Of a DNA stretch of 64,000 nucleotides, positions 1 through 64,000 are shown piece by piece. Source of the DNA: Corallococcus macrosporus (GTDB lineage Bacteria > Myxococcota > Myxococcia > Myxococcales > Myxococcaceae); assembly GCF_017302985.1 (NCBI RefSeq), contig NZ_JAFIMU010000007.1, positions 1,860,001 to 1,924,000 of the forward strand. Direction: 5' to 3'. A model generated the notes under the pieces. The model did no database searches. It saw nothing but the letters and a program-made list of their open reading frames with translations, and was not told the origin of the DNA. How positions within the stretch are numbered: position 1 is the first letter of the stretch; each line of letters begins with the position of its first letter. A program made the position numbers and the translations under genes.

Positions 1-19
1 ACGGCTCCGGACGCACGAC

Positions 20-1834
20 TCACGGCGTGGCCTCCGGAAAGGAGCGGTACAGCAGCGCCTGCTCCATCAGGTCCCACAACACGAACTCCCCCGCCTGCGT
101 CAGCCACCCGAACACCGGCTGCCCATGGCTCGCCGCGGCCTGCTCCACGGGGCCACTGGCCACCGCGAGCACCCGCGAAGCCTCGCGAGAGATGAAGTGG
201 AACGTGCGTTGATCCGGAGCCAACGCGAGCATCCCGGGTGGAGACGGAACAGGAGGCTTCACCACGCCCACCACACGGTAGCCCTCGGGCACGGGGATGA
301 CCGACACGCCCGTGTCCAGGAACAGCCGCCAGTCCTGGTCCTTGTCACGCACCGCGAGCAGCCCCGCGTCCGGATGTGTCCCCGACGGCGCATAGCCGAA
401 GTACGCCTCGCCCTGCCGTGCATTGAGCGGAACCTGGCGGACCGGATCCTCCCCCAGCACCTTGAGCCGCGAGATGATCGCCCGCCCCGATCCTACGGAC
501 TGGGGCCGCAGCACGCAGACCGGGCGCGAGTTCACCTCCGCCATCGCGGAGACCTGCTCCTCCTCCACTCCGAGCGCCGAGGTCCCCGACGAGGACGGAG
601 GCGCCAGCGAGAACAACCGCTCCTGGCCATCCTTCAACCACAGGTGCTCCTGCCCTCGAGGATCCACCCAGCTCAAGAGGTTCAACGGCAGCGCGCGGGC
701 CACCATGTCCGGCCGCGAGAGAGCATCCGTCGCGTGGTAGCGCGCCTTGCGGAACCCGTGCGGCGTCTGCACCTGCCCGTGCATCACGTACGTGTCCTGG
801 TGGCGCGCGAGCACCAGCAACCCACCCTTGGTGCGCCATCCCGCCGCGATGACCTGCTGCCCGGAAGGCACCTGCACGCGCCGGGGCTTGGGCAGGGTGG
901 CGCGCGGAGAGTGCGGCACCGCCATGGCCTCGACGCCGCCATTCGCGGAGAACAGCAGCACGCGCCGGCCATCTCCGGAGAAGGCGAAGCTCATGAGCCG
1001 GCTCGCCTTGCGCGGCAGGAACGCCGACGACGAACGGTTCGAATGGAACGGGTTGCGCAGCAGGCGCAGGCAGTCCTCCGGAGGAGGAAGCTCCAGCACC
1101 ACCGAACGCGGCACACGCGCCGAGGGCCGCACGTCCACGGCAAGCCGGTGCGCGCCGGGCTCCATCGGCTCGGAGACCTCCACGCGGGACATCCCCTCCG
1201 CGCCCTCAAGGCGGCCCAGGCGCGAGGACCCCACGAGCCACACATCCTCGGGTGCTCGGGAGAGGTCCAGCGCCTCGCGCCACGTGGACAGGTGCACCGC
1301 GGACGCGGGCATGGGGGAACGGGCTTCAAGCCACGCAAGGAGCGACGTACCACTCAGCCCGGTATGGGTGGCACGGGCAGGGTCCGCCTGGAGCGCGCCC
1401 CAGGTGAACGCCGCGCCCACGGCCTCCGCCCGGCGCGCGAGCACGACCAGCAACGCGAGGTGCGCGATGCGAGGCAGGCCCAGTTGATCCGGGCCCACGT
1501 CCAGCAGCACCACGGTGCGGCGAGCCCCCTGCGGCTGACGGAACGCGGGCTTGAGGAAGGACAACTCCCCGAACGCCGCGCGCCGAACCAGTTCCTCCGG
1601 TGCCTCCAAAGCCCAGAGCCATTCACTGACAAGCAGCCGCTCGAAGTTCCCCCGGCGAGAGAGCCCGTCATAGCCCTGGGGCTCACCACCCTCTGCCTCC
1701 CCGCGAGGCCGCAACGTCCCAAGCGCCGCCGACAACCGCGCCACATGCGGTCCCAGGTGCCGCGCCAGGTCCTCCGGGAAGAGAGCCAACTGCGTCGCCC
1801 AGGGACGCAGCGCGGGAGGAAGCGCGGTCGTCAC
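20..1834 (-). CDS. Fused degenerate-vWA / beta-propeller component of a MoxR ternary (bpX) system
   Basis: 604 aa. The N-terminal ~100 residues are helical. A Rossmann-like region follows (TVVLLDVGPDQLG then LLVVLARRAEAVGAAFTWG) that resembles a von Willebrand A domain in which the DxSxS metal site is not conserved. The C-terminal ~300 residues contain repeated hydrophobic beta-strand blocks (FAFSGDGRRVLLFSANG, VIAAGWRTKGGLLVLARH) typical of a beta-propeller. This architecture matches the vWA/propeller arm of MoxR-vWA-beta-propeller ternary systems, proposed to be NTP-driven conflict systems. The GTG at 1834 is chosen because it has GGAGG seven bases upstream and overlaps the stop of a duplicated gene remnant. 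Longer in-frame starts at 1912 and 1960 run back through that duplication. Family assignment is by pattern, not search. Confidence 0.6.
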   Translation of the reverse strand: MTTALPPALRPWATQLALFPEDLARHLGPHVARLSAALGTLRPRGEAEGGEPQGYDGLSRRGNFERLLVSEWLWALEAPEELVRRAAFGELSFLKPAFRQPQGARRTVVLLDVGPDQLGLPRIAHLALLVVLARRAEAVGAAFTWGALQADPARATHTGLSGTSLLAWLEARSPMPASAVHLSTWREALDLSRAPEDVWLVGSSRLGRLEGAEGMSRVEVSEPMEPGAHRLAVDVRPSARVPRSVVLELPPPEDCLRLLRNPFHSNRSSSAFLPRKASRLMSFAFSGDGRRVLLFSANGGVEAMAVPHSPRATLPKPRRVQVPSGQQVIAAGWRTKGGLLVLARHQDTYVMHGQVQTPHGFRKARYHATDALSRPDMVARALPLNLLSWVDPRGQEHLWLKDGQERLFSLAPPSSSGTSALGVEEEQVSAMAEVNSRPVCVLRPQSVGSGRAIISRLKVLGEDPVRQVPLNARQGEAYFGYAPSGTHPDAGLLAVRDKDQDWRLFLDTGVSVIPVPEGYRVVGVVKPPVPSPPGMLALAPDQRTFHFISREASRVLAVASGPVEQAAASHGQPVFGWLTQAGEFVLWDLMEQALLYRSFPEATP

Positions 1835-2004
1835 GAAGCGGCCTCCGCGCGCACAGCGGGCCACCACGCGGTCAGCAAAACGCGCGCAACGGGCCTGGCC
1901 GCCGCGAGCCATGACGTGGGCAGCATCGCGCCCGTCACGAAGCCGCCTCCGCGCCACCATTGGCGGACAGCCACGCGGTCAGCGAAGCACGCGCAACGGA
2001 CTTC
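1831..2004 (-). repeat. Imperfect tandem duplication of the 3' end of the bpX gene
   Basis: About 70 bp at 1935-2004 recurs at 1831-1901, offset by 104 bp. The original copy encodes the last residues of the 1935-2399 protein (SVARASLTAWLS...AEAAS, stop). The other copy encodes PVARVLLTAWWP...RAEAAS followed by a stop in the shifted frame. Both copies end in TTCGTGACG, so each carries a GTGA stop/start overlap and a GGAGG upstream. The ancestral junction was probably a direct GTGA overlap between the two bpX genes, now split by the duplication. Confidence 0.75.
1837..1841 (-). promoter_or_regulatory. Shine-Dalgarno region deciding the GTG start at 1834
   Basis: On the minus strand GGAGG lies about seven bases before GTG at 1834 (GGAGGCCGCTTCGTG). 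The competing upstream ATG codons at 1912 and 1960 have no comparable motif. The same arrangement is preserved in the second repeat copy at 1935. Confidence 0.55.
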
Positions 2005-2399
2005 GCAGCGCCCACGGAGACGAGCACTCCCGATGCGGGCAGCACCGCGAGCGGCGCATCGCCGTGCCCCGCGAGCAGCGCCCGCTCCAGCAGCGATGGC
2101 GCCACGTCTGGCTCCAGCGCGCAGGGCAAGAGCAGCGCGGGCGCCAGCGGGTCACGGCCCAGGTACACCGCGCCGTCCACCCAGGGCAGTGACGTGGCAG
2201 GCCCCAGCAGCACGAGCACGTCCTGCCCTGCGACCCCGCTCCACGACGCCAGCACCGCGTCCTCCGCCCGGAGGGCTCGGCGTCCCAGCGCGAGCGCCAC
2301 GGGCCCTACTCCGGCCACGGCCAGGGGCTCCAGGGGCAGGAGCCTCGGGCGCCAGCGCACGGGGAGCCCCGTGACGGCTGGTTCCGGTGGCGCCCTCAT
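1935..2399 (-). CDS. Small bpX-like component of the MoxR ternary system
   Basis: 154 aa. It contains a central block with DVLVLLGPATSLPWVDG, then YLGRDP, then LLLPCALEPDVAPSLLERAL. Small companions of MoxR-vWA-propeller systems (bpX families) show this kind of LPWVDG...YLG...LLLP pattern. I think bpX5 is the closest, but that is from memory. No signal peptide or membrane segment is seen, so it should be cytoplasmic. The ATG at 2399 replaces a longer reading frame whose upstream part has poor coding character. It is transcribed with the 20-1834 gene, 100 bp upstream of it, the gap being a duplicated copy of its own 3' end. It may recognise a target or act as an adaptor; this is inference. Confidence 0.5.
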   Translation of the reverse strand: MRAPPEPAVTGLPVRWRPRLLPLEPLAVAGVGPVALALGRRALRAEDAVLASWSGVAGQDVLVLLGPATSLPWVDGAVYLGRDPLAPALLLPCALEPDVAPSLLERALLAGHGDAPLAVLPASGVLVSVGAAKSVARASLTAWLSANGGAEAAS

Positions 2400-2520
2400 G
2401 ACGCCCTGCTCCCGCGCCCGTTGATCACACCGCCACTCTAGAACGCCTCCCACCGGCGGCGAAGCGGCGTGAGCGCTTCCCCCTATACAGCGGGCGGGGC
2501 CGTTGCCCATGCTCCCCGGC

Positions 2521-2979
2521 ATGAGCACGACCCGGATCCACCACCACGTGAAGGCCCCTCGCTCGCGCGTCTACCGCGCCCTGATTGACGCCCGCGCGGT
2601 CGCGACATGGATGGTGCCCGACGGCATGACCAGCCACGTGCACACCTTCGAGCCCCACGAGGGCGGCGCGTTCCGCATCTCGCTCACCTACGACGCGCCC
2701 ACGGCGACCGGCAAGACGACCGCGCACACCGACACGCACCACGGCCGCTTCGTGAAGCTCGTGCCGGACGAACTGGTCATCGAGACCACCGAGTTCGAGT
2801 CCTCCGACCCCGCGCTCCAGGGAGAGATGCGCATCACCTTCACGCTCACCGACGCGCAAGACGGCGGCACCGACCTCGTCGCCGTGCACGAAGGACTTCC
2901 GTCCGTCGTGTCCCCCTCCGACAACGAGCTGGGCTGGCGGATGTCCCTCGCCAAGCTCTCGCGCTACGTCGAGCCGTGA
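2521..2979 (+). CDS. SRPBCC / AHSA1-family protein
   Basis: 152 aa. It begins with the family's typical N-terminal block (RIHHHVKAPRSRVYRALIDARAVATWMVPDGM), followed by the GGAFRISLTYD strand, the central HGRFVKLVPDELV segment and a C-terminal helix (NELGWRMSLAKLSRYVE). The length fits the activator-of-Hsp90-ATPase-homologue-1-like (START-like) fold, a hydrophobic-cavity binding fold with varied roles. In bacteria many are uncharacterised, so no substrate is proposed. The start at ATG 2521 (MSTTR) is preferred over upstream ATGs at 2503 and 2509 because homologues begin just before the RIHHHV strand. It is divergent from the bpX gene and ends only 3 bp from the convergent 2983 gene. Confidence 0.8.
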   Translation: MSTTRIHHHVKAPRSRVYRALIDARAVATWMVPDGMTSHVHTFEPHEGGAFRISLTYDAPTATGKTTAHTDTHHGRFVKLVPDELVIETTEFESSDPALQGEMRITFTLTDAQDGGTDLVAVHEGLPSVVSPSDNELGWRMSLAKLSRYVEP

Positions 2980-2982
2980 GCC

Positions 2983-3741
2983 TCAGCGCCACGACAGCTC
3001 ACGCGCCGTCGCCACCTTCGGCAGGGCGCGGTACTCCTCCGTCAGCACGAACCCGTCCCCCATGTTGGTGACGCGGGTGAGCGCGTAGAAGTCCTGGAAG
3101 CGGTACTCCGCGCTCGCCTGCCGCAGCAGTCCCTGCTTCAGCTCCTCGACGCTGCCCTCCCCGTCCCGCTTCAGGGCCGGGCCCGCCAGCGTCGCGAGCG
3201 TCGCGTTCGCCGCGCGGAACGTCGCGCTGATGGGCTCGGCCTCCACCGCGCGGCTCACCGCGACCAACGCCACCAGCCGGCCGTCCGCGCCGAACGTCAC
3301 CCACATGTTCCGGATGGGCGCCTCGCGCTTCAGGCCCGGGAACAGCGACGCCGGCACGTCCGCGCAGTCCAGGTCCCCCTGACTGCGCGGCACCGTGCAC
3401 GTCACCCCGTTCACCCGCGCCCACTCGAGCAGCGCCTCGCGCGTCGTCTGCTCCAGGTCGAACCCCAGCGCGGGCCGGGCCAGCGCGGCGCTCTCTCCCC
3501 GGTGGGCGGCCGCGAAGCGCTGCCTCGCGGCCTCCTTCTGCTCGGGGCTCTGCTTCACGTCGTACCCCAGCGGGCACCCCGCCGCGGACGCGGCCTGGGG
3601 CATGGACATCCCCATCCACTTCAGGAGCGGCCGGCCGGACGGCGTATGGGCAAAGCCCATCACCGCCGTGAACAGCACGGCAACCCCCACAATGGAAACC
3701 AGCACGCGGCGCATGGCGCGCGTGAGAACGAAGCGGGTCAT
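2983..3741 (-). CDS. Hypothetical membrane-anchored protein, partner of the globin lipoprotein
   Basis: 252 aa, not recognised. It has a basic start, then one membrane segment (LVSIVGVAVLFTAVMGFA, about residues 14-31) without a clear cleavage site, then a polar extracytoplasmic region. That region contains three Cys (one in AAGCPLGYD, two around TCTVPRSQGDLDCADVP), which could form a disulfide. The C-terminal ~90 residues look alpha/beta. A GGAGG sits before the ATG at 3741. The gene starts 19 bp after the globin lipoprotein gene and is almost certainly co-transcribed with it. It could be a periplasmic partner or redox target of the globin; this is inference from adjacency only. Confidence 0.6.
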   Translation of the reverse strand: MTRFVLTRAMRRVLVSIVGVAVLFTAVMGFAHTPSGRPLLKWMGMSMPQAASAAGCPLGYDVKQSPEQKEAARQRFAAAHRGESAALARPALGFDLEQTTREALLEWARVNGVTCTVPRSQGDLDCADVPASLFPGLKREAPIRNMWVTFGADGRLVALVAVSRAVEAEPISATFRAANATLATLAGPALKRDGEGSVEELKQGLLRQASAEYRFQDFYALTRVTNMGDGFVLTEEYRALPKVATARELSWR

Positions 3742-3760
3742 GGTGCCCTCCAGGTGTTGG

Positions 3761-4357
3761 CTACTTGCCGACGATGGACGCCTTGAACGCCGCGTCCGTC
3801 ACGATGGGAGCGAAGCAGGAGGACACGTCCGCGCTCGTCACGCCGTTGTCCACGAGCGCCGGCACCACCATGTTCGCGATGAAGTAGTCGTACTGGGAAT
3901 TGGTGATGGCCATGCCCAGGTGCGCCGCCGCCATGTTCTGCGGGCCCGCGTACGTCTTGCCATCCGTGTACTGGATGGATTCCGGACCGCCATAGGCATA
4001 CACGAGGAACGCCGCGAGCTTGCCCTCGAACGTGGCCGCGTCGTCCGCGTAGGCCGGGCCCTTGCTGGCGTCACCGATATGGGTGAAGGACTCGCCCAGG
4101 TTCGCCGTGCCGTTGATGCCCTTCAGCTCCGCCAGCGTCTTCGCGATGATGGACTTGTTCACCGCGACGAACGCGTTCGCGCCGAAGGTGTCCCACGCGT
4201 TCTTGTTGCTGCTCGTGCAGCGCAGCGACGTGCCCGGCCCGGTGCCCGTGGGCATGTAGCCGGTGCCCGCGTCAGGCATGTTGTTGTCGTCATCGTCGCC
4301 ACAGCCCGCCAGCAGGGCCGCCGAGGCAATGGCCAGCGCCGCGAAGGTGTTTCGCAT
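3761..4357 (-). CDS. Lipoprotein with a group-I truncated-globin-like domain
   Basis: 198 aa. It has a lipoprotein signal (LAIASAALLAGC, then an Asp/Asn-rich linker) followed by a domain with the helix pattern of truncated haemoglobins: WDTFGANAFVAVN, then FEGKLAAFLVYAYGGP (matching the family's LxxFLxxxxGGP), then NMAAAHLGMAITNSQYDYFIANM, where the His of AAAHLGM sits at the proximal F8 position. Known truncated globins bind O2 or NO and are normally cytosolic. Here a lipid anchor places the domain outside the inner membrane. The distal B10 Tyr/Phe is not obvious, so ligand chemistry may be unusual. A GGGAGGA lies before ATG 4357. It is first gene of a pair with 2983-3741. Confidence 0.6.
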   Translation of the reverse strand: MRNTFAALAIASAALLAGCGDDDDNNMPDAGTGYMPTGTGPGTSLRCTSSNKNAWDTFGANAFVAVNKSIIAKTLAELKGINGTANLGESFTHIGDASKGPAYADDAATFEGKLAAFLVYAYGGPESIQYTDGKTYAGPQNMAAAHLGMAITNSQYDYFIANMVVPALVDNGVTSADVSSCFAPIVTDAAFKASIVGK

Positions 4358-4488
4358 GAAGTGTCCTCCCGTGGATGGAATGCCTTCGGCACGCCGCACC
4401 GAAGGCGGCCGTCCCGCTGGCAGCCACCAATACGGAGCCCCGGATGCGTTGGATTCCACCGGATTTCCGGAAGGACTTCCGAACCGCT

Positions 4489-5640
4489 TCACGCCGCGCG
4501 ATTACTCACGTCCTCCAGCACCGCCGCCACCGCGCCGCGCAACGCGCGCAACGACTCCGGCAGCGCATCCGGCGCGAAGCCCGCGTCCATCTCGCGCGCG
4601 ACCCCTTCCAGCTTGAGCCGCCACGCGGCCACCGCGTCCGCGTCCGCAGGCCGGGCCTCCAAGAGCGCATGCCCCGCCTGCGCGATGCGCTGGGCCCGGG
4701 CCAGGGGCCCCGCGCTCGCCTCCAGCGCCGCGGCCGGCAGCGCGGGGTTCTCCGACGCGGACAGCACGTCGCGCAGCACGTCACGCGCCAGCGCCTGCGC
4801 CTCCTTCGTGGGCACCGCGTAGACGAGCGGCCACAGGTCCGCCACGCCCGGCGTCGTGCGCCCCGCCAGCGCCGCGGCCGCCGCCACCAGCCGCTGCACC
4901 TTCACCGCGCGCCGGTCCGACAGCGCGATGCCCGCCGCGCGCAGCGTCCGCAGCGCCTGCGCCAGGTGCGGCCGCACCGGCCCCAGGTCCGCGCCGCGCG
5001 CCGCCCGGGCCACCACGTCCAGCGAAGCGAGCGACGCCACGCGCGGGGCCGCGTCCGCCCACAGCGACGCGCCCCCCTCCAGCAGCTCCTCCAGGCGCGG
5101 GTCGGGCACCGGCTCCACGAAGATGCGCGCCAGGAAGCGATCCGCGAACGCGGCCAGCGCGTCGTCCTCCGGCAGCGCGTTGGACGCGCCCACGCACACG
5201 CGCAGCGGAACCTGCATCCGCGTGTGGCCGCGCCGGAAGGTGCGCTCGTTGAGCAGGCCCAGGAGCGTGTTGAGGATGGCGGTGGAGCCCAGGAAGACCT
5301 CGTCCAGGAAGGCCACCTCCGCCTCCGGCAGCATGCCCGCCGTCTCCGTCTCCACCAGCCCCTCGCGCAGCTTGCGCAGGTCCACCGGCCCGAAGATTTC
5401 GGACGGCTCCGTGAAGCGTCCCAGCAGGTACTCGAAGTAGGAGCCGCCGAGCGCGCGTGCGGTCCTGCGCACCGCCTCGCTCTTGGCCGTGCCTGGGGGC
5501 CCCACGACGAGCAGGTGCTCGCCCGCCACCGCCGACAGCGCCACCAGCTCCACCATCGCCTCGCGCTCCACCAGCCCCCGGCTCGCGTCGGTAAGCGCGT
5601 CGCGGACCTCGGCTGCCGCGACCTCGAAAGTTACGGACAT
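4489..5640 (-). CDS. MoxR-family AAA+ ATPase (RavA-like) of the ternary system
   Basis: 383 aa. Walker A is at residues 47-54 (GPPGTAKS) and Walker B at about 109-114 (VAFLDE), followed by ILNTLLGLLNERTFRRG, the pattern of RavA/MoxR ATPases. The sensor-1 region is GASNALPEDDALAAFADRFLARI. The C-terminal ~170 residues are helical, Ala/Leu-rich lid and extension. MoxR proteins work as chaperone-like ATPases with vWA-domain partners. The vWA/propeller and bpX genes lie 3-4 kb downstream on the same strand, so this is the probable motor. A longer frame extends upstream to 5949, but ATG 5640 is chosen because homology starts there and a TAGGCT box lies seven bases before it. Confidence 0.85.
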   Translation of the reverse strand: MSVTFEVAAAEVRDALTDASRGLVEREAMVELVALSAVAGEHLLVVGPPGTAKSEAVRRTARALGGSYFEYLLGRFTEPSEIFGPVDLRKLREGLVETETAGMLPEAEVAFLDEVFLGSTAILNTLLGLLNERTFRRGHTRMQVPLRVCVGASNALPEDDALAAFADRFLARIFVEPVPDPRLEELLEGGASLWADAAPRVASLASLDVVARAARGADLGPVRPHLAQALRTLRAAGIALSDRRAVKVQRLVAAAAALAGRTTPGVADLWPLVYAVPTKEAQALARDVLRDVLSASENPALPAAALEASAGPLARAQRIAQAGHALLEARPADADAVAAWRLKLEGVAREMDAGFAPDALPESLRALRGAVAAVLEDVSNRAA

Positions 5641-5647
5641 GCCCGCA

Positions 5648-5653
5648 AGCCTA
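5648..5653 (-). promoter_or_regulatory. Leaderless-type -10 box for the MoxR gene
   Basis: TAGGCT on the minus strand, seven bases before ATG 5640. No Shine-Dalgarno is present. It fits TANNNT-N7-start, implying transcription begins at or next to the start codon. Confidence 0.45.
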
Positions 5654-5673
5654 GCCTCGCCCCCGGTCCGGCA

Positions 5674-5679
5674 TACAGT
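5674..5679 (+). promoter_or_regulatory. Leaderless-type -10 box for the 5686 gene
   Basis: TACAGT six bases before ATG 5686, with no Shine-Dalgarno. It faces away from the MoxR box, so the 45 bp intergenic region would hold two back-to-back leaderless promoters. Confidence 0.45.
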
Positions 5680-5685
5680 GGCGGC

Positions 5686-6306
5686 ATGGATACGAAGTGG
5701 AAGTGGCTGGCGCTGGCGGGCGTGCTGCTCGCCGGGCCGGCGGGTGCGGACGGGTGGCACGGCTATGCCTCCGTGGGCGCGGGCATCACCCTGGATCATT
5801 TCAGCGACTGGCGCGCCAAGGGCCCCGCGCTCCAGGCCTGGCTCGCCGTGGAGACGCCGCCCGGCCTGTCCCTGGGCGCCGTCTTCGAGACGACGCAGAC
5901 CTGGGGCCAGCAGTTCGCGGAGGCCAACAACCCCTCCGAGCTCAGCCACGTGCAGTTGGACTACACCGCCGTGGGGCTGGAGGCCCGGCTGCGCTTCCTG
6001 GGCGACAAGCCGGTGACGCCGTGGGTGGGCGCGCGGCTGGCGAAGAGCTGGTCGCAGCCCTTCACCCCCAACAGCATGGGCCAGCTGCGGCGCGAGGACT
6101 TCGACGTCACCAGCATGGCCTTCCGCGTGGGCGTGGACGGCTGGATTTCAGACCGGTGGGGCATCTCCATCGCCACCGCCCTCCAGTTCTGCGACGTGAA
6201 GTTCACGAAGGACGCGGACGACACCAGCGCCAGCGCGGGCGTCAGCGTGAACATGTGCGCCAAGCCGCTCCAGAGCATCGTCGCCGGGCCCGTGCTGCGC
6301 TTCTAG
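5686..6306 (+). CDS. Outer-membrane beta-barrel-like protein
   Basis: 206 aa. It has a Sec signal peptide (KWLALAGVLLAGPAGA, cleavage likely after residue ~21) and then alternating polar/hydrophobic strands: YASVGAGITLDHF, LQAWLAVETPPGLSLGAVFETTQTWG, VGLEARLRFLG, PWVGARLAKSW, MAFRVGVDGWI, WGISIATALQF. It ends in a terminal aromatic, VLRF, the C-terminal Phe expected for BAM-inserted barrels. About eight strands are expected from length, like small OmpX/OmpW-type barrels. No specific ligand is recognised. It is divergent from the MoxR gene by 45 bp and is followed after 36 bp by a hydrolase with its own promoter-like box. Confidence 0.7.
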   Translation: MDTKWKWLALAGVLLAGPAGADGWHGYASVGAGITLDHFSDWRAKGPALQAWLAVETPPGLSLGAVFETTQTWGQQFAEANNPSELSHVQLDYTAVGLEARLRFLGDKPVTPWVGARLAKSWSQPFTPNSMGQLRREDFDVTSMAFRVGVDGWISDRWGISIATALQFCDVKFTKDADDTSASAGVSVNMCAKPLQSIVAGPVLRF

Positions 6307-6328
6307 CGGACGCGGGAACGGGGACGGA

Positions 6329-6334
6329 TACAGT
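6329..6334 (+). promoter_or_regulatory. Leaderless-type -10 box for the 6343 gene
   Basis: TACAGT eight bases before ATG 6343. It is the same hexamer as in front of the preceding gene, and there is no Shine-Dalgarno. Confidence 0.45.
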
Positions 6335-6342
6335 GCGCGCCC

Positions 6343-7059
6343 ATGAACGCGCCGCTCGCCACTCCCGCCTCCGGTCCCCGCTGGCTCTACCTGCACGGCT
6401 TCGCCTCCGGCCCCCTCTCCGCCAAGGGCGTCTGGCTGGACGCGTACTGGGCGAAGCAGGGCATCACGCTGGAGCGCCTCAACCTGCGCGTGCCGTCGCT
6501 GGAGCACCTGAGCCTGCACACCATGCTGGACACCGTGCGGGACGCGCTGGGCGCGCCGAACGACCGCGCCGTCCTCATCGGCTCCAGCATGGGCGGCTAC
6601 GTCGCCGCGCGCACCGCAGAGGCCGACCCGCGCGTCGGCGCGCTGGTGCTGCTGGCTCCCGCCTTCCACTTCGTGGAGCAGCTCCAGCGCCGCCTGGGCC
6701 CCAAGGCCTGGGCGGAGTGGCAGCGCACGGGCTTCCTGGAGACGGACGACCACGCGGAGAAGCGCCGCACGCGCGTGCACCACGGCATCATGCAGGAGGC
6801 CCAGCTCCTGGACGCGAAGCGCGGCCCCTGGCCCGACGTGCGCGTGCCCACGCTCATCGTGCACGGTCGACAGGACGACACCTGCGACGTGCGCTATTCG
6901 CGCGAGTGGGCGAAGGGCAAGCGCCACGTCCGGCTGGTGGAGGTGGATGACGGCCACGAGCTGACCGCGTCGCTGGAGCTCATCGCGCGGGAGGCGGATG
7001 TCTTCCTCTCGCCATGGCGGGGTGTGGAGCCCGCCCGACAGGTGTTCACTGGCGGCTGA
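6343..7059 (+). CDS. Alpha/beta hydrolase (YqiA/UPF0227-like esterase)
   Basis: 238 aa. The N-terminal WLYLHGFASGPLSAKG block is the oxyanion-side HGF motif of short alpha/beta hydrolases. The nucleophile elbow is GSSMGG with Ser82. Acid and base are probably Asp in HGRQDD and His in VDDGHEL near the C-terminus. The length and the LHGFxSxPxSxKA-type start resemble the YqiA/UPF0227 esterase group. It is predicted cytoplasmic with no signal peptide. The natural substrate is unknown; a small acyl ester is likely. It is preceded by a TACAGT box eight bases from the start rather than by a ribosome-binding site. Confidence 0.8.
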   Translation: MNAPLATPASGPRWLYLHGFASGPLSAKGVWLDAYWAKQGITLERLNLRVPSLEHLSLHTMLDTVRDALGAPNDRAVLIGSSMGGYVAARTAEADPRVGALVLLAPAFHFVEQLQRRLGPKAWAEWQRTGFLETDDHAEKRRTRVHHGIMQEAQLLDAKRGPWPDVRVPTLIVHGRQDDTCDVRYSREWAKGKRHVRLVEVDDGHELTASLELIAREADVFLSPWRGVEPARQVFTGG

Positions 7060-7109
7060 CCCGAGCAGGTCCCGTGTGGCCGCCTCGCTCGCGCCGCGAA
7101 CGCGCCGGT

Positions 7110-7115
7110 TAAGGT
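7110..7115 (+). promoter_or_regulatory. Leaderless-type -10 box for the 7125 gene
   Basis: TAAGGT nine bases before ATG 7125. The AAGG could alternatively be read as a weak Shine-Dalgarno, so this case is less clear than its neighbours. Confidence 0.35.
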
Positions 7116-7124
7116 GGCGGCCCT

Positions 7125-7838
7125 ATGAACCGTGAATACCACCGCTGGCACAGCCCGAGGTTGAACCGGGACATGGAAGCGCTGGTGTACGGGCACTCGG
7201 GCGAGCCCGTCATCCTGGTGCCCACGAGCAAGGGCCGCTTCTACCAGGCCGAGGACTTCGGCCTCATCGGCGCCATCGCGGACTGCATCGCCGCGGGCCG
7301 CTACGTCGTCCTGTGCGTGGACTCGGTGGATGAAGAGTCCTGGTACAACAAGGACGTCGCCCCCGCCGTGCGCGTGGCCCGCCATGCCCAGTGGGAGGAC
7401 TACCTCGTCCATGAGGCGGTGCCGCTCGTGCGCGGCCGCTCCACCGGAGGCCGCCTCACGCTCGCCGGGTGCAGCCTGGGCGGCTTCCACACGTACAACG
7501 TGGGCCTGCGCCACCCGGACGTCTTCCAGCGCCTCATCTCCATGGGCGGCAAGTTCGAGACGGAGGACTTCCTCGACGGCCACCACGACGAACAGGTGTA
7601 CTTCCACACCGCGCCGCAGTGGCTGCCCAACCTGCACGACACCGGCCGCCTGTCCGCCCTGCGCCGCGTGGAGATGACCCTGGCCGTGGGCGAGCACGAC
7701 TTCTGCCGCCCCTCCAACGAGAACCTCTCCAAGGTCCTCTGGCAGAAGGACATCCGCAACGACCTGTCCATCTGGAACGGCGGCACCCACGACTGGCCCG
7801 TGTGGCGGCAGATGATCCGCCAGTACCTGCCGGCCTGA
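7125..7838 (+). CDS. Esterase-like alpha/beta hydrolase
   Basis: 237 aa. It belongs to the D-type esterase group of alpha/beta hydrolases. The N-terminal core strands are EALVYGHSGEPVILVPTSKGRF and YVVLCVDSVDEESWYN. The nucleophile elbow is GCSLGG with Ser117. The catalytic His is probably in GGTHDWPVWRQMI near the C-terminus, as in feruloyl-esterase-like and DUF-esterase proteins that end in a GxHxWxxW motif. No signal peptide is seen, so cytoplasmic. It is not closely similar to its neighbour at 6343 outside the shared fold. It ends 95 bp from the convergent LysM gene, with a shared hairpin between them. Confidence 0.75.
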   Translation: MNREYHRWHSPRLNRDMEALVYGHSGEPVILVPTSKGRFYQAEDFGLIGAIADCIAAGRYVVLCVDSVDEESWYNKDVAPAVRVARHAQWEDYLVHEAVPLVRGRSTGGRLTLAGCSLGGFHTYNVGLRHPDVFQRLISMGGKFETEDFLDGHHDEQVYFHTAPQWLPNLHDTGRLSALRRVEMTLAVGEHDFCRPSNENLSKVLWQKDIRNDLSIWNGGTHDWPVWRQMIRQYLPA

Positions 7839-7872
7839 AGCGCCACGCATCTCCAAGGTTTGGACACGACAA

Positions 7873-7905
7873 AGCCTCCGGTCGACAAGGACCCGGAGGC
7901 TCGCG
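7873..7905 (-). terminator. Intrinsic terminator for the LysM gene
   Basis: An 8-bp perfect stem, GCCTCCGG pairing with CCGGAGGC, with an 11-nt loop. On the minus strand it is followed by TTTGTCGTGT. It sits in the gap between the convergent esterase and LysM genes and works best in the minus direction. Confidence 0.55.
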
Positions 7906-7933
7906 TGATGCGCACCGTGAGGAGCCGGAAGGG

Positions 7934-8578
7934 CTACTCGATGGGCATGAACACCTTGAAGCCGGTGCGGCCGTTGTTCGTCGTGTTGCGCTCGATGAAG
8001 TCGCTGGCGGACGAGTGGCCGTCGCCCAGCGTCACCGCCGTGTGGCCGTAGATGCTGCCCAGGCGCGTGGAGGTGGCCTCCCAGGTGAGCACGAGGCCCG
8101 GAATCTTCAGCGCCTCCTCCAGGGACATGTCCACCTGGCGGAACTTGTCGCGCGGCAGGTTGTTGTCGATCTGATTGCCGTTGCCGGACACGCCGATGCC
8201 CATCGAGTTGCGGATGGCCCGGCTCACGCCCGTCGCGCACAGGCCCTGGCTGCTGTAGCCGCCCATGCCCATGGCCGCCGCGCGCGCGGCTTCCGCCAGC
8301 CGGCGACCCTTCTCGGTCCCGCCGGTGGGGGCCACGCCCATGGGGCCGCCCACGTCCGCGCCGCCGCCCACGCCGTTGCCGCCACCGCGCACACCCTGAC
8401 GGCCACCGCCCGCGTCGAAGCTGTCACGGCCGGAGTGGCCAATGCGCAGCGTCCGGCCGGAGAAGATGAGGTCGGGGTTCGAGATGTTGTTGTCGCGCGC
8501 CAGCTTCTGCACGGAGGTGCCGAAGCGCTGCGCGAGCGCGGAGAGGGTGTCGCCAGGGCGGATGCGGTAGTTGGACAT
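7934..8578 (-). CDS. LysM protein with a C-terminal CHAP/NlpC-like peptidoglycan-hydrolase-like domain
   Basis: 214 aa. A LysM domain occupies residues 1-46 (YRIRPGDTLSALAQRFGTS...NPDLIFSGRTLRI), binding peptidoglycan or chitin-type glycans. It is followed by a Gly-rich linker (about 50-80) and a C-terminal domain. The latter has a candidate nucleophile Cys in SQGLCATGVSRAI and a candidate His in YGHTAVTLGDGH, then a FIERN segment, an order seen in CHAP/NlpC-P60 amidases. No signal peptide precedes the LysM. The protein must therefore be exported unconventionally, act on lysis, or stay inside the cell. Similar modular proteins occur repeatedly in Myxococcaceae genomes. The enzymatic assignment is inference from residue order. 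Confidence 0.65.
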   Translation of the reverse strand: MSNYRIRPGDTLSALAQRFGTSVQKLARDNNISNPDLIFSGRTLRIGHSGRDSFDAGGGRQGVRGGGNGVGGGADVGGPMGVAPTGGTEKGRRLAEAARAAAMGMGGYSSQGLCATGVSRAIRNSMGIGVSGNGNQIDNNLPRDKFRQVDMSLEEALKIPGLVLTWEATSTRLGSIYGHTAVTLGDGHSSASDFIERNTTNNGRTGFKVFMPIE

Positions 8579-8688
8579 GTAAGCTCCTGCGCCAATTCTC
8601 GGGACTTCCCGATCCAGGTTGCGGCCGTTTCCAAGATTCTTGGAGTTTTCAGCCGCACTGGAAGCCTACACCGAACCGCCCTGCCCTC

Positions 8689-10095
8689 TCAGTTCTCCAG
8701 GGGCCGGAGGGTGCCGGCGCTGACGCGCCAGAAGCGCCACAGCACGGCGGCGGCCACGGTGATGAGCCCCGCGCACAGGCCCCACCAGATGCCCAGCACG
8801 CCCATGCCCAGGTGGAAGCCCAGCAGCAGGGTCAGGGGCAGGCCCACGGCGTAGTGGCCCACGATGTTGGCGATGAAGGTGAAGCGCGTCTGGCCGGCGC
8901 CGCGCAGCACGCCCGCGCCCACGCCCTGCACGCCGTCGAAGACCTGGAAGATGGCGCTCACCATGAGCAGGGGCAGCAGCAGCGGCAGCACCTCCTCCGG
9001 CGCTCCGGCCAGCTTCGCCAGGCCGCGGGGGAAGAGCGCGAACACCAGCCCGCCCATGGACATCACCACCGCGCCCAGGGCGAAGGCCATCAGCCCGCTG
9101 CGCCGGGCCTGCGGCGTGTCGTGCGCGCCCACGGCCCAGCCCACGCGCACGCTGCCCGCGTTGCCGATGCCCAGCGCCATGGTGAAGGTGAGGCTGGCGA
9201 AGGAGAGGGCAATCTGGTGCGCGCTCACGCTCACCGTCCCCAGCTTCGCGGCCAGCACGCCCGCCAGCGCGAAGACGCCCACCTCCGCCGCGATGTGCAG
9301 GCCAATGGGCAGCCCCACCCGGAAGGCCCGGAGCTGGTCCGCCTTCACCGGCTTGCGCGACGGCGTGCCCGGCACCGCGATGGCCTGCACCGCCCGCGCG
9401 ACGATGAGGACCTCCATCGCCGTGCACAGGAGCGTGGACAGCGCCGCGCCCGCCGCGCCCATGGCCGGCACGTGGGTGAGCGGCCCCGCCCATTCCGGCA
9501 GCGACGCGCCGCCGAAGACGAACAGCGGCACCAGCATCACGTTGACCACGTTGGCCAGCACGGCGGACACCACCAGCGGCCGGGGCATCCCGATGGCCTG
9601 CAGGTACGCGCGCACCGTGAGGAAGATGAGCATCAGGGGCAGGCTGGGCGCGCGGAAGTGCAGGAAGGCGCGCACCTGGACGATCTGCTCCTCCGCCACG
9701 CCCACCCACGGCAGGCCGGCGGGGGCGGTGATGAGCACCGCCCACAGCACCACGCCCACGAAGGCGGACAGCCACACGCCCTGCCAGAGCACGTCCCGGG
9801 CGCGGCGCGGGTTGCCGGCGCCAATGGCCTGGGACACCAGCGGGTCCACGCCCATCATCAGCCCCATGCCGAAGCTGCTGACGGCGAAGAAGAGGGCGTG
9901 GCTCAGGCCCACCGCCGCCAGGGCGGACGTGCCCGCCCGGCCGACGATGAAGGTGTCCGTCACACTCATGAGGGACTGGCCGGCCTGCGCGATGCACAGG
10001 GGGATGGCCAGTGCCAGCAGCGCGCGCAGCTCCCCCCGGATGCCGCGGGCCGGGGGGGTGGACGACAGGGAGGGCTCGGCGGCTTCGGGCGGCAT
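8689..10095 (-). CDS. MATE-family multidrug/Na+ antiporter (NorM-like)
   Basis: 468 aa, the usual length for MATE transporters, with about twelve hydrophobic segments in two halves. The first TM carries LALAIPLCIAQAGQSLMSVTDTFIVGRAG, and the loop has GVDPLVSQAIGAGN, a signature of the family. The second half repeats the pattern (HIAAEVGVFALAGVLAAKLG, then ALGIGNAGSVRVGWAVGAHD). It sits in the inner membrane and exports cationic compounds in exchange for Na+ or H+. TATAGG lies six bases upstream of ATG 10095 with no Shine-Dalgarno, so the transcript may be leaderless. The substrate cannot be read from sequence. It is likely a single-gene unit, with 77-110 bp gaps on both sides. Confidence 0.9.
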   Translation of the reverse strand: MPPEAAEPSLSSTPPARGIRGELRALLALAIPLCIAQAGQSLMSVTDTFIVGRAGTSALAAVGLSHALFFAVSSFGMGLMMGVDPLVSQAIGAGNPRRARDVLWQGVWLSAFVGVVLWAVLITAPAGLPWVGVAEEQIVQVRAFLHFRAPSLPLMLIFLTVRAYLQAIGMPRPLVVSAVLANVVNVMLVPLFVFGGASLPEWAGPLTHVPAMGAAGAALSTLLCTAMEVLIVARAVQAIAVPGTPSRKPVKADQLRAFRVGLPIGLHIAAEVGVFALAGVLAAKLGTVSVSAHQIALSFASLTFTMALGIGNAGSVRVGWAVGAHDTPQARRSGLMAFALGAVVMSMGGLVFALFPRGLAKLAGAPEEVLPLLLPLLMVSAIFQVFDGVQGVGAGVLRGAGQTRFTFIANIVGHYAVGLPLTLLLGFHLGMGVLGIWWGLCAGLITVAAAVLWRFWRVSAGTLRPLEN

Positions 10096-10172
10096 GGCGG
10101 GCCTATAGGAAAGGGAGCGCGTTGGCGCAAGCGACGCACTCCCCCTTCCCGCCTGACTGCCCTCCCACCCCG

Positions 10173-12320
10173 TCAGGGCGTGCTGACGGGGAACGGCACG
10201 GTGACCAGCGGCGTCTGGAGACTGCCCACCTTCGACACGCGCACCCCCGCGTCGCTGATGGCGTAGACGTAGTCATCCGCCATCACGCTGCGGCGCACGT
10301 CCGGCGTGTAGTAGTAGCTCCACTGCGGCATGTTCACGGTGCGGAACAGGTCCGACATGGGCACCGCGCCCACCGGGGAGATGCCCGCCGCCAGGTCCAC
10401 GCGGAACACGCGCAGCTCCGTGCGGAAGTTGGACCAGTAGCTGTCGGAGGACGTGTAGGACCGCGAGTAGTCCGTGAACGGGATGGCCACCAGCCCCTTG
10501 GCCGCGAAGTAGTTGAAGGCCTTGTGCTCGTAGAGGGCCTCGCTCCAGCCATAGGCCTCGCCCACCAGCTGCGTGGCGACCTCCTTCGGGTGCGCCAGGT
10601 CGCTCGCGTCGAAGAGGGACAGCTTCAGGGTGCTGGTGCCGCAGCAGGGGCCGCCCGTGGGCTCCGTGTGGATGCCCAGCGTCAGCAGGTGGTGCTCGCC
10701 CACCGGGTGCATGTACGTGGAGAAGCCGGGCACCTTCAGCTCGCCCACCTTGCGCGGGTGGGCGGGGTCGCTCAGGTCGAAGGTGAAGAGCGGATCCACC
10801 TGGAGGAACGTGACGACGTAGCCGCGGTTGCCCACGAAGCGCGCGCTGAAGATGCGCTCACCCTCGGCCAGGTCCTCGCTGCGGCCCAGCTCCTTCAGGC
10901 GCCCGTCCTTCACGCCCAGCGTCGTCACGCGGCTGGCCGTCGTCGTGCGGCCCCACCACCAGTCGGCGTGCTCCGGCTCCGGGAGGCGGGTGGTCACCGT
11001 GGTGGCCATGCGCAGCACGCCCTCGTGCTCGTCCATGGCGAACTGGTCCACGGGCACGCCCTCCACCGTGCCGGAGCCCGCGTACACCGCGCGGCCCGGC
11101 TGGCTCACGTCGAACTTGTGCAGGTAGGTGAAGTCCTTCTGCCCGGGCAGCGGCCACCACCAGTAGTGCGAGTGCGCCAGGTACAGCGACTCCTTCGACG
11201 CGTACACCGTGCCCGGCTCCGCCACCAGGCTGGTGCGCCCCGGCGCCGCCGTGCGCGCGTCCAGGTCCAGCGAGGCCACCGTCACGAAGCCCAGCGCGGA
11301 GGGCGCGTTGCTCCGGTAGAAGTCACCGCAGGACGTGGGCAGCGCCGTCGTCACGCCCGCCGCGTCCACGTGCCGGCCCGCGGGCAGCCACTGGTCCAGC
11401 GTGTTGGCGCGGATGGCCTTCTCGTTGCTCTTGATGAGCGCGTCGATGGCCTTCGTGAGCTTGTCCTCGTCCTGGTAGAGCTCCTCCGAGTAATCCACCC
11501 AGAACTTCACGCCCTCCGGCCAGCGGAACGCGTCCGACAGCACCAGCCGCACGTTGCTGTCCACGCGGCGCGCCTGGTTGAAGACGCCGGGCAGGTAGAC
11601 CTGATCCACCACCGTGGGGTGCGCCACGTCCGACACGTCCACCGTGGTCACCTTGGTGCTGTCGGCGTTGTAGAAGCCGCAGCCGAAGCCGACGCAGGCG
11701 ATGTCCATCATGGGCACCATGCCCCCGCCCACGCCGCCGCCCCTCGTCGGGACGCCCGGCAGGGACTGCGCCACCTGCGAGATGATGACCAGCCGCTGCT
11801 TCTCGTCGAGCAGCATCTCCCGGGGCCAGCCCTCCACCTCCAGCGTGGAGGCCAGCGTGAGCTGCTCCGCGGGCCACGAGCGGTGCGCGTACAGCCGGTT
11901 GCCCGACAGCACGAAGATGCGCGTGCCGTCGTTCTGCACGAAGTCGGACTCGTGCACGCCCTCCACCTGGTTGTTGGTGCCGGTGGAGTCCTTGGGCGCC
12001 TGGCCGCCGCCGCCAGCGGACGCGTTGCCGCCGCCCGCCGAGTCCTCCGCCGTGGGCATGGGCCCGAAGACGACGCCGCCGCGTCCCCGGCCGAAGCGCT
12101 CCCAATAGCCGGGCTTCTGCTGCTCCAGGCTCGCGCGCATCTGCTTCGTCGCGGAGTCCTCGATGTAGCGCTCCAGCGCCGAGCACTCGTTGAAGGACTC
12201 CAGCTTCAGCGACTGCTGCACCGGTTCGTTGTCCAGGCCCTCCGGCGCCTTGCCCTCACCGCCGCCACACCCCACCGCCAGGAGCGTGAGCCCCACCGTT
12301 CCGAAAAGACTCCAACGCAT
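10173..12320 (-). CDS. Secreted lipoprotein with C-terminal beta-propeller (COG4880 / Beta_propel family)
   Basis: 715 aa. It has a lipoprotein signal (LTLLAVGCGGG). The sequence NNQVEGVHESDFVQNDGTRIFVLSG followed by RLVIISQVAQ is typical of the 'secreted protein containing C-terminal beta-propeller' family, distantly related to WD40. Repeated blade blocks follow (TVDVSDVAHPTVVDQVYLPG, FDVSQPGRAVYAGSGTVEG, FDLSDPAHPRKVGELKVPG, FDASDLAHPKEVATQLVG), with Asp-x-Ser/Ala-Asp turns. The Asp/Gly-rich turns might bind calcium. It is probably anchored on the outer membrane. Function is unknown. A strong GGGAGGA precedes ATG 12320, which replaces a longer upstream reading frame. Confidence 0.85.
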   Translation of the reverse strand: MRWSLFGTVGLTLLAVGCGGGEGKAPEGLDNEPVQQSLKLESFNECSALERYIEDSATKQMRASLEQQKPGYWERFGRGRGGVVFGPMPTAEDSAGGGNASAGGGGQAPKDSTGTNNQVEGVHESDFVQNDGTRIFVLSGNRLYAHRSWPAEQLTLASTLEVEGWPREMLLDEKQRLVIISQVAQSLPGVPTRGGGVGGGMVPMMDIACVGFGCGFYNADSTKVTTVDVSDVAHPTVVDQVYLPGVFNQARRVDSNVRLVLSDAFRWPEGVKFWVDYSEELYQDEDKLTKAIDALIKSNEKAIRANTLDQWLPAGRHVDAAGVTTALPTSCGDFYRSNAPSALGFVTVASLDLDARTAAPGRTSLVAEPGTVYASKESLYLAHSHYWWWPLPGQKDFTYLHKFDVSQPGRAVYAGSGTVEGVPVDQFAMDEHEGVLRMATTVTTRLPEPEHADWWWGRTTTASRVTTLGVKDGRLKELGRSEDLAEGERIFSARFVGNRGYVVTFLQVDPLFTFDLSDPAHPRKVGELKVPGFSTYMHPVGEHHLLTLGIHTEPTGGPCCGTSTLKLSLFDASDLAHPKEVATQLVGEAYGWSEALYEHKAFNYFAAKGLVAIPFTDYSRSYTSSDSYWSNFRTELRVFRVDLAAGISPVGAVPMSDLFRTVNMPQWSYYYTPDVRRSVMADDYVYAISDAGVRVSKVGSLQTPLVTVPFPVSTP

Positions 12321-12446
12321 GCGTGATTCCTCCCGCGAAAGCCTCGCGGGGCGCAGCGCTTTGCCACGCCCATGCCAGGGGGGAATCACGTAGCGTCTGT
12401 GTGTGATTGCGGGGGGTTGGAGCGCGCGCGAGGGCCCGCGCCGCTC

Positions 12447-13619
12447 TCAGAAACCTGAGGCGCGCACGGTGCCCGCGGTGGGAAAACCGAGGGTCTGGGG
12501 CACGAAGCGCACGAAGCGCTGCTGAAGCTGCGCGTCCATGCCCTCCAGCCGCAGGCCCATGCCCGTCTGCGAGCGGAACGCGCCGCCCATCCCGGGCGGG
12601 TTGCACCACGCCACCACGGCCTGCGCCTCGCACGGCGTGCGCTGCCCGGCCATCACCAGGCGCAGGGACAGCCGCGAGCCCTCGCGCGCGGGCGTGAGCG
12701 TGCGCACGAAGAGGCCCTGGGGGCTGGCGTCGTGGCTGAAGCCGCTGAGCGTGGGGCCTCCCGGCGTGTTGAACTCCACCACGGTGAAGAAGGGCACGCG
12801 CTCCGCGGCCCGCAGCGGCACCGTGCCCGGCGACAGGCGCGCCATCACCTTGGCCAAGAGCTCGTCCGCGCCCAGCTGGCGCTTGAGCAGCAGCGGCGCG
12901 CCGCTCAGCTCCTGCGCGCGCTCCAGCACGTCCGGCGCCTCCTCCACGCGCGACATCAGGACCAGCGGCTTGCGCGCGAACTGCTCGCGCAGACGCGTGG
13001 CCAGCGACAGGGCCTCGCGCGGCAGCCGCGACACGTCCACCACGAAGCCGTCCAGCTTGTCGCCGTGGGCGGTGGCCTGCGCCGCCGCGTCGTCCAGGTC
13101 CTTGGCGTAGAGCACGTGCAGCCCCTCGTGCTCCAGCGCTCCGCCCAGGAAGGTGTGCAGGAAGCGGCCGCCCTCCACCAGCAGCACGCCCCGCCCGCGC
13201 GGCGGCCCCGTCCAGGCGCGCTCGCGCGACAGGCGCACCGCGGCCACCTTCGCCGCCAGCGCCTCCTGGCTCACCGGCTTGGGCAGGAAGTCGTCCGCGC
13301 CCGCGCGCCCGCAGTGCATCACCTCGTGCGGCTCATCCGCGGCGGTGAACATCACCACCGGCACGTTGCGCCCGGCCGGGTGCGCCTTCACCGCGCGGCA
13401 GGCCTCGTCCCCCTGGAGCTTCTCCAGGTGCAGGTCCATGAGGATCAGCGCCGGCGTCCGCTGCGCGAGCTCCGTGAGGCACGCATCCGCCCCCTCCAGG
13501 CCCACCACGTCGCAGCCCATGCGCGACAGGTGCAGCCGCATCACGTCCCGCGCCGTGCGCGAGTCGTCCACCACGAAGACCAGGTCTCTCGGGCGGGGAG
13601 AAAAGCCGGGGGTCATCAT
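12447..13619 (-). CDS. Response regulator with REC, degenerate REC and PilZ-like output domain
   Basis: 390 aa. The N-terminal receiver has acidic pocket D18/D19, phospho-acceptor D62 (LILMDLHL), T92 and K114 (LPKPVS). A second receiver-like domain (about 145-255, GVLLVEGGRFLHTFLGGALEHEG) lacks an acidic pair and is probably a non-phosphorylated dimer module. The C-terminal ~110 residues (AERVPFFTVVEFNTPGG...FSHDASPQGLFVRTLTPAREGSRLSLRL) match the PilZ-like paralogous domain expanded in Myxococcus. Canonical PilZ domains bind c-di-GMP through RxxxR and DxSxxG. Here HDASPQG retains the second motif while the first is poor. It may couple a kinase to surface or motility functions. There is no kinase gene adjacent. 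Confidence 0.85.
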   Translation of the reverse strand: MMTPGFSPRPRDLVFVVDDSRTARDVMRLHLSRMGCDVVGLEGADACLTELAQRTPALILMDLHLEKLQGDEACRAVKAHPAGRNVPVVMFTAADEPHEVMHCGRAGADDFLPKPVSQEALAAKVAAVRLSRERAWTGPPRGRGVLLVEGGRFLHTFLGGALEHEGLHVLYAKDLDDAAAQATAHGDKLDGFVVDVSRLPREALSLATRLREQFARKPLVLMSRVEEAPDVLERAQELSGAPLLLKRQLGADELLAKVMARLSPGTVPLRAAERVPFFTVVEFNTPGGPTLSGFSHDASPQGLFVRTLTPAREGSRLSLRLVMAGQRTPCEAQAVVAWCNPPGMGGAFRSQTGMGLRLEGMDAQLQQRFVRFVPQTLGFPTAGTVRASGF

Positions 13620-13712
13620 GACTCCCGGAGATAAGCGGACTCCGCGAAAGGCACCACGGACCCGGCGCCAAACCGTGCGCTGGTGGACGCCTTTTCCGCG
13701 TGGCGCAAGACG

Positions 13713-15539
13713 TCAGCCACGGGGCTCGGCGCGACCGGACAGAAGCTTCGTGAGCTGGCGGGCAATCAGGGCGCACTGCGCGGCGTCCCCGGCGGCCAGC
13801 GCGTCCTTGCCGCCCACCAGGAGCTGCTGCACGGTGCCCACGGCGGTCTCCGCCTCCGGGCTGGGGTTCTCCCGGGCGCTCTGCTGGAGCAGGCGGGCGA
13901 GCTTCTCCCCGCGCTCCAAGAGCTTGCGGAAGGTCTCCTCCGCCTTGCGCGCGTCCACCACGCCCTGGGCCTGCGCGTAGCTGGATTGCTCCTGGCCCAG
14001 CTTCTCCGCCTCGCCCTGCGGCAGCGTGGCGCGGGCCTCCAGGCGCACCAGCTCCATGTTGCCGGAGGTCAGGTCGGTGGCCTTCACCGCGAGGATGCCC
14101 TCGCCGGACAGCTCGAAGACGACCTCCAGCGGCGTCTCTCCGCGCGCGGCGACGTGCAGGTTCTTGAGGACCACCTCGCCCAGCTTGTGGTTCTCGTCCT
14201 GGAACTCGCTCTCGCCCTGGTACACGGGGATGCGCGCTTCCGCCTGGCCGGAGGTGCCCGGGAAGAAGATGTCGCGCGCCACCACCGGCACGCCCGTGTT
14301 CTTGGGGATGAGCCGCTTCACGCGGCCGCCCATCACGCCCACGCCCAGGCTCTGGCTGGCCACGTCCAGCAGCAGCGCCTGGCCCGCCTGACGGACCAGC
14401 TCATCCGCCTGCACCGCGGCGCCCAGCGCCACGGCCTCGTCCGGGTGCACGTCCGTGGAGGGCGCGCGGCCGAAGAAGTCCGCCACCAGCCGGCGCACCA
14501 GCGGCACGCGCGTCATGCCGCCCACCAGCAGCACCACGTCCACCGAGCGCGGATCCATCCGCGCCTCCGCCATCACGCTCTTGCACACGTCCAGGCAGCG
14601 GCGCGACAGCGGCTCCGACAGCGTCTCGAAGAAGCTGCGCGTGAGCGCGGTGTTGATCTCCGTGAAGCGCTTGGAGCCGGAGGTGTGGTCGCCCAGGCCG
14701 GACACGGAGATGGTGGCCTCCTCGGACTCGGTGAGTTCGCGCTTGGCCGCCTCCGCCGCCACCTTCAGGCGCCGCAGCGACTGCGCGTCCTTGGAGACCG
14801 CCTCCTGGAAGGAGTCCTCCACCTGCGCGAGCAGCCACTGGACGATGCGCTGATCAAAGTCCTCGCCGCCCAGCGCGTGGTCGCCGCCCGTGGCCTTCAC
14901 CTCGAAGACGCCCGCCTTCACGTCCAGGATGGACACGTCGAAGGTGCCGCCGCCCAGGTCGAAGACGAGCGCGCTGCCCTCGAAGCCGCGCGACAGGCCG
15001 TACGCCAGCGCCGCCGCGGTGGGCTCGTTGACCAGCCGCACCACCTCCAGCCCCGCGATGGACGCCGCTTCCCGCGTGGCCTGGCGCTGGTTGTCGTCGA
15101 AGTTCGCGGGGACGGTGATGACGCACTTGCGCACGTCGCGCCCGAAGTGGGCCTGCGCGTCCAGGCGCAGCTCGCCCAGGATGAAGGCGGACACCTGCGC
15201 CACGGGCAGCACGCGGCCGGACAGCTTCACGCGCACGTCGCCCGTGGGGCCGGCCACCAGCGGGTAGGGCACCACCGCCTTCGCCTGCTGCACCAGCTCC
15301 GGCGTGTAGCGGCGGCCCAGGAAGCGCTTGGTGGCCCACACCACCGCGTCCGGGTGCTCCTCCGCCAGGGCCTGGGCCGGCTGCCCCACCAGGCGGTCGC
15401 CCGCCCGGGTGAGGCCCACCACCGAGGGCGTGAGGCGTCCTCCCGAGCGCGAGGGGATGAGGCGCGGACGGCCGTCTTCCACGGTCGCCACGACGCTGTT
15501 GGTGGTGCCCAGGTCGATGCCGATGACAGGTTCTTGCAT
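13713..15539 (-). CDS. Hsp70-family chaperone (DnaK paralogue)
   Basis: 608 aa. The N-terminal ATPase has the phosphate-1 motif GIDLGTTNS at residues 6-14, phosphate-2 FDLGGGTFD, adenosine motif LLVGGMTRVPLVR, and connect region VNEPTAAALAYG. A substrate-binding domain follows (PVYQGESEFQDENHKLGEVVLKNL), then a shortened helical lid. It is slightly shorter than canonical DnaK (~640 aa), with a divergent C-terminus lacking the EEVD-like tail. No grpE or dnaJ is nearby, which suggests a specialised paralogue rather than housekeeping dnaK. M. xanthus has several DnaK-like proteins, for example SglK in motility. The ATG at 15539 is set by homology; a longer frame to 15746 is noncoding in character. 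Confidence 0.85.
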   Translation of the reverse strand: MQEPVIGIDLGTTNSVVATVEDGRPRLIPSRSGGRLTPSVVGLTRAGDRLVGQPAQALAEEHPDAVVWATKRFLGRRYTPELVQQAKAVVPYPLVAGPTGDVRVKLSGRVLPVAQVSAFILGELRLDAQAHFGRDVRKCVITVPANFDDNQRQATREAASIAGLEVVRLVNEPTAAALAYGLSRGFEGSALVFDLGGGTFDVSILDVKAGVFEVKATGGDHALGGEDFDQRIVQWLLAQVEDSFQEAVSKDAQSLRRLKVAAEAAKRELTESEEATISVSGLGDHTSGSKRFTEINTALTRSFFETLSEPLSRRCLDVCKSVMAEARMDPRSVDVVLLVGGMTRVPLVRRLVADFFGRAPSTDVHPDEAVALGAAVQADELVRQAGQALLLDVASQSLGVGVMGGRVKRLIPKNTGVPVVARDIFFPGTSGQAEARIPVYQGESEFQDENHKLGEVVLKNLHVAARGETPLEVVFELSGEGILAVKATDLTSGNMELVRLEARATLPQGEAEKLGQEQSSYAQAQGVVDARKAEETFRKLLERGEKLARLLQQSARENPSPEAETAVGTVQQLLVGGKDALAAGDAAQCALIARQLTKLLSGRAEPRG

Positions 15540-15812
15540 GGCGAGGGGTGGGTCCCACGCTACGGGTAAGGGCCCACTTCCGCCAAGTCCTGTCGCACCC
15601 AGCCCGTCCGCTGCCGGGCGCCGGGCTGCCTCACGGGGCCCCCTTGAGCTCCAAGGACGGCCACCGGCGCACATCCGGAGCGCCCACCCGTGCACGCTTC
15701 CCCGCCCGCTCCCCCCTCCAGACCCCGGAAATCCCCGGGCGGCCACGGGCTCCAGCGCATGGCACCGGCATCATTGCCGCCAGGGACGCCCCATGCTAAG
15801 GGCGCCAGCGTC

Positions 15813-16355
15813 ATGGTGAACGTCTCCATCGCCCGCCGCTACGCCCGCGCCATCCTCGACGTCGCAGCGGAAGGCAACCGCACCGACGCCGTCGCGGAGC
15901 AGCTCAACGCCTTCGCCGCCGTCGTGGGCAAGAGCCCCGACCTGTCGGACGTGCTGCTCAACCCCGCCTACAGCCGCGCCCAGCGCAGCCGCGTGGTGGA
16001 GGCCATCCTCCAGTCCATGCCCTCCCCCGCGGAGCCCGCGCTGGCCAACGCGCTGCGCCTGCTGGTGGACCGCAACCGCCTGGGCTACCTGCCCGACATC
16101 GCCCGGCTCTTCCGCGACATGGCGGACGCCCGCGCGGGCCGCGTCCGGGGCCAGGTCACCAGCGCCGCGCCGCTGTCGCCCGACGCCGTCACCCAGCTCC
16201 AGAAGTCGCTCCAGCAGCTCACCCAGCGCAACGTGGTGCTGGAGACCCGCGTGGACCCCTCCGTGCTCGGTGGCGTGGCCGCCCAGGTCGGTGGCACCCT
16301 CTACGACGGCACCCTGCGCACCCAGCTGGAAGAGATGCGCCGCCAGCTGAAGTAG
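15813..16355 (+). CDS. atpH: F1Fo ATP synthase subunit delta
   Basis: 180 aa, the usual size for delta/OSCP. It begins SIARRYARAILDVAAE, matching the family start, and ends ...VLGGVAAQVGGTLYDGTLRTQLEEMRRQLK, the C-terminal signature of bacterial delta (VLGGxxxxxGxxxxDGSxxxxLxxL). Delta is part of the peripheral stalk linking F1 alpha/beta to Fo b subunits at the inner membrane. Gene context is unusual. atpH is normally followed by atpA, but here a histidine-kinase-like gene lies between, and no Fo genes precede it; the upstream neighbour is a divergent Hsp70 gene. The start at 15813 is chosen over an upstream extension to 15690. Confidence 0.93.
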   Translation: MVNVSIARRYARAILDVAAEGNRTDAVAEQLNAFAAVVGKSPDLSDVLLNPAYSRAQRSRVVEAILQSMPSPAEPALANALRLLVDRNRLGYLPDIARLFRDMADARAGRVRGQVTSAAPLSPDAVTQLQKSLQQLTQRNVVLETRVDPSVLGGVAAQVGGTLYDGTLRTQLEEMRRQLK

Positions 16356-16382
16356 CCGCACCCCTGCGACTCCCGGTGCGGC
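16355..16382 (+). other. Hairpin after atpH without a clear U-tract
   Basis: GCCGCACC pairs with GGTGCGGC around a 12-nt loop, directly overlapping the atpH stop. No T-run follows, so it may be a 3' stabilising or Rho-assisted structure rather than an intrinsic terminator. Confidence 0.35.
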
Positions 16383-16455
16383 TGACGTGCCGGGTTGTCC
16401 GGGTTGCCCCGCAGTCCTAGTCAAACCTGTATTTCCCGTTGGCTCCGGGAATGGG

Positions 16456-16461
16456 TATACT
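16456..16461 (+). promoter_or_regulatory. Candidate -10 element before the degenerate kinase gene
   Basis: TATACT stands out in a GC-rich gap about 45 bp before ATG 16507. The matching -35 position 17 bp upstream reads TTCCCG, which is weak. It suggests that the kinase-like gene has its own promoter rather than depending on atpH. Confidence 0.35.
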
Positions 16462-16506
16462 TCTGGTCAACGCGGACAAGCCCGCGTTTTCCGAGACGAC
16501 CCGCCC

Positions 16507-17988
16507 ATGCCGCAGCCTGTGTTCCAACGGCTTCCCGGAGCCCTTCCGTCCCCGGGGATTCCCGAGGAGACCCTGCCCTTCCTGGGAGCGCTGCTCAACG
16601 CGCCGGGTTGGGGGGTGGCGCTGGTGGACGGCGACTCCCGCCTCGTCTGGATGAACGACCTGCTGGCGCAGCTGTGCGGCCGGCCGTCGGCGCTCTGCGC
16701 GGGGCGCTTCCTGTCGGAGGCCTGGCCGGGCCTGGCGCCGCCGCTGTCGCCGCTGCTGGCGCGGGCGCTGTCCGGCGAGCGCGTGGCGGAGGAGCTGGTG
16801 TCGGGCCGCTTCGGCGAGGTGGGCACGCTGCGCCACCTCACCGTGAGCGCGATGCCGGCGGCCCCCGCGGGCGTGCTGCTGCTCCTGCGTGACACCTCCA
16901 CCCGGCTGCGCGAGGACGCGGAGCTGCGCGCCAGCGAGGAGCACATGCGCTCCATCGTGGAGATCTCCTGCGACGGGTACTTCTTCCACGACCGCGGCCA
17001 CTTCCTGGAGATCAGCCCCGGCCTGGGGCGCCTCCTGGGCTATTACGAGACGGCGGAGCTGATCGGCCGGAACATCCTGGACTGCGTGGCGCCGGAGTTC
17101 CGCGCCCCCGCCCGCGACGTGATGGAGCGCGGCGTGGAGGCCCCGTACGAGCTGGCGGTGCTCCACCGCGACGGCCGCCGCATCCCCGTGGAGGTCATGG
17201 GCCGGCCGGCCACCTTCCAGGGGCGCGCGGTGCGCATGGGCGCGGTGTGGGACGTGAGCACCCGCAAGGCCACCGAGGAGCGGCTGATGCGGATGGAGCA
17301 CTTCCGCGACCAGTTCCTGGACGCGGCGGGGGACGGCTTCAAGGCGCCGCTCCAGACGCTCCAGTACGACGTGCTCGCCCTCCAGCACGCTGCGTCCCTG
17401 CCGGAGGACCTGACGGAGCAGGTGGGGCGGGTGGGCCAGGGCGTGCGCCGCGTGGAACGGCTGATCCGCCAGCTGCTGGACTTCACCCGCGCCCGGCTGT
17501 CCAACGGCCTGCCCGTGCACCCCACCTCCATCCACCTGGGCCAGCTGGCCGAGCGCGTGGTGGCGGACCGGCGCACCGCCCACCCGGGCCGCGACCTGCG
17601 GCTCGTCACCCAGGGCGACCTGAAGGGCACCTGGGACGGCGAGCGCCTCTTCCAGTTGATGGACTCGCTGGTGGGCAACGCCCTGCACCACGGCCCGGTG
17701 TCCTCTTCCGTGGTGCTCCAAGTACACGGGCGCTGGGACGGGGTGACGGTCCAGGTGCACGACCCGGACTGCCGGGTGCCGCCGGAGTATCAGGGCACCC
17801 TCTTCGAGCCGTTCAAGCACCGCGCCGTCTGCGCCGCGGACGACGGGCTGGGGCTGTCGCTCTTCATCGTGCGGCAGATCGCCCTGGCCCACGGCGGGCG
17901 CATCTCCGTGGAGTCAGGCGCGGCGGACGGCACCCGCTTCATCGTGTGGCTGCCCCGCGAGGACGCCCCCTCCACGTCCGGCCCCTGA
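16507..17988 (+). CDS. PAS-containing histidine-kinase-like protein lacking the phospho-acceptor His
   Basis: 493 aa. It has two PAS-type sensor regions (about 20-130, GWGVALVDGDSRLVWMND; and 140-260, DGYFFHDRGHFLEISPGLGRLLGY with the PAC end VRMGAVWDVSTRKA). A DHp/ATPase module follows. In the H-box the usual SHELRTPL is GDGFKAPL, so the His is replaced by Asp276. The N-box Asn is kept (VGNALHHG). The G1 DxGxG is replaced by DPDCR. The G2 box GLGLSLFIV is intact. This points to a non-autophosphorylating pseudokinase, perhaps an allosteric partner of another kinase. No transmembrane segment, so cytoplasmic. It lies between atpH and atpA on the same strand. The start is ATG 16507. Confidence 0.8.
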   Translation: MPQPVFQRLPGALPSPGIPEETLPFLGALLNAPGWGVALVDGDSRLVWMNDLLAQLCGRPSALCAGRFLSEAWPGLAPPLSPLLARALSGERVAEELVSGRFGEVGTLRHLTVSAMPAAPAGVLLLLRDTSTRLREDAELRASEEHMRSIVEISCDGYFFHDRGHFLEISPGLGRLLGYYETAELIGRNILDCVAPEFRAPARDVMERGVEAPYELAVLHRDGRRIPVEVMGRPATFQGRAVRMGAVWDVSTRKATEERLMRMEHFRDQFLDAAGDGFKAPLQTLQYDVLALQHAASLPEDLTEQVGRVGQGVRRVERLIRQLLDFTRARLSNGLPVHPTSIHLGQLAERVVADRRTAHPGRDLRLVTQGDLKGTWDGERLFQLMDSLVGNALHHGPVSSSVVLQVHGRWDGVTVQVHDPDCRVPPEYQGTLFEPFKHRAVCAADDGLGLSLFIVRQIALAHGGRISVESGAADGTRFIVWLPREDAPSTSGP

Positions 17989-18239
17989 AGGCTCGGGCGG
18001 GTCTCCGTGGAGCCGTGAGCGCCGGGGGCGCCGGGCATGGGGGCGGGCGGGGCCTCCCCCGTCCGGGCCGCCGGCTTACGTCCGCGATAAAGGGGTCCGG
18101 GGGTCGGGGAAGTCGCGGGCGCGTGGTGCGTTGCGATGGGACCGGTGCCCGTGATAGGGGGCCACCCGGTACATCAAGATTCGCGGCGGCCATCCCCGTT
18201 CTCCTCCGGCCGCCCCCTCCGCAAGGACGCTAGACGCCC

Positions 18240-19787
<1,548 letters not shown>

Positions 19788-19821
19788 TCTTTCGCGCCCC
19801 ACGCGCGGTGCCGTAACGACA

Positions 19822-19860
19822 GCCCCGTCCTCCCTTCACCGGGAGGCGGGGCTTTTCGTT
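19822..19860 (+). terminator. Strong intrinsic terminator after atpA
   Basis: GCCCCG-T-CCTCCC pairs with GGGAGG-CGGGGC (12 bp with one bulged T) around TTCACC, followed by TTTTCGTTTG. It ends the atpA transcript. The HAD gene converges from the other side. Confidence 0.85.
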
Positions 19861-19876
19861 TGTCCCCGGAGCCCCT

Positions 19877-20725
19877 TCAGCGCAGCCGGGGCAGGATGGC
19901 GCGCAGGCTCTTGTCCGCGCTGCCGCGCGCGCCCAGGCGCTGCACGGCGGCGCGCTCGTAGGGCATCACGTTGGCGCGCTCCACCAGTTGCACGTGCGCG
20001 CCCAGCGCGGCGGGCATGGCCAGGTCCAGCTCGAAGATGTCGCCCGCGACGAGCGTGGACTCCGGGCCCGTGTGCGTGGCGTCCCAGATGCGCTTGAGCG
20101 CGGAGAAGTAGCGCCCGCGGCGCAGGTACACCGGCCGGCCCAGCACGCCGTCCAGGTGGAGCGCCTCCGGCAGCGCGTCGAAGCGGGCGTCCTTCGGCTG
20201 CGTGTCCTCCAGCTGGAACTTGCGCGCGTCGCCGAAGACCTTCAGCCGCTCGCGGCCCTTGGGGGCCAGCTTGTCCAGCTTCGCCTCCACCAGCTCCGTG
20301 TGCGCGTTGGTCACCACGGACACGGGCAGGCCCGTGGCCAGCAGCGCCTCCAGCACCTCCTTCGCCTCCGCCTTGAAGGCCGTGGCCGAGTGCCGGTACG
20401 CGTCCCGGTACAGCGTCTGCACCGTGTCCGTGCGCACGGCTTCGTCGTCGCCCTTGCCGAAGCGCTGGAGCAGCCGGTGCGCGGTGCAGGTGGCCGTCAG
20501 GTAGGGGTCCGCGGTGGCCGGCGCCACGATGCGCCCGGACACCTCCCAGCCGTACTGGTCCACGCCCTCATGCAGCGCGGCGACCTCCTCCGCCCACGCC
20601 TGGGACGCGTCCTGTCCCAGCACCCCGTACAGCGCTTGCTGGAAGTGCTGGAGGAAGGGCTCGCCCTCCGCCAGCACGTCCGTGAAGGTCCCATCGAAGT
20701 CCAGCACCACGCACGCGATCGCCAT
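19877..20725 (-). CDS. HAD-superfamily hydrolase
   Basis: 282 aa. HAD motif I is at the N-terminus (VVLDFDGTFTDV, nucleophile Asp9 and acid Asp11). Motif II is the Thr of LPVSVVTNAHTELVEAKLD. A Lys follows in a basic stretch, and motif IV is STLVAGDIFELDLAMPAALG. The cap lies between motifs I and II (C1-type, helical). Such proteins are phosphatases of small phosphorylated metabolites; the substrate is not predictable. ATG 20725 is supported by AAGGA about eight bases upstream. The same reading frame stays open far upstream to 23596, but that part is antisense to the kinase gene and is not coding. Confidence 0.85.
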   Translation of the reverse strand: MAIACVVLDFDGTFTDVLAEGEPFLQHFQQALYGVLGQDASQAWAEEVAALHEGVDQYGWEVSGRIVAPATADPYLTATCTAHRLLQRFGKGDDEAVRTDTVQTLYRDAYRHSATAFKAEAKEVLEALLATGLPVSVVTNAHTELVEAKLDKLAPKGRERLKVFGDARKFQLEDTQPKDARFDALPEALHLDGVLGRPVYLRRGRYFSALKRIWDATHTGPESTLVAGDIFELDLAMPAALGAHVQLVERANVMPYERAAVQRLGARGSADKSLRAILPRLR

Positions 20726-20941
20726 CCACCGGTCCTTGAAGCCCGGCCGTCCGAAGCACGGCCGTGAACGAAAGCCCCGAATGACGCCCCGTCGGCGGCT
20801 CCGAATCAAGCCCCCTGCCCTGCCCGCGGGTGGAGGCAGGTGCCAACTCCCGGAAAGCCGGGTCCAACCCGGGTCGGGTGGTCCCGCATCGTTGCCACCC
20901 CCACCCTTGAATCTCCCGCGGGGGAGGGGGGCTCCGCGCTC

Positions 20942-23539
20942 ATGTCCGAGCCGACTGGCACCTTTCTGGCGGAGTCCACACCCGTACCGCAGGAGTGGCT
21001 GCGCACGGTGCTGCAGCTGCTGCCCGTGGGGGTGGTCATCGTGGACACGGCGGGCCGCCTGCTCGCGGCCAACGCCGCCGCGAACGCGCTGTGGGGACAG
21101 CCCGCGCTGACGGGGATGCGGCTGGAGAACTTCGGCGGCTTCGAGGCGTACTGGCCCGGCACCGGCAAGCGGCTGCGCGGCGAGGACTGGGCCGTGGCGC
21201 GCACGCTGAAGAGCCGGCAGACCGTGTCCAACGAGGAGGTGGACATCGTCGGCAAGGACGGCGCGCGCCGCACCATCCTCAACTCCGCCGCGCCGCTGTA
21301 CTCGGCCGAGGGCCAGCTGGTGGGCGCGGTGAACATCAACGTGGACATCACCGAGCGCAAGGCCACCGAGCGCGCGGAGTTCTTCGTCAGCGAGGCGAGC
21401 CGGCTGCTGGCGGAGTCGCTGGACTGGGAGACGACGCTCAAGGCCGTGGCGCGGCTGGCCACGCTGGAGTGGGCGGACTACTGCATGGTGGACGTGCTGG
21501 GCGCGGATGGCGAGCTGCACCGGCTGGCGCTCAGCTCGAGGGACCCGCGCAAGCAGGCGCTGCTGGACCAGACGCTGGGCTTTCCGCCGAAGGCGGGCTC
21601 CGGCTCGCCGCTGGCCCAGGTGCTCACGCGGGGCAAGCCCGTGCTCGTCGCGGACATCACGCCCCAGTGGCTGGACGCGGCGTCGCGCTCGCCCGAGCAC
21701 CGCCGGCTGCTGGATGCGCTGGCGCCGCGCTCCTCCATGCTGCTGCCGCTGGCGGTGGGGCAGCGGCGCTTTGGCATCATCAACCTGGTCTCCGCGTCCC
21801 CCGCGCGCCGCTACACCCGGCGCGACCTGGGGTACGCCACGGAGTTCGCCCGCCGCGCGGCCCTGGCGGTGGAGAGCGCCCGGCTGTACCGCGAGGCCCG
21901 CGAGGCCCTGCGCGAGCGCGACGCGTCCGCGGCCATGCTGGAGGCCTTCTTCGCCGCGTCGCCGGTGGGCATGGGCTTCGTGAATCAGGAACTGCGCTAC
22001 GTGCGGCTCAACAAGGTCATCGCGGAGAACAACGGCATCCCCCTGGAGCGTCACCTGGACCTCACGCCCCGCGAGCTGATGGGCCCGGCGGGCGGCCCCA
22101 TCGAGGACCTGCTGCGCCAGGTGCTGGAGTCCGAGGTCGCCGTGGTGGACAACCCGGTGCAGTACGTCGCGGGCCCGGAGCCGCGCACCTTCCTGGCCAC
22201 GTACTTCCCCGTGCGCTCCGGCACGGAGCTGCTGGGCGTGGGCGGCGTGGTGCGCGAAATCACCGAGCAGCGCCGCATGGAGGACCACCTGCGCTTCCTC
22301 ACGGACGCCACCACCCGGCTGGCCACGTCGCTGGACTGGCGCACCACCGTGCGCAACGTGGCGGAGCTGGTGGTGGCGCAGCTGGCGGACTACTGCCTGG
22401 TGGACATGCTGGGCGAGGACGGCGAGCACCTGGAGCGCGTGGAGCGCCGCGCCCGCGACGACGAGCTCCAGGCCCGGCTGGAGAAGTCCATGCCCTACGC
22501 GCCGCCCCCCGGCGCCCGCACCGTCCTGCGCCGCGTGCTGGAGACGGGACGCCCGGAGCTGGTGGCGGAGGTGGACGAGGCCGCCATGCAAGCCTTCGCC
22601 GTCAACGAGGTCCACCGGGACGTGCTGGAGGGGTTGAGCCCACGCTCGGTGATGGTCGTCCCGCTGATGGCGCGCGGGCGCACGCTGGGCATCGTGAGCG
22701 CGGCGACGTGCTCCCCCACGCGGCGCTTCAGCATGCGGGACCTGTCGCAGCTGGAGGACCTGGCCTGGCGCGCGGCGCTCGCGGTGGACAACGCGCGGCT
22801 GTACCGGCAGGCCGAGCAGGCCGTGGCCGCGCGCGACGAGTTCGTGGCGGTGGCGACGCACGAGCTGCGCACGCCCCTGTCCGCGCTGCGCCTGCAGCTG
22901 ACGTCGCTGCAGCGCTCGGTGGACAAGCTGCCCTCGGAGGAGTCCGAGCGGCTGGGCCAGGGGCTCGCGGGGGCGCTGCGGCAGGCGGAGCGGCTGACGC
23001 GGCTGGTGACGCACCTGTTCGACGTGGCGCGGCTGGGCACGGGGCAGATGGCGCTGGAGCTGGGCGCGGTGGAGCTGTCCTCGCTGGTGCACGCGCTGGT
23101 GGCGCGCATGGAGGAGGCGCTGGCCACGGCGGGCTGCGTGGCGGTGGTGCACGCGGACGCGCCGGTGGTGGCGCTGGCGGACCGGCCGCGCGTGGAGCAG
23201 GTGCTGATGAACCTGCTCACCAACGCGATGAAGTACGCGCCGGGCCTGCCGGTGGAGCTGTACGTGGAGCGCGAGGGCGACCGGGCCGTCATCGCCGTGC
23301 GGGACTGGGGCCCCGGCATCCCCCCGGAGGCGCGCGAGCGCATCTTCGAGCGCTTCACCCGCAACACCGGCGCGCACGCGCGCGCGAGCCTGGGCCTGGG
23401 CCTCTACATCTCCCGGCAGCTTGCCCGCGCGCACGGCGGCGACCTGTTCGTGGAGTCGCCGCCGGACGGCGGGCCCGGCTCGCGCTTCGTGCTGCACCTG
23501 CCCCGGTGGAAGAAACCGTCCGGAACGGCCCCGGGGTGA
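20942..23539 (+). CDS. PAS-GAF-PAS-GAF sensor histidine kinase
   Basis: 865 aa. PAS1 is at about 20-140, GAF1 145-320, PAS2 335-450, GAF2 455-625, and HisKA/HATPase 635-860. The phospho-acceptor is His640 (VATHELRTPLSALR). The N-box MNLLTNAMKYAPG, G1 RDWGPGIPPEA and G2 LGLGLYISRQLARAHGG are intact, so it should be active. No transmembrane segments are visible, so it is a soluble cytoplasmic sensor. The two GAF domains resemble each other strongly (SLDWETTLKAVARL and SLDWRTTVRNVAEL; both then ADYC-VD-LG-DGE), indicating internal duplication of a PAS-GAF unit. No response regulator is adjacent (orphan), as is common in myxobacteria. A G-rich GGGGAGGGGGG lies upstream of ATG 20942. Confidence 0.92.
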   Translation: MSEPTGTFLAESTPVPQEWLRTVLQLLPVGVVIVDTAGRLLAANAAANALWGQPALTGMRLENFGGFEAYWPGTGKRLRGEDWAVARTLKSRQTVSNEEVDIVGKDGARRTILNSAAPLYSAEGQLVGAVNINVDITERKATERAEFFVSEASRLLAESLDWETTLKAVARLATLEWADYCMVDVLGADGELHRLALSSRDPRKQALLDQTLGFPPKAGSGSPLAQVLTRGKPVLVADITPQWLDAASRSPEHRRLLDALAPRSSMLLPLAVGQRRFGIINLVSASPARRYTRRDLGYATEFARRAALAVESARLYREAREALRERDASAAMLEAFFAASPVGMGFVNQELRYVRLNKVIAENNGIPLERHLDLTPRELMGPAGGPIEDLLRQVLESEVAVVDNPVQYVAGPEPRTFLATYFPVRSGTELLGVGGVVREITEQRRMEDHLRFLTDATTRLATSLDWRTTVRNVAELVVAQLADYCLVDMLGEDGEHLERVERRARDDELQARLEKSMPYAPPPGARTVLRRVLETGRPELVAEVDEAAMQAFAVNEVHRDVLEGLSPRSVMVVPLMARGRTLGIVSAATCSPTRRFSMRDLSQLEDLAWRAALAVDNARLYRQAEQAVAARDEFVAVATHELRTPLSALRLQLTSLQRSVDKLPSEESERLGQGLAGALRQAERLTRLVTHLFDVARLGTGQMALELGAVELSSLVHALVARMEEALATAGCVAVVHADAPVVALADRPRVEQVLMNLLTNAMKYAPGLPVELYVEREGDRAVIAVRDWGPGIPPEARERIFERFTRNTGAHARASLGLGLYISRQLARAHGGDLFVESPPDGGPGSRFVLHLPRWKKPSGTAPG

Positions 23540-23596
23540 AGCAGGCGGGCGCATGTCGCACGGCGCCCACCTTGCCGCCCACCCCCTCGGGGCCAT

Positions 23597-23602
23597 TACC
23601 CT
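23597..23602 (+). promoter_or_regulatory. Leaderless-type -10 box for the 23611 gene
   Basis: TACCCT eight bases before ATG 23611, in a gap without a Shine-Dalgarno. Confidence 0.4.
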
Positions 23603-23610
23603 TGCGGGCC

Positions 23611-24477
23611 ATGGACGACGCGCGGACGACAGCAGCGCTCGGACGCTGGCGGTGGCTGCCCTGGGGGCTGCTGGCCGTCGCGGTGACGGTGGCCTCCACG
23701 GGCGCGTGGCTGGGCTCGCGCTCGCTCCAGGCGCTGGAGGCCCGGAGCGCGCAACTGGAGCGCGAGGCCGCCGAGTCCGAGGCCCACGTCGCGCAGCTCC
23801 AGACGCTGCGGCACGCCATGGAGCGCAGGCTGCGCGCGCTGGAGCGCCAGCAGCAGGCGCAGGAGTGGGGCGGCGCCGCGGCGGAGCTCCAGGCGAAGAA
23901 CGCGGAGGCCCAGCAGACGCGGCGCGAGGCGGCGCTCGAGGCGCTGGGCAGGTCGCTGCAGGACGCGCTCAAGGCGGGCGACGTGGCGCTCTCCCTGGAG
24001 GACGACGCCCTGCGCGTGGAGGTGTCCGAGCGGATCCTCTTCGCGCCCGCGAGCCTGTCGCTCACGCCGGAGGGCGCCGCCGTGCTGAAGCAGGCCGCGG
24101 CGGTGTTCCGGGGCCCGCTCATGGACCACCGCGTGGCGGTGGAGGCGCACACCGACGAGGTGCTCCCCGCCACACCGGGCAGCCCCGCCACCACCGCGTG
24201 GGAGCTGTCCGCCGCGCGGGCCGTGGCGGTGGTGCGCCAGCTGGGCGAGCGCGAGGGGCTGGCCCCGGAGCGCCTGAGCGCCACGGGCCACGCCGCGCAC
24301 CGGCCGCTGGTGCCCAACGACAGCCCGCCCCACCGCGCCAGCAACCGCCGCGTCACGCTGCGGCTGTTCCCCACGCCGGTGACCCCGGAGAGCGCGGCCG
24401 TGGCCCGCACGGAGCCGCCGTCGCGCCCCCTGAAGCGCCAGGCGAAGGCGAAGGCCAAGAAGACCGCGCAACGCTGA
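23611..24477 (+). CDS. MotB/OmpA-like peptidoglycan-associating membrane protein
   Basis: 288 aa. It has a short cytoplasmic start, one TM helix (LPWGLLAVAVTVASTGAWLG, about 16-35), then a coiled coil (about 40-110, LQALEARSAQLEREAAESEA...). An OmpA/MotB C-terminal domain follows: ILFAPASLSLTPEGAAVLKQ, VEAHTDE, TAWELSAARAVAVVRQL, GHAAHRPLVPND, RASNRRVTLRL. The motif order matches the peptidoglycan-binding domain of MotB-like proteins (GHTD becomes AHTD). The C-terminus is a basic Lys/Ala tail. There is no MotA partner nearby and myxobacteria have no flagella, so a structural or motility-anchor role is possible. It is downstream of the kinase gene by 71 bp, with its own TANNNT box. Confidence 0.85.
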   Translation: MDDARTTAALGRWRWLPWGLLAVAVTVASTGAWLGSRSLQALEARSAQLEREAAESEAHVAQLQTLRHAMERRLRALERQQQAQEWGGAAAELQAKNAEAQQTRREAALEALGRSLQDALKAGDVALSLEDDALRVEVSERILFAPASLSLTPEGAAVLKQAAAVFRGPLMDHRVAVEAHTDEVLPATPGSPATTAWELSAARAVAVVRQLGEREGLAPERLSATGHAAHRPLVPNDSPPHRASNRRVTLRLFPTPVTPESAAVARTEPPSRPLKRQAKAKAKKTAQR

Positions 24478-24559
24478 CGCGCGGACGCGGTGAATAGACC
24501 GCCCGCTCGCACGTCGGGGAAACAGAGGGCTTCTCCCCGCCCCACCCCCGGAGCCTCCC

Positions 24560-25453
24560 GTGTCCGCCTTCCGCCCCGCGCTGTGCGCCACCTTCGCCGC
24601 CGGCCTCCTCCTCGCGGCGCCCGCCGCGGAGGCCCGCTTCGGCAAGAAGTCGCCGGACACCTCCGACAGCAAGAAGGACGACGACGACAAGGGCTCCCAG
24701 GTCCACGCCGCGACGCCCATCCGCTCCGGCTCCCGGGACGAGGCCCCCAGCCGCCCTCCTCCCTCGCGCGACGACGACTGCTGCGACGCCGCGCCTTCAC
24801 GCGGCCGGGCCTCCTACTCCGCGCGCATCTACGGCGACGGCCTCCTGGCCGCCGCGGAGCTGCTGGCCCTCGCCGTGGACGGCGCGGACGACCCGCGGCC
24901 CGTGGACATGGCCGTCCGCGAGCAGCGCCCCTCGCAGCCGCTCGACGTGCGCCTGGGCCTCAACGTCGGCGCCATGGGCGGCGGCACCTCCGGGGACGTC
25001 TTCCTGGGCATCGAGGGCGAAGCGCTGGGCTTCGCGGTGCAGGGCACGCAGCTGACGCTGCCCACCGACGACGGCACCCGCGGCACGGATGAGCTCCGCC
25101 TCGCCGTCGTGCATCTCACCTGGGCCGCCCTGTCCACCGACCGCGTGCGCTGGCGCTTCGAGGGCGGCCTCTCCACCGCCCACGCGCCGGACGTCACCTT
25201 CGTGGGCCCCAGCCTCGCCACGTCCCTGGAGGCCTGCCTGGTGGGCCCGCTGGACGTGGAGGCGCGCGTGCAGGGCACCGCCGGCACCTACCGGCAACTG
25301 GACGCCAGCGCGGGCCTCGCGGTGCACCTGGGCGCCCTCAACCTGCGCGGCGGCGTGCGCGGGCTCATCCTGGACGACGCGGGCAGGGTGGACGGCGTCC
25401 AGCACGTGGACCGCTTCGTGGGCCCCTACGCGGGCGCCGGCTTCGTCTTCTAG
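24560..25453 (+). CDS. Secreted protein, paralogue 1 of a tandem pair
   Basis: 297 aa, no known family. Signal peptide ALCATFAAGLLLAAPAAEA is followed by ARFGKKSPDTSDSKKDDDDK, an Asp/Lys-rich linker, a variable region with two adjacent Cys (DDDCCDAAP), and a C-terminal ~170-residue beta-rich domain (VRLGLNVGAMGGGTSGDVFLGIEGEALGFAVQG ... VHLGALNLRGGVRGL ... FVGPYAGAGFVF) ending in Phe, suggestive of an outer-membrane barrel. It starts with GTG at 24560. The gene 160 bp downstream encodes a clear paralogue with the same organisation. Confidence 0.65.
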   Translation: MSAFRPALCATFAAGLLLAAPAAEARFGKKSPDTSDSKKDDDDKGSQVHAATPIRSGSRDEAPSRPPPSRDDDCCDAAPSRGRASYSARIYGDGLLAAAELLALAVDGADDPRPVDMAVREQRPSQPLDVRLGLNVGAMGGGTSGDVFLGIEGEALGFAVQGTQLTLPTDDGTRGTDELRLAVVHLTWAALSTDRVRWRFEGGLSTAHAPDVTFVGPSLATSLEACLVGPLDVEARVQGTAGTYRQLDASAGLAVHLGALNLRGGVRGLILDDAGRVDGVQHVDRFVGPYAGAGFVF

Positions 25454-25613
25454 GCCCCGGGTGTCCGGGGGTGCACATGCGCCCTTCCGGACACCGTCCC
25501 CCACCCCGGGGGCGCTGGTCTCCGGCGGGGTGCTGGGGGTTGAATATTCCGGGCGAGCAGGCGTCCAGATGCGCGCGGCCCATCCCGTGGGCCCATGAAG
25601 AGGAGGGGTCGCC

Positions 25614-26453
25614 GTGGGCTTCTGGAAGACGCTGTGTGCCACGCTTGCTGTCGCTGTCCTGCTGGGGTCCGCGCCCGCGGAGGCCCGCTTCGGCAAGCGC
25701 TCCAAGCCGGGCACCTCCGACTCGAAGGGCTCCGACGACAAGGACGACCGCAAGCACGAACACCGCGCCACCCCGGTGGGCCGCCCCTCCGACGCGCCGG
25801 TGCGCTCCAGCGTGCGCGCCTCCGGCGTCGGCGTGGGCTGGTTCGACGTGCTCTTCGTCAGCGGCCCGGCCAGCTACCACCGCCGCGCGCGCGTGGCGGC
25901 CCCCCGCGGCGCCCGCGCTCCCCGCCCCGCGCCGCTCGTGCACCTGAACGTGCAGGGCAACAGCTTCGGCGACACCGGCGGCGCGCTGGACCTCTTCATG
26001 GCCCTGGACGGCCAGCGCTGGGGCATGGACGCGCGCGTGAGCGGCATCGCGCTGGACACGGACGACGGCTCGGACGGCAGCGACCGGCTGACGCTGCTGG
26101 ACGCGCACCTGACCATCTCGCCGTGGTCCACGGAGCGCGGCCGCTTCCGCCTGGAGGCCGGCATCGCCAGCGCGCACGCGCCGGACGCCATCTTCGTGGG
26201 CCCCAGCTTCGCCGCGTCGCTGGCGGCGTGCATCGGCCCGTCGCCCTTCGACGTGGAGGCGCGCATCCAGGCGGTGCCCTTCCCGCACCGTCAGGTGGAC
26301 ATGCAGGCCGGCCTGGCGATGCACCTGGGCGCCCTCAACCTGCGCGGCGGCTGGCGCACCCTGTACCTCAGCGACGCCGGCCAGCTGGACGACGGCGTGG
26401 TGCACGCGGACCTGTTCTCCGGTCCCTACCTGGGCCTCGGCCTGTCGTTCTGA
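25614..26453 (+). CDS. Secreted protein, paralogue 2 of a tandem pair
   Basis: 279 aa. It is homologous to the 24560 product. Both have a signal peptide ending AEA, then ARFGK(K/R)S, then TSDSK with an acidic stretch. They share SAHAPD-FVGPS-A-SL-AC in the C-terminal half and the HLGALNLRGG and FSGPYLGLGLSF-type ending with terminal Phe. The central linkers differ and the adjacent Cys pair of paralogue 1 is absent. GAGGAGGGG precedes GTG 25614. The C-terminal repeats of alternating hydrophobic residues fit a small barrel. Local gene duplication is the simplest history. Function is unknown; regulation is probably shared through similar AT-rich patches upstream. Confidence 0.65.
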   Translation: MGFWKTLCATLAVAVLLGSAPAEARFGKRSKPGTSDSKGSDDKDDRKHEHRATPVGRPSDAPVRSSVRASGVGVGWFDVLFVSGPASYHRRARVAAPRGARAPRPAPLVHLNVQGNSFGDTGGALDLFMALDGQRWGMDARVSGIALDTDDGSDGSDRLTLLDAHLTISPWSTERGRFRLEAGIASAHAPDAIFVGPSFAASLAACIGPSPFDVEARIQAVPFPHRQVDMQAGLAMHLGALNLRGGWRTLYLSDAGQLDDGVVHADLFSGPYLGLGLSF

Positions 26454-26470
26454 AGGCCGCGAGCCTGAAG

Positions 26471-26506
26471 TAAAAACTCCCGGGATCCCCAGCGGCCCCC
26501 GGGAGT
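26471..26506 (-). terminator. Intrinsic terminator of the nucleotidyltransferase gene
   Basis: ACTCCCGGG pairs with CCCGGGAGT (9 bp). On the minus strand it is followed by TTTTTACTTC, a good U-tract. In the plus direction the T-run is missing, so it mainly ends the 26520-27209 transcript. Confidence 0.75.
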
Positions 26507-26519
26507 GTTCGCGTCCGGG

Positions 26520-27209
26520 CTACTCCTCCGACGACGCCGCGTAGGACGCCGGGGCCGTGTCCGCCCCGGAGCCGTTGGACGCGCCCGTGCGCTTCATGCG
26601 GCGCTTGGGCGGCGGGGCCAGCTTGGGCTCCATGCTGAAGACGCGCCCGTAGATTTCAGGCGTGTTGATGTTCACGATGACGCCGGGGTCCTTCACGTTC
26701 AGGCGGCGCGGGTTCAGCGCCTTGAGCGCCGCCTCCAGGTCCTCGCCCTCCGCCTCGAACAGCTTGCGCGCCGCGCCCCGGGACAGCACCACCGGCCAGC
26801 CCGTGGCGTTGTCGTACTCCGGCCGGATGGCCATGACGCCGTCGGTGCCGCCGCGCTCCATGTCCTTGAGCATGGACTTCACGGTGGTGACGCGCAGCGC
26901 CGGCATGTCCACCGGGTGCAGCAGCATCACGTCCGCGTCCTCGGCCATGGCCGCCTCCAGCCCGGCCTTCACGGACGCAAGCAGGCTCTTCTCCCAGTCC
27001 CTGCTCGTCACCAGCTCCAGGCTCGGGTGCTGTTCGCGCACCATCGCCTCGTCGCTGCCCACCACACCCAATACCCCGCACCCCGCCTTCCCGAAGGTGG
27101 ACGCCAGCGACTGAAGGAAGCTCTTGCCTCCCTCGTGCTCGATGAGCGCCTTGGGGTGGGACATCCGCCGGGCCTTGCCCGCCGCCAGGATGATCGCCAC
27201 TGCCTTCAT
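26520..27209 (-). CDS. MobA-like NTP transferase (MocA/MobA family)
   Basis: 229 aa. The N-terminal nucleotide-binding signature is IILAAGKARRMSHPKALIEHEGG (LAAGxxxRMxxPK). LLHPVDMPALRVTT is the conserved Asp-containing metal-binding segment of MobA/MocA and related sugar nucleotidyltransferases, and ATGWPVVLSRGA follows. The family attaches CMP or GMP to molybdopterin, or NDP to sugars and alcohols. No molybdoenzyme genes are nearby, so the substrate is uncertain. The C-terminal ~40 residues are a low-complexity basic/Ser-Ala tail not typical of the family. GAGGAGG precedes ATG 27209. It is a single-gene transcript ending at a clear terminator. Confidence 0.8.
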   Translation of the reverse strand: MKAVAIILAAGKARRMSHPKALIEHEGGKSFLQSLASTFGKAGCGVLGVVGSDEAMVREQHPSLELVTSRDWEKSLLASVKAGLEAAMAEDADVMLLHPVDMPALRVTTVKSMLKDMERGGTDGVMAIRPEYDNATGWPVVLSRGAARKLFEAEGEDLEAALKALNPRRLNVKDPGVIVNINTPEIYGRVFSMEPKLAPPPKRRMKRTGASNGSGADTAPASYAASSEE

Positions 27210-27437
27210 GACCCGCCTCCTCGCCCTCGACGGAAAGCCGGGGGCACCGCCAACAGGCTGTTGACCTCCTTCCGGGATTGCAGCCCGCCCGCCAGTACGA
27301 GTCGTCAGACAGCCGCCAGTCACACGAGGAGGTGTTGGCTGTCGGCCCATTCGGCAAGGGCCGGTGTCCACCAGCGGTCAGGCGGCCTGGGCCCCAGGCT
27401 TCCCCTCCCCCGCGGCGGATGGCCCTGTCAGGGTCCT

Positions 27438-27752
27438 TCAGTGCAGCCAGCCGCTGGAGGCCGCCAGGCGCAGCGGGGCGGCCGTCTCCACGGTCGTTTC
27501 TTCCGGCGCTTCCAGCGCCTTGACGGTCAGAATTTCAGCCAGGCGGGCCAGCGGACGGCGGCGGGCCACGCGGTGCAGCTCGTCCTCGGTCACCTCGCCC
27601 AGCAGGTCGCCCCCACGCCCCTCCACCACGGGCAGCACGTGCACGCCGTGGCGGTACATCTGCTGGAGCGCTCCCAGGACGGTGTCCTCCGGGAACAGGG
27701 TGATGGCGCGGGAGACGAGGTTCTGGAACTCAGGGCTGCGGCACATCGACAC
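27438..27752 (-). CDS. Small CBS-domain protein
   Basis: 104 aa. It contains one recognisable CBS motif (NLVSRAITLFPEDTVLGALQQMYRHGVHVLPVVEG...LLGEVTEDELHRV), followed by a shorter partial second unit, so it would need to dimerise to form a Bateman module. CBS modules bind adenine nucleotides and regulate partners. There is no partner domain in the gene. GTG 27752 (VSM) is preferred over ATG 27746 because GGAGG then sits six bases upstream. That Shine-Dalgarno is inside a predicted hairpin, suggesting translational control. A 228 bp region downstream holds nothing I can identify. Confidence 0.7.
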   Translation of the reverse strand: MSMCRSPEFQNLVSRAITLFPEDTVLGALQQMYRHGVHVLPVVEGRGGDLLGEVTEDELHRVARRRPLARLAEILTVKALEAPEETTVETAAPLRLAASSGWLH

Positions 27753-27755
27753 GTG

Positions 27756-27800
27756 AGGCCTCCGGTGCTCGGCGTTCGGGCGCCGTGTGCCGGAGGGCCT
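27756..27800 (-). promoter_or_regulatory. Hairpin masking the ribosome-binding site of the CBS gene
   Basis: On the transcript AGGCCCTCCGG pairs with CCGGAGGCCT, with a smaller hairpin (CGGCG/CGCCG) inside the loop. The 3' arm contains the GGAGG, and GTG follows three bases later. Either it is a translational switch, or a terminator-like structure of the 27854 gene without a U-tract. Confidence 0.45.
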
Positions 27801-27853
27801 TAGCAATCCGCTTGCCGACCCCCGCGAGCCCCCTTTTCCGGGAAGCCGCCCGC

Positions 27854-28390
27854 CTACTTCTTCGGCGCGGGCTTCACCGACTCCACCATCTTGCGGAAGC
27901 CCTTCTCCGCGCCGTTCACCGTCTTCTCCGGCCCGGTGAGCTTGTAGAAGACCGCGCCCTCCGGCCCCTCCACGATGGCGCCGCGCAGCTTGTAGTTCGG
28001 CTTGGGCGTGGACGGGCCCATCATGGGGCCGCCGCCCGCGTACGTGCCCTTCACCTCCACCGTGGTGACGGGCAGCCCGTTCACCTTCTCCTGCTTCGTC
28101 TTCGCGTCCTTGTCCTCCAGCGGCTTGCCGTCGGGCTTCTGGAACTGCGCCACCCAGCGCTTCACGTTCGCGTCCACCGCGCCGCCCTGGCCCTGACCGA
28201 AGTAGAAGACAGCCAGTTCCGCGTCTTCCGCGTCTCCCTTCGCCGCGGGCACCTTGTACGTCGCCGCGCGCATGGGACGCGTGGGCTGGGTGGCCCACTC
28301 CGCGGGCGCACTCCACGTCAGACCTCCGGCCTCCTCCGCGCTCGCGCCCATCGCCACGGCCAGCACCAACACAGTTAGCAGTCGTTTCAT
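27854..28390 (-). CDS. Secreted hypothetical protein
   Basis: 178 aa. Signal peptide LLTVLVLAVAMGASA is followed by a mature domain starting GLTWSAPAEW. This resembles a recurrent secreted family in Myxococcaceae with an opening of this type, a central KKVPAAKGDAEDAELAVFYFG-like strand region and Lys-rich loops. The family has no experimental function that I know of. It has no Cys and no lipobox. TACGCT lies seven bases before ATG 28390, and no Shine-Dalgarno is seen. It lies upstream of the CBS gene on the same strand (101 bp apart) and could share a transcript through the intervening hairpin. Confidence 0.6.
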   Translation of the reverse strand: MKRLLTVLVLAVAMGASAEEAGGLTWSAPAEWATQPTRPMRAATYKVPAAKGDAEDAELAVFYFGQGQGGAVDANVKRWVAQFQKPDGKPLEDKDAKTKQEKVNGLPVTTVEVKGTYAGGGPMMGPSTPKPNYKLRGAIVEGPEGAVFYKLTGPEKTVNGAEKGFRKMVESVKPAPKK

Positions 28391-28397
28391 GGGCCGC

Positions 28398-28403
28398 AGC
28401 GTA
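28398..28403 (-). promoter_or_regulatory. Leaderless-type -10 box for the 28390 gene
   Basis: TACGCT on the minus strand, seven bases before ATG 28390; no Shine-Dalgarno. Confidence 0.4.
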
Positions 28404-28444
28404 GCCCTGATCCAAGGTGACTCGGCGCGTCAATCCCTCTCACT

Positions 28445-28472
28445 TTGTGACCGGGGGAGGGCGTGCTACTCA
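28445..28472 (+). promoter_or_regulatory. Candidate sigma-70-type promoter of the lipase-FadL operon
   Basis: TTGTGA at 28445 and TACTCA at 28467 with a 16-bp spacer, about 50 bp before ATG 28520. It is a reasonable match in a GC-rich background but not strong. Confidence 0.3.
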
Positions 28473-28519
28473 CTGACGTGTTTCCAGCAGTTCACCTTGG
28501 GCTGGAGGGGATTCCCACC

Positions 28520-31483
28520 ATGAAGAAACAGTTGTTCCTCGGGGCCATGGCCCTGGGAGCCGTTGCCTGCACGCCGGAGATCGCGCAGGACGCTCCGAAT
28601 ACGAACGTCGGCCTGGCGGAGTTCGACCCCACGGGTTCTCCCGCCGTCGTCCCCTCTCCCAACGACCTGGCCATTGACCGGGCCACGGGCAAGGTGAACG
28701 CGCCCATCAACCCGGCGGCGTCCCCGGCGGAGCAGGAGTTCACGCGCGACTACCTGAACTCGCTGAACGGCTTCCCGACGTCCGCCATCGCGTCCACCAA
28801 GGTGCAGGACCTGGACGCGTTCACGGTGAACGCGAAGACGGTCATCTTCATCGACCTGTACGCGGGCACGCCGCTGGCGAAGAAGCCGGTGACGCCGACC
28901 ATCGCGTACAACGAGGACACGGACCTCATCAACCTCATCCCCCCGGTGGATCCGAACACCGGCCTGCCGGCGTGGCCGAAGGGCGGCCGCTACGCGGTGG
29001 CGCTCATCGGCGGTGAGAACGGCCTGAAGACCACCTCCGGCAACCCCATCATCGGGTCCGCGACGTGGGCCTTCGCCAGCTCAGAGAAGCCGCTGGTCAC
29101 CTGCGAGGACCTGACCTCGCCGGACTGCGCCCCGGCCACGGAGATCATCCCCTCCACGGAGACGGATCCGGCCAAGCGCCTGGCGGCCCAGACCAAGAGC
29201 GCCCTGCAGCTGGAGCAGCTGCGCCGCGGCTACGCGCCCCTCATCGAGGGCCTCGTCGCCAAGGGCTTCAAGCGCGAGGACGTCGTCCTCCTGTGGACCT
29301 TCAGCGTCATCAACCAGCCGGAGGCCACCATCAGCCTGGCCCCCACGGCGCGGCTGCCCGCCCCCATCATCCCCTTCCCCAACAACCTGATCCGCAAGCC
29401 GGACGGCAGCGGCCTGGAGTTCCCGGTCCCGACGACGCCGGGCCTGCAGCAGGACCTGTTCACGGGCCTGAACACCCTGGACGGCTTCTCCACCACGGGC
29501 GCCATCGTGTCGGAGAACGGCGACACCGTGGGCGTGCTGGACGGCACCCAGTTCCGCGAGGCCGCGGACGGCCCGGCTCCCAAGGTGGATCCGGCGTCGC
29601 TGGCCGCGGGCGTGAAGTTCTTCAAGGTGAACAACCAGGACAAGGGCACCCAGCCGGACGTGGCGCTCTGCCTGGTGAACAAGACCGGTGACTGCGGCAC
29701 CAGCGTCGGCACCGCCGGCGTCGTGGACGTGCCCCAGCAGCTGCAGATCGTCCCGAAGGCGCCGCTGGATGGCGCCACCGAGTACGGCGCGGTGCTGACC
29801 ACGGACCTGAAGGACGACAAGGGCCGCAACGTGGCCCCGGCCACGGCCTTCGCGCTGCTGCGCCTGTCCAACCCGGTCTACGACGAGGTCGCCGACAAGA
29901 GCCTCATCTCCTCCGTGCCCAAGGACCTGGCCAAGCAGCTGGAGCCGCGCCGCAAGCTGCTCAAGCCCTACTTCGACAAGGTGACGGCGTCGGAGAAGGA
30001 CGGCGGCCTGGGCATCCCGCGCTCGAAGATCGCCCTGGGCTGGAACTTCACCACCCAGAGCACCACGTCCATCCTGAACCAGCTGTACGCGCTGCCCGGC
30101 GTGGTCGGCTACCCCGCGGCGCCCAACTACGTCCTGCCCATCACCACGCAGGTGAAGGGCGCGATGACCGGCGCGGGTCTGCCCAACGAAAACATCAGCG
30201 CGGTCTACGAGGTGCAGGCCAACTCGCCGCTGATGCTCACGGGCCCCTTCGGCACGCTGAACCCGGACCCCACCAAGCTGCGCCCCACGCGCTACCCGTT
30301 CATGCTGTTCGTGCCGACCGGCGAGGCCCCCACCAACGGCTGGCCGGTGCTGGTGTTCGGCCACGGCCTGACGAGCAACCGCACCGCGGTGCTCGGCGTG
30401 GCCAACAAGATGACCGGCGCGGGCTACGCGGTGGTCGCGATGGACGCCGTCTACCACGGTGAGCGCACCAGCTGCGTGGGCTCGGCCGCGGTGCTGCCCA
30501 CGCCGAACCCGGTGGGCGACGACGCCGCGTGCGCCAACCCCCAGACCCAGCGCTGCGAGAACAACCCCGCCAGCCTGTCCTACGGCCGCTGCGTGTCGCG
30601 CACGCCGACGACCGCCGCGGACTGCAGCGCCTCCGCGCTCCCGCAGAACGTGCCGGCCGACGTGTACTGCTCCAGCGTCATCTCCCCGTCGCAGGGCCGC
30701 TGCGTGGCGGAGACCAACCGCTGCGAGGGTGGTGACTTCCTGCGCAACGCGCAGGGCGTCCCGTCCATCTCCGGCTGGAACTTCCTGAACCTGGGCAACC
30801 TGTTCACCACGCGCGACAACTTCCGCCACCACGTGGTGGACTTCGGCCAGTTCCTGCGCGTGCTCAACAGCCAGGAGCTCAACACGGCCGTGAAGCTGAA
30901 CGCCGCGCAGGTGGACTACCTGGGCCAGAGCCTCGGCGGCATCATGGGCACCATGTCCACCGCGGTGTCCTCTCGCGTGCGGCGCTCGGTGCTCAACGTG
31001 GCCGGTGGCAACCTGGCCGGCGTGCTGCTGACCGCGCCCGCCTTCGGGCCGCAGCGCACCGCGTTCCTCACGTCGCTGGCCCAGGCGGGCGTCACCCCGG
31101 GCAGCCCCGCGTTCGACACGTTCATCAGCCTGGCGAACACCATCCTGGACCCGGCGGACGCGCGCAACTACGCGTACCTGCTGGACAACAACGCGGCGGC
31201 CGGCACGGACGTCAACGTGCACCGCGCGTTCATCCAGTACATCGAGGGCGACGAGGTCATCCCGAACCCGAACACGCTGGCGCTGATCAACGCGGCCAAC
31301 CGCACGGGCGCTCCGCGCACGGTGGCCTCGTACATGTTCCCGGCGTCCAACCCGCTCGTTGGCGCCGTCCCGGCGTCCGCGCGTCACGCGTTCCTCAACA
31401 ACCCCGGCATCCCCGAGGCACTGCGCAACGCGGCCCAGGACCAGATCATCGGCTTCCTGGCGACCGGCAAGCTGGCGCAGTAA
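28520..31483 (+). CDS. Surface lipoprotein lipase/lysophospholipase (VolA-like)
   Basis: 987 aa. It has a lipoprotein signal (LGAMALGAVAC). The N-terminal half matches the 'bacterial virulence factor lipase N-terminal' type: FDPTGSPAVVPSPNDLAID, an opening typical of these exported lipases. The C-terminal half is an alpha/beta hydrolase: oxyanion region PVLVFGHGLTSNRT, nucleophile elbow GQSLGG with Ser804, and a Cys-rich insertion (about residues 650-760, eight or more Cys) that may be disulfide-bonded. In Vibrio, VolA sits next to FadL and releases fatty acids from external lysophospholipid for uptake. The next gene here is a FadL-type porin, 31 bp downstream, so the same role is likely. GGAGGGG precedes ATG 28520. 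Confidence 0.85.
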   Translation: MKKQLFLGAMALGAVACTPEIAQDAPNTNVGLAEFDPTGSPAVVPSPNDLAIDRATGKVNAPINPAASPAEQEFTRDYLNSLNGFPTSAIASTKVQDLDAFTVNAKTVIFIDLYAGTPLAKKPVTPTIAYNEDTDLINLIPPVDPNTGLPAWPKGGRYAVALIGGENGLKTTSGNPIIGSATWAFASSEKPLVTCEDLTSPDCAPATEIIPSTETDPAKRLAAQTKSALQLEQLRRGYAPLIEGLVAKGFKREDVVLLWTFSVINQPEATISLAPTARLPAPIIPFPNNLIRKPDGSGLEFPVPTTPGLQQDLFTGLNTLDGFSTTGAIVSENGDTVGVLDGTQFREAADGPAPKVDPASLAAGVKFFKVNNQDKGTQPDVALCLVNKTGDCGTSVGTAGVVDVPQQLQIVPKAPLDGATEYGAVLTTDLKDDKGRNVAPATAFALLRLSNPVYDEVADKSLISSVPKDLAKQLEPRRKLLKPYFDKVTASEKDGGLGIPRSKIALGWNFTTQSTTSILNQLYALPGVVGYPAAPNYVLPITTQVKGAMTGAGLPNENISAVYEVQANSPLMLTGPFGTLNPDPTKLRPTRYPFMLFVPTGEAPTNGWPVLVFGHGLTSNRTAVLGVANKMTGAGYAVVAMDAVYHGERTSCVGSAAVLPTPNPVGDDAACANPQTQRCENNPASLSYGRCVSRTPTTAADCSASALPQNVPADVYCSSVISPSQGRCVAETNRCEGGDFLRNAQGVPSISGWNFLNLGNLFTTRDNFRHHVVDFGQFLRVLNSQELNTAVKLNAAQVDYLGQSLGGIMGTMSTAVSSRVRRSVLNVAGGNLAGVLLTAPAFGPQRTAFLTSLAQAGVTPGSPAFDTFISLANTILDPADARNYAYLLDNNAAAGTDVNVHRAFIQYIEGDEVIPNPNTLALINAANRTGAPRTVASYMFPASNPLVGAVPASARHAFLNNPGIPEALRNAAQDQIIGFLATGKLAQ

Positions 31484-31514
31484 CGCGACCCACTGAGAGA
31501 GGAATCCAACACCC

Positions 31515-32705
31515 ATGAAAAAGACACTCTCCCTCGTGGCAATCCTGGCGGCCGGTACGAGCCAGGCCGCGGGCTTCCAGATCGACACCCAGGGCGCGCG
31601 TGCCACCGGCACGGGCGGCGCGGCCACGGCATGGCTGGAGGACTCGTCCTCCATCTATTACAACGTGGCCAACATGGTCGGCGTGAAGACGCTGGACATC
31701 ACGCTGGGCGACACGGGCATCCTCCCCAGCATCAAGTTCCAGCGGCCGGGCCAGGAGGCGGAAGGGCAGCGCACCACGCTGTCGCCGCCCCCGCACCTGT
31801 TCGTCGTCTACAAGCCGTTCGAGAAGGCGGCGTTCGGCGTGGGCGTGTTCACGCCCTACGGCGCGCGCAGCCGCTGGGAGGAGGGCTTCAGCGGCCGCTT
31901 CCGCGGCTACGAGTCCTCGCTGGCGACGTACTACATCAACCCGTCGTTCGCGTACGAGCTGCACCCGCGCTTCCGCTTCGGCGCGGGTCTGGACATCGCG
32001 CGGGCCACGATTGAGCTGACGCGTGGCCTGGACTTCGTGAACAGCGAGGGCTCCATCCACCTGGGCGGCGCGGACTGGGGCTCCGGCTTCAACGTCGGCG
32101 TGCAGGCCAAGCTGCTGGACAACCTGGACATGGGCCTGCACTACCGCAGCGCCGTGGACATCCAGTTCAAGGGCAAGGCGGACTTCCAGAACATCCCGGC
32201 GGAGTTCCAGAGCCGCCTGACGGACCAGAGCGCGAGCGCGGACGTCACCCTGCCGTCCACCGTGACGGCGGGCCTGGCGTACCGGCCGCTGAACAACCTG
32301 ATGCTGGCGTTCGACGCGAGCTGGGTGGACTGGTCCTCGTTCGCGGAGCTGGCCATCCGCTTCGAGAACCCGGCCATCGACAACCCGCTGCCCAAGCGCT
32401 GGCGCGCGAAGTGGAAGTACGCGCTGGGCGCGGAGTACGGCGTGACGGAGGCCCTGCAGGTTCGCGCGGGCTTCGTGTACGACCCGTCCCCCAGCCCCAA
32501 CAGCACGCTGACGCCGGACCTGCCGGACGCCAACCGCATCAAGGTGACGGCGGGCGTGGGCTACCAGTTCCGGCCGTTCCGCGCGGACCTGGGCTACCAG
32601 TTCGTCGCGCTGGCGGACAAGGTGAGCACGGCGCCGGGCATCCCGGCGACGTACTCCGGTTCCGCGCACGTGTTCGGCCTGACGCTGGGCTTCAACCCCC
32701 AGTAA
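31515..32705 (+). CDS. FadL-family outer-membrane long-chain fatty acid transporter
   Basis: 396 aa. Signal peptide KKTLSLVAILAAGTSQA is followed by the FadL start AGFQIDTQGARATGTGGAATAWLEDSSSIYYNVANM (hatch domain; the family's NPA is NVA here). Typical FadL barrel strands follow (FGVGVFTPYGARSRWEEG, GSGFNVGVQAKLLDNLDMGLHYRS, GAEYGVTEALQVRAGFVYDPSP). It ends ...FGLTLGFNPQ. The protein imports hydrophobic molecules, chiefly fatty acids, across the outer membrane. It is co-transcribed with the upstream surface lipase and followed by a strong terminator, so the two form an operon for scavenging fatty acids, perhaps from prey lipids. Confidence 0.88.
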   Translation: MKKTLSLVAILAAGTSQAAGFQIDTQGARATGTGGAATAWLEDSSSIYYNVANMVGVKTLDITLGDTGILPSIKFQRPGQEAEGQRTTLSPPPHLFVVYKPFEKAAFGVGVFTPYGARSRWEEGFSGRFRGYESSLATYYINPSFAYELHPRFRFGAGLDIARATIELTRGLDFVNSEGSIHLGGADWGSGFNVGVQAKLLDNLDMGLHYRSAVDIQFKGKADFQNIPAEFQSRLTDQSASADVTLPSTVTAGLAYRPLNNLMLAFDASWVDWSSFAELAIRFENPAIDNPLPKRWRAKWKYALGAEYGVTEALQVRAGFVYDPSPSPNSTLTPDLPDANRIKVTAGVGYQFRPFRADLGYQFVALADKVSTAPGIPATYSGSAHVFGLTLGFNPQ

Positions 32706-32733
32706 CCCGCTGAACGCATCCTGAAGCACCGGG

Positions 32734-32775
32734 GCGCCCGGTCCCTTCCGTTCATGGAAGGGCCGGGCGCTTTCG
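32734..32775 (+). terminator. Strong intrinsic terminator of the lipase-FadL operon
   Basis: GCGCCCGG-T-CCCTTCC pairs with GGAAGGG-CCGGGCGC (15 bp, one bulged T) around GTTCAT, followed by TTTCG. It lies directly upstream of the SEC-C gene's promoter-like box. Confidence 0.8.
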
Positions 32776-32777
32776 CT

Positions 32778-32783
32778 TACGGT
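32778..32783 (+). promoter_or_regulatory. Leaderless-type -10 box deciding the GTG at 32791
   Basis: TACGGT seven bases before GTG 32791. It overlaps the alternative GTG at 32782, so the downstream GTG is the probable start. Confidence 0.45.
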
Positions 32784-32790
32784 GCCGCCC

Positions 32791-34083
32791 GTGAGCCCTT
32801 CCAAGCCCGGCCGCAACGACCCGTGCCCCTGTGGCAGCGGGAAGAAGTACAAGGCCTGTCACGCCGCCGAGGACCGCGCGAAAGCCGCGCCGCCTCCCTC
32901 CCCCACCCCCGCCCATCCGCTGAAGCAGGACCTGGAGGCGGCCATGTCGCTCCTGGGTGACGCGGACGTGTCCCGCCTGTCGCAGGCGCTGGAGCACCTG
33001 GGCGTGCTGCTCCAGGCCGCCGGGCCCCAGCCGGGGCTGAGGTACGACGACAAGGCCTTCAGCGACCACGTGGGCCAGGCGCTCGCGAAGCTGGCGGCGC
33101 AGGAGGGCCTGGATGCCATGGCGGCGCGCAACAGCCTGCGCGTGGGCGTGGTGCGCGAGCTGGGCACGCGCGGCTTCCAGGAGAAGCTGGGCGCGGGGCT
33201 GCTCGCGCAGGCGGCGAAGGGCGGGCGCACGCCGGAGGAGCGGCGGGCGCTGTGCGTGGGCGCGCTGCTGGCCACGGCGGCGAAGAAGACGGGCAAGGTG
33301 CGGCCGGAGGACAACCCGGTGCTGGACGTCGTCTTCGACGTGCAGTTCCGCGAGTGGAGCCAGAAGCACGCGGAGGTCGTGCGCAAGTACGAGTCCCTGG
33401 TCGCGGGCATGGAGCAGGAGGACCTCACGCCCGAGGCCGCGGAGGCCCTGCAAAAGGCGGAGGCCGGCGAGCTGGACGCGCTGGTGAAGCACGTGCAGGC
33501 GGACCCCGCGCTGGTGGAGCGCATCTCGCGCGAGGCGAAGGAGCGCGCGCAGCGGGTGGAGGCGAAGCTGCGCGACCCCGCCACGCCGTCCGTCTTCTCC
33601 CCGGAGGAGGAGCTGTGGCTCACCGTCGTGCTGTGGGAGCCGCTGCGCGCGATGAAGTCCCAGCCCAAGGAGCCGGAAGGAAGGCGGCAGGTCATCGCGG
33701 GGCTGTTGCGCGCGGTGAAGGGCGCGGTGGATCCGGAGTTCCTCGAAGGGATGCTGGAGCGGATGCGCGCGGGGGCGAAGGACCCTGCGGCGGACGAGCC
33801 CACGCGCGAGTGGCTCACCGACGCGGCCATCGCCTTCGAGGCGGAGCCGGCGCGGCTGGTGCTGGCGGCGCTGCTCACCGCCCGGCAGGAGGCGCGGGGG
33901 CGCAGCGCGGAGGAGATGGTGGCGCTCGCGGACCTGAAGGCCCTGCCCGCGTGGACGCCGGAGCAGCTGGAGCCCTACCGGATGCTGCTGGAGAAGGAAG
34001 GCCGCGCGGCCGCCGCCTGGCGGATCCGCCGCGCGCAGGACTGGCTGCACGAGCACCCCGTGCAGTTGGACGCGGCGGACTGA
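32791..34083 (+). CDS. SEC-C motif protein with a large helical domain
   Basis: 430 aa. The N-terminus is a SEC-C zinc motif (KPGRNDPCPCGSGKKYKACH, residues 4-23), the same Cys/His cluster found at the C-terminus of SecA and in many stand-alone proteins. A Pro-rich linker follows, then about 380 residues of mostly helix with no recognised family, including charged segments such as RISREAKERAQRVEAKLRD. The SEC-C motif binds zinc and probably protein partners. No nuclease or translocase motifs are seen. GTG 32791 is chosen over GTG 32782 because of the TACGGT box. It ends four bases before the convergent 34088 gene. Confidence 0.7.
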   Translation: MSPSKPGRNDPCPCGSGKKYKACHAAEDRAKAAPPPSPTPAHPLKQDLEAAMSLLGDADVSRLSQALEHLGVLLQAAGPQPGLRYDDKAFSDHVGQALAKLAAQEGLDAMAARNSLRVGVVRELGTRGFQEKLGAGLLAQAAKGGRTPEERRALCVGALLATAAKKTGKVRPEDNPVLDVVFDVQFREWSQKHAEVVRKYESLVAGMEQEDLTPEAAEALQKAEAGELDALVKHVQADPALVERISREAKERAQRVEAKLRDPATPSVFSPEEELWLTVVLWEPLRAMKSQPKEPEGRRQVIAGLLRAVKGAVDPEFLEGMLERMRAGAKDPAADEPTREWLTDAAIAFEAEPARLVLAALLTARQEARGRSAEEMVALADLKALPAWTPEQLEPYRMLLEKEGRAAAAWRIRRAQDWLHEHPVQLDAAD

Positions 34084-34087
34084 GGCG

Positions 34088-35257
34088 CTAGACGAACAGC
34101 GCCTTCGCGGTCTGCTGGAGGCGCTCCGTGCCCATGCGCATGAGCTGGCCCTTGAGGCCGGGCTGGCTCACGACGTGCCGCTCGAAGGCGGCGCGCTCCA
34201 GGCGCAGCACCACGCACGGCGTCTTCGTGCGCACCGTCGCGGACACGGGCTTGTCCAGCAGCAGCGAGATTTCGCCGAACACGTCGCCCTCGCGCAGCTC
34301 CGGCAGCAACACGATGCGGCCCGGCTGCTCCAGCGTCAGCTGCACCTGGCCGCGCAGGAGCAGGTAGAACGCGTCCCCCGGCTGCCCCTGCGTGAGGAGC
34401 ACCTGGCCCGCGGGGACGACGCGCAGGTCGAACTCGCGCGACATCGCCTGCTTCAGCGCGGGCGACAGGTTGGTGAACAGGGGGCTCGTGCGCAGCAGGT
34501 GGTCCACCAGCCGGCGCTGGTAGAAGGCCTGCACCGCCGCCTCCACCTCCGGGTGCGTGGCGCTGACGCGGGCGAGCGACTGGCGCTTGAACTCCAGCAG
34601 CACGGAGCGCTCACGCACCTCCACGCTGGCCAGCCTGGGCCCCTCCGACACCAGCGCCACCTCGCCGAAGAAGTCCCCCGGCCCCAGCGTGGCCACCACC
34701 TGGCGCGCGTTGCCCTCCACCCGCCGCGCCACCTCCGCGCGCCCCTCCACCAGCGCGAACATGGAGTCGCCCGGCTGCCCCTCCTCCACCACGCGCTGGC
34801 CCGGCCAGAAGGCGCGCACCTCCAGCGCCTCCACCAGCGCCACGAAGGCCTCGCGCCCCACGCCGGAGAGCACCGGCACGCCGGGGTCCTTGCCGTCGGA
34901 GACCCAGGCGAAGGTCGGCGCCAGCGCGCCGGGCGGCAGGGCGAAGCGCTCCGCCAGGGTGCGCACCGTCTGGGGCCTCGCGCCCCTGAGGCCCCGCGAC
35001 AGCACCGTGGCGGCCACCGCGCGCAGCAGGTTTCCCGCGCGGGCCCAGGCGAGCGCCGCGTCGTCGTAGGCGCGGGCGGCCTCCGGGGTGCGCTCCAGCC
35101 ACTCGAGCAGCTCCGCGACGCGCTGGTGCACCTCCGCGTCCTCCGGCTCCGCGCGCAGGGCGTCCTGGTAGCCGGCCAGCGCCGCTTCCAGCTTCCCTCC
35201 GGCGGCGAGCGTCGCCGCCTGGGCCTTCAGGGACCGCGCGTGTGGGGAGTCCGCCAT
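34088..35257 (-). CDS. TPR-like protein with two cyclic-nucleotide-binding domains
   Basis: 389 aa. The N-terminal ~100 residues are helical TPR-type repeats (AGGKLEAALAGYQDALRAEPEDAEVHQRVAELLEWLERTPEAARAYDDAALAWARAGNLLRAV). Two cNMP-binding domains follow (about 140-250 and 260-380): FWPGQRVVEEGQPGDSMFALVEGRAEV...GPGDFFGEVALVSEGPR, and VPAGQVLLTQGQPGDAFYLLLRGQVQL...REGDVFGEISLLLDKPVSATVRTKT. The second has the FGE...(A/S)ATxxxx arginine-type phosphate cassette region with partial conservation. No DNA-binding domain is present, so it is not a CRP transcription factor; it could be a cAMP- or cGMP-responsive scaffold. TACAGA lies seven bases before ATG 35257. A similar gene lies immediately upstream. 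Confidence 0.8.
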   Translation of the reverse strand: MADSPHARSLKAQAATLAAGGKLEAALAGYQDALRAEPEDAEVHQRVAELLEWLERTPEAARAYDDAALAWARAGNLLRAVAATVLSRGLRGARPQTVRTLAERFALPPGALAPTFAWVSDGKDPGVPVLSGVGREAFVALVEALEVRAFWPGQRVVEEGQPGDSMFALVEGRAEVARRVEGNARQVVATLGPGDFFGEVALVSEGPRLASVEVRERSVLLEFKRQSLARVSATHPEVEAAVQAFYQRRLVDHLLRTSPLFTNLSPALKQAMSREFDLRVVPAGQVLLTQGQPGDAFYLLLRGQVQLTLEQPGRIVLLPELREGDVFGEISLLLDKPVSATVRTKTPCVVLRLERAAFERHVVSQPGLKGQLMRMGTERLQQTAKALFV

Positions 35258-35339
35258 GCGGGCCTCTGTAACCCAGCCGCGTGGCGCACGCATCCGTTCG
35301 GAGGTCCCGGCGGGGTGTCCGGTGTCACCCCTGGGACCT

Positions 35340-36518
35340 TCAGCTGCTCAAATCCCGCACCCGCTCCGCCAGGCTCTGCGTGAAGAGGCGGTAGATGCGC
35401 AGGGCCGCGGCCTCGTGCGTCTCCAGGAAGTATTGGAAGTCCGTCCGGGTGACGCGCAGGGCCCGGACCACCGTGTGCGCGCGCACGTGCGCGGACACCG
35501 GGCCGTCGAGGATGAGCGAAATCTCTCCCAGGAACGCCCCCGGCCCCAGCATGTTGAGCTGGCGCGCGTCCGGGCCCGGGCCGGTGGACACGCTCACCAT
35601 GCCCTCCAGCAGCACCACCAGCCCCATCCCCTTGGCGCCCTTCTCCAGCACCGTCGTCCCCGCCGGCAGCAGCATGGGCCGGGCCAGGCGGTACAGGTCG
35701 CGCATGTCTTCCAAAGACAGACCATCGAAGATGGGAATGGCTTTCAGATAGCCATAGCCATCCACCACCGGCGGCGCCTTCTCCGCCGCGGCCGCGCCCT
35801 CCGGCGCCGAAGCGAGCCCCAGTTGCTGGAGCAGCCGCGCCTGCTCCGCCTGGAGCAGCAGCAGCCCCGCGCCCGTCGCGTGCTTGATGCCGTCCGCCAG
35901 GAGCACCAGCGCGCGCCACGTCGCGCCCTCCGCGTCCAGCAGCTCGCACATGCGCAGCACGGCTTCCGGCCGCTGCGGGTCGTCCGCGGGCACCGCGCGC
36001 AGCATCTCCAGCTCCGCGTGCGCGTTGCCCAGCACCCGGAACACCTGCGCGGCCTCCATGGGCCGGTGCATGCGGCCCAGCAGGTGCGCCAGCGACTCGC
36101 GCGCGCCCAGCGCCTGGTACAGCGACAGCGCCTGCTCCAGTGAGCCCGCGCGCTCGAAGGCCGCCGCCGCGCGGGCCTGCTCGCCCACCCTCAGCCACGC
36201 CTCCGCCGCCAGGAGCGGCGCTCCCGCCTGTTCGTACAGCGGCGCCGCACCTGCGTCGTCTCCGTCCGACTCCAGGAGCCGCGCCGCGCCCGCGAAGTCG
36301 CGCGCCTGCCGCAGCACCTCCACCAGCCGGGTGCGCGTCTCGGCGGGCACCGCCAGCGCCTCCTCCAGGACCCGCTCGCGATGCCCCGCCCCCATCGCCT
36401 CGTAGGCGCGCACCGCCTCCTCCACCGCGCCCTTGAGCACCCGCGCCCACACCCCGCGCGTGACGCTGGAGCCAGGGCCCACCGCCACGTCGCCCGCCTT
36501 CGAATCGTCTGGAGTCAC
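35340..36518 (-). CDS. Helical-repeat protein with a C-terminal cyclic-nucleotide-binding domain
   Basis: 392 aa. The N-terminal ~240 residues are repeated helical hairpins (ARAYEAMGAGHRERVLEEALAVP, AAFERAGSLEQALSLYQALGARE, AAQVFRVLGNAHAELEMLR), TPR or TPR-like. A linker follows, then one cNMP-binding domain (about 275-385) with LPAGTTVLEKGAKGMGLVVLLEGMVSV...GPGAFLGEISLILDGPVSAHVRAHT. The domain resembles the second domain of the 34088 product, so the pair probably arose by duplication. No DNA-binding domain is seen. The start is uncertain. GTG 36518 is preferred because the longer frame (to 36716) has unlike codon use and passes through the intergenic region. It is transcribed upstream of 34088 with an 82 bp gap. 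Confidence 0.7.
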   Translation of the reverse strand: MTPDDSKAGDVAVGPGSSVTRGVWARVLKGAVEEAVRAYEAMGAGHRERVLEEALAVPAETRTRLVEVLRQARDFAGAARLLESDGDDAGAAPLYEQAGAPLLAAEAWLRVGEQARAAAAFERAGSLEQALSLYQALGARESLAHLLGRMHRPMEAAQVFRVLGNAHAELEMLRAVPADDPQRPEAVLRMCELLDAEGATWRALVLLADGIKHATGAGLLLLQAEQARLLQQLGLASAPEGAAAAEKAPPVVDGYGYLKAIPIFDGLSLEDMRDLYRLARPMLLPAGTTVLEKGAKGMGLVVLLEGMVSVSTGPGPDARQLNMLGPGAFLGEISLILDGPVSAHVRAHTVVRALRVTRTDFQYFLETHEAAALRIYRLFTQSLAERVRDLSS

Positions 36519-36690
36519 GGCCTTGTCGTTCCCCCCGGCCCCACTGGCGCACAATGGCTGCCATGCCTGGGTCCGGGACCTGGATGGCGTAGCATCCTGA
36601 AACAGGGAAAGCCAGTCATCACCGGTAAGAGCGGCAGGCATTGGACGCGGGGTCCCGCGCGCGGATTGGGGGCGTGGAACCTGAGAGGTT

Positions 36691-36712
36691 GGCTTCCTGC
36701 TGAGCAGGAGCC
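36691..36712. promoter_or_regulatory. Inverted repeat in a 265 bp divergent intergenic region
   Basis: TCCTGCT-G-AGCAGGA, a perfect 7+7 dyad flanked by GGC/GCC. It sits between the divergent cNMP-binding-protein operon and the cytochrome operon. It could be an operator for either direction; there is no T-run. Nothing else of note is seen in the gap. Confidence 0.3.
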
Positions 36713-36783
36713 GCACGCGCCGCTATGCATGCGCGGGCCGGGCGTTATCGTGGAGACCCATGGGCCCTGCCCCGGAGCGCCGG

Positions 36784-38100
36784 ATGCGAATGCCACGAAT
36801 CACGGGGGGTTGGAGGGCGGCGGCGGTGGCCGGCCTGCTGGGGTCCAGTGGAGCCTGGGCGCACGCGGGCCTGCCGGAGACGTCCAACGTCACCCTGCGC
36901 AAGGGCCACCCCGAGGACGCCTTCGTGGGCGCCACGTTCGGCGCGGTCATCTCGCGCGACAGTGGGCGGACGTGGCGCTGGGTGTGTCCGGATGCCATGG
37001 GGTACGGCGGCTGGCGCCCGGAGTCCTTCGTCTGGCGCGAGTCGGGGGAGCTGCTGGCGGCCACGGGCAACGCGCTGCTGTCCTCGAAGGACGGCGCGTG
37101 TTCGTGGGCGTCGCACCCGGCGTTCAAGGACACGTGGGTGACGGGGCTCGCGGTGCACCCGTCGGATGACTCGGTGCTGTACGTGGCCACGGGCCGCTCC
37201 ACGTCGGCGACGAACGGGGTGTTCCGCTCGGAGGACGGCGGGGAGACGTGGCGGGCGCTGCCGCTCCAGCGCGCGGGCGTCCTCTTCTCCACCGTGCGCG
37301 TGTCCACGGCGGATCCGCGCACGCTCTACGTGTCCGCGTCGGACACGACGCGCATGTACCTGTTCCGCAGCGATGACGCGGGCGAGACGTGGGAGGAATT
37401 GCCCCAGGCGTTCCCGGACCTGGTGCGCCCGTTCGACTTCGTGGTGACGGCCACGGACCCCACCGACGCGCAGGGCGTCTGGGCGCGCGTGTCCGCGCAG
37501 GGCGCCACGCACATCCTCCACAGCACGGACGGCGGACGCACCTTCGCCATGCGCTCGGGCGCGGGCATCGACGACGTCTTCGTCAACATGGACGTCTCCG
37601 CGGACGGCGGCACCGCGTGGGTGTCCACGTACAACTCCTTCTTCCGCAGTCAGGCGGGCGGCGCCTTCGTCAAGCTGGGGCTGCCCACCGGCAACGCGTG
37701 CGTGACGCGCGTGGGGGACGTCCTCTACGGCTGCGGGTCGCCGTGGCTGCATGACTGGTCGCTGGCGCGCTCCAGCGACGAGGGCACCACCTGGGATCCG
37801 CTCTTCAGCCTGGAGCAGATTCAAGGCAGCCATCAGTGCCCCGTGGGCACGCCCGTGCGGGAGCTGTGCCCTTCGCGCTGGCCGCAAGTCGCGGAGACGA
37901 TTGGCGCGCCGCTCTATCCAGACGGCGTGCCGGACGCGGGCGTGCCGGATGCCGGCGTGCAGCCCCCCGTGGACGCGGGCACGCCCACGAACCCGAAGCC
38001 GTCCTCCGGCTGCGCCGCCGCGCCCGCGGGCACGCTGCTCCCCCTGTTCCTCCTTCCCCTGTTGCGTCGCGGCCGGCGGCGCGAGGACCCTTGCCCATGA
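36784..38100 (+). CDS. Secreted BNR/sortilin-like beta-propeller with MYXO-CTERM anchor
   Basis: 438 aa. Signal peptide AAAVAGLLGSSGAWAHA is followed by repeated Asp-box units: SRDSGRTWRW, SSKDGACSW, SEDGGETWRAL, SDDAGETWEEL, STDGGRTFAM, SSDEGTTWDPL, the S-x-D-x-G-x-T-W motif of BNR/sortilin propellers. A Pro/Asp-Ala-Gly repeat linker (PDAGVPDAGV...) leads to a terminal GC, hydrophobic helix and Arg-rich tail (SSGCAAAPAG...LLRRGRRR), a MYXO-CTERM signal. This sorting signal anchors proteins on the myxobacterial surface. Start choice is between 36784 and 36760; GGAG with a better spacing favours 36784. It is first gene of a four-gene operon. Confidence 0.75.
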   Translation: MRMPRITGGWRAAAVAGLLGSSGAWAHAGLPETSNVTLRKGHPEDAFVGATFGAVISRDSGRTWRWVCPDAMGYGGWRPESFVWRESGELLAATGNALLSSKDGACSWASHPAFKDTWVTGLAVHPSDDSVLYVATGRSTSATNGVFRSEDGGETWRALPLQRAGVLFSTVRVSTADPRTLYVSASDTTRMYLFRSDDAGETWEELPQAFPDLVRPFDFVVTATDPTDAQGVWARVSAQGATHILHSTDGGRTFAMRSGAGIDDVFVNMDVSADGGTAWVSTYNSFFRSQAGGAFVKLGLPTGNACVTRVGDVLYGCGSPWLHDWSLARSSDEGTTWDPLFSLEQIQGSHQCPVGTPVRELCPSRWPQVAETIGAPLYPDGVPDAGVPDAGVQPPVDAGTPTNPKPSSGCAAAPAGTLLPLFLLPLLRRGRRREDPCP

Positions 38101-38738
38101 AGATGAAGACGTCCCTGACGTGGAGCACCGCCGCCGTCGCGCTGCTCGCGCTGAGTGCCTGCAACGGCGACGACGAGACGGAAGCCACCGCGTGCGACGA
38201 GCCGCTGTACGCGGGCGGCGCCACGGACGAGGCGTGGCGCACGCTGGTGGATGCGCGCAACCAGCCCCAGGACAGCTCGCGCGCGGTGACGCTCGTGTCG
38301 CCCGGGTCCGGGCAGTCCTACTTCACGGACCAGGCCGCGCCGCTGTGGCAGTGGACGTCGCCGCTGCGCGCGTCGCTGGAGCGGCCCGGCCGCACGGTGC
38401 CTTCGTTGGAAAACCACCCGCGCGAGTCGAAGCGCTCGGTGCTCGCGTGGCTGGGTCAGCTCGTGCTGCCCACCGCGGAGGCCCACCTGCCGCCTTACAC
38501 GGGCGACCTGTACTGGGTGAAGGTCTTCGCGCAGGGGCGCGAGTGCCCCATCGCGCAGGTGTTGACGTCCGAGTTGCAGTGGCAACTGGATGACGGCTCC
38601 TGGCAGTCGGTGAAGGACGCGGCGGAGAAGACGCTGTCCGTGCAGGTGGAGAGCGCGTACCTGGTGCAGAACCGCATCACGGAAGGTCCCTACACGCTGG
38701 GGTCCCCCGTGCCCTTCACGATGGGGATGGCCAGGTGA
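38097..38738 (+). CDS. Lipoprotein of the cytochrome operon
   Basis: 213 aa, not a family I can name. It has a lipobox (ALLALSACNG) then an acidic linker. It contains SPGSGQSYFTDQAAPLWQWTSP, then HLPPYTGDLYWVKVFAQGRECPIAQVLTSELQWQLDDGSWQ, a beta-sandwich-like pattern with two further Cys. The ATG at 38097 overlaps the stop of the preceding gene (ATGA), and the stop overlaps the next start (GTGA), so translation is coupled. The position within the operon suggests a small periplasmic or outer-membrane partner of the propeller and cytochrome. It is not recognised from any known electron-transfer complex. Confidence 0.7.
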   Translation: MKMKTSLTWSTAAVALLALSACNGDDETEATACDEPLYAGGATDEAWRTLVDARNQPQDSSRAVTLVSPGSGQSYFTDQAAPLWQWTSPLRASLERPGRTVPSLENHPRESKRSVLAWLGQLVLPTAEAHLPPYTGDLYWVKVFAQGRECPIAQVLTSELQWQLDDGSWQSVKDAAEKTLSVQVESAYLVQNRITEGPYTLGSPVPFTMGMAR

Positions 38739-39976
38739 GGCGCGGGCTCTGGCTTTGCGCGCTGGCGCTGGCCGCGTGCAACGACGGCGCGCTCCGGGCG
38801 GAGGGCTCGCTGGAGGTGCCCGCGCTGACGTACGCGGATCCAAACCCGTGGACGCGCGGAGGCTCGGCGGTGCCGCCTCCGGGCCCTGCCGGGCGGCTGC
38901 TGGTGACCAACAGCCTGGATGACTCCGTGAGCCTGCTGGACATGGACGGGCTGGGGACGCCGGGCTGGAGCGAGCTGGCGCGCGTTCCTGTGGGGCTCAA
39001 CCCGGTGGAGCTGGAGGGGCCGCACCACACGGCGGTGTCTCCCGCCGGGGACTTCTATTACGTCGGCATCTCCAACTACGTGCCCGGCGGCGGATCCGGT
39101 CCGCACGGTGCGCATGGCACGGGCACGGCGGATGGCTACTGCCTGAAGCTGAGCGCGAAGGACAACCGGCTGGTGGCGTCCGCGCGCGTGGACCGCAACC
39201 CCGGGGACGTCATCGTCAGCGCGGATGGGCGCACGCTGTACCAGACGCACTTCGACCTCCTGCGCATCGCGGACGTGGCGCGGCAGGGCGGGCCGGAGGA
39301 GGACATGGTCGCGCGCATGGCCATCCTCGACGCGGAGACGATGGCGGTGAAGGCGCGGGTGAAGGTGTGCCCCGCGCCGCACGCGGTGCGCCTGTCCGCG
39401 GACGAGCGCACGGCGTACGTGGCCTGCTGGTCGGACGAGGTCGCGGTGGTGGACCTGGCGGCGGAGGGCATGCCGGTGACGCGCGTGAAGGTGGCATCGG
39501 GCGCGGGCACGGCGACGAACCCGCGCCACCAGCCGTACGCGCTGACGGTGTCACCCACGACGGGGGACGTGTGGGTCAGCTCGCTGGCGAGCAAGCAGGT
39601 GCAGGTGCTGGAGCCCGCGACGCGCACGATGAACCCGGCGCGCACGGTGTACCTGCGCGGCGCGCCCATGTTCGGCGCGTTCACGAAGGACGGGAGCACG
39701 CTGTACCTGCCCTATCAGCAGGAGGACGCGGTGGCGGTCATCGACGCGGCGACGTCCACGGTGCTGCGCACGGTGCCGCTGTCGCAGGCGGGCTGTCTCA
39801 ACGTGCACCAGTTCATGCTGACGCCGGACGAGCGCCACGGGCTGGCGGTCTGCGAGGGGGACCACATCGGACCGGGCACGCTGCACGTGGTGGACCTGGC
39901 GGAGGGCACGGTGGTGTCCACGGTGAAAATGGGCATCTTCCCGGACTCGGTGAGCCTGTTGCGGGGGCAGCCATGA
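38735..39976 (+). CDS. YncE-like beta-propeller lipoprotein
   Basis: 413 aa. It has a lipoprotein-like signal (LWLCALALAACNDG). Repeated seven-bladed units follow: GRLLVTNSLDDSVSLLDMDG, HHTAVSPAGDFYYVGISN, GDVIVSADGRTLYQTHFDLL, AYVACWSDEVAVVDLAAEG, LTVSPTTGDVWVSSLASKQVQVLEP, STLYLPYQQEDAVAVIDAATSTVLRTVPL, GLAVCEGDHIGPGTLHVVDLAEG. These are YVTN/YncE-like repeats. Several His residues in blade loops (GPHHTAV, HGAHGTG) might bind metal or haem, as in nitrous oxide reductase and cytochrome cd1 propellers; this is inference. GTG 38735 overlaps the preceding stop. It is coupled to the downstream cytochrome by ATGA. Confidence 0.8.
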   Translation: MRRGLWLCALALAACNDGALRAEGSLEVPALTYADPNPWTRGGSAVPPPGPAGRLLVTNSLDDSVSLLDMDGLGTPGWSELARVPVGLNPVELEGPHHTAVSPAGDFYYVGISNYVPGGGSGPHGAHGTGTADGYCLKLSAKDNRLVASARVDRNPGDVIVSADGRTLYQTHFDLLRIADVARQGGPEEDMVARMAILDAETMAVKARVKVCPAPHAVRLSADERTAYVACWSDEVAVVDLAAEGMPVTRVKVASGAGTATNPRHQPYALTVSPTTGDVWVSSLASKQVQVLEPATRTMNPARTVYLRGAPMFGAFTKDGSTLYLPYQQEDAVAVIDAATSTVLRTVPLSQAGCLNVHQFMLTPDERHGLAVCEGDHIGPGTLHVVDLAEGTVVSTVKMGIFPDSVSLLRGQP

Positions 39977-40692
39977 GGGGCGTGCGTGGAGGCGTGGCGG
40001 CGCTGCTCGTGGGCGTGCTGGCCGGGTGTGGCGGCGAGGACGAACCCCAGGCCGCGGCGGACTTCGGCGAGGCGCTGTTCCAGGACGCGCGGCTGTCGGA
40101 GAGCACGTTCAACCGCTTCTCGTGCGCGACGTGTCACGTGACGACGCCGGAGGCGCCGGCGGGGCGCATGGACTCCGGCCATTCGCTCTACAACGTGGCG
40201 GCGAGGCCGAGCTGGTGGGGCGGCTACGAGACGCACCTGCTGGACGCGGTGAACTTCTGCTACGTGAACTTCATGCGCGGGGTGACGAAGCTGGAGGCGG
40301 AGGATCCGCGCTCCCGCGCATTGTATGAGTACCTGTCGCGGATCAGCCCCGACGCGCAGGCGCCCGCGCTGCCGTTCACGGTGGTGAAGGACATCCAGGA
40401 CGTGCCCCGGGGCGACGCCGCGCGAGGCGAGGCGGTGTACCGGGCGGCGTGCCAGAACTGCCACGGCGCGACGCACACGGGCGAGGGACGGCTGACGGAG
40501 CTGGCGTCGCTGCTGCCGGAGGTGACGCAGGACTACGACCGGCTCTTCCCAGGCATCCCGCACGCGCAGGTCGTCATCGAGAAGGTGCGGCACGGCCAGT
40601 TCTTCGGCGTGGGAGGCAACATGCCGCCCTACGGCACGGAGGCCCTGTCCGACGCGGACCTGGGCGCGCTGCTCACGTACCTGGGTTTGTAG
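39973..40692 (+). CDS. Di-haem cytochrome c lipoprotein
   Basis: 239 aa. It has a lipobox (LLVGVLAGCGG). Two haem c sites are present: CATCH at residues 51-55 and CQNCH at 160-164. Distal Met ligands are plausible in GRMDSGH and GGNMPPYG. The C-terminal domain ends SDADLGALLTYLGL, typical of class I cytochromes. It is like the cytochrome-c-peroxidase/MauG domain order but shorter (239 vs ~330 aa), so it may be an electron carrier rather than a peroxidase. It is coupled by ATGA to the propeller gene upstream and is last gene of the operon. It sits on the periplasmic face of a membrane by lipid anchor. Confidence 0.85.
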   Translation: MRGVRGGVAALLVGVLAGCGGEDEPQAAADFGEALFQDARLSESTFNRFSCATCHVTTPEAPAGRMDSGHSLYNVAARPSWWGGYETHLLDAVNFCYVNFMRGVTKLEAEDPRSRALYEYLSRISPDAQAPALPFTVVKDIQDVPRGDAARGEAVYRAACQNCHGATHTGEGRLTELASLLPEVTQDYDRLFPGIPHAQVVIEKVRHGQFFGVGGNMPPYGTEALSDADLGALLTYLGL

Positions 40693-40796
40693 CTGCCCGG
40701 CGGCTGTTCCCTGGCCGGCGCACAGGCAAGGAGGGAGGCGCAGGGCCTCCCGCCCCTGCCCATGCGCTCCGGGCCGCCTCACCTCTAAAGCCACTC

Positions 40797-43259
40797 ATGG
40801 CTTCGTCGGGTTCACAGGAGCGGGGCCCCTCCGCGGAGGGGCGCACGTCCATGAGGGGCAGGGCTCCCTCGTCCCTGGCGGAGTTGCTGGACCTGGACCG
40901 CGAGGCGCTCGTGGAGGAGTGGGCCGCACGGGTGGCTCCCCTCTTCACCTCCTTGCGCCTGTCACACGAGCAGATCGTCGACGCCCTGCCCGCCTTTCTC
41001 GATGATCTGCACGCCGCGCTCGTGCACGCGGAGGAGGAGCCTGACGGGGCCCCGCTCCGGCACAGCGAGGCCGCCGGAGCCCATGGCCGTCAGCGCCTGC
41101 GCCTGGGCGCCGACGTGACCCTGCTCACACGCGAATACGCCCTCCTGCGCGACTGCATCCTCACGCGGGCCGAGCGCCTGGACCTGGACGTGCCGCTGTC
41201 ACACGTGCGCGTGCTCTGCGCCTCCATCGACGCCGCGCTCGCCCAGGCCGTCATCCCCTTCGCGTGCGACAGCGCCGAGCGCCACCACGCGGAGGCCGAG
41301 GAGCGCGAGCGCTTCTTCCAGCTGTCCCCGGACATGTTCTGCATCGCGGGCATGGACGGGTACTTCAAGCGCGTGAACACGTACTTCGTCCACGTGCTCG
41401 GGTGGACCGAGGCGGAGCTCTACCAGCACCCGTTCATGGAGCTGGTCCACCCCGATGACCAGGAGTCCACCCGCGCGGAGATGCGCAAGCTGTCCCATGG
41501 CATCCCCACCCTGCGCTTCGAGAACCGCTTCCGCGCGCGCGATGGCCGTTACCGTTGGCTCGCGTGGGCGTCGCGCCCCGTGCCCGAGCTGGGCCTCATC
41601 TACGCCGCCGCGCGCGACATCTCCGAACAGAAGGCCGTGGCCCAGGAGCGCGAGCGCCTGCTGGAGGCCGTGCGCGAGAGCGAGGCCCGCTTCCGCAACA
41701 TGGCGGACCACGCCCCCGTCATGCTGTGGGTGACGGACATGCTGGGCGGCACGACCTACATGAACCGGGGCTGGTATGCCTTCACCGGCCAGACGGAGGC
41801 CACGGGGCTGGGCTTCGGCTGGCTCGACGCCCTCCACCCCGACGACGTGGAGCGCACGCGGCGGACCTTCATGGACTCGAGCCAGGACCGGCGGCCCTTC
41901 CGGCTGGACTACCGGCTGCGCGGCACGGACGGCCAGTACCGCTGGACCGTGGACACCGGCTCGCCCCGCTTCGACACGGAGGGGCAGTTTCTGGGCTACA
42001 TCGGCAGCGTCATCGACATCAGCGACCGCAAGCAGGCGGAGCTGGAGCGCGAGGCCCTGCTGTCCCGCGAGAGCGCCGCGCGCAAGGAGGCGGAGGAGGC
42101 CAACCAGCTCAAGGACGAGTTCCTCGCCACCGTCAGCCATGAGCTGCGCACGCCGCTCACGGCCATCCTTGGCTGGGTGCAGCTCCTGCGCACCGGCCAC
42201 CTGCCCGAGTCCCGCCGCGAGCGCGCGCTGGAGACCATGGAGCGCAACGCGCGCGCGCAGGGGCAGCTCATCGAGGACCTGCTCGACGTCAGCCGCATCG
42301 TGTCCGGCAAGCTCAAGCTGGACGTGGAGCCGGTGGACCTGTCCGCCGTGGTGCAGCAGTCGCTGGAGTCCGTGCGGCCCGCGGCGGACGCGCGCGGAAT
42401 CCAGGTGCTGGCCACGGTGGACACCTCCAGCAGCGTGATGGGCGATACGCAACGGCTCCAGCAGGTGGTGTGGAACCTGCTGTCCAACGCGGTGAAGTTC
42501 ACGCCCCGCGGAGGCCGCGTGCGGCTGGTGGTGGCGCGGCGGGACTCCTCCGTGGAGCTCACCGTGGAGGACACCGGCCAGGGCATCCCCTCGGCCTTCC
42601 TCCCCCACGTCTTCGAGCGCTTCCGCCAGGCCGACAGTGGCACCACGCGCAAGACGGGCGGGCTGGGGCTGGGGTTGTCCATCGTGCGGCACATCGTGGA
42701 GATGCACGGCGGCACCGTCTCCGCCGCCAGCGAGGGCGAGGGCCGGGGCGCCACCTTCACCGTGCGCCTGCCCCTGTCCGTCACGCAGCGGCGCGACCCC
42801 GCCATGCCCCCGTCGCCCCGGCCTCCGGCGCTCGGCCGGGTGTCCACGCCTCCGCCGGAGCTGGGCGGGGTGCGGGTGCTGGTGGTGGACGACGAGGAGG
42901 ACGCGCGCGAGCTGTTGCGCACGTTGCTGGAGGACAGCGGAGCCGAAGTGGCCACCGCGGGCTCCGCGGCGGAGGGGCTCCAGGTGCTCCAGGCGGAGCA
43001 CCCGGACGTGCTCGTCTCCGACATCGGCATGCCGGGCACGGATGGGTATGGCTTCATCGCGCAGGTGCGCGCGCTGTCCGACGAACAGGGAGGCCGCACC
43101 CCGGCGGTGGCCATCACGGCCTACGCCCGCTCCGAGGACCGCACCCGGGTCCTGCGCGCCGGCTTCCAGAGCCACGTGCCCAAGCCCGTGGAGCCCGGGG
43201 AGCTGCTCGCCGTGCTGGCCTCGCTCGCGGGCCGCTACCAGCCGCTGCCCACGGCGTGA
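40797..43259 (+). CDS. Hybrid sensor histidine kinase (RsbRD_N-like, PAS-PAS, HisKA, HATPase, REC)
   Basis: 820 aa. The N-terminal ~150 residues are helical and resemble the RsbRD N-terminal (non-haem globin-like) sensor: LVEEWAARVAPLFTSLRL...LLTREYALLRDCILTRAERL. Two PAS/PAC units follow (about 185-300 and 310-425, each ending in DISEQK/DISDRK). The DHp phospho-acceptor is His448 (TVSHELRTPLTAIL). The N-box NLLSNAVKFT, G1 EDTGQGIP and G2 GLGLGLSIV are intact. A C-terminal receiver has VLVVDDEED, Asp742 (LVSDIGMPG) and Lys in VPKPVEP. It is soluble with no TM. Phosphate would move to its own receiver and then to an HPt or another regulator elsewhere. The start is ATG 40797. Confidence 0.92.
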   Translation: MASSGSQERGPSAEGRTSMRGRAPSSLAELLDLDREALVEEWAARVAPLFTSLRLSHEQIVDALPAFLDDLHAALVHAEEEPDGAPLRHSEAAGAHGRQRLRLGADVTLLTREYALLRDCILTRAERLDLDVPLSHVRVLCASIDAALAQAVIPFACDSAERHHAEAEERERFFQLSPDMFCIAGMDGYFKRVNTYFVHVLGWTEAELYQHPFMELVHPDDQESTRAEMRKLSHGIPTLRFENRFRARDGRYRWLAWASRPVPELGLIYAAARDISEQKAVAQERERLLEAVRESEARFRNMADHAPVMLWVTDMLGGTTYMNRGWYAFTGQTEATGLGFGWLDALHPDDVERTRRTFMDSSQDRRPFRLDYRLRGTDGQYRWTVDTGSPRFDTEGQFLGYIGSVIDISDRKQAELEREALLSRESAARKEAEEANQLKDEFLATVSHELRTPLTAILGWVQLLRTGHLPESRRERALETMERNARAQGQLIEDLLDVSRIVSGKLKLDVEPVDLSAVVQQSLESVRPAADARGIQVLATVDTSSSVMGDTQRLQQVVWNLLSNAVKFTPRGGRVRLVVARRDSSVELTVEDTGQGIPSAFLPHVFERFRQADSGTTRKTGGLGLGLSIVRHIVEMHGGTVSAASEGEGRGATFTVRLPLSVTQRRDPAMPPSPRPPALGRVSTPPPELGGVRVLVVDDEEDARELLRTLLEDSGAEVATAGSAAEGLQVLQAEHPDVLVSDIGMPGTDGYGFIAQVRALSDEQGGRTPAVAITAYARSEDRTRVLRAGFQSHVPKPVEPGELLAVLASLAGRYQPLPTA

Positions 43260-43268
43260 CAGGCGATC

Positions 43269-43296
43269 AACCTGTCCGACTGTCGGACAGGTTTCC
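43269..43296 (+). terminator. Hairpin terminator after the hybrid kinase
   Basis: AACCTGTCCGA pairs with TCGGACAGGTT, an 11-bp perfect stem with a CTG loop, followed by only two or three T residues. It is probably an intrinsic terminator with a weak U-tract. Confidence 0.5.
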
Positions 43297-43389
43297 GCCC
43301 TGCCCACCCGGCCGCTCCGCTCCACGTGCCACGTAGGACGGCGGACACCGCGCGACGCATCCTCCTGGCCAGCGGGCGGGGGCAGGGCT

Positions 43390-43395
43390 TACCTT
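43390..43395 (+). promoter_or_regulatory. Leaderless-type -10 box for the 43402 gene
   Basis: TACCTT six bases before ATG 43402, with no Shine-Dalgarno. It supports ATG 43402 rather than an upstream extension of the frame. Confidence 0.45.
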
Positions 43396-43401
43396 GTCTT
43401 C

Positions 43402-44187
43402 ATGCGTCCGCCGCCTGGACAACTGGCGATGTTCGACGCCCCGGCGCCCGGGCGGGACCCGGCGCGCGCACTGCCCTCTCGCGAGGACGCGCTGCCCCGG
43501 GCCGCGGAGCTCGCGCGGCGGGTGTCCGCCCTGCTGGGCCTTCCCGTCCACCTGCGCCTCACCGACAACCGCGCCACCCTGGTGAGCTTCCGCCGCCTCC
43601 CCGATGGCGTGCGCCTGCGCCTGCACCACCTCTTCCTGGACGCACCCGACACCGTCGTGCGCGCCCTGGCCCTCTACGTGGCCGGTGACACCGCCGCCCG
43701 CGAGGTGCTGGAGGCCTTCAGCCACGCCCACCAGGGCCAGGTGCGCCGGGAGCGCAGGCCCGGCGCCCCCCTGCGCACGCGCGGCCGCTGCTTCGACCTC
43801 AAGGCCGTCCACGCCCGGCTCGACGCGGCGTACTTCGACGGGCGCGTGCACGGCGTGGAGGTGGGCTGGGCCCGCCGCCCGGGCCGCCGCACCCGCCGCA
43901 CCATCCACCTGGGCGGCTATGACGCGCGCCTGCGCGAGGTGCGCGTCCACCCCGCGCTCGACCGGCCCACCGTGCCCGCCTTCGTCGTGGACTTCATCGT
44001 CTTCCACGCCCTGCTCCACGCGGACCTCGCCACCACCGACGCGGGCCAGGACGTCCACGACGGCGGCACCGGCCGCTGCGCCGCGGAGCACACGCCCGCC
44101 TTCCTCGCCCGCGAGGCCGCCTTCCCCCTGCGCGAGGCCGCCTGGCGCTGGCTCCTGGAAAACCTGTCATCGCTGCGGCGCGGCTGA
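43402..44187 (+). CDS. SprT-like protein with an altered zinc-protease motif
   Basis: 261 aa. The central part (about 135-230) follows SprT-like order: LDAAYFDGRVHGVEVGWARRPGRRTRRTIHLGGYD, then VHPALDRPTVPAFVVDFIVFHALLH, then CAAEHTPAFLAREAAFP. In SprT and related metallopeptidases the helix carries HExxH plus a downstream His. Here it reads His202-Ala203-Leu-Leu-His206, so the catalytic Glu is Ala while both His and the third His (EHTPAF) remain. It can probably bind zinc but is unlikely to be a standard protease. The N-terminal ~100 residues are helical and unassigned. No signal peptide. It stands alone with its own TANNNT promoter-like box. Confidence 0.65.
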   Translation: MRPPPGQLAMFDAPAPGRDPARALPSREDALPRAAELARRVSALLGLPVHLRLTDNRATLVSFRRLPDGVRLRLHHLFLDAPDTVVRALALYVAGDTAAREVLEAFSHAHQGQVRRERRPGAPLRTRGRCFDLKAVHARLDAAYFDGRVHGVEVGWARRPGRRTRRTIHLGGYDARLREVRVHPALDRPTVPAFVVDFIVFHALLHADLATTDAGQDVHDGGTGRCAAEHTPAFLAREAAFPLREAAWRWLLENLSSLRRG

Positions 44188-44282
44188 CCTGTTCCAGACA
44201 TGTCGACACGGCTGTGACACGCCCCGTGTCCCCCACCGGGAAGGTGGTGGCGGGCGGGGGGCGCACACTGCATGCTGTCCCG

Positions 44283-44687
44283 ATGCGCTTTTTCAGCGTG
44301 GAAGAGGCCAGCCGGCTGGTGCCGTTGCTGACGAAGACCTTCGGGCGCGTGCGCCCGTGGGTGGAGCGCGTGCAGAAGCTGGCGGAGCTGCTGGACGGCC
44401 CGGTGGATCCACGCGAAGCCGACGCGATGATCCCCCTGCGCGAGGAGCGCGAGCAACTGCTGGAGCGCATCCGCGGCGAGCTGGGCCCGCTCCAGGAGAT
44501 GGGCCTGGAGATCAAGGGCGCGGACGGCCTGGTGGACTTCCACGCACGGCGCGGCGAGGAGCCCGTCTACCTCTGCTGGCGCTACGGCGAGGACGCCGTG
44601 GCGCACTGGCATGACCTGAAGGCGGGCTTCTCCGGACGCCGCCCCATCGACAGCCCGGACGACTTCGAGCCCACCTACCTCAGCTGA
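44283..44687 (+). CDS. DUF2203-type small protein
   Basis: 134 aa. It starts MRFFSVEEASRLVPLL and has REEREQLLERIRGELGPLQEMGLEIKGADGLVDF, then ARRGEEPVYLCWRYGEDAVAHWHDLKAGFSGRRPI, the classic DUF2203 pattern (VYLCWxxGE.. and HxLxxGFxGR). The family is widespread, small and cytosolic, with no assigned function. CATGCT lies six bases before ATG with no Shine-Dalgarno, so the transcript may be leaderless. It is convergent with the coiled-coil gene, 15 bp apart. Neighbours give no functional clue. Confidence 0.8.
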   Translation: MRFFSVEEASRLVPLLTKTFGRVRPWVERVQKLAELLDGPVDPREADAMIPLREEREQLLERIRGELGPLQEMGLEIKGADGLVDFHARRGEEPVYLCWRYGEDAVAHWHDLKAGFSGRRPIDSPDDFEPTYLS

Positions 44688-44702
44688 CGCGCACGGAAGG
44701 GC

Positions 44703-45308
44703 TCACGTCCCCAGGCTCTGGTGCAGCAGGCCCAGCTTGTTGCGCGCGGACAAGAGCTGCTGACGCAGCGACTCCGCCTGCCGGCCGATGTCCGCGAATT
44801 TCGCCTCCTCCGCCGCGGCGGACAGCGTGGCCGCCTCGTCCGCCACCTCCGCCATGCGCGCCTGGAGCGCGGTGAAGACCTCCGTCAGCCGCGCGTCCTC
44901 CTCCGCCGTGCGCGTGGGCTGCTGGCGCAGCGCCGCGAACTCCTGCATGCGCCCGTTGAGGTCCGCCGCGCTCTGCCCCAGCGCGCCGTAGCGCGTGAGC
45001 AGGTCCTTGAACACCTCCGTGCGCTGCTGCAGCTCCTGCGCGCGCATGTTGACCGCGTCCGCCTGCGCCTGCTGCCGGTTGCGCACGCCGGTGATGGCCT
45101 GCACCAGCGCGCCCACTCGCAGGCGCAGGGCGTCGTCCAGGTCCGCCAGGTCCTTGAGCGTCTTCGACGCGCGCTCCAGCTGCTTCTCCGACGTCAGGGG
45201 AGCCTCCTTGAGCTGCTCCGACAGCGCCTCGAAACGCAGCAATTCGGCGTCGAGCGCCTGGGCGGCGGAGACCAGCTCGGAGGGCGGGGGGGTGTCACGC
45301 TTGCTCAT
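44703..45308 (-). CDS. Coiled-coil hypothetical protein
   Basis: 201 aa. It is almost entirely helical and charged with heptad-like spacing (LVSAAQALDAELLRFEALSEQLKEAPLTSEKQLERASKTLKDLADLDDALRLRVGALVQAITGVRNRQQAQADAV), Gln/Ala/Glu-rich. There are no Cys, no membrane segment and no signal. It is likely an elongated cytoplasmic protein forming dimers or larger bundles. Unassigned family, commonly seen as a single-copy gene in Myxococcaceae. ATG 45308 is chosen because the frame further upstream is antisense to the NmrA gene. CATCCT lies nine bases upstream rather than a Shine-Dalgarno. Confidence 0.65.
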   Translation of the reverse strand: MSKRDTPPPSELVSAAQALDAELLRFEALSEQLKEAPLTSEKQLERASKTLKDLADLDDALRLRVGALVQAITGVRNRQQAQADAVNMRAQELQQRTEVFKDLLTRYGALGQSAADLNGRMQEFAALRQQPTRTAEEDARLTEVFTALQARMAEVADEAATLSAAAEEAKFADIGRQAESLRQQLLSARNKLGLLHQSLGT

Positions 45309-45467
45309 GGGGCGGGGAGGATGCCATGCCCCCTGCTCCTCCCTCACGGTCGCCTGCCTGCCTCGGGAGCCTGTGCTCGGGGGCGGACAGTGCGGCCCCG
45401 GGGCCTCGCCAATACAGGGGGGCGTCTCCAGTTTTCCGTGACACGTCGCGTCCGGAGGTCTGAACCC

Positions 45468-46394
45468 ATGCCCGTGGATTTCTCCATCACCGTGCTCGTC
45501 ACTGGCGCCACCGGCCAGCAAGGCGGTGCCGTCCTCCGCAAGCTCGCCGACCGGGGCCACCACGTGGTCGCGTTGGTGCGGGACGTGGATGCTCCCGCCG
45601 CCCGCGCCCTGCGCAGGCCCGGCGTGACGCTGGCCCTGGGTGACTTCGACGACCCCGTCTCCCTGGAGAGCGCCATGCGCGGCGTGGACGCCGTCTACGC
45701 CATGGCCACGCCCTTCGGCGGCGGCGGCGTGGACGCGGAGGTCCAGCACGGCAAGAACCTGGCGGACGCGGCCAAGCGCTCCAACGTGCGGCACTTCGTG
45801 TACTCCTCCGTGGCGGGCGCGTCGGAGCTCACCGGCATCCCGCACTTCGACAGTAAGCACGCGGTGGAGCTGTACCTGCGGCGGCGGGACATGCCCTTCA
45901 CCATCCTGGCCCCCACCTTCTTCATGGAGAACCTCCTCCGCCCGCCCACGCGCGACCTGCTGGCGGCGGGAAAGCTGTCGCTGGGGCTGTCCCCCACGCG
46001 CGGCCTGCAGATGGTGGCGGTGGAGGACCTGGCCGGCTTCGCGCTGCACGTGCTGGGAGACCCGGAGCGCTTCATCGGCGAGCGCCTGGAGGTCGCCTCC
46101 GACGAGGTCACCGGCCAGCAGGCCGCCGCGCTGCTCTCCATGGTGAGCGGCCACCGCATCCACTTCGAGCAGATCCCCCTGGACCAGCTCCAGCAGCAGA
46201 GCGAGGACCTGGCGGCCATGTTCGACTGGCTGGATCGCGTGGGCTACCACGCGGACATCCTCACCCTGCGCAACAGCTACCCGCGCGTGAGCTGGCAGAC
46301 CTTCGAGACCTGGGCGCGCCACCAGGACTGGGACTTCGTCAAGGCGCCCGCCTGGCCCGCCACCGCCGCCGAGCCGGTGACGCCCCAGACGTAG
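45468..46394 (+). CDS. NmrA-family NAD(P)-binding protein
   Basis: 308 aa. The Rossmann start TVLVTGATGQQGGAVLRKLADRGHHVVALVRD has the GxxGxxG motif of atypical short-chain reductases. LALGDFDDPVSLESAMRGVDAVYAM is the typical NmrA/HSCARG second block, and YSSVAGASELTGIPHFDSKHAVELYL keeps a Lys but not the SDR Tyr-x-x-x-Lys pair in canonical spacing. NmrA-like proteins sense the NAD(P) redox state or act as reductases. GGAGG lies before ATG 45468. It is monocistronic. The C-terminal ~20 residues are an Ala/Pro-rich tail. Confidence 0.85.
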   Translation: MPVDFSITVLVTGATGQQGGAVLRKLADRGHHVVALVRDVDAPAARALRRPGVTLALGDFDDPVSLESAMRGVDAVYAMATPFGGGGVDAEVQHGKNLADAAKRSNVRHFVYSSVAGASELTGIPHFDSKHAVELYLRRRDMPFTILAPTFFMENLLRPPTRDLLAAGKLSLGLSPTRGLQMVAVEDLAGFALHVLGDPERFIGERLEVASDEVTGQQAAALLSMVSGHRIHFEQIPLDQLQQQSEDLAAMFDWLDRVGYHADILTLRNSYPRVSWQTFETWARHQDWDFVKAPAWPATAAEPVTPQT

Positions 46395-46490
46395 CGGTCC
46401 CGTCAGCCCGCCCGCTGCCCGGGTGGGAGCACGAGGCATGTCGCCCCCTGAACACCGCGCGCCCTACTTTGAAACCGGAGGAGGCATGCG

Positions 46491-47198
46491 ATGCGAGGAG
46501 TATTGGGACTGGGGGCCCTGGCGTTGAGCCTGATGGCGGGCTGCGCGGCGGAGACGAAGCTGCGGCCCACGCCGGAAGCGGGGATCCTCCAGAACGGCAA
46601 GAGCAGCGCCATCACGGAGACGCAAGGGGTGCGGCTCACGGCGGACGGCGCGGCGTGGAAGGGCTCCCCGTCCGACCTGGAGCGCCGGGTCACCCCCGTC
46701 TATGTCCGCCTGGAGAACCACGGGCAACGCGCGCTGCGGATCAAGTATCCGGACTTCGCGCTGGTGGGGCAGGAGTCCCACTTCCGCTACAGCGCGCTGC
46801 AGCCCCTGTCGCTCCGTCAGGCGACGTCCTCCCGGGAGCAGGAAGCCCCCGCGCGCTACGTCCCGGCGATGTACCCCCGGGGCAGGCTGTGGGTGGGCGG
46901 AGGCTACGGCTACGGGCCGTGGGGGGGCTGGGGACCGGGGTGGTACGGCGGCCCCTTCTACTCCCCCTACTACTACTACCCGCCGTATTACGAGGAGCCG
47001 CTGCCCACCCGGGACATGCTCAACAACGCGCTGCCGGAGGGCACGCTGGAGCCCGGCGGCACGCAGGAGGGCTTCCTCTACTTCCAGGGCGTCGCCCGCC
47101 GCGAGGACGCGGTGACGCTCCAGGTGAAGCTGGTGGACGCCCAGACGGAGCAGCCCTTCGGCATGCTCGACATCCCGTTCCAGGTGAGCACGAAGTAG
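46491..47198 (+). CDS. Lipoprotein with a Gly/Tyr/Pro-rich insert
   Basis: 235 aa. It has a lipobox (LALSLMAGCAA). The N-terminal domain (about 40-120) contains VYVRLENHGQRALRIKYPDFALVGQESHFRYSALQPLSL, a beta-sandwich-like pattern seen in conserved lipoproteins. Residues about 137-168 are a low-complexity Gly-Trp-Tyr-Pro tract (GGGYGYGPWGGWGPG...YYYYPPYY). A second beta region follows (EGTLEPGGTQEGFLYFQGVARREDAVTLQVKLVDA). The Tyr-rich tract probably forms a flexible or sticky surface segment. A good Shine-Dalgarno, GGAGGAGG, precedes ATG 46491. Its stop codon directly abuts the stop of the convergent DUF2892 gene, with no gap. Confidence 0.7.
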   Translation: MRGVLGLGALALSLMAGCAAETKLRPTPEAGILQNGKSSAITETQGVRLTADGAAWKGSPSDLERRVTPVYVRLENHGQRALRIKYPDFALVGQESHFRYSALQPLSLRQATSSREQEAPARYVPAMYPRGRLWVGGGYGYGPWGGWGPGWYGGPFYSPYYYYPPYYEEPLPTRDMLNNALPEGTLEPGGTQEGFLYFQGVARREDAVTLQVKLVDAQTEQPFGMLDIPFQVSTK

Positions 47199-47498
47199 CT
47201 AGTGCAGCAGCGTGCTGGGCGGCGCGTAGGGTGAGCGCCCCCCGTCGTGCGCCAGGTCGAGCAGCGGCGCTTCCTCCGGCTGCCCCAGCTCCCGCCGCAC
47301 GTCCGCGCCTCGCAGGGGCAGGCTCATGAGCGGCCCCAGCAGGAACAGGTCCAGCGCTCCGGCCAGGAGCGGCACCAGGCCCGTCAGCGCCACCATCGCG
47401 CCCCGGGGCGTACCGCTGCCCAGTCCGCCCAGCACCATGCCCGTGCCCGCCAGAATCCGAAGCCACCGCCCGTTGCGCGACACGATGAAGCCGACCAT
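47199..47498 (-). CDS. DUF2892 small membrane protein
   Basis: 99 aa. It has two hydrophobic segments (WLRILAGTGMVLGGLGSG and GAMVALTGLVPLLAGALDLFLLGPLMSLPL). The N-terminus VSRNGRWLRILAGTGMVLGG matches the DUF2892 / YgaP-like transmembrane domain (N...R..R...G...). The C-terminal ~35 residues are polar and cytoplasmic. The family is found alone or fused to rhodanese, with roles suggested in sulfur handling. GGGGAGG lies before ATG 47498. It converges with the Tyr-rich lipoprotein gene with zero intergenic bases. Confidence 0.75.
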   Translation of the reverse strand: MVGFIVSRNGRWLRILAGTGMVLGGLGSGTPRGAMVALTGLVPLLAGALDLFLLGPLMSLPLRGADVRRELGQPEEAPLLDLAHDGGRSPYAPPSTLLH

Positions 47499-47633
47499 GA
47501 ACACCTCCCCACGCCGAAGATGAACACTCGGCAGGGGGCGACCACGGCCGGTGTCCACCCGGCGACCTTCACCGTCCGGGGCCCGTCCGCCCGCTCGCCG
47601 CCCGGGTGACCAGCGGGGGGACGCCCTGGCGGG

Positions 47634-47639
47634 CATACT
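47634..47639 (+). promoter_or_regulatory. -10-like box before GTG 47648
   Basis: CATACT eight bases before GTG 47648, with no Shine-Dalgarno. It is close to the TANNNT leaderless arrangement of other genes here. Confidence 0.35.
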
Positions 47640-47647
47640 GCGGCGCC

Positions 47648-49186
47648 GTGAGCGAAACCGAAGCGAAGGCCCCGGTAGCGCCTGGCCTGGAGGCGGCCCT
47701 GGCCGCGTGGCGGGAGGCCGTGGGCGAGGCGCACGTCGTCGTGGATCCCGAAGCGCTGGAGGCCGCCCAGACGGCCACCTTCGCCACCACCCAGCGCATC
47801 CCCGCCATCGTGCGGCCCGCGGACACCGCGCAGGTGCAGGCGTGCCTGCGCATCGCGTCCGCGCACCGCGTGCCGGTGTACCCGGTGAGCGCCGGCCGCA
47901 ACTGGGGCTACGGCTCGCGCGTGCCTTCGGGGGACGGCAGCGTGCTGCTGGACCTGGGGCGCATGAACCGCGTCGTCGCGCACGACGAACAACTGGCGTA
48001 CCTCACCGTGGAGCCGGGCGTGACGTTCCGCCAGGCCGCCGCGTACCTGCGCGAGCGGAACTCCTCCAACTTCATCACCACCATCGGCGGCTCACCGGAC
48101 GCGAGCCTCGTGGGCAACGCGCTGGAGCGCGGCGACGGACGCGGTCCCAACTCGGACGTCTTCCAGCACGTGTGCGCGCTGGAGGTCGTCCTGCCCACGG
48201 GCGAGATCATCGAGACGGGCCATGCGCGCTTCCCCGGCTCGCGCGCCGCGCCCGTGTTCCGCTGGGGCCTGGGCCCGGTGCTGGACGGCCTGTTCAGCCA
48301 GTCGTCCTTCGGCGTGGTGACGCGGATGACGTTCTGGCTCGCGCGCAAGCAGCCCTGGCTGCGCGAGTTCGTCTGCGCGGTGAACGACGACGCGCAGCTG
48401 TGGGACTTCGTGGACCGGCTCCAGGCGCTGGCCATGGACGGCACGCTCAAGGGCAGCTTCTTCTTCTGGAACGACATCAAGGCCTTCAGCGTCACCCAGC
48501 AGTACCCCTACGCCGCCGTGGGCCGCACGCCGCTGCCGGACTGGGCGCGCGAGAAGTTCCGCGAGGGCTTCGGCCGCTGGGCCATCAGCGGCACCCTCAC
48601 CGCCCCGGACGCGGAGTTCGGCGCGCTCCTGGAGAAGCGGCTCGCGCGGGCGCTGGAGGGCGCCTTCCGCCCGCTGTCCTTCGGACCGGAGGTCCTGGAC
48701 GGCGACGGCGGCTTCCAGGGCGTGCCCTCCGAGGCGAACCTCGCCATGACCTACTGGCGCAAGCGCACGCCCCAGCCCGAGGACCCGAACCCGGACCGGG
48801 ACCGCTGCGGCTTCATCTGGTGCTGCGTCGCCGTCCCCTTCACCGGACCGGAGGCGAAGCGCGCCACGGACATCGCGGACCGCGTGCCCCGCCTCTTCGG
48901 CTTCGAGCCCAACCTGGCCCTCCTCGCCTTCTCCCCGCGCTGCCTCTACCTCATCACCGCGCTCGCCTATGACCGCGACGCGAAGGGCGAGGACGCCCGC
49001 GCCCAGGCCTGCTACCGCGCCCTCACCCGCGAGCTGGCGGACGCCGGGTACCACCTGACCCGAGCCGGACTCCAGGCCCGGGGCGCCACACCGGCCGTGC
49101 GGGACGACTCCACGGAGGTGCGCCGCAGGCTGAAGGCCGCGCTCGACCCCGAGGGAATCCTGGCTCCCGGGAGATCCGAGTCCTGA
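47648..49186 (+). CDS. VAO/PCMH-family FAD-linked oxidase
   Basis: 512 aa. The FAD-binding domain has PVSAGRNWGYGSRVPSGDGSVLLDLGRMNRV. The later SQSSFGVVTRMTFWL segment matches vanillyl-alcohol oxidase / 4-cresol methylhydroxylase enzymes, with EPGVTFRQAAAYLRER and GGSPDASLVGNALERGDG between. Family members bind FAD, often covalently, and oxidise phenolic alcohols or related compounds. The cytochrome partner of PCMH is not found nearby, so oxygen may be the acceptor. No signal peptide. GTG 47648 is chosen on the FAD-domain start and the upstream box; an earlier in-frame ATG at 47606 is possible. Confidence 0.8.
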   Translation: MSETEAKAPVAPGLEAALAAWREAVGEAHVVVDPEALEAAQTATFATTQRIPAIVRPADTAQVQACLRIASAHRVPVYPVSAGRNWGYGSRVPSGDGSVLLDLGRMNRVVAHDEQLAYLTVEPGVTFRQAAAYLRERNSSNFITTIGGSPDASLVGNALERGDGRGPNSDVFQHVCALEVVLPTGEIIETGHARFPGSRAAPVFRWGLGPVLDGLFSQSSFGVVTRMTFWLARKQPWLREFVCAVNDDAQLWDFVDRLQALAMDGTLKGSFFFWNDIKAFSVTQQYPYAAVGRTPLPDWAREKFREGFGRWAISGTLTAPDAEFGALLEKRLARALEGAFRPLSFGPEVLDGDGGFQGVPSEANLAMTYWRKRTPQPEDPNPDRDRCGFIWCCVAVPFTGPEAKRATDIADRVPRLFGFEPNLALLAFSPRCLYLITALAYDRDAKGEDARAQACYRALTRELADAGYHLTRAGLQARGATPAVRDDSTEVRRRLKAALDPEGILAPGRSES

Positions 49187-49315
49187 TGTCTCAAGAATGT
49201 CTCAGGTGGATCAGCGAAGAAAAAGAGGAGCGGAAACTTTCTGGGGGGCGCGGCCGATAAAGTCTCAAGTCGCAAGATTCCCCACCGCGCCTCGCGCCGC
49301 CGGAGCCCCCCTTCC

Positions 49316-50233
49316 ATGTCCATCGAGACCAACCGCTACCGCCCCGTGTTCCGGCACAACACCACGACGCCGCCGGCGAACGGGACGCAGGTCCGCAAGG
49401 AAGTGCAGGCCCACAAGGAAGGCCGCGCGCAGGGTGAGGCGACCATCAACCTGAACCGCAACGCTCAGGGCAACCGCGTCACCACCAGCAAGCAGGCCAA
49501 CGCGCAGACGACGGCGGACATCCACAAGCAGTTGGAGACCAGCCGCTTCGAGCAGACGGTGGCGCAGGGCGAGTGGAACAAGAGCTACGCCGCGGCCTCC
49601 GGCTCGCACACCTCCGGTGACGTGAACGGCAACTTCCACAACACGGTGGAAGGCCAGGTGCTGGCGGCGGACGTGGCGGCGCAGGGCAACATCTCCATCG
49701 ACCCGCGCCACGGCAAGATTGGCGCGCAGGGCTCCGTGGACGCGCGCGCCGACCTGGTGCGCGGCTCCGTGGAAGGCCACGCGGACAGCGCGCTGGGCCG
49801 CTCCGAGTGGGGCGCCGAGGGCAACGTGGGCGCCGAGGCGACGGCCACGGGCCAGGTGGTGCTGGATCCGCTGCACGGCCAGGCCGCGGCCTCCGTGCAC
49901 GGTGAGGCCTTCGCCGGCGCCCGCGCCAGCGCGGAAGTCTCCCAGGACATCGGCCCCGCGACGGTCACCGCCGGCGCGGAGGCGTTCGCCGGCATCGGCG
50001 TGGAGTTCGAGGCCAACGTCGGCCTGAAGGACGGCAAGCTGTCCGCCAACTTCGACGTGGGCGCGGCGCTGGGCATCGGCGCCAGCCTGGAGTTCGGCTT
50101 CTCCGTGGACGTGGGCAAGATTGGCGACACGGCGAAGAACGTCGTCGAGGGCGTGGGCAACGCGGTGCAGAACGTCGGCGAGGGCCTCAAGAACGTCGGC
50201 GAGGGCATCAAGAACGTGATGAAGCACTGGTAG
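49316..50233 (+). CDS. Gly/Ala-rich protein with toxin-like low-complexity architecture
   Basis: 305 aa, no recognised family. The N-terminal ~110 residues are hydrophilic and rich in Gln, Asn and Lys (AQGNRVTTSKQANAQTTADIHKQ), without a signal peptide. The middle (about 120-255) alternates Gly/Ala with hydrophobic and acidic residues, with EAFAG repeats and VGLKDGKLSANFDVGAALGIGASLEFGFSVDVG. The C-terminus is an amphipathic helix with a 7-residue repeat (NVGEGLK, NVGEGIK) and ends in Trp. Comparable Gly/Ala segments occur before toxin tips in some polymorphic toxins and in pore-formers, but no catalytic domain is seen. Function is unknown. It ends at a strong terminator. Confidence 0.55.
   Translation: MSIETNRYRPVFRHNTTTPPANGTQVRKEVQAHKEGRAQGEATINLNRNAQGNRVTTSKQANAQTTADIHKQLETSRFEQTVAQGEWNKSYAAASGSHTSGDVNGNFHNTVEGQVLAADVAAQGNISIDPRHGKIGAQGSVDARADLVRGSVEGHADSALGRSEWGAEGNVGAEATATGQVVLDPLHGQAAASVHGEAFAGARASAEVSQDIGPATVTAGAEAFAGIGVEFEANVGLKDGKLSANFDVGAALGIGASLEFGFSVDVGKIGDTAKNVVEGVGNAVQNVGEGLKNVGEGIKNVMKHW
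50171..50215 (+). repeat. 21-bp tandem repeat encoding NVGEGxK
   Basis: Two near-identical 21-bp units at 50171-50191 and 50192-50212, differing at one base, followed by a partial third. They encode the heptad repeat of the C-terminal amphipathic helix. Confidence 0.7.
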
Positions 50234-50266
50234 TCCCAGCGGCCTTCTCACCTGACGCTCCCCCCA

Positions 50267-50302
50267 GGGCCTCGTCCATCCGGGCGAGGCCCTTTCCTTT
50301 TC
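50267..50302 (+). terminator. Intrinsic terminator after the Gly/Ala-rich gene
   Basis: GGGCCTCG pairs with CGAGGCCC around a 10-nt loop, followed by TTTCCTTTT. Confidence 0.75.
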
Positions 50303-50346
50303 CCCGTTGCTCGACAGCCCCTGCCCCCTGGGGGACACTTTCCATC

Positions 50347-51534
50347 ATGAACTCTCTGGAAACCCTTCTCGCGCAGGGCCAGGTCGCCCAGGCCAGGGCC
50401 GAGGCCGAGAAGCTCCTCGCGAAGAACCCCCACCACCGCGACGCGCTGGTGGTGATGGCCAAGCTGGCGCTGGTGGAGAACAAGGTTCCCCAGGCGGAAG
50501 GGCTCCTGGCCAAGGCGGAGGCCCAGGGCGCCACCGCGGAGACGGGGCTCGTGCGCGCGAACATCGCCGCGCAGAAGGGCCAGCTTGACGCCGCCCTCAA
50601 GGCCTACCAGGGCGTGCTCGCGCTGGAGCCCCAGCGCGCCGAGGCGCATTTCGGCAAGGGCATGATGCTGATCAAACAGGACCAGGCGCCCCAGGCGCTG
50701 GAGGCCCTGTCCCAGGCCGCGAAGCTCGCGCCCCAGAACCCGGTGTTCCGCTACCGGCTGGGCCAGGTGCAGTTGGAGGCGGGCCAGGCGGACGCGGGGC
50801 TCGCCACGCTGCGCGAGGTCCTCACGCTGGCGCCGCGCTTCGTGCCCGCGTACCTCAGCCTGTCGCACGCGCTGTCCGCCCAGGACAAGCTGGTGGACGC
50901 GCGCAAGGTGCTGGAGCAGGGCCTCAAGGCGGTGCCCAACCAGCCGCGCCTGCTCGCGTCCGTGACGGTGCTGTCCATGGCGCTGCGCGACCTGCGCACG
51001 TCCTACCAGGCGGCCTCCGCGCTCGCGGCCCAGCGCCCCAAGGACGCGGACGCGCAGGCGAACCTGGCGCAGCTGATGCTGGCGCGCGGGCAGATCGAAC
51101 AGGCCCGGCACCTGTGCCAGACCATGGCGTCGCTGGGCGTCGCCAGCGAGTCGCTGAAGATGGCGGAGGCCACCTGCCACGAAGCGCAGGAGCCGCCCGC
51201 GTACGACAAGGCCATCAGCGCGTACGAGCAGGGCATGGGGCTGGCGCCGGACGGCTGGCGCGCGGCGAACAACCTGGGCCAGCTGCTGCTGCGCGTCCCC
51301 GCGGAGCCGGCGAACGCGAACCTGCCGCGCGCCGTGACGGTGCTGGAGGAGGCCGTGCGCCGCGCCCCGGACCGCCCGGAGCCGCTGCTCAACCTGGCGC
51401 TCGCGCAGGCGCGCCTGGGCCAGGAGAAGAAGGCGAAGGAGCTGGTGCAGCAGGTGCTCGCCATGCCGCTGGCGGAGGACACCGACCTGCACGAGGAGGC
51501 CGTGCGCCTCTCCCAGACGCTCGCGAAGGCCTGA
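50347..51534 (+). CDS. TPR-repeat protein
   Basis: 395 aa. It consists of about ten tetratricopeptide repeats, with units such as ALVVMAKLALVENKVPQAEGLLAKAEA, KAYQGVLALEPQRAEAHFGKG, ALEALSQAAKLAPQNPVFRYRLGQV and RAVTVLEEAVRRAPDRPEPLLNLALAQARLG showing the W/G/Y/A/F/A/P pattern. No signal peptide or membrane segment is seen, so it is a cytosolic scaffold for protein interactions. The partner is unknown. GACACT lies seven bases before ATG instead of a Shine-Dalgarno. It converges with the cyclodeaminase gene, 28 bp apart. No obvious neighbour shares a pathway. Confidence 0.88.
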   Translation: MNSLETLLAQGQVAQARAEAEKLLAKNPHHRDALVVMAKLALVENKVPQAEGLLAKAEAQGATAETGLVRANIAAQKGQLDAALKAYQGVLALEPQRAEAHFGKGMMLIKQDQAPQALEALSQAAKLAPQNPVFRYRLGQVQLEAGQADAGLATLREVLTLAPRFVPAYLSLSHALSAQDKLVDARKVLEQGLKAVPNQPRLLASVTVLSMALRDLRTSYQAASALAAQRPKDADAQANLAQLMLARGQIEQARHLCQTMASLGVASESLKMAEATCHEAQEPPAYDKAISAYEQGMGLAPDGWRAANNLGQLLLRVPAEPANANLPRAVTVLEEAVRRAPDRPEPLLNLALAQARLGQEKKAKELVQQVLAMPLAEDTDLHEEAVRLSQTLAKA

Positions 51535-51562
51535 AGTCCGCGCTCCGGGATGCGCGCCCGCG

Positions 51563-52525
51563 CTACGCGTTGAAGTCGAGCGTGGGCACGTCCTCGTCGC
51601 CGGACGCCGCCTGGTACACGTGCCAGGCGGTGGCCAGGTCCTGGAAGGGCAGCCCCACCCCGGAGAACACCGTCACCTGCTCCGGGGACGTGCGCCCGGG
51701 CTTGAGGCCCGCGAGGACCTCGCCCAGCTCCGCGTGGATGGCGGCCTCCGTGAGCCCCACCGCGCCCGCCGCGCCGGTGGAGACGGTGAGCCCCCGGTGG
51801 TCGCAGAGGAACAGCGACTGCTCCAGCAGCTCCCGGGACAGCTCCGCCTTGCCGGGCTCGTCCGCGCCCAGCGCGGTGATGTGCGTGCCCGGCTGGACCA
51901 TGCCCGCGTGCAGGAAGGGCTGGTGGCTCCACGTGGCCGTCACCACGATGTCCGCGTCCGCGACGGCGTCCGCCACGGACGTCTCCACGCGGATGGGCAG
52001 GTTCAGCTCCTGGTACATGCGCTGCGCGTAGGCGTTCGCGTGCGCGATGTTGGTGTCGTAGACGCGCACCTGGCTGAGCGTGCGCACCAGCCGCAGCTGC
52101 TTGAGCTGGAGCACGCCCTGGCGGCCGGCGCCAATCACCGCCACGCGCGTCGCGTCCGGCCGGGCCAGCACGTCCGCGGCCAGCGCGCCCACCACGCCGG
52201 TGCGCACGGCGGTGAGGTGGCCGGAGTCCATCACCGCGAGCAGCCCTCCCGTCACCAGGTCGTGCAGGTTCACCACGCCCTGGATGGCGGGCTTCTGCCC
52301 GGGGAACTTCGCGTGCACCTTCACGGTGTACGCGGGGATGCCGGGCACGCAGCCGGGGAACATCACCAGCGCGCTGCCCTCCGCGTGCAGCGGCGCGCGC
52401 ACGCGTTGCGGGGCCACCGTGCGGGCCAGGACGTCGGTGCGGAAGGCCTCGCGCAGGTCGTCCAGCAGGAGGAGCGCCTGGATGTTGCGGGCCACGGCGG
52501 AGCGGTTGAGCAGGAGGGTGGGCAT
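51563..52525 (-). CDS. Ornithine cyclodeaminase / mu-crystallin family protein
   Basis: 320 aa, the family's usual length. The N-terminal dimerisation and substrate part contains VRAPLHAEGSALVMFPGCVPG and KVHAKFPGQKPAIQGVVNLHD (Lys-x-x-x-Phe-Pro). LLAVMDSGHLTAVRTGVVGALAADVLARPDATRVAVIGAGRQG has the NAD-binding GxGxxG, and ALGADEPGKAEL is the typical late motif. The family converts ornithine to proline, or reduces imines, using NAD(P)H. Closest function could be an alanine dehydrogenase-like or imine reductase role; it cannot be separated by sight. The start at ATG 52525 is followed upstream by a 244 bp gap with a hairpin, divergent from a kinase. Confidence 0.85.
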   Translation of the reverse strand: MPTLLLNRSAVARNIQALLLLDDLREAFRTDVLARTVAPQRVRAPLHAEGSALVMFPGCVPGIPAYTVKVHAKFPGQKPAIQGVVNLHDLVTGGLLAVMDSGHLTAVRTGVVGALAADVLARPDATRVAVIGAGRQGVLQLKQLRLVRTLSQVRVYDTNIAHANAYAQRMYQELNLPIRVETSVADAVADADIVVTATWSHQPFLHAGMVQPGTHITALGADEPGKAELSRELLEQSLFLCDHRGLTVSTGAAGAVGLTEAAIHAELGEVLAGLKPGRTSPEQVTVFSGVGLPFQDLATAWHVYQAASGDEDVPTLDFNA

Positions 52526-52558
52526 GCTTTGCCGGCCACCCTACCCGAGCGCCCGCAT

Positions 52559-52586
52559 GCCCTGGAGCGCGAATGTCCTCCAGGGC
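52559..52586. promoter_or_regulatory. Inverted repeat in a divergent gap
   Basis: GCCCTGGAG pairs with CTCCAGGGC (9 bp) around a 10-nt loop. It lies about 35 bp from the cyclodeaminase start and 180 bp before the kinase start. No T-tract, so it may be an operator or leader structure. Nothing else is recognised in this 244 bp gap. Confidence 0.3.
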
Positions 52587-52769
52587 GGCCGAGCGCACGA
52601 AGGTGAACGGCGCACCGGGCGGTGCGTCCGAGGCCCGGCCCGGCACCGGCGGCCGAGGGCTCGGGGCGGAGGTCCCCGTCGGACGGAGGGGCGAAGCGCG
52701 GCGGAGCCACCGTGCGCAGCCTTCGCGCGAGGGGCGGCGCGGCCGGGCGATGGCCTGGGGAGACTGGCG

Positions 52770-54824
52770 ATGCAGGAGCCGGATTCACACTCCGTGGACG
52801 AGCATGCGCGCAGCGAGCCCCGCCTGTCGGGGGCGGAGTTCCTGCGCGCGAACCACGACGTGCTGCTGACGGACTGGCAGCAGGCGGTGCTGGAGCACCT
52901 GGGCCACAAGGTGCCCGCACGCCAGCCCTGGCTCATCGACCACCTGCCGGAGCTGCTCTCCTCGCTGGCGGACGCGGTGGAGCACGGACCGGAGGCGCTG
53001 GATGAGCGCCTGGAGATGGTGCACACGGTGGCCCGGCTGGACGAGGGCTTCGACCTGGGCGAGGTGGCGCACGAGTACGCGCTCCTGCGCCGCTGCATCC
53101 TCCACCGCCTGGAGACGCAGGGACAGTGGCTGCGGTCCGGCGACCTCACGCGGATGGAGGTGATGCTCGACCGGCTGGTCACCCGGACGATGACGTTCTT
53201 CTGGGAGATGAAGCAGCGCATCCTCCAGACGCTGGACCGCATGGCCGAGGCGACCCTGGACGACCCGGACATGGAGACGCTCCTGGAGCGCCTGCTCACC
53301 CGGCTGATGGAGGCCGCGCTCACCGTGAACACCGCGGCGGTGATGATGCTGGAGGGCGACGAGCTGGTGGTGCGCGCCGCGGTGGGCCTGGTCACCGACG
53401 AGGTGAAGGGCCTGCGCGTGTCGGTGGGGCAAGGCGTCAGCGGGCTGGCGGCGCTGGAGCGGCGGCCCTTCTTCGTCCGCTCGGCCTCCACCGACCCGCG
53501 CGTCCTCCTGGAGCCGCTGCGCCGCGCGGGGCTGCGCGCGCTGTACGGCCTGCCGCTCATGGACGGCGAGCGGCTGCTGGGCATGGCGTACATGGGCTCG
53601 CGCACGGCCTTCGCCTTCTCCGACTCGGACGTGCGGCTCTTCCACGCCGTCACGGAGCGGGCGTCCGGACACATTGCCCAGGCGGAGCTGCACGCGCGCG
53701 AGCACGCGGCCCGCAAGGAAGCCGAGCGGTCGCTGGCGCTGCTGGACTCGATGCTGGAGGCGGCGCCCGTGGGCATCGCGTTCCAGGACCATGAGCTGCG
53801 CTACCTGCGCATCAACAGCACCCTCGCGCGCATCAACGGCCACTCCGTGGAGGAGCACCGGGGCCGCACGCTGCACGAGATGGTCAGCGGCGGCGTCGCG
53901 GGGCCCGTCGAGCAGTCGCTGCGGCAGGTGCTGGAGACGGGGCGGCCCGTGCGGGACGCGCTCATCGAAGCGCCGGATCCCGTGCACGGCGGCCCGGGCG
54001 CCTGGCGCGCGGACTACTTCCCGGTGCGCACCCCGGGCGGGGTGCTGCTGGGGGTGGGCGTCACGGTGGTGGACATCGCCGACCACAAGCGCGCGGAGGC
54101 CGCGCTCCAGCAGGCCATCGACTTCCGCGAGGAGCTCATCGCCGTCCTGGGCCACGACCTGCGCAACCCCCTGCACGCGGTCAACGCGTCCGCCTTCATG
54201 CTGGGGAAGGTCCCGGACCTGGACACCACCGCGCGCCGCTCCGTGGACCGCATCCGCAAGGCCACGGCGCGGATGACGCGGATGATCAACGACATCCTCG
54301 ACTTCGCGCGCAGCCGCCTGGGCGGGGGCATCCCGGTGACGCGCCAGCGCGTGAACATGGTGGAGCTGTGCCAGGGCGTGCTGGACGAGCTGCAGGTCGT
54401 CTACCCGGAGCGGCCCCTCACGCTGGAGGTGAGCGGGGACGACCTGTGGGGGGAGTGGGACCCGGACCGGGTGACCCAGGTGCTGGGCAACCTGGTGGTG
54501 AACGCGCTGCAACACGCGAGGAACGACACGCCCGTCCTCACCACGCTCACCGCCGAGGTGACGGACGTGGTGATGCGCGTGTGCAACGAGGGCGACCCCA
54601 TCCCGGAGGAGCTGCTGCCGCACCTGTTCGACCCGTTCAAGGGCTCGCGCCAGCCGGAGCAGGGCAACAAGCACCGCAGCCTGGGGCTGGGGCTCTACAT
54701 CGTCAGTGAGATCGTCCAGGTGCACCAGGGCAGCGTCCGCGTGGAGACCGGCCCCGAGCAGGGCACCATCTTCACCGTGCGCTGGCCCCGCGTGCCTCCG
54801 CCGCGGGGCTACCTGCCGCCGTGA
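52770..54824 (+). CDS. Sensor histidine kinase (RsbRD_N-like, GAF, PAS, HisKA, HATPase)
   Basis: 684 aa. The N-terminal ~140 residues resemble the RsbRD_N-like helical sensor of the 40797 kinase (shared EYALLRRCIL-type segment). A GAF domain follows (about 165-315: VNTAAVMMLEGDELVVRAAVGL...GQGVSGLAALERRPFFV), then PAS (about 325-445), DHp with His462 (VLGHDLRNPLHAV) and an ATPase domain with N-box LGNLVVNALQHA and G2 LGLGLYIVSEI. The G1 box is NEGDPIP (Asp replaced by Asn), which is common in this sub-group and should not be read as inactive. Soluble. There is no adjacent response regulator. The start is ATG 52770. Confidence 0.9.
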   Translation: MQEPDSHSVDEHARSEPRLSGAEFLRANHDVLLTDWQQAVLEHLGHKVPARQPWLIDHLPELLSSLADAVEHGPEALDERLEMVHTVARLDEGFDLGEVAHEYALLRRCILHRLETQGQWLRSGDLTRMEVMLDRLVTRTMTFFWEMKQRILQTLDRMAEATLDDPDMETLLERLLTRLMEAALTVNTAAVMMLEGDELVVRAAVGLVTDEVKGLRVSVGQGVSGLAALERRPFFVRSASTDPRVLLEPLRRAGLRALYGLPLMDGERLLGMAYMGSRTAFAFSDSDVRLFHAVTERASGHIAQAELHAREHAARKEAERSLALLDSMLEAAPVGIAFQDHELRYLRINSTLARINGHSVEEHRGRTLHEMVSGGVAGPVEQSLRQVLETGRPVRDALIEAPDPVHGGPGAWRADYFPVRTPGGVLLGVGVTVVDIADHKRAEAALQQAIDFREELIAVLGHDLRNPLHAVNASAFMLGKVPDLDTTARRSVDRIRKATARMTRMINDILDFARSRLGGGIPVTRQRVNMVELCQGVLDELQVVYPERPLTLEVSGDDLWGEWDPDRVTQVLGNLVVNALQHARNDTPVLTTLTAEVTDVVMRVCNEGDPIPEELLPHLFDPFKGSRQPEQGNKHRSLGLGLYIVSEIVQVHQGSVRVETGPEQGTIFTVRWPRVPPPRGYLPP

Positions 54825-54831
54825 GCGGGCG

Positions 54832-56460
54832 TCACGGCGTGGCCTTCACCTCGGACGCGGGCGCGATGGCCAGCGTGTGCACGGCCTCCGCGAGCATGCG
54901 CGTGCTCAGGTCCAGCGTCTCCAGCGCGATGGACTCGTCCGGGGCGTGGCCGGTGTAGGGCTCCTTGGGGAACGCGGGCCCGAAGTCCACGGCGCGGGGA
55001 AACAGCCGCGCGTAGGTGCCGCCCCGGATGGAGCCCGGCACCGCGTCCGGCTCCTTGCGCTGCCGCTGGTAGATGCCCATCAGCGTCTTCACCAGCGGGC
55101 CGGACGTGTCCGCCACGTGCGGGTCGCCGATGTAGCGGTTGGGACCCTCCTTCACCCGGCCGCCGGAGTCCTCGCCCGCGCGCTTCGCGGCGGCGTCCAG
55201 CGCGGCGTTGAACGCGGCCGCGTCCTGGCCCTGCGGCCGGCGCATGTTGACGCCCAGGGACACCGTGCCGTCCTTCACGCGCAGCACCGTGGGCGCCACG
55301 AGCAGCGGCCCCATGAGGGCGTCCTCGTACTTCAGGCCCAGCTTGTCGCCGTGGTGGTCGCCGTCGAAGCGCTTCGCCACCACGCGCAGCAGCGCCGCGA
55401 TGCCGTTGTCCTCCAATGACAGACGCGAGGCCACGGCGGACAAATCCCAGAGCGCGTTGTGCCCCTCGTCCGCGGTGGACGAGTGCACGGCCACGCCGTG
55501 GACGGTGAGCACCACGGTGTTGCCCTCGCGCTTCGCCTCGGCCTTCAGGTCCTTGCGCGCGGGGGACTCCGCCACGATGGCGGCCTTCACGGCGGCGAGC
55601 ACCGCCTCCGGCGTCTGGCCCTTCACGGGCTCCAGCTTCAGCGTGGCGGTGCCGGGCACCTGGGTGAGGAACTCGCCCGCGCTCACGTCCACGGCGCGCG
55701 CGACGGTGCCCTCCTTCGGCGTCGTGAGCGCGGTGCCCACGGGCGCCTCCAGCGTCCACGCGACGAAGCCGGACTGCGCGGCCATCACCGGGTAGCCGGA
55801 GTCCACGGAGATGACGTGCGTGGGCTTGGGCTGCGTGGCCGCGTACTTCTGCATGCCGGACCAGTCGCTCTCCTCGCCGTTGCCGATGATGATCAGCACC
55901 TTGCCCTGCGGCTTGAGGCCCAGGTCCTTCGCCATGGCCAGCGCCACGAGCCCGGAGGCGATGGGGCCCTTGTCGTCCTCCACGCCCCGGCCGTACAGGC
56001 GGCCCTTCTCCACCACCGGCTTGAAGGGCGCGCGCTTCCACTCATGCGCGGGCGCGGGGACGACGTCGCCGTGGAACACCAGGCCCAGCAGCGGCTCGCC
56101 CTCGCCCCAGGACAGCTCGAAGACGTCGTTCTCGCCCACGGTGCGGAAGCCGAAGCCGCGCGCCTTCGCCCAGGCCTCCAGCGCGCGGCCCATGGCGGCC
56201 ATCTCCGGGTTCTTCGCGGCGGGGGCCTCGCTGCTCACCGTCTTGAAGCGGACGAGCGTCTGCGTGAGGGCCACCACGTCGTCCAGCGCACACGCCTGGA
56301 CGTAGGCGGCGTAACGCTCCGCGGCGGAAGCGCCCTTCAGGGCGGTGTCGGAGAAGCGGGCAGCGCGGGCGGCGGGCTTGCCGGCGCAGCGGGGGTCCTT
56401 GGCGGCGAGGGCGGCGGCGGGCGCCAGGAGGCAGAGGGCGGCGAGGAGGCGGGTGCGCAT
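54832..56460 (-). CDS. M20-family metallopeptidase (dipeptidase, PepV-like), secreted
   Basis: 542 aa. Signal peptide RLLAALCLLAPAAALA. The zinc-ligand order of M20 peptidases is clear: first His/Asp in GLVFHGDVVPAP, second Asp in RGVEDDKGPIAS, catalytic Glu pair in NGEESDWSGM, then the Asp in VDSGYP and the final His in YTGHAPDE. A lid (dimerisation) domain with HSSTADEGHNA sits between. The length (~520 mature) fits PepV/DapE-like dipeptidases. It would act in the periplasm or outside the cell, probably in peptide nutrition. It is separated from the convergent kinase gene by 7 bp. Confidence 0.9.
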   Translation of the reverse strand: MRTRLLAALCLLAPAAALAAKDPRCAGKPAARAARFSDTALKGASAAERYAAYVQACALDDVVALTQTLVRFKTVSSEAPAAKNPEMAAMGRALEAWAKARGFGFRTVGENDVFELSWGEGEPLLGLVFHGDVVPAPAHEWKRAPFKPVVEKGRLYGRGVEDDKGPIASGLVALAMAKDLGLKPQGKVLIIIGNGEESDWSGMQKYAATQPKPTHVISVDSGYPVMAAQSGFVAWTLEAPVGTALTTPKEGTVARAVDVSAGEFLTQVPGTATLKLEPVKGQTPEAVLAAVKAAIVAESPARKDLKAEAKREGNTVVLTVHGVAVHSSTADEGHNALWDLSAVASRLSLEDNGIAALLRVVAKRFDGDHHGDKLGLKYEDALMGPLLVAPTVLRVKDGTVSLGVNMRRPQGQDAAAFNAALDAAAKRAGEDSGGRVKEGPNRYIGDPHVADTSGPLVKTLMGIYQRQRKEPDAVPGSIRGGTYARLFPRAVDFGPAFPKEPYTGHAPDESIALETLDLSTRMLAEAVHTLAIAPASEVKATP

Positions 56461-56572
56461 GGGAGGGCTGGGAAACCGCCGGGCGGGCGGAGCATTCCTG
56501 GTGGGACGGGGGGCAGCGGGGCGGCCGTGCGTCGGGCGTGAAAATCGGGGAGGCCGGGGCTAAAGCTAGAGC

Positions 56573-57229
<657 letters not shown>

Positions 57230-57240
57230 CGTGGCCTCAA

Positions 57241-57280
57241 GCGGGGCCCGGTGTCTTCCGGACACGGGCCCCGCCTGCTT
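57241..57280 (+). terminator. Hairpin terminator after msrA
   Basis: GCGGGGCCC-G-GTGTC pairs with GACAC-GGGCCCCGC (14 bp, one bulge) around TTCCG, followed by CTGCTTCTC. The stem is strong and the U-tract weak. Confidence 0.55.
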
Positions 57281-57398
57281 CTCAACGCTCGTCCCCTCCT
57301 CCCTGTCCTGCACCGCACTCGGGCCGCGCTTCGCCTGCCCTGGAGTGCCACCGCGTGCGATGGGCTGACGCCACACGAGGCACGGAGGAGTCCCCCAC

Positions 57399-58664
57399 AT
57401 GATGGACGACGCACCCCGGCTGTGGACCCGCAGGCGCATGCTGGGGGCCACGGGCGGCCTCCTCACCGCGAGCGCGTGGATGCCCCCGGTGCTGGCCGCC
57501 GCGCCGCAGCCGGTGAAGCTCCCCGACATCTTCGCCAGGACGGAGCGCGAGCGCCCCGGTCCGCCCAACCCGCAGCCGGAGAACGAGCGCGTGGGCTGGG
57601 CCGTCGTCGGCCTGGGGCACCTGTCGCTGGAAGAAATCCTCCCCGCGTTCGGACAGATGAAGCGCGGCCGGCTGGTGGCGCTGGTGAGCGGCGACCGCGC
57701 GAAGGCGCAGGCCATCGCGAAGCAGTACGGCGTCGCGGACAAGGCCCTCTACGACTACAAGTCGTTTGATCAGCTCAAGGACAACCCAGAGGTGCAGGCC
57801 GTCTACATCGTCCTGCCCAACAGCATGCACGCGGAGTTCACCGTGCGCGCGGCACAGGCGGGCAAGCACGTCTTCTGCGAGAAGCCCATGGCCAACACGT
57901 CGGCCGAGTGCCAGCAGATGATCGACGCGTGCAAGAAGGCGGACCGCAAGCTGGGCATCGCGTACCGGCTCCAGTACGAGCCGCACCACCGCGCGGTCAT
58001 CCAGATGGCGCGCAACAAGGAGCTGGGCACGCTCAAGCTCTTCACCGCCAACAACGGCCAGAACCAGGGCGACCCCAACCAGTGGCGCCACAAGAAGGCC
58101 CTGGCCGGAGGCGGCGCGCTGCCGGACGTGGGCATCTACTGCCTCTCCGCCGCGCGCTACTTCAGCGGCGAGGAGCCCACGGAGGTGCAGGGCTTCAGCT
58201 ACAGCACGCCCAATGATCCGCGCTTCAAGGAGGTGGAGGAGTCCTTCGCCTTCCACCTGCGCTTCCCCTCCGGCTTCCAGGCGCACTGCACCAGCCACTA
58301 CAGCACGCACGAGACGAAGGACCTGCGGCTGATGGGCACGGACGGCTGGGCGTCCATGGACCCCGGCTTCTCCTACAGCGGGCTGCGCCTGCGCGTGGGC
58401 ACGAAGTCCAAGTCCTTCCCCAAGGCGGACGACACGGTGGAGCGCAGCTTCAGCCAGCCCAGCCAGTTCGCTCGGGAGATGGACCACTTCTCGCGCTGCG
58501 TGCAGGAGAACGTCGTCCCACACACGCCGGGCGAGGAAGGCCTCGCGGACATGCGCATCATCGAAGCGCTCTACCGCTCCGCGCAGGAGGGCAAGGCCGT
58601 GAAGCTGGAGGCCGCGAAGAAGCTGGATGCCTTCCGCGGCCCACCTCCGAAGGAAGAGGCCTGA
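57399..58664 (+). CDS. Tat-exported Gfo/Idh/MocA oxidoreductase (glucose-fructose oxidoreductase-like)
   Basis: 421 aa. The twin-arginine signal has [18 protein letters not shown] with Ala-rich hydrophobic core. The NAD(P)-binding Rossmann domain starts [18 protein letters not shown]. The family Lys is in [11 protein letters not shown], and the substrate Lys/His region is [19 protein letters not shown], typical of Gfo/Idh. It is folded with its cofactor before export, as in Zymomonas GFOR. It probably oxidises a sugar in the periplasm, but the substrate is not predictable. GGAGG precedes ATG 57399 or 57402. It converges with the AraC gene, 6 bp apart. Confidence 0.88.
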
Positions 58665-58670
58665 AGCCTC

Positions 58671-59660
58671 TCAAGACGCCCGGCGGTGGCTGCGCCGGTA
58701 CGCGCCGGGAGCCGTCCCGTCCCAGCGCTTGAAGGCCCGGTTGAAGGACGCCTCGCTCTGGTAGCCGATGGCCGGAGCGACCTCGCTCAAGGGCAGCTCG
58801 CTTTCGCGCAGGAGCTGGGCGGCCTTGATCATCCGCCACCCCACCAGGTACTCCAGCGGCGGCTCTCCCACGAGCTCACTGAAGCGCGCGGCGAAGCCGG
58901 ACCGGGACATGGCCACCGCGGACGCGAGGCTCTCCACGGTCCAGGGCTCCTGGGGGCGCTCGTGGATGAGCGCCAGCGCCTTGCCAATCTGCGGGTCCCC
59001 CAGCGCCCGCATGCCGGCCTCCCGGCACGAGCCCTCCGACTTCATGATGTGCGCCCGCAGCGCCTGCACCAGCAGGATGTCCGCGAGCCGGCTCATGATG
59101 ACGGTGGCCCCCGGGTGCGACGACGCGCTCTCCGTCAGCAGGAGCTGCACCGTGGACGCCAGGGACGGCGCCGTCGCCGCGTCGTCCGCGGCCAGGTGGA
59201 TGACGTGGGGCAGCTCCTTGAAGAGCAGCGTGCGCGGCGCGACCCCCAGTTGGAACGTCGCCGCGACCAGCGTGGTCCGCTCGCCGTCACCGCCCAGCCG
59301 GATGGAGCCCTTGCCGCGGGCGTTCGCGCAGGCCCCGCGCTCCAGGACGTGGACGGGGCTGTCCTCCGCGTCGCGCAGCGTGTGGCCTCCGCCATGCGGC
59401 AGCACCGCCAGGTCCCCCGCGCACAGCTCCAGGGCGCCCGGAACACCCTCCACCTCCAGCCGGGCCCCGCCGCGCGCCACGAGGACGATGTGCGCGCCCG
59501 GGGCCGTCCCGAACTGGAGCCCCCACGGGGCGAACAGCTCGAACCGGCCGTGCATCCGGGTGGACAGGCGCAGGGTGTCCAGGACCTCCGCCAGGACATC
59601 CGCCCCCTGCTGCTCCAGGGTGTATGGACGATCGGTCAATTTGTTTGGACTGGATGCCAT
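58671..59660 (-). CDS. AraC-family regulator with cupin_6-type N-terminal domain
   Basis: 329 aa. The N-terminal ~190 residues match the cupin-like AraC_binding_2/cupin_6 type (HGRFELFAPWGLQFGTAPGAHIVLVARGGARLEVEGVPGALELCAGDLAVLPHGGGHTLRDAED). The C-terminal AraC HTH pair has PWTVESLASAVAMSRSGFAARFSELVGEPPLEYLVGWRMIKAAQLLRESELPLSEVAPAIGYQSEASFNRAFKRWDGTAPGAYRR, a full two-HTH domain. It is divergent from the Old Yellow Enzyme gene with 34 bp between starts, so it very probably controls that gene, and pirin beyond it, in response to a small molecule. Confidence 0.92.
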   Translation of the reverse strand: MASSPNKLTDRPYTLEQQGADVLAEVLDTLRLSTRMHGRFELFAPWGLQFGTAPGAHIVLVARGGARLEVEGVPGALELCAGDLAVLPHGGGHTLRDAEDSPVHVLERGACANARGKGSIRLGGDGERTTLVAATFQLGVAPRTLLFKELPHVIHLAADDAATAPSLASTVQLLLTESASSHPGATVIMSRLADILLVQALRAHIMKSEGSCREAGMRALGDPQIGKALALIHERPQEPWTVESLASAVAMSRSGFAARFSELVGEPPLEYLVGWRMIKAAQLLRESELPLSEVAPAIGYQSEASFNRAFKRWDGTAPGAYRRSHRRAS

Positions 59661-59674
59661 GGCACGTCCATAGC
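59645..59674 (+). promoter_or_regulatory. Candidate promoter of the OYE gene inside the AraC start region
   Basis: TTGGAC at 59645 and CATAGC at 59669 with an 18-bp spacer, 20 bp before ATG 59695. It overlaps the first codons of the divergent AraC gene, so regulator and target promoters would overlap. Confidence 0.3.
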
Positions 59675-59694
59675 GCCTGGAGCATTAACCGGCC

Positions 59695-60783
59695 ATGGCA
59701 AACACCTCCAAGCTCCTCTCCCCCTTCCGTCTGGGCCGGCTCGAACTGAAGAACCGGCTGGTGATGGCGCCCATGACCCGCAGCCGGGCGCTCGTCGACG
59801 GCAACGTCCCCAACCCGCTGGCGGTGACCTATTACGTCCAGCGGGCCTCCGCGGGCCTCATCGTCACGGAGGGCACCCAGGTCAGCCCCCAGGGCGTCGG
59901 CTACATCCGCACACCGGGCATCCACTCGCCGGAGCAGGTGGCGGGCTGGAAGAAGGTGACGGACGCCGTGCACGCGGCGGGCGGCGTCATCTTCGCGCAG
60001 CTATGGCACGTGGGGCGCGTCTCGCACCCGGACTTCCACGGCGGTGAGCTGCCGGTGGCGCCCTCCGCCATCGCGGTGGAGCAGGACGTCTTCACCTTCC
60101 AGGGCAAGAAGCGCGCGGTGGCGCCCCGGGCCCTGGAGACGCACGAGCTGCCCGGCGTCGTCGAGCAGTTCCGCCAGGCCGCCCGCAACGCGAAGGAGGC
60201 GGGCTTCGACGGCGTGGAGCTGCACGGCAGCAACGGCTACCTGTTGGATCAGTTCCTGCGGGACAGCTCCAACCAGCGCACGGACGCGTACGGCGGCAGC
60301 ATCGAGAACCGGGTGCGCTTCCCGCTGGAGGTGGCGCGCGCGGTGGCGGAGGTCTGGGGCGCGGAGCGCGTGGGCTACCGGCTCCACCCGCAGAACTTCC
60401 CCTACGGCGGCATGACGGACTCCACCCCCGTGGAGACCTTCACGCACATCGCGCGGGAGCTGGGCAAGCTGGGCCTGGGCTACCTGCACGTGACCGAGGC
60501 CGTCACGGGCCCCGCCGCCGTGAGCGCCGAGCAGCGCATCACGCCGCACATCCGCAAGGCCTTCCCGGGCACGGTCATCGCGAACGGCGGCTACGACGCG
60601 CAGGCCGGAGAAGCGGTGCTGGCGCGCGGCGAGGCGGACCTCGTGGCGTACGGCGTGCCGTTCCTCGCGAACCCGGACCTGCCGGAGCGCTTCCGCCGGT
60701 CCGCGCCGCTCAACACGCCGGACGCGGCGACCTTCTTCCAGGGCGAGGAGCAGGGCTTCACCAGCTACCCGGCGCTCACCTGA
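59695..60783 (+). CDS. Old Yellow Enzyme-family alkene reductase (NemA-like)
   Basis: 362 aa, the usual length. FMN TIM-barrel signatures: [24 protein letters not shown] at the N-terminus, [50 protein letters not shown] with His and Asn that bind the substrate carbonyl or nitro group and Tyr as proton donor. The C-terminal Arg-containing GYD...[20 protein letters not shown] binds the FMN phosphate. It reduces activated C=C bonds, nitro-compounds or quinones with NAD(P)H. Paired with the divergent AraC regulator and followed by pirin (18 bp downstream), the unit looks like an electrophile or xenobiotic response. Confidence 0.93.
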
Positions 60784-60801
60784 GCCCGGAGGGGAACCGT
60801 C

Positions 60802-61647
60802 ATGAGCACGCAACGAAGGCTGGAGCGGATCATCCATCTGCCCGAACCCACGCAGGGGCAGTTCGGGCCCGCGCACACGGTGGTGCCGGTCATCTCACCG
60901 GAGGACTACGCGCGGTCGGATCCGTTCATCCTGTTGATGGACGACCGCATCGACGGAAAGCCGATTGGCGGGCCGCACCCGCACGCGGGCTTCGAGACGG
61001 TGACCCTGGTGGTGAAGGGCGGGATGACCCACGACAGCGGCAAGCTGGGTGAAGGGGACGTGCAGTGGATGACGGCCGGCAGTGGCGTCATCCACGGCGA
61101 GGGGCTGGAGGGAGACCTGGGCCAGGCGCGCATCCTCCAGCTCTGGCTCACGTTGCCGAAGGCGCAGCGCTGGGTGCCGGCGGGGTTCCAGGACCTGCCG
61201 TACGCGGAGCTGCCGGTGCGGCGCGAGCCGGGCGTGGAGGTGCGCGTGTACAGCGGCACGTCGGGCGCGGTGCGTTCGAAGACGAAGAACTACGTGCCCG
61301 TCACGCTGGCGGAGTTCCAGTTGGAGCCGGGCGCGTCCGTGGAGCAGGACCTGCCCGCCTCGTACAACGGCTTCTTCCTCGTGCTGGAGGGCGAGGTCGC
61401 GGTGGGGCCGGACCGCCGGTCGCTGAAGCCCGGGCAGGTGGGCTGGCTGGACCGGCCGGTGTCAGGAGGGGACAGCACGGTCCGCGTCACCGGGACGACG
61501 CGGGCGCGGGTGCTGCTGTACGCGGGCCAGCCGCAGCGGGACCCGCTGGTGAGCCACGGGCCGTTCATCGGGGACACCCAGGCGGACATCCTGAGGTCCA
61601 TCGAGGGGTACAGCGCGGGCCGCTTCGGCCCACCGCCGCCGAGGTAG
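60802..61647 (+). CDS. Pirin-family protein
   Basis: 281 aa. The N-terminal cupin contains [59 protein letters not shown], the pirin signature with metal-binding His in HPHAGFET and HGE. A second cupin follows ([35 protein letters not shown]). Pirins bind Fe and some act as quercetinases or redox sensors. It lies 18 bp after the OYE gene and is very likely co-transcribed, with GGAGGGG before ATG 60802. The stop is one base from the convergent Mpo1-like gene. Confidence 0.92.
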
Positions 61648-61648
61648 G

Positions 61649-62023
61649 TCAGCGGCTCTCGACGGGGGCCGGCGCCAGGGTGGCGGCGGCCGTCGCGCCG
61701 GCGTTGGCGCGCTCCAGGTGCGGACCCAGTTGGCCGGTCAGCATCAGCGCGGCCATGCGGAAGTCGGAGATGAGCGACCAGAGCGGGTACTTGAAGGTCG
61801 CGGGCCGGTTGTGCTCGATCTTGAAGTGGCTGGCCCACGCGAAGCCGTAGGCGCACACCAGGGCGGCGGGAATCAGGGCGCCGCGCCCGGTGACGGCGGC
61901 GGTGACGCCCAGGCCCACGCCCAGGCTGGTGCCGGCGAAGTGCAGCCAGCGTGTCGACGCCTGCGAGTGCTCGCGCAGGTAGAACGGCCAGAACTCGCCA
62001 TAGGTCTGGATGCGGTCGGACAT
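61649..62023 (-). CDS. Mpo1-like (DUF962) membrane protein
   Basis: 124 aa. It starts TYGEFWPFYLREHSQASTRWLHFAGTSLGVGL, which is the DUF962/Mpo1 pattern with His residues in EHSQ and WLHFAGT. It continues VCAYGFAWASHFKIEHNRPATFKYPLWSLISDFRM with further conserved His (SHF, EHN). Mpo1 of yeast is an iron-dependent dioxygenase in the alpha-oxidation of phytosphingosine-derived 2-hydroxy fatty acids, in the ER membrane. Bacterial homologues are unstudied; a role in hydroxy-fatty-acid metabolism is plausible. Two hydrophobic segments are seen. It converges with pirin with one base between stops. Confidence 0.8.
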   Translation of the reverse strand: MSDRIQTYGEFWPFYLREHSQASTRWLHFAGTSLGVGLGVTAAVTGRGALIPAALVCAYGFAWASHFKIEHNRPATFKYPLWSLISDFRMAALMLTGQLGPHLERANAGATAAATLAPAPVESR

Positions 62024-62249
62024 GAGGTGAAGTTGTGTCCAGCTGCCTGCCTCCCGTCAACCCATGCGGGGCTCTTCGTGCCCGCACCGACACCGTCCGG
62101 CCCTGGAGGCCCGGCAGCCGGCAGGAGGGCAACCGGGCGGTCCTCGACGCGTCCTGTCGTTTTCGGGCGGTCCGGGAACAATTCAGCGCGGGCGGCGGAG
62201 GCCGGGAAGAGGCGCGGAATGCGCGTGTCGTGAAAGACTCGGGGCGCGC

Positions 62250-63293
62250 ATGAGTGACTGGACGCCCAAGCTGAACCCGACGGTGGACCTGCGGCGGCTT
62301 CCGCTGAACGCGGAGGAGGGCTTCGTGCTGTCGCGGCTGGACGGCCATACGCGGGAGAAGGACCTGCCCGCGCTGACGGGCTTCCCGCCGGACAAGCTGC
62401 GGGACATCCTCGCGAGGCTGGTGTCGCAGGGAGCGCTGCTGCCGGGCACGGAGGCCGTGAACACCGTGGTCCCGCCCACGGTGGAGCCGCGCGCGCCGAC
62501 GCTCGACGCGAGCGACACGGAGCCGCTGCCGGAAGCGGAGGCCCCGGTCGATTCCGACGACGAGGCCGGTGCCACGGACGACGTGCCCGAAGCGGTGCTG
62601 GGTGATTACCGCAAGCTCTTCGAGACGCGGCTGCACGGACTGCCGGAGGACCAGCGGGTGGCGCTCGCGCACGGAGCGGAGGACCCGGAGCTGTCCGCGC
62701 TGTGCTTCGACCCGGTGCCCGCCGTCATCAAGGCGGTGCTGGAGAACTCACGGGTCGGGCTCGCGCATGCACGGCTCATCGCCAGGCACCACCGCAACCC
62801 GGTGGGGCTGGAGGCGCTGGTGGCCCGCGCGGCGTTCGCATCGGACACGGGCGTGCGCCGCTTCCTCGTGCGCAACCCGCAGTTGCCGGTGGCCCTCTTC
62901 CGCCGCCTGTGGGCGATGCGCCGCCTGATGGAGCACCACAAGCTCACGGTGGACCGCGACGTGCCAGAGCAGACGCGCCGCACCGCGAGGGAGCTGCTGC
63001 GCCAGCGCTTCTCCACCGGCCCGTCCGAGGAGAAGGTGGAGCTCATCCTCAACACGGAAGGCCGGGCCCTGGGCGTGCTCGTGGGCATGCCGGTGGACGG
63101 CAAGACGACGTCGCTGTTGTGTGGCCGCACGTACCGCTCGCCCATGCTGGTGCAGAACATCGCGCGCTGGAGCGCCGCGCCGCCCGCGCTCATCGCGCAC
63201 CTGCTCAAGCAGGAGCTGGTCCGCCGTCAGCCCCAGTTGCGCATGATGCTCGCGCGCCACCCCAACGCCCCCGCTGACGCGAAGCGCGCCTGA
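62250..63293 (+). CDS. HEAT-like helical repeat protein with a small N-terminal domain
   Basis: 347 aa. The N-terminal ~65 residues (NPTVDLRRLPLNAEEGFVLSRLDGHTREKDLPALTGFPPDKLRDILARLVSQGALL) look like a small helical/winged-helix-like module often seen at the start of myxobacterial proteins. An acidic linker follows (about 85-110). The C-terminal ~230 residues are repeated helical hairpins (VALAHGAEDPELSALCFDPVPAVIKAVLENSRVGLAHARLIARHHRNPVGLEALV...), like DUF2336/HEAT-type units. No signal peptide, so cytoplasmic. The next gene starts 6 bp after this stop and encodes a nuclease-like protein, suggesting co-expression. Function is unknown. Confidence 0.65.
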   Translation: MSDWTPKLNPTVDLRRLPLNAEEGFVLSRLDGHTREKDLPALTGFPPDKLRDILARLVSQGALLPGTEAVNTVVPPTVEPRAPTLDASDTEPLPEAEAPVDSDDEAGATDDVPEAVLGDYRKLFETRLHGLPEDQRVALAHGAEDPELSALCFDPVPAVIKAVLENSRVGLAHARLIARHHRNPVGLEALVARAAFASDTGVRRFLVRNPQLPVALFRRLWAMRRLMEHHKLTVDRDVPEQTRRTARELLRQRFSTGPSEEKVELILNTEGRALGVLVGMPVDGKTTSLLCGRTYRSPMLVQNIARWSAAPPALIAHLLKQELVRRQPQLRMMLARHPNAPADAKRA

Positions 63294-63298
63294 GCCCC

Positions 63299-64000
63299 AT
63301 GCCCCACGCCGAGGCCCGGGTCGTCCACTCGCTGAAGCAACACCTGCTCAAGCACGGGCTGCGCGAGTCGCGCGTCCTGCACCTGCTGGTGGACGCGCAT
63401 CCGTCGTATGTCCGCAGCCCGTTCGCCCGGGCGCTGGAGCCCATGACCCAGCTCACGCTGGAGGACACGCGGCCCGACATCCTGTGCAGCGTGGCGCGGC
63501 CCGAGGGCGTCCTCGTCACCGGCATCGAGGTGAAGGCCTCCGAAAGGGATTGGGCTCACGGCCTGGGCCAGGCGCACACGTATCGCCCGAGCGTCCATCA
63601 CGCCTACCTCGCCCTGCCCACGCCCGCGGGCAAGCTCCGCGCCCCCACGCTCGCGCAGGCGCGGCGCATCGGTGTCGGCATCCTCGCGCAGGACGCGAAG
63701 GACTGGGTGGAGGTCGTTCCCCCCGAGGACCCCTCCCCGCTGCCCCGCGCCGTCAGCCAGGCCTCCTCCCTGCTCGAAGGCGTCCCCGCCGCGCGCAGCC
63801 TTCAGCTCAACCATCCGCTCAACTACCTCGCGGCCGCGTTCCTCGCGGACCGTGGCCCTGCGTGCCGGTCGTTGCTGGACTCGCTCGAGGCTCACTGGAA
63901 GGCCCTGCGGACCGAGGGGACCCGGCGTCACGCCGCGACGGGAGCCAGCACGCTCGGGCTCCTGGACCTGGACTGGAAGCCGACGGTCGAGGGCCGGGCC
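63299..64000 (+). CDS. PD-(D/E)XK nuclease-like protein, cut by the window edge
   Basis: At least 234 aa, open to the right edge, so its C-terminus is missing. It starts MPHAEARVVHSLKQHLLK, then a core with RPDILCSVARPEG (Asp60), VLVTGIEVKASERDWAHGLGQAHTYR (Glu77, Lys79, then Gln) and YLALPTPAG. Asp-x16-Glu-x-Lys with a following QxxxY is the arrangement of PD-(D/E)XK nucleases. A second, less conserved half follows (VEVVPPEDPSPLP and a helical part LNHPLNYLAAAFLADRGPACRSLLDSLEAHWKAL). ATG 63299 is six bases after the preceding stop, probably translationally coupled to 62250-63293. Role is unknown; DNA repair or defence are possible. Confidence 0.65.
   Translation, partial: MPHAEARVVHSLKQHLLKHGLRESRVLHLLVDAHPSYVRSPFARALEPMTQLTLEDTRPDILCSVARPEGVLVTGIEVKASERDWAHGLGQAHTYRPSVHHAYLALPTPAGKLRAPTLAQARRIGVGILAQDAKDWVEVVPPEDPSPLPRAVSQASSLLEGVPAARSLQLNHPLNYLAAAFLADRGPACRSLLDSLEAHWKALRTEGTRRHAATGASTLGLLDLDWKPTVEGRA

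Follow-up and report, generated by a model that had tools for sequence, protein, structure and literature searches.

The four-gene operon described here, from Corallococcus macrosporus, encodes a lipid-anchored propeller (g3) with seven invariant histidines, all of which lie on one face of the propeller according to its predicted strand topology; the invariance of these histidines and their clustering are among the new observations of the present analysis. The other three genes encode a lipid-anchored di-haem cytochrome c (g4), a small lipoprotein (g2) and a surface-tagged BNR propeller (g1). We tentatively propose, giving it slightly less than an even chance, that the operon encodes an envelope oxidoreductase built on a metallo-propeller, with a cytochrome of its own as the partner in electron exchange.

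Results

Organization and conservation of the operon

The window, i.e., the whole stretch of 64,000 nucleotides that was analysed, contains four plus-strand genes at positions 36784-40692, in which each neighbouring pair shares four bases (ATGA, GTGA and ATGA, in this order, as read from the open reading frames). The coordinates and overlaps given in the initial annotation were confirmed exactly.

36784..38100, + strand: g1, exported BNR/Asp-box beta-propeller with a C-terminal MYXO-CTERM, 438 aa (Pfam, orthologues, open reading frame)
38097..38738, + strand: g2, lipoprotein of 213 aa without known family, predicted Ig/fibronectin-III-like sandwich
38735..39976, + strand: g3, lipoprotein of 413 aa with a GTG start, forming a seven-bladed beta-propeller (model, fold comparison, lipobox)
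39973..40692, + strand: g4, TsdA/SoxA-like lipoprotein of 239 aa with two c-type haems (two CxxCH motifs, profile matches, lipobox)

The codon composition of each gene (GC3 of 0.93-0.94) fits real genes in a GC-rich genome; the genome of the host is 9.8 Mb in size, and the closest named relatives by g3 are Corallococcus species (87-94% identity). The description of the four products as a MYXO-CTERM BNR propeller, a lipoprotein, a propeller lipoprotein and a di-haem lipoprotein was borne out by the sequence and by orthologues. Behind a hydrophobic signal, g2, g3 and g4 each have a lipobox, the cysteine of which does not vary among the orthologues (Cys22 of g2 in 33, Cys15 of g3 in 37 and Cys19 of g4 in 32), and the earlier claim that three of the products are lipid-anchored therefore holds as well.

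The set occurs together more often than chance would allow. Of 96 genomes of Myxococcaceae, 69 have g3; exactly these 69 also have g2, and all but one of them (68) have g4. The only genome in which g3 and g4 do not match is one whose g3 is cut by a contig end. Four genomes have two full copies of g3, and g4 is also double in each of them; the second g2 is missing in three of these four (Corallococcus). In the 33 loci with sufficient flanking sequence, g3 was accompanied by g4 in all 33, by g2 in 30 and by g1 in 26. The commonest order was g1-g2-g3-g4 (22 loci), and the other orders were g3-g4-g1, g3-g4-g2, g1-g3-g2-g4, or arrangements with inverted g2 and g4. The linkage of g1-g4 survives changes in gene order, which favours a shared function over an inherited neighbourhood. 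The flanking genes are conserved in closer relatives only, without a persistence like that of g1-g4, and neighbours beyond these four were excluded from the parts of the module.

A search across the phylum matched the g3 profile in 81 of 195 genomes, divergent homologues among them. A scan of one genome per species (84,980 species), in which a closer g3 alignment served as the query and which may thus miss distant relatives outside the phylum, returned 48 relatives of g3. Nearly all of them bear names of Myxococcota or deltaproteobacteria; a few carry other labels, which we take to be wrong. The same operon is present in Myxococcus xanthus. A gene order unique to this genome, which the initial annotation had named as the outcome that would speak against its reading, is therefore not what we observed: conservation of the module extends across the Myxococcota, with as many copies of g4 as of g3. 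The initial annotation knew of no described system with this set of genes, and in the literature searched we likewise found no description of it.

The histidine-rich propeller g3

An AlphaFold2 model of g3 (mean pLDDT of 87) consists of seven blades closed by the C-terminal strand. Seven histidines (97, 98, 124, 127, 172, 216 and 358) are invariant in 37 orthologues, down to 30% identity:

39023..39028, + strand: His97-His98, at the beginning of the inner strand that comes first in the sequence (37/37 orthologues)
39104..39115, + strand: His124-x-x-His127 (GPHGxHG), B-C loop of the same blade as His97-His98 (37/37)
39248..39250, + strand: His172, end of a B strand; invariant
39380..39382, + strand: His216, start of an inner strand; invariant
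39806..39808, + strand: His358, start of an inner strand; invariant and aligned with a histidine of thiocyanate dehydrogenase

Model confidence is low for the loop that carries His124 and His127. The two faces of the propeller were assigned from the strand order, with the starts of the inner strands and the D-A and B-C loops on one face, and the A-B and C-D loops on the other. By the strand topology of the model, one face bears 28 of the 29 invariant residues (Fisher p 1.6e-7, to be read as a guide only, since the sequences are related and hence not independent of one another; the bias towards one face is evident in itself). This set includes all seven histidines as well as Asp158, Asp174 and Asp404. 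It is likely that the conserved face harbours a metal or active site.

In the fold comparison, g3 matched nitrous-oxide reductases with VIA Z values of 33-35 and thiocyanate dehydrogenase with a Z of 31, among many other propellers. Its fold is matched equally well or better by lactonases and by an archaeal YVTN surface-layer propeller, and NirF, together with the haem-d1 proteins NirN and NirS, was among the Foldseek matches, NirF being one of the best both there and at the level of sequence. Propellers outside the copper enzymes thus match the g3 fold as well as or better than the copper enzymes do, which is an observation against a metallo-propeller. The initial annotation had called g3 a YncE-like propeller. 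The propeller part of this name was correct, but the YncE label is too generic, as the beta subunit of hydrazine synthase and other YVTN propellers are equally close in sequence. In other Myxococcota, we found a diverged g3 subfamily in which His-Glu replaces His-His and the HxxH loop is missing; the site may thus take different forms.

The di-haem cytochrome g4

Exactly two CxxCH motifs are present in g4, at residues 51 and 160:

40123..40137, + strand: haem 1 motif CATCH (residues 51-55); Cys51, Cys54 and His55 invariant
40258..40260, + strand: Cys96, predicted distal ligand of haem 1; invariant, at the TsdA/SoxA position
40450..40464, + strand: haem 2 motif CQNCH (residues 160-164); Cys160, Cys163 and His164 invariant

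The first haem domain resembles di-haem peroxidases at its start, where a CCP_MauG match was obtained for all 32 members, and then carries the invariant Cys96, in the context V/I-N-x-C in most orthologues. The second is an ordinary cytochrome c domain by Pfam, and the invariant residues towards haem 2 are Lys204, Arg206, His207 and Met217. The strongest end-to-end match of g4 over the two-haem unit was TsdA (1-123 to 45-170, E 9e-6), and a weak alignment with SoxA (E 0.026) placed the invariant cysteine exactly at VNAC. The ligands in TsdA are His53 and Cys96 for haem 1, and His164 and Lys208 or Met209 for haem 2 (PMC6879331). As the invariant cysteine of g4 occupies the position of the haem 1 ligand of TsdA and SoxA, His/Cys ligation is the best prediction for haem 1, which is probably Cys-ligated.

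The proteins g2 and g1

The residues invariant in the 33 orthologues of g2 are Asp44, Glu45, His130, Trp169, Gly197 and Pro198, with His130 lying in an AHLPPxTG motif:

38484..38486, + strand: His130 of g2, motif AHLPPxTG (33/33 orthologues)

The model of g2 (pLDDT of 79) is Ig/fibronectin-III-like from approximately residue 61. Its fold matches are ordinary FnIII and cytokine-receptor domains (Z ~8), which do not hint at a function, and neither Pfam or NCBIfam (E up to 1) nor a sequence search of the PDB gave any match. Our guess is that g2 acts as a scaffold or provides an accessory ligand.

The propeller g1 scored above the Pfam cut-offs for BNR (PF02012, 40.5 vs. 27 bits), BNR_2 (PF13088, 36.6 vs. 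31.4 bits) and Sortilin-Vps10. Its signal peptide ends with AxA, and its C-terminus bears the cysteine, hydrophobic helix and Arg-rich tail that make up the MYXO-CTERM signature:

38002..38088, + strand: MYXO-CTERM of g1, with SSGC motif (Cys410), hydrophobic stretch and Arg-rich tail (sequence and orthologues)

Cys410 is kept in 33 of 35 orthologues, and the NCBIfam model of the tag did not match g1 in the NCBIfam profile search. The tag and its function in surface sorting have been defined previously (PMC11980579); among g1-g4, it is present on g1 only. We also considered a histidine brace in g1, the mature N-terminus of which seemed to be His-x-G, but this idea was dropped, as orthologues have His, Asn or Asp at this position.

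Comparison with known systems

Whichever specific known system was tested, the proteins of the operon fell short of its curated cut-off. In the case of g3, the scores were 24.4 bits against a cut-off of 700 for the clade III lactonase-type L-NosZ (NF052460), 48.8 against 560 for the beta subunit of hydrazine synthase (NF052340, with other propellers equally good), 18.8 against 223.2 for the beta subunit of quinohaemoprotein amine dehydrogenase (QHNDH; TIGR03907) and 23.7 against 25.5 for the haem d1 propeller (PF02239, Cytochrom_D1). Similarly, g4 remained below the cut-offs of the SoxA and SoxA/TsdA models (14.1 bits each, vs. 110 for TIGR04484 and 27 for PF21342) and for MbnH (TIGR04039, 16.7 vs. 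362.85 bits).

The nearest working analogue of the module is thiocyanate dehydrogenase (TcDH) of Thioalkalivibrio, which acts with cytochrome c552 and, like g3, is a seven-bladed propeller. Three coppers lie inside the propeller tunnel of TcDH, and the electrons are taken up by a cytochrome c that co-purifies with the enzyme (PMC9456337). However, it is periplasmic and has a single-haem cytochrome as a partner, whereas g3 is a lipoprotein with a di-haem partner. The sequence similarity of the whole g3 protein to TcDH was borderline, and a profile of the last g3 blades matched TcDH with an E of 0.006, placing His358 on a TcDH histidine and Asp404 on an aspartate. From the offset between the chain and entry numbering, we estimate this histidine to be residue 446-447 of TcDH; judging by their titles, PDB entries 8yu5 and 8yu6 carry a change of His447.

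Nitrous-oxide reductase (NosZ) shares with g3 the propeller fold and seven conserved histidines, including a consecutive pair on an inner strand. In NosZ, CuZ is bound by seven histidines, of which a consecutive pair belongs to blade II; the adjacent blade I receives its inner strand from the C-terminus (PMC11573801). In g3, too, the C-terminal strand closes the propeller and the consecutive pair is on the next blade, but the five remaining histidines are placed elsewhere. The direct alignment of g3 with NosZ was borderline, with the His-His pairs out of register, and thus homology of g3 to a copper enzyme is unproven. The assignment of g3 to NosZ was rejected because of the unaligned pairs and because CuA and NosL are missing: no CuA cupredoxin domain was detected by Pfam in g1-g4, with g3 ending at the propeller, and NosL (PF05573) had no match in the genome.

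The likeness of g4 to TsdA and SoxA lies in the spacing of the two haems and in the invariant cysteine at the haem 1 ligand position; unlike them, g4 is lipid-anchored and has an operon partner that encodes a propeller. QHNDH unites a di-haem cytochrome with Ig-like domains and with a propeller of the YVTN type. The same types of parts are encoded in the operon, and the model of the QHNDH beta subunit gave weak matches in 16 of 37 g3 members, but the overlapping genes leave no room for one encoding the small gamma subunit with its quinone cofactor. The beta and gamma subunits of hydrazine synthase are likewise a propeller and a CCP-like di-haem protein. Here, g3 matched beta with an E of 5e-13 and g4 matched gamma with an E of 0.0014, and peroxidases matched g4 as well as gamma did. 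The pair MbnP/MbnH is known from myxobacteria, the model being named after MXAN_0977, and resembles the operon in that an extracytoplasmic protein adjoins a di-haem protein. For g2, no MbnP-type match was obtained in Pfam or NCBIfam with either the protein of the window or its 33 orthologues. Finally, the curA copper operon of Myxococcus xanthus (MXAN_3413-3421) encodes envelope lipoproteins, together with a propeller of the PQQ type and a cytochrome of family PF13442 (PMC3707914). It differs from the operon described here, as it comprises nine different genes, including CuoA, CopA and CorSR, and its gene table lists no BNR gene.

Discussion

In the mechanism that we propose, the seven invariant histidines of the lipid-anchored propeller g3, with Asp158, Asp174 and Asp404 nearby, would bind a metal centre where the central tunnel opens; multinuclear copper is the most likely metal. 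A small substrate would be oxidised or reduced at this centre, and the lipid-anchored g4, as a TsdA/SoxA-type di-haem cytochrome whose haem 1 is putatively His/Cys-ligated, would accept or donate the electrons and may pass them on to the respiratory chain. The fibronectin-like g2 could scaffold g3 and g4 or add His130 as a ligand, while the surface-sorted g1 might dock the module at the cell surface or aid the binding of the substrate. All four proteins may form one physical complex that faces the outside; g2, g3 and g4 could also be on the periplasmic side. The suggestion of the initial annotation that the products serve in electron transfer or metal handling gains support from the seven one-face histidines of g3 and the probably Cys-ligated, TsdA/SoxA-like haem of g4. 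That g3 would found a new class of multinuclear copper propellers, similar in kind to NosZ and TcDH but lipid-anchored in the envelope of myxobacteria, accompanied by a His/Cys di-haem cytochrome and a surface-sorted propeller, and acting on a substrate with which no such enzyme has been associated so far, is a bolder claim that we regard as rather doubtful. The borderline NosZ alignment, the low model confidence of the HxxH loop, the lack of NosL in the genome, the diverged His-Glu form of g3 and the three second copies in Corallococcus without g2 are observations that speak against a metallo-propeller.

The invariant histidines would also suit a complex for the acquisition, storage or trafficking of copper or zinc that performs no turnover, and in which g3, and perhaps g2, bind the metal, while g4 sets its redox state or modifies a partner in the manner of MbnH acting on MbnP. 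We consider this unlikely, though not strikingly so. The seven histidines and several aspartates on one face of g3, the invariant histidine of g2, a weak match to the zinc chaperone AztD in 3 of 37 g3 members and the CCP_MauG match at the start of g4 are consistent with it. On the other hand, g4 does not reach the MbnH cut-off, does not have the length of MauG or MbnH, and diverges from both after haem 1, and g2 shows no match to the MbnP family. Moreover, among the neighbouring genes, which were clustered without annotation, no transporter or known copper gene is conserved beside the module.

The propellers NirF, NirN and NirS bind haem d1, and g3 might accordingly bind a tetrapyrrole or another organic cofactor instead of copper, with the operon handling or using that cofactor. 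The place of NirF among the best g3 matches in sequence and fold, the matches to NirN and NirS and the Cytochrom_D1 score just under its cut-off point in this direction, but seven invariant histidines appear to be more than one haem needs, and no genes for haem-d1 biosynthesis were found beside the module in the loci examined, the neighbours again being clustered without annotation. Such a role is quite improbable. Scarcely different in probability, and if anything a shade lower, is an envelope assembly with a structural or adhesive role, where the wiring of electrons would fall to the cytochrome and the propellers would be scaffolds without an active centre. Many propellers are indeed pure scaffolds, and g2 has a binding fold of the Ig/FnIII type. 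Moreover, g1 is marked as a surface protein by its MYXO-CTERM (PMC11980579). However, the one-sided invariance of 28 of 29 residues in g3, with seven histidines and several aspartates among them, is the signature of an active site and not of a scaffold.

The metallo-propeller oxidoreductase is the most likely of these readings. To our knowledge, there are only a few propeller enzymes with multicopper sites, and the reactions that they are known to catalyse, N2O reduction and thiocyanate oxidation, are unusual. The idea is directly testable in Myxococcus xanthus through the seven histidines, the conserved cysteine and the four genes. If it is true, these common soil predators would possess a further type of multicopper propeller, linked to a haem protein with probable Cys ligation, and the myxobacterial envelope would gain a reaction not yet described.

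Genomic neighbourhood and variants of the operon

The operon is flanked in the window by genes of the following kinds:

34088-36716, - strand: two neighbouring genes, divergent from the operon, with cyclic-nucleotide-binding domains and, in one of them, TPR matches
about 40800-43259, + strand: a gene directly 3' of the di-haem cytochrome gene g4, predicted from its translation to encode a PAS/histidine-kinase/receiver-like protein

Genes resembling those with cyclic-nucleotide-binding domains were found upstream of the operon in many Corallococcus and Myxococcus loci, and in Corallococcus loci the operon is followed by relatives of the PAS/histidine-kinase/receiver-like protein (cluster c7).

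Three Corallococcus genomes (G016, G027 and G029) carry a second cassette, g1-g3-g4, which lacks the lipoprotein gene g2 (loci L047, L048 and L049). The g2 and propeller g3 genes, which normally abut, are separated by about 1.9 kb in one genus (g6; locus L043, 4327-6239). The genome carrying the window also encodes, away from the operon, a true MbnH-family di-haem enzyme (G000:C2:998695-999687), which scored 505 bits, above the TIGR04039 cut-off of 362.85.

The myxobacterial operon was also present in three records titled as Comamonas sp. or as Proteobacteria/Betaproteobacteria MAGs (L127, BNCN01000005.1; L126; L136), and these records look like cases of mislabelling or contamination.

A diverged g3 subfamily was observed in another family of Myxococcota (f6; L092-L095), with His-Glu in place of the His-His pair and without the HxxH loop. 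At two of these loci, L092 and L095, the diverged g3 adjoins a different cytochrome, which matches g4 weakly.
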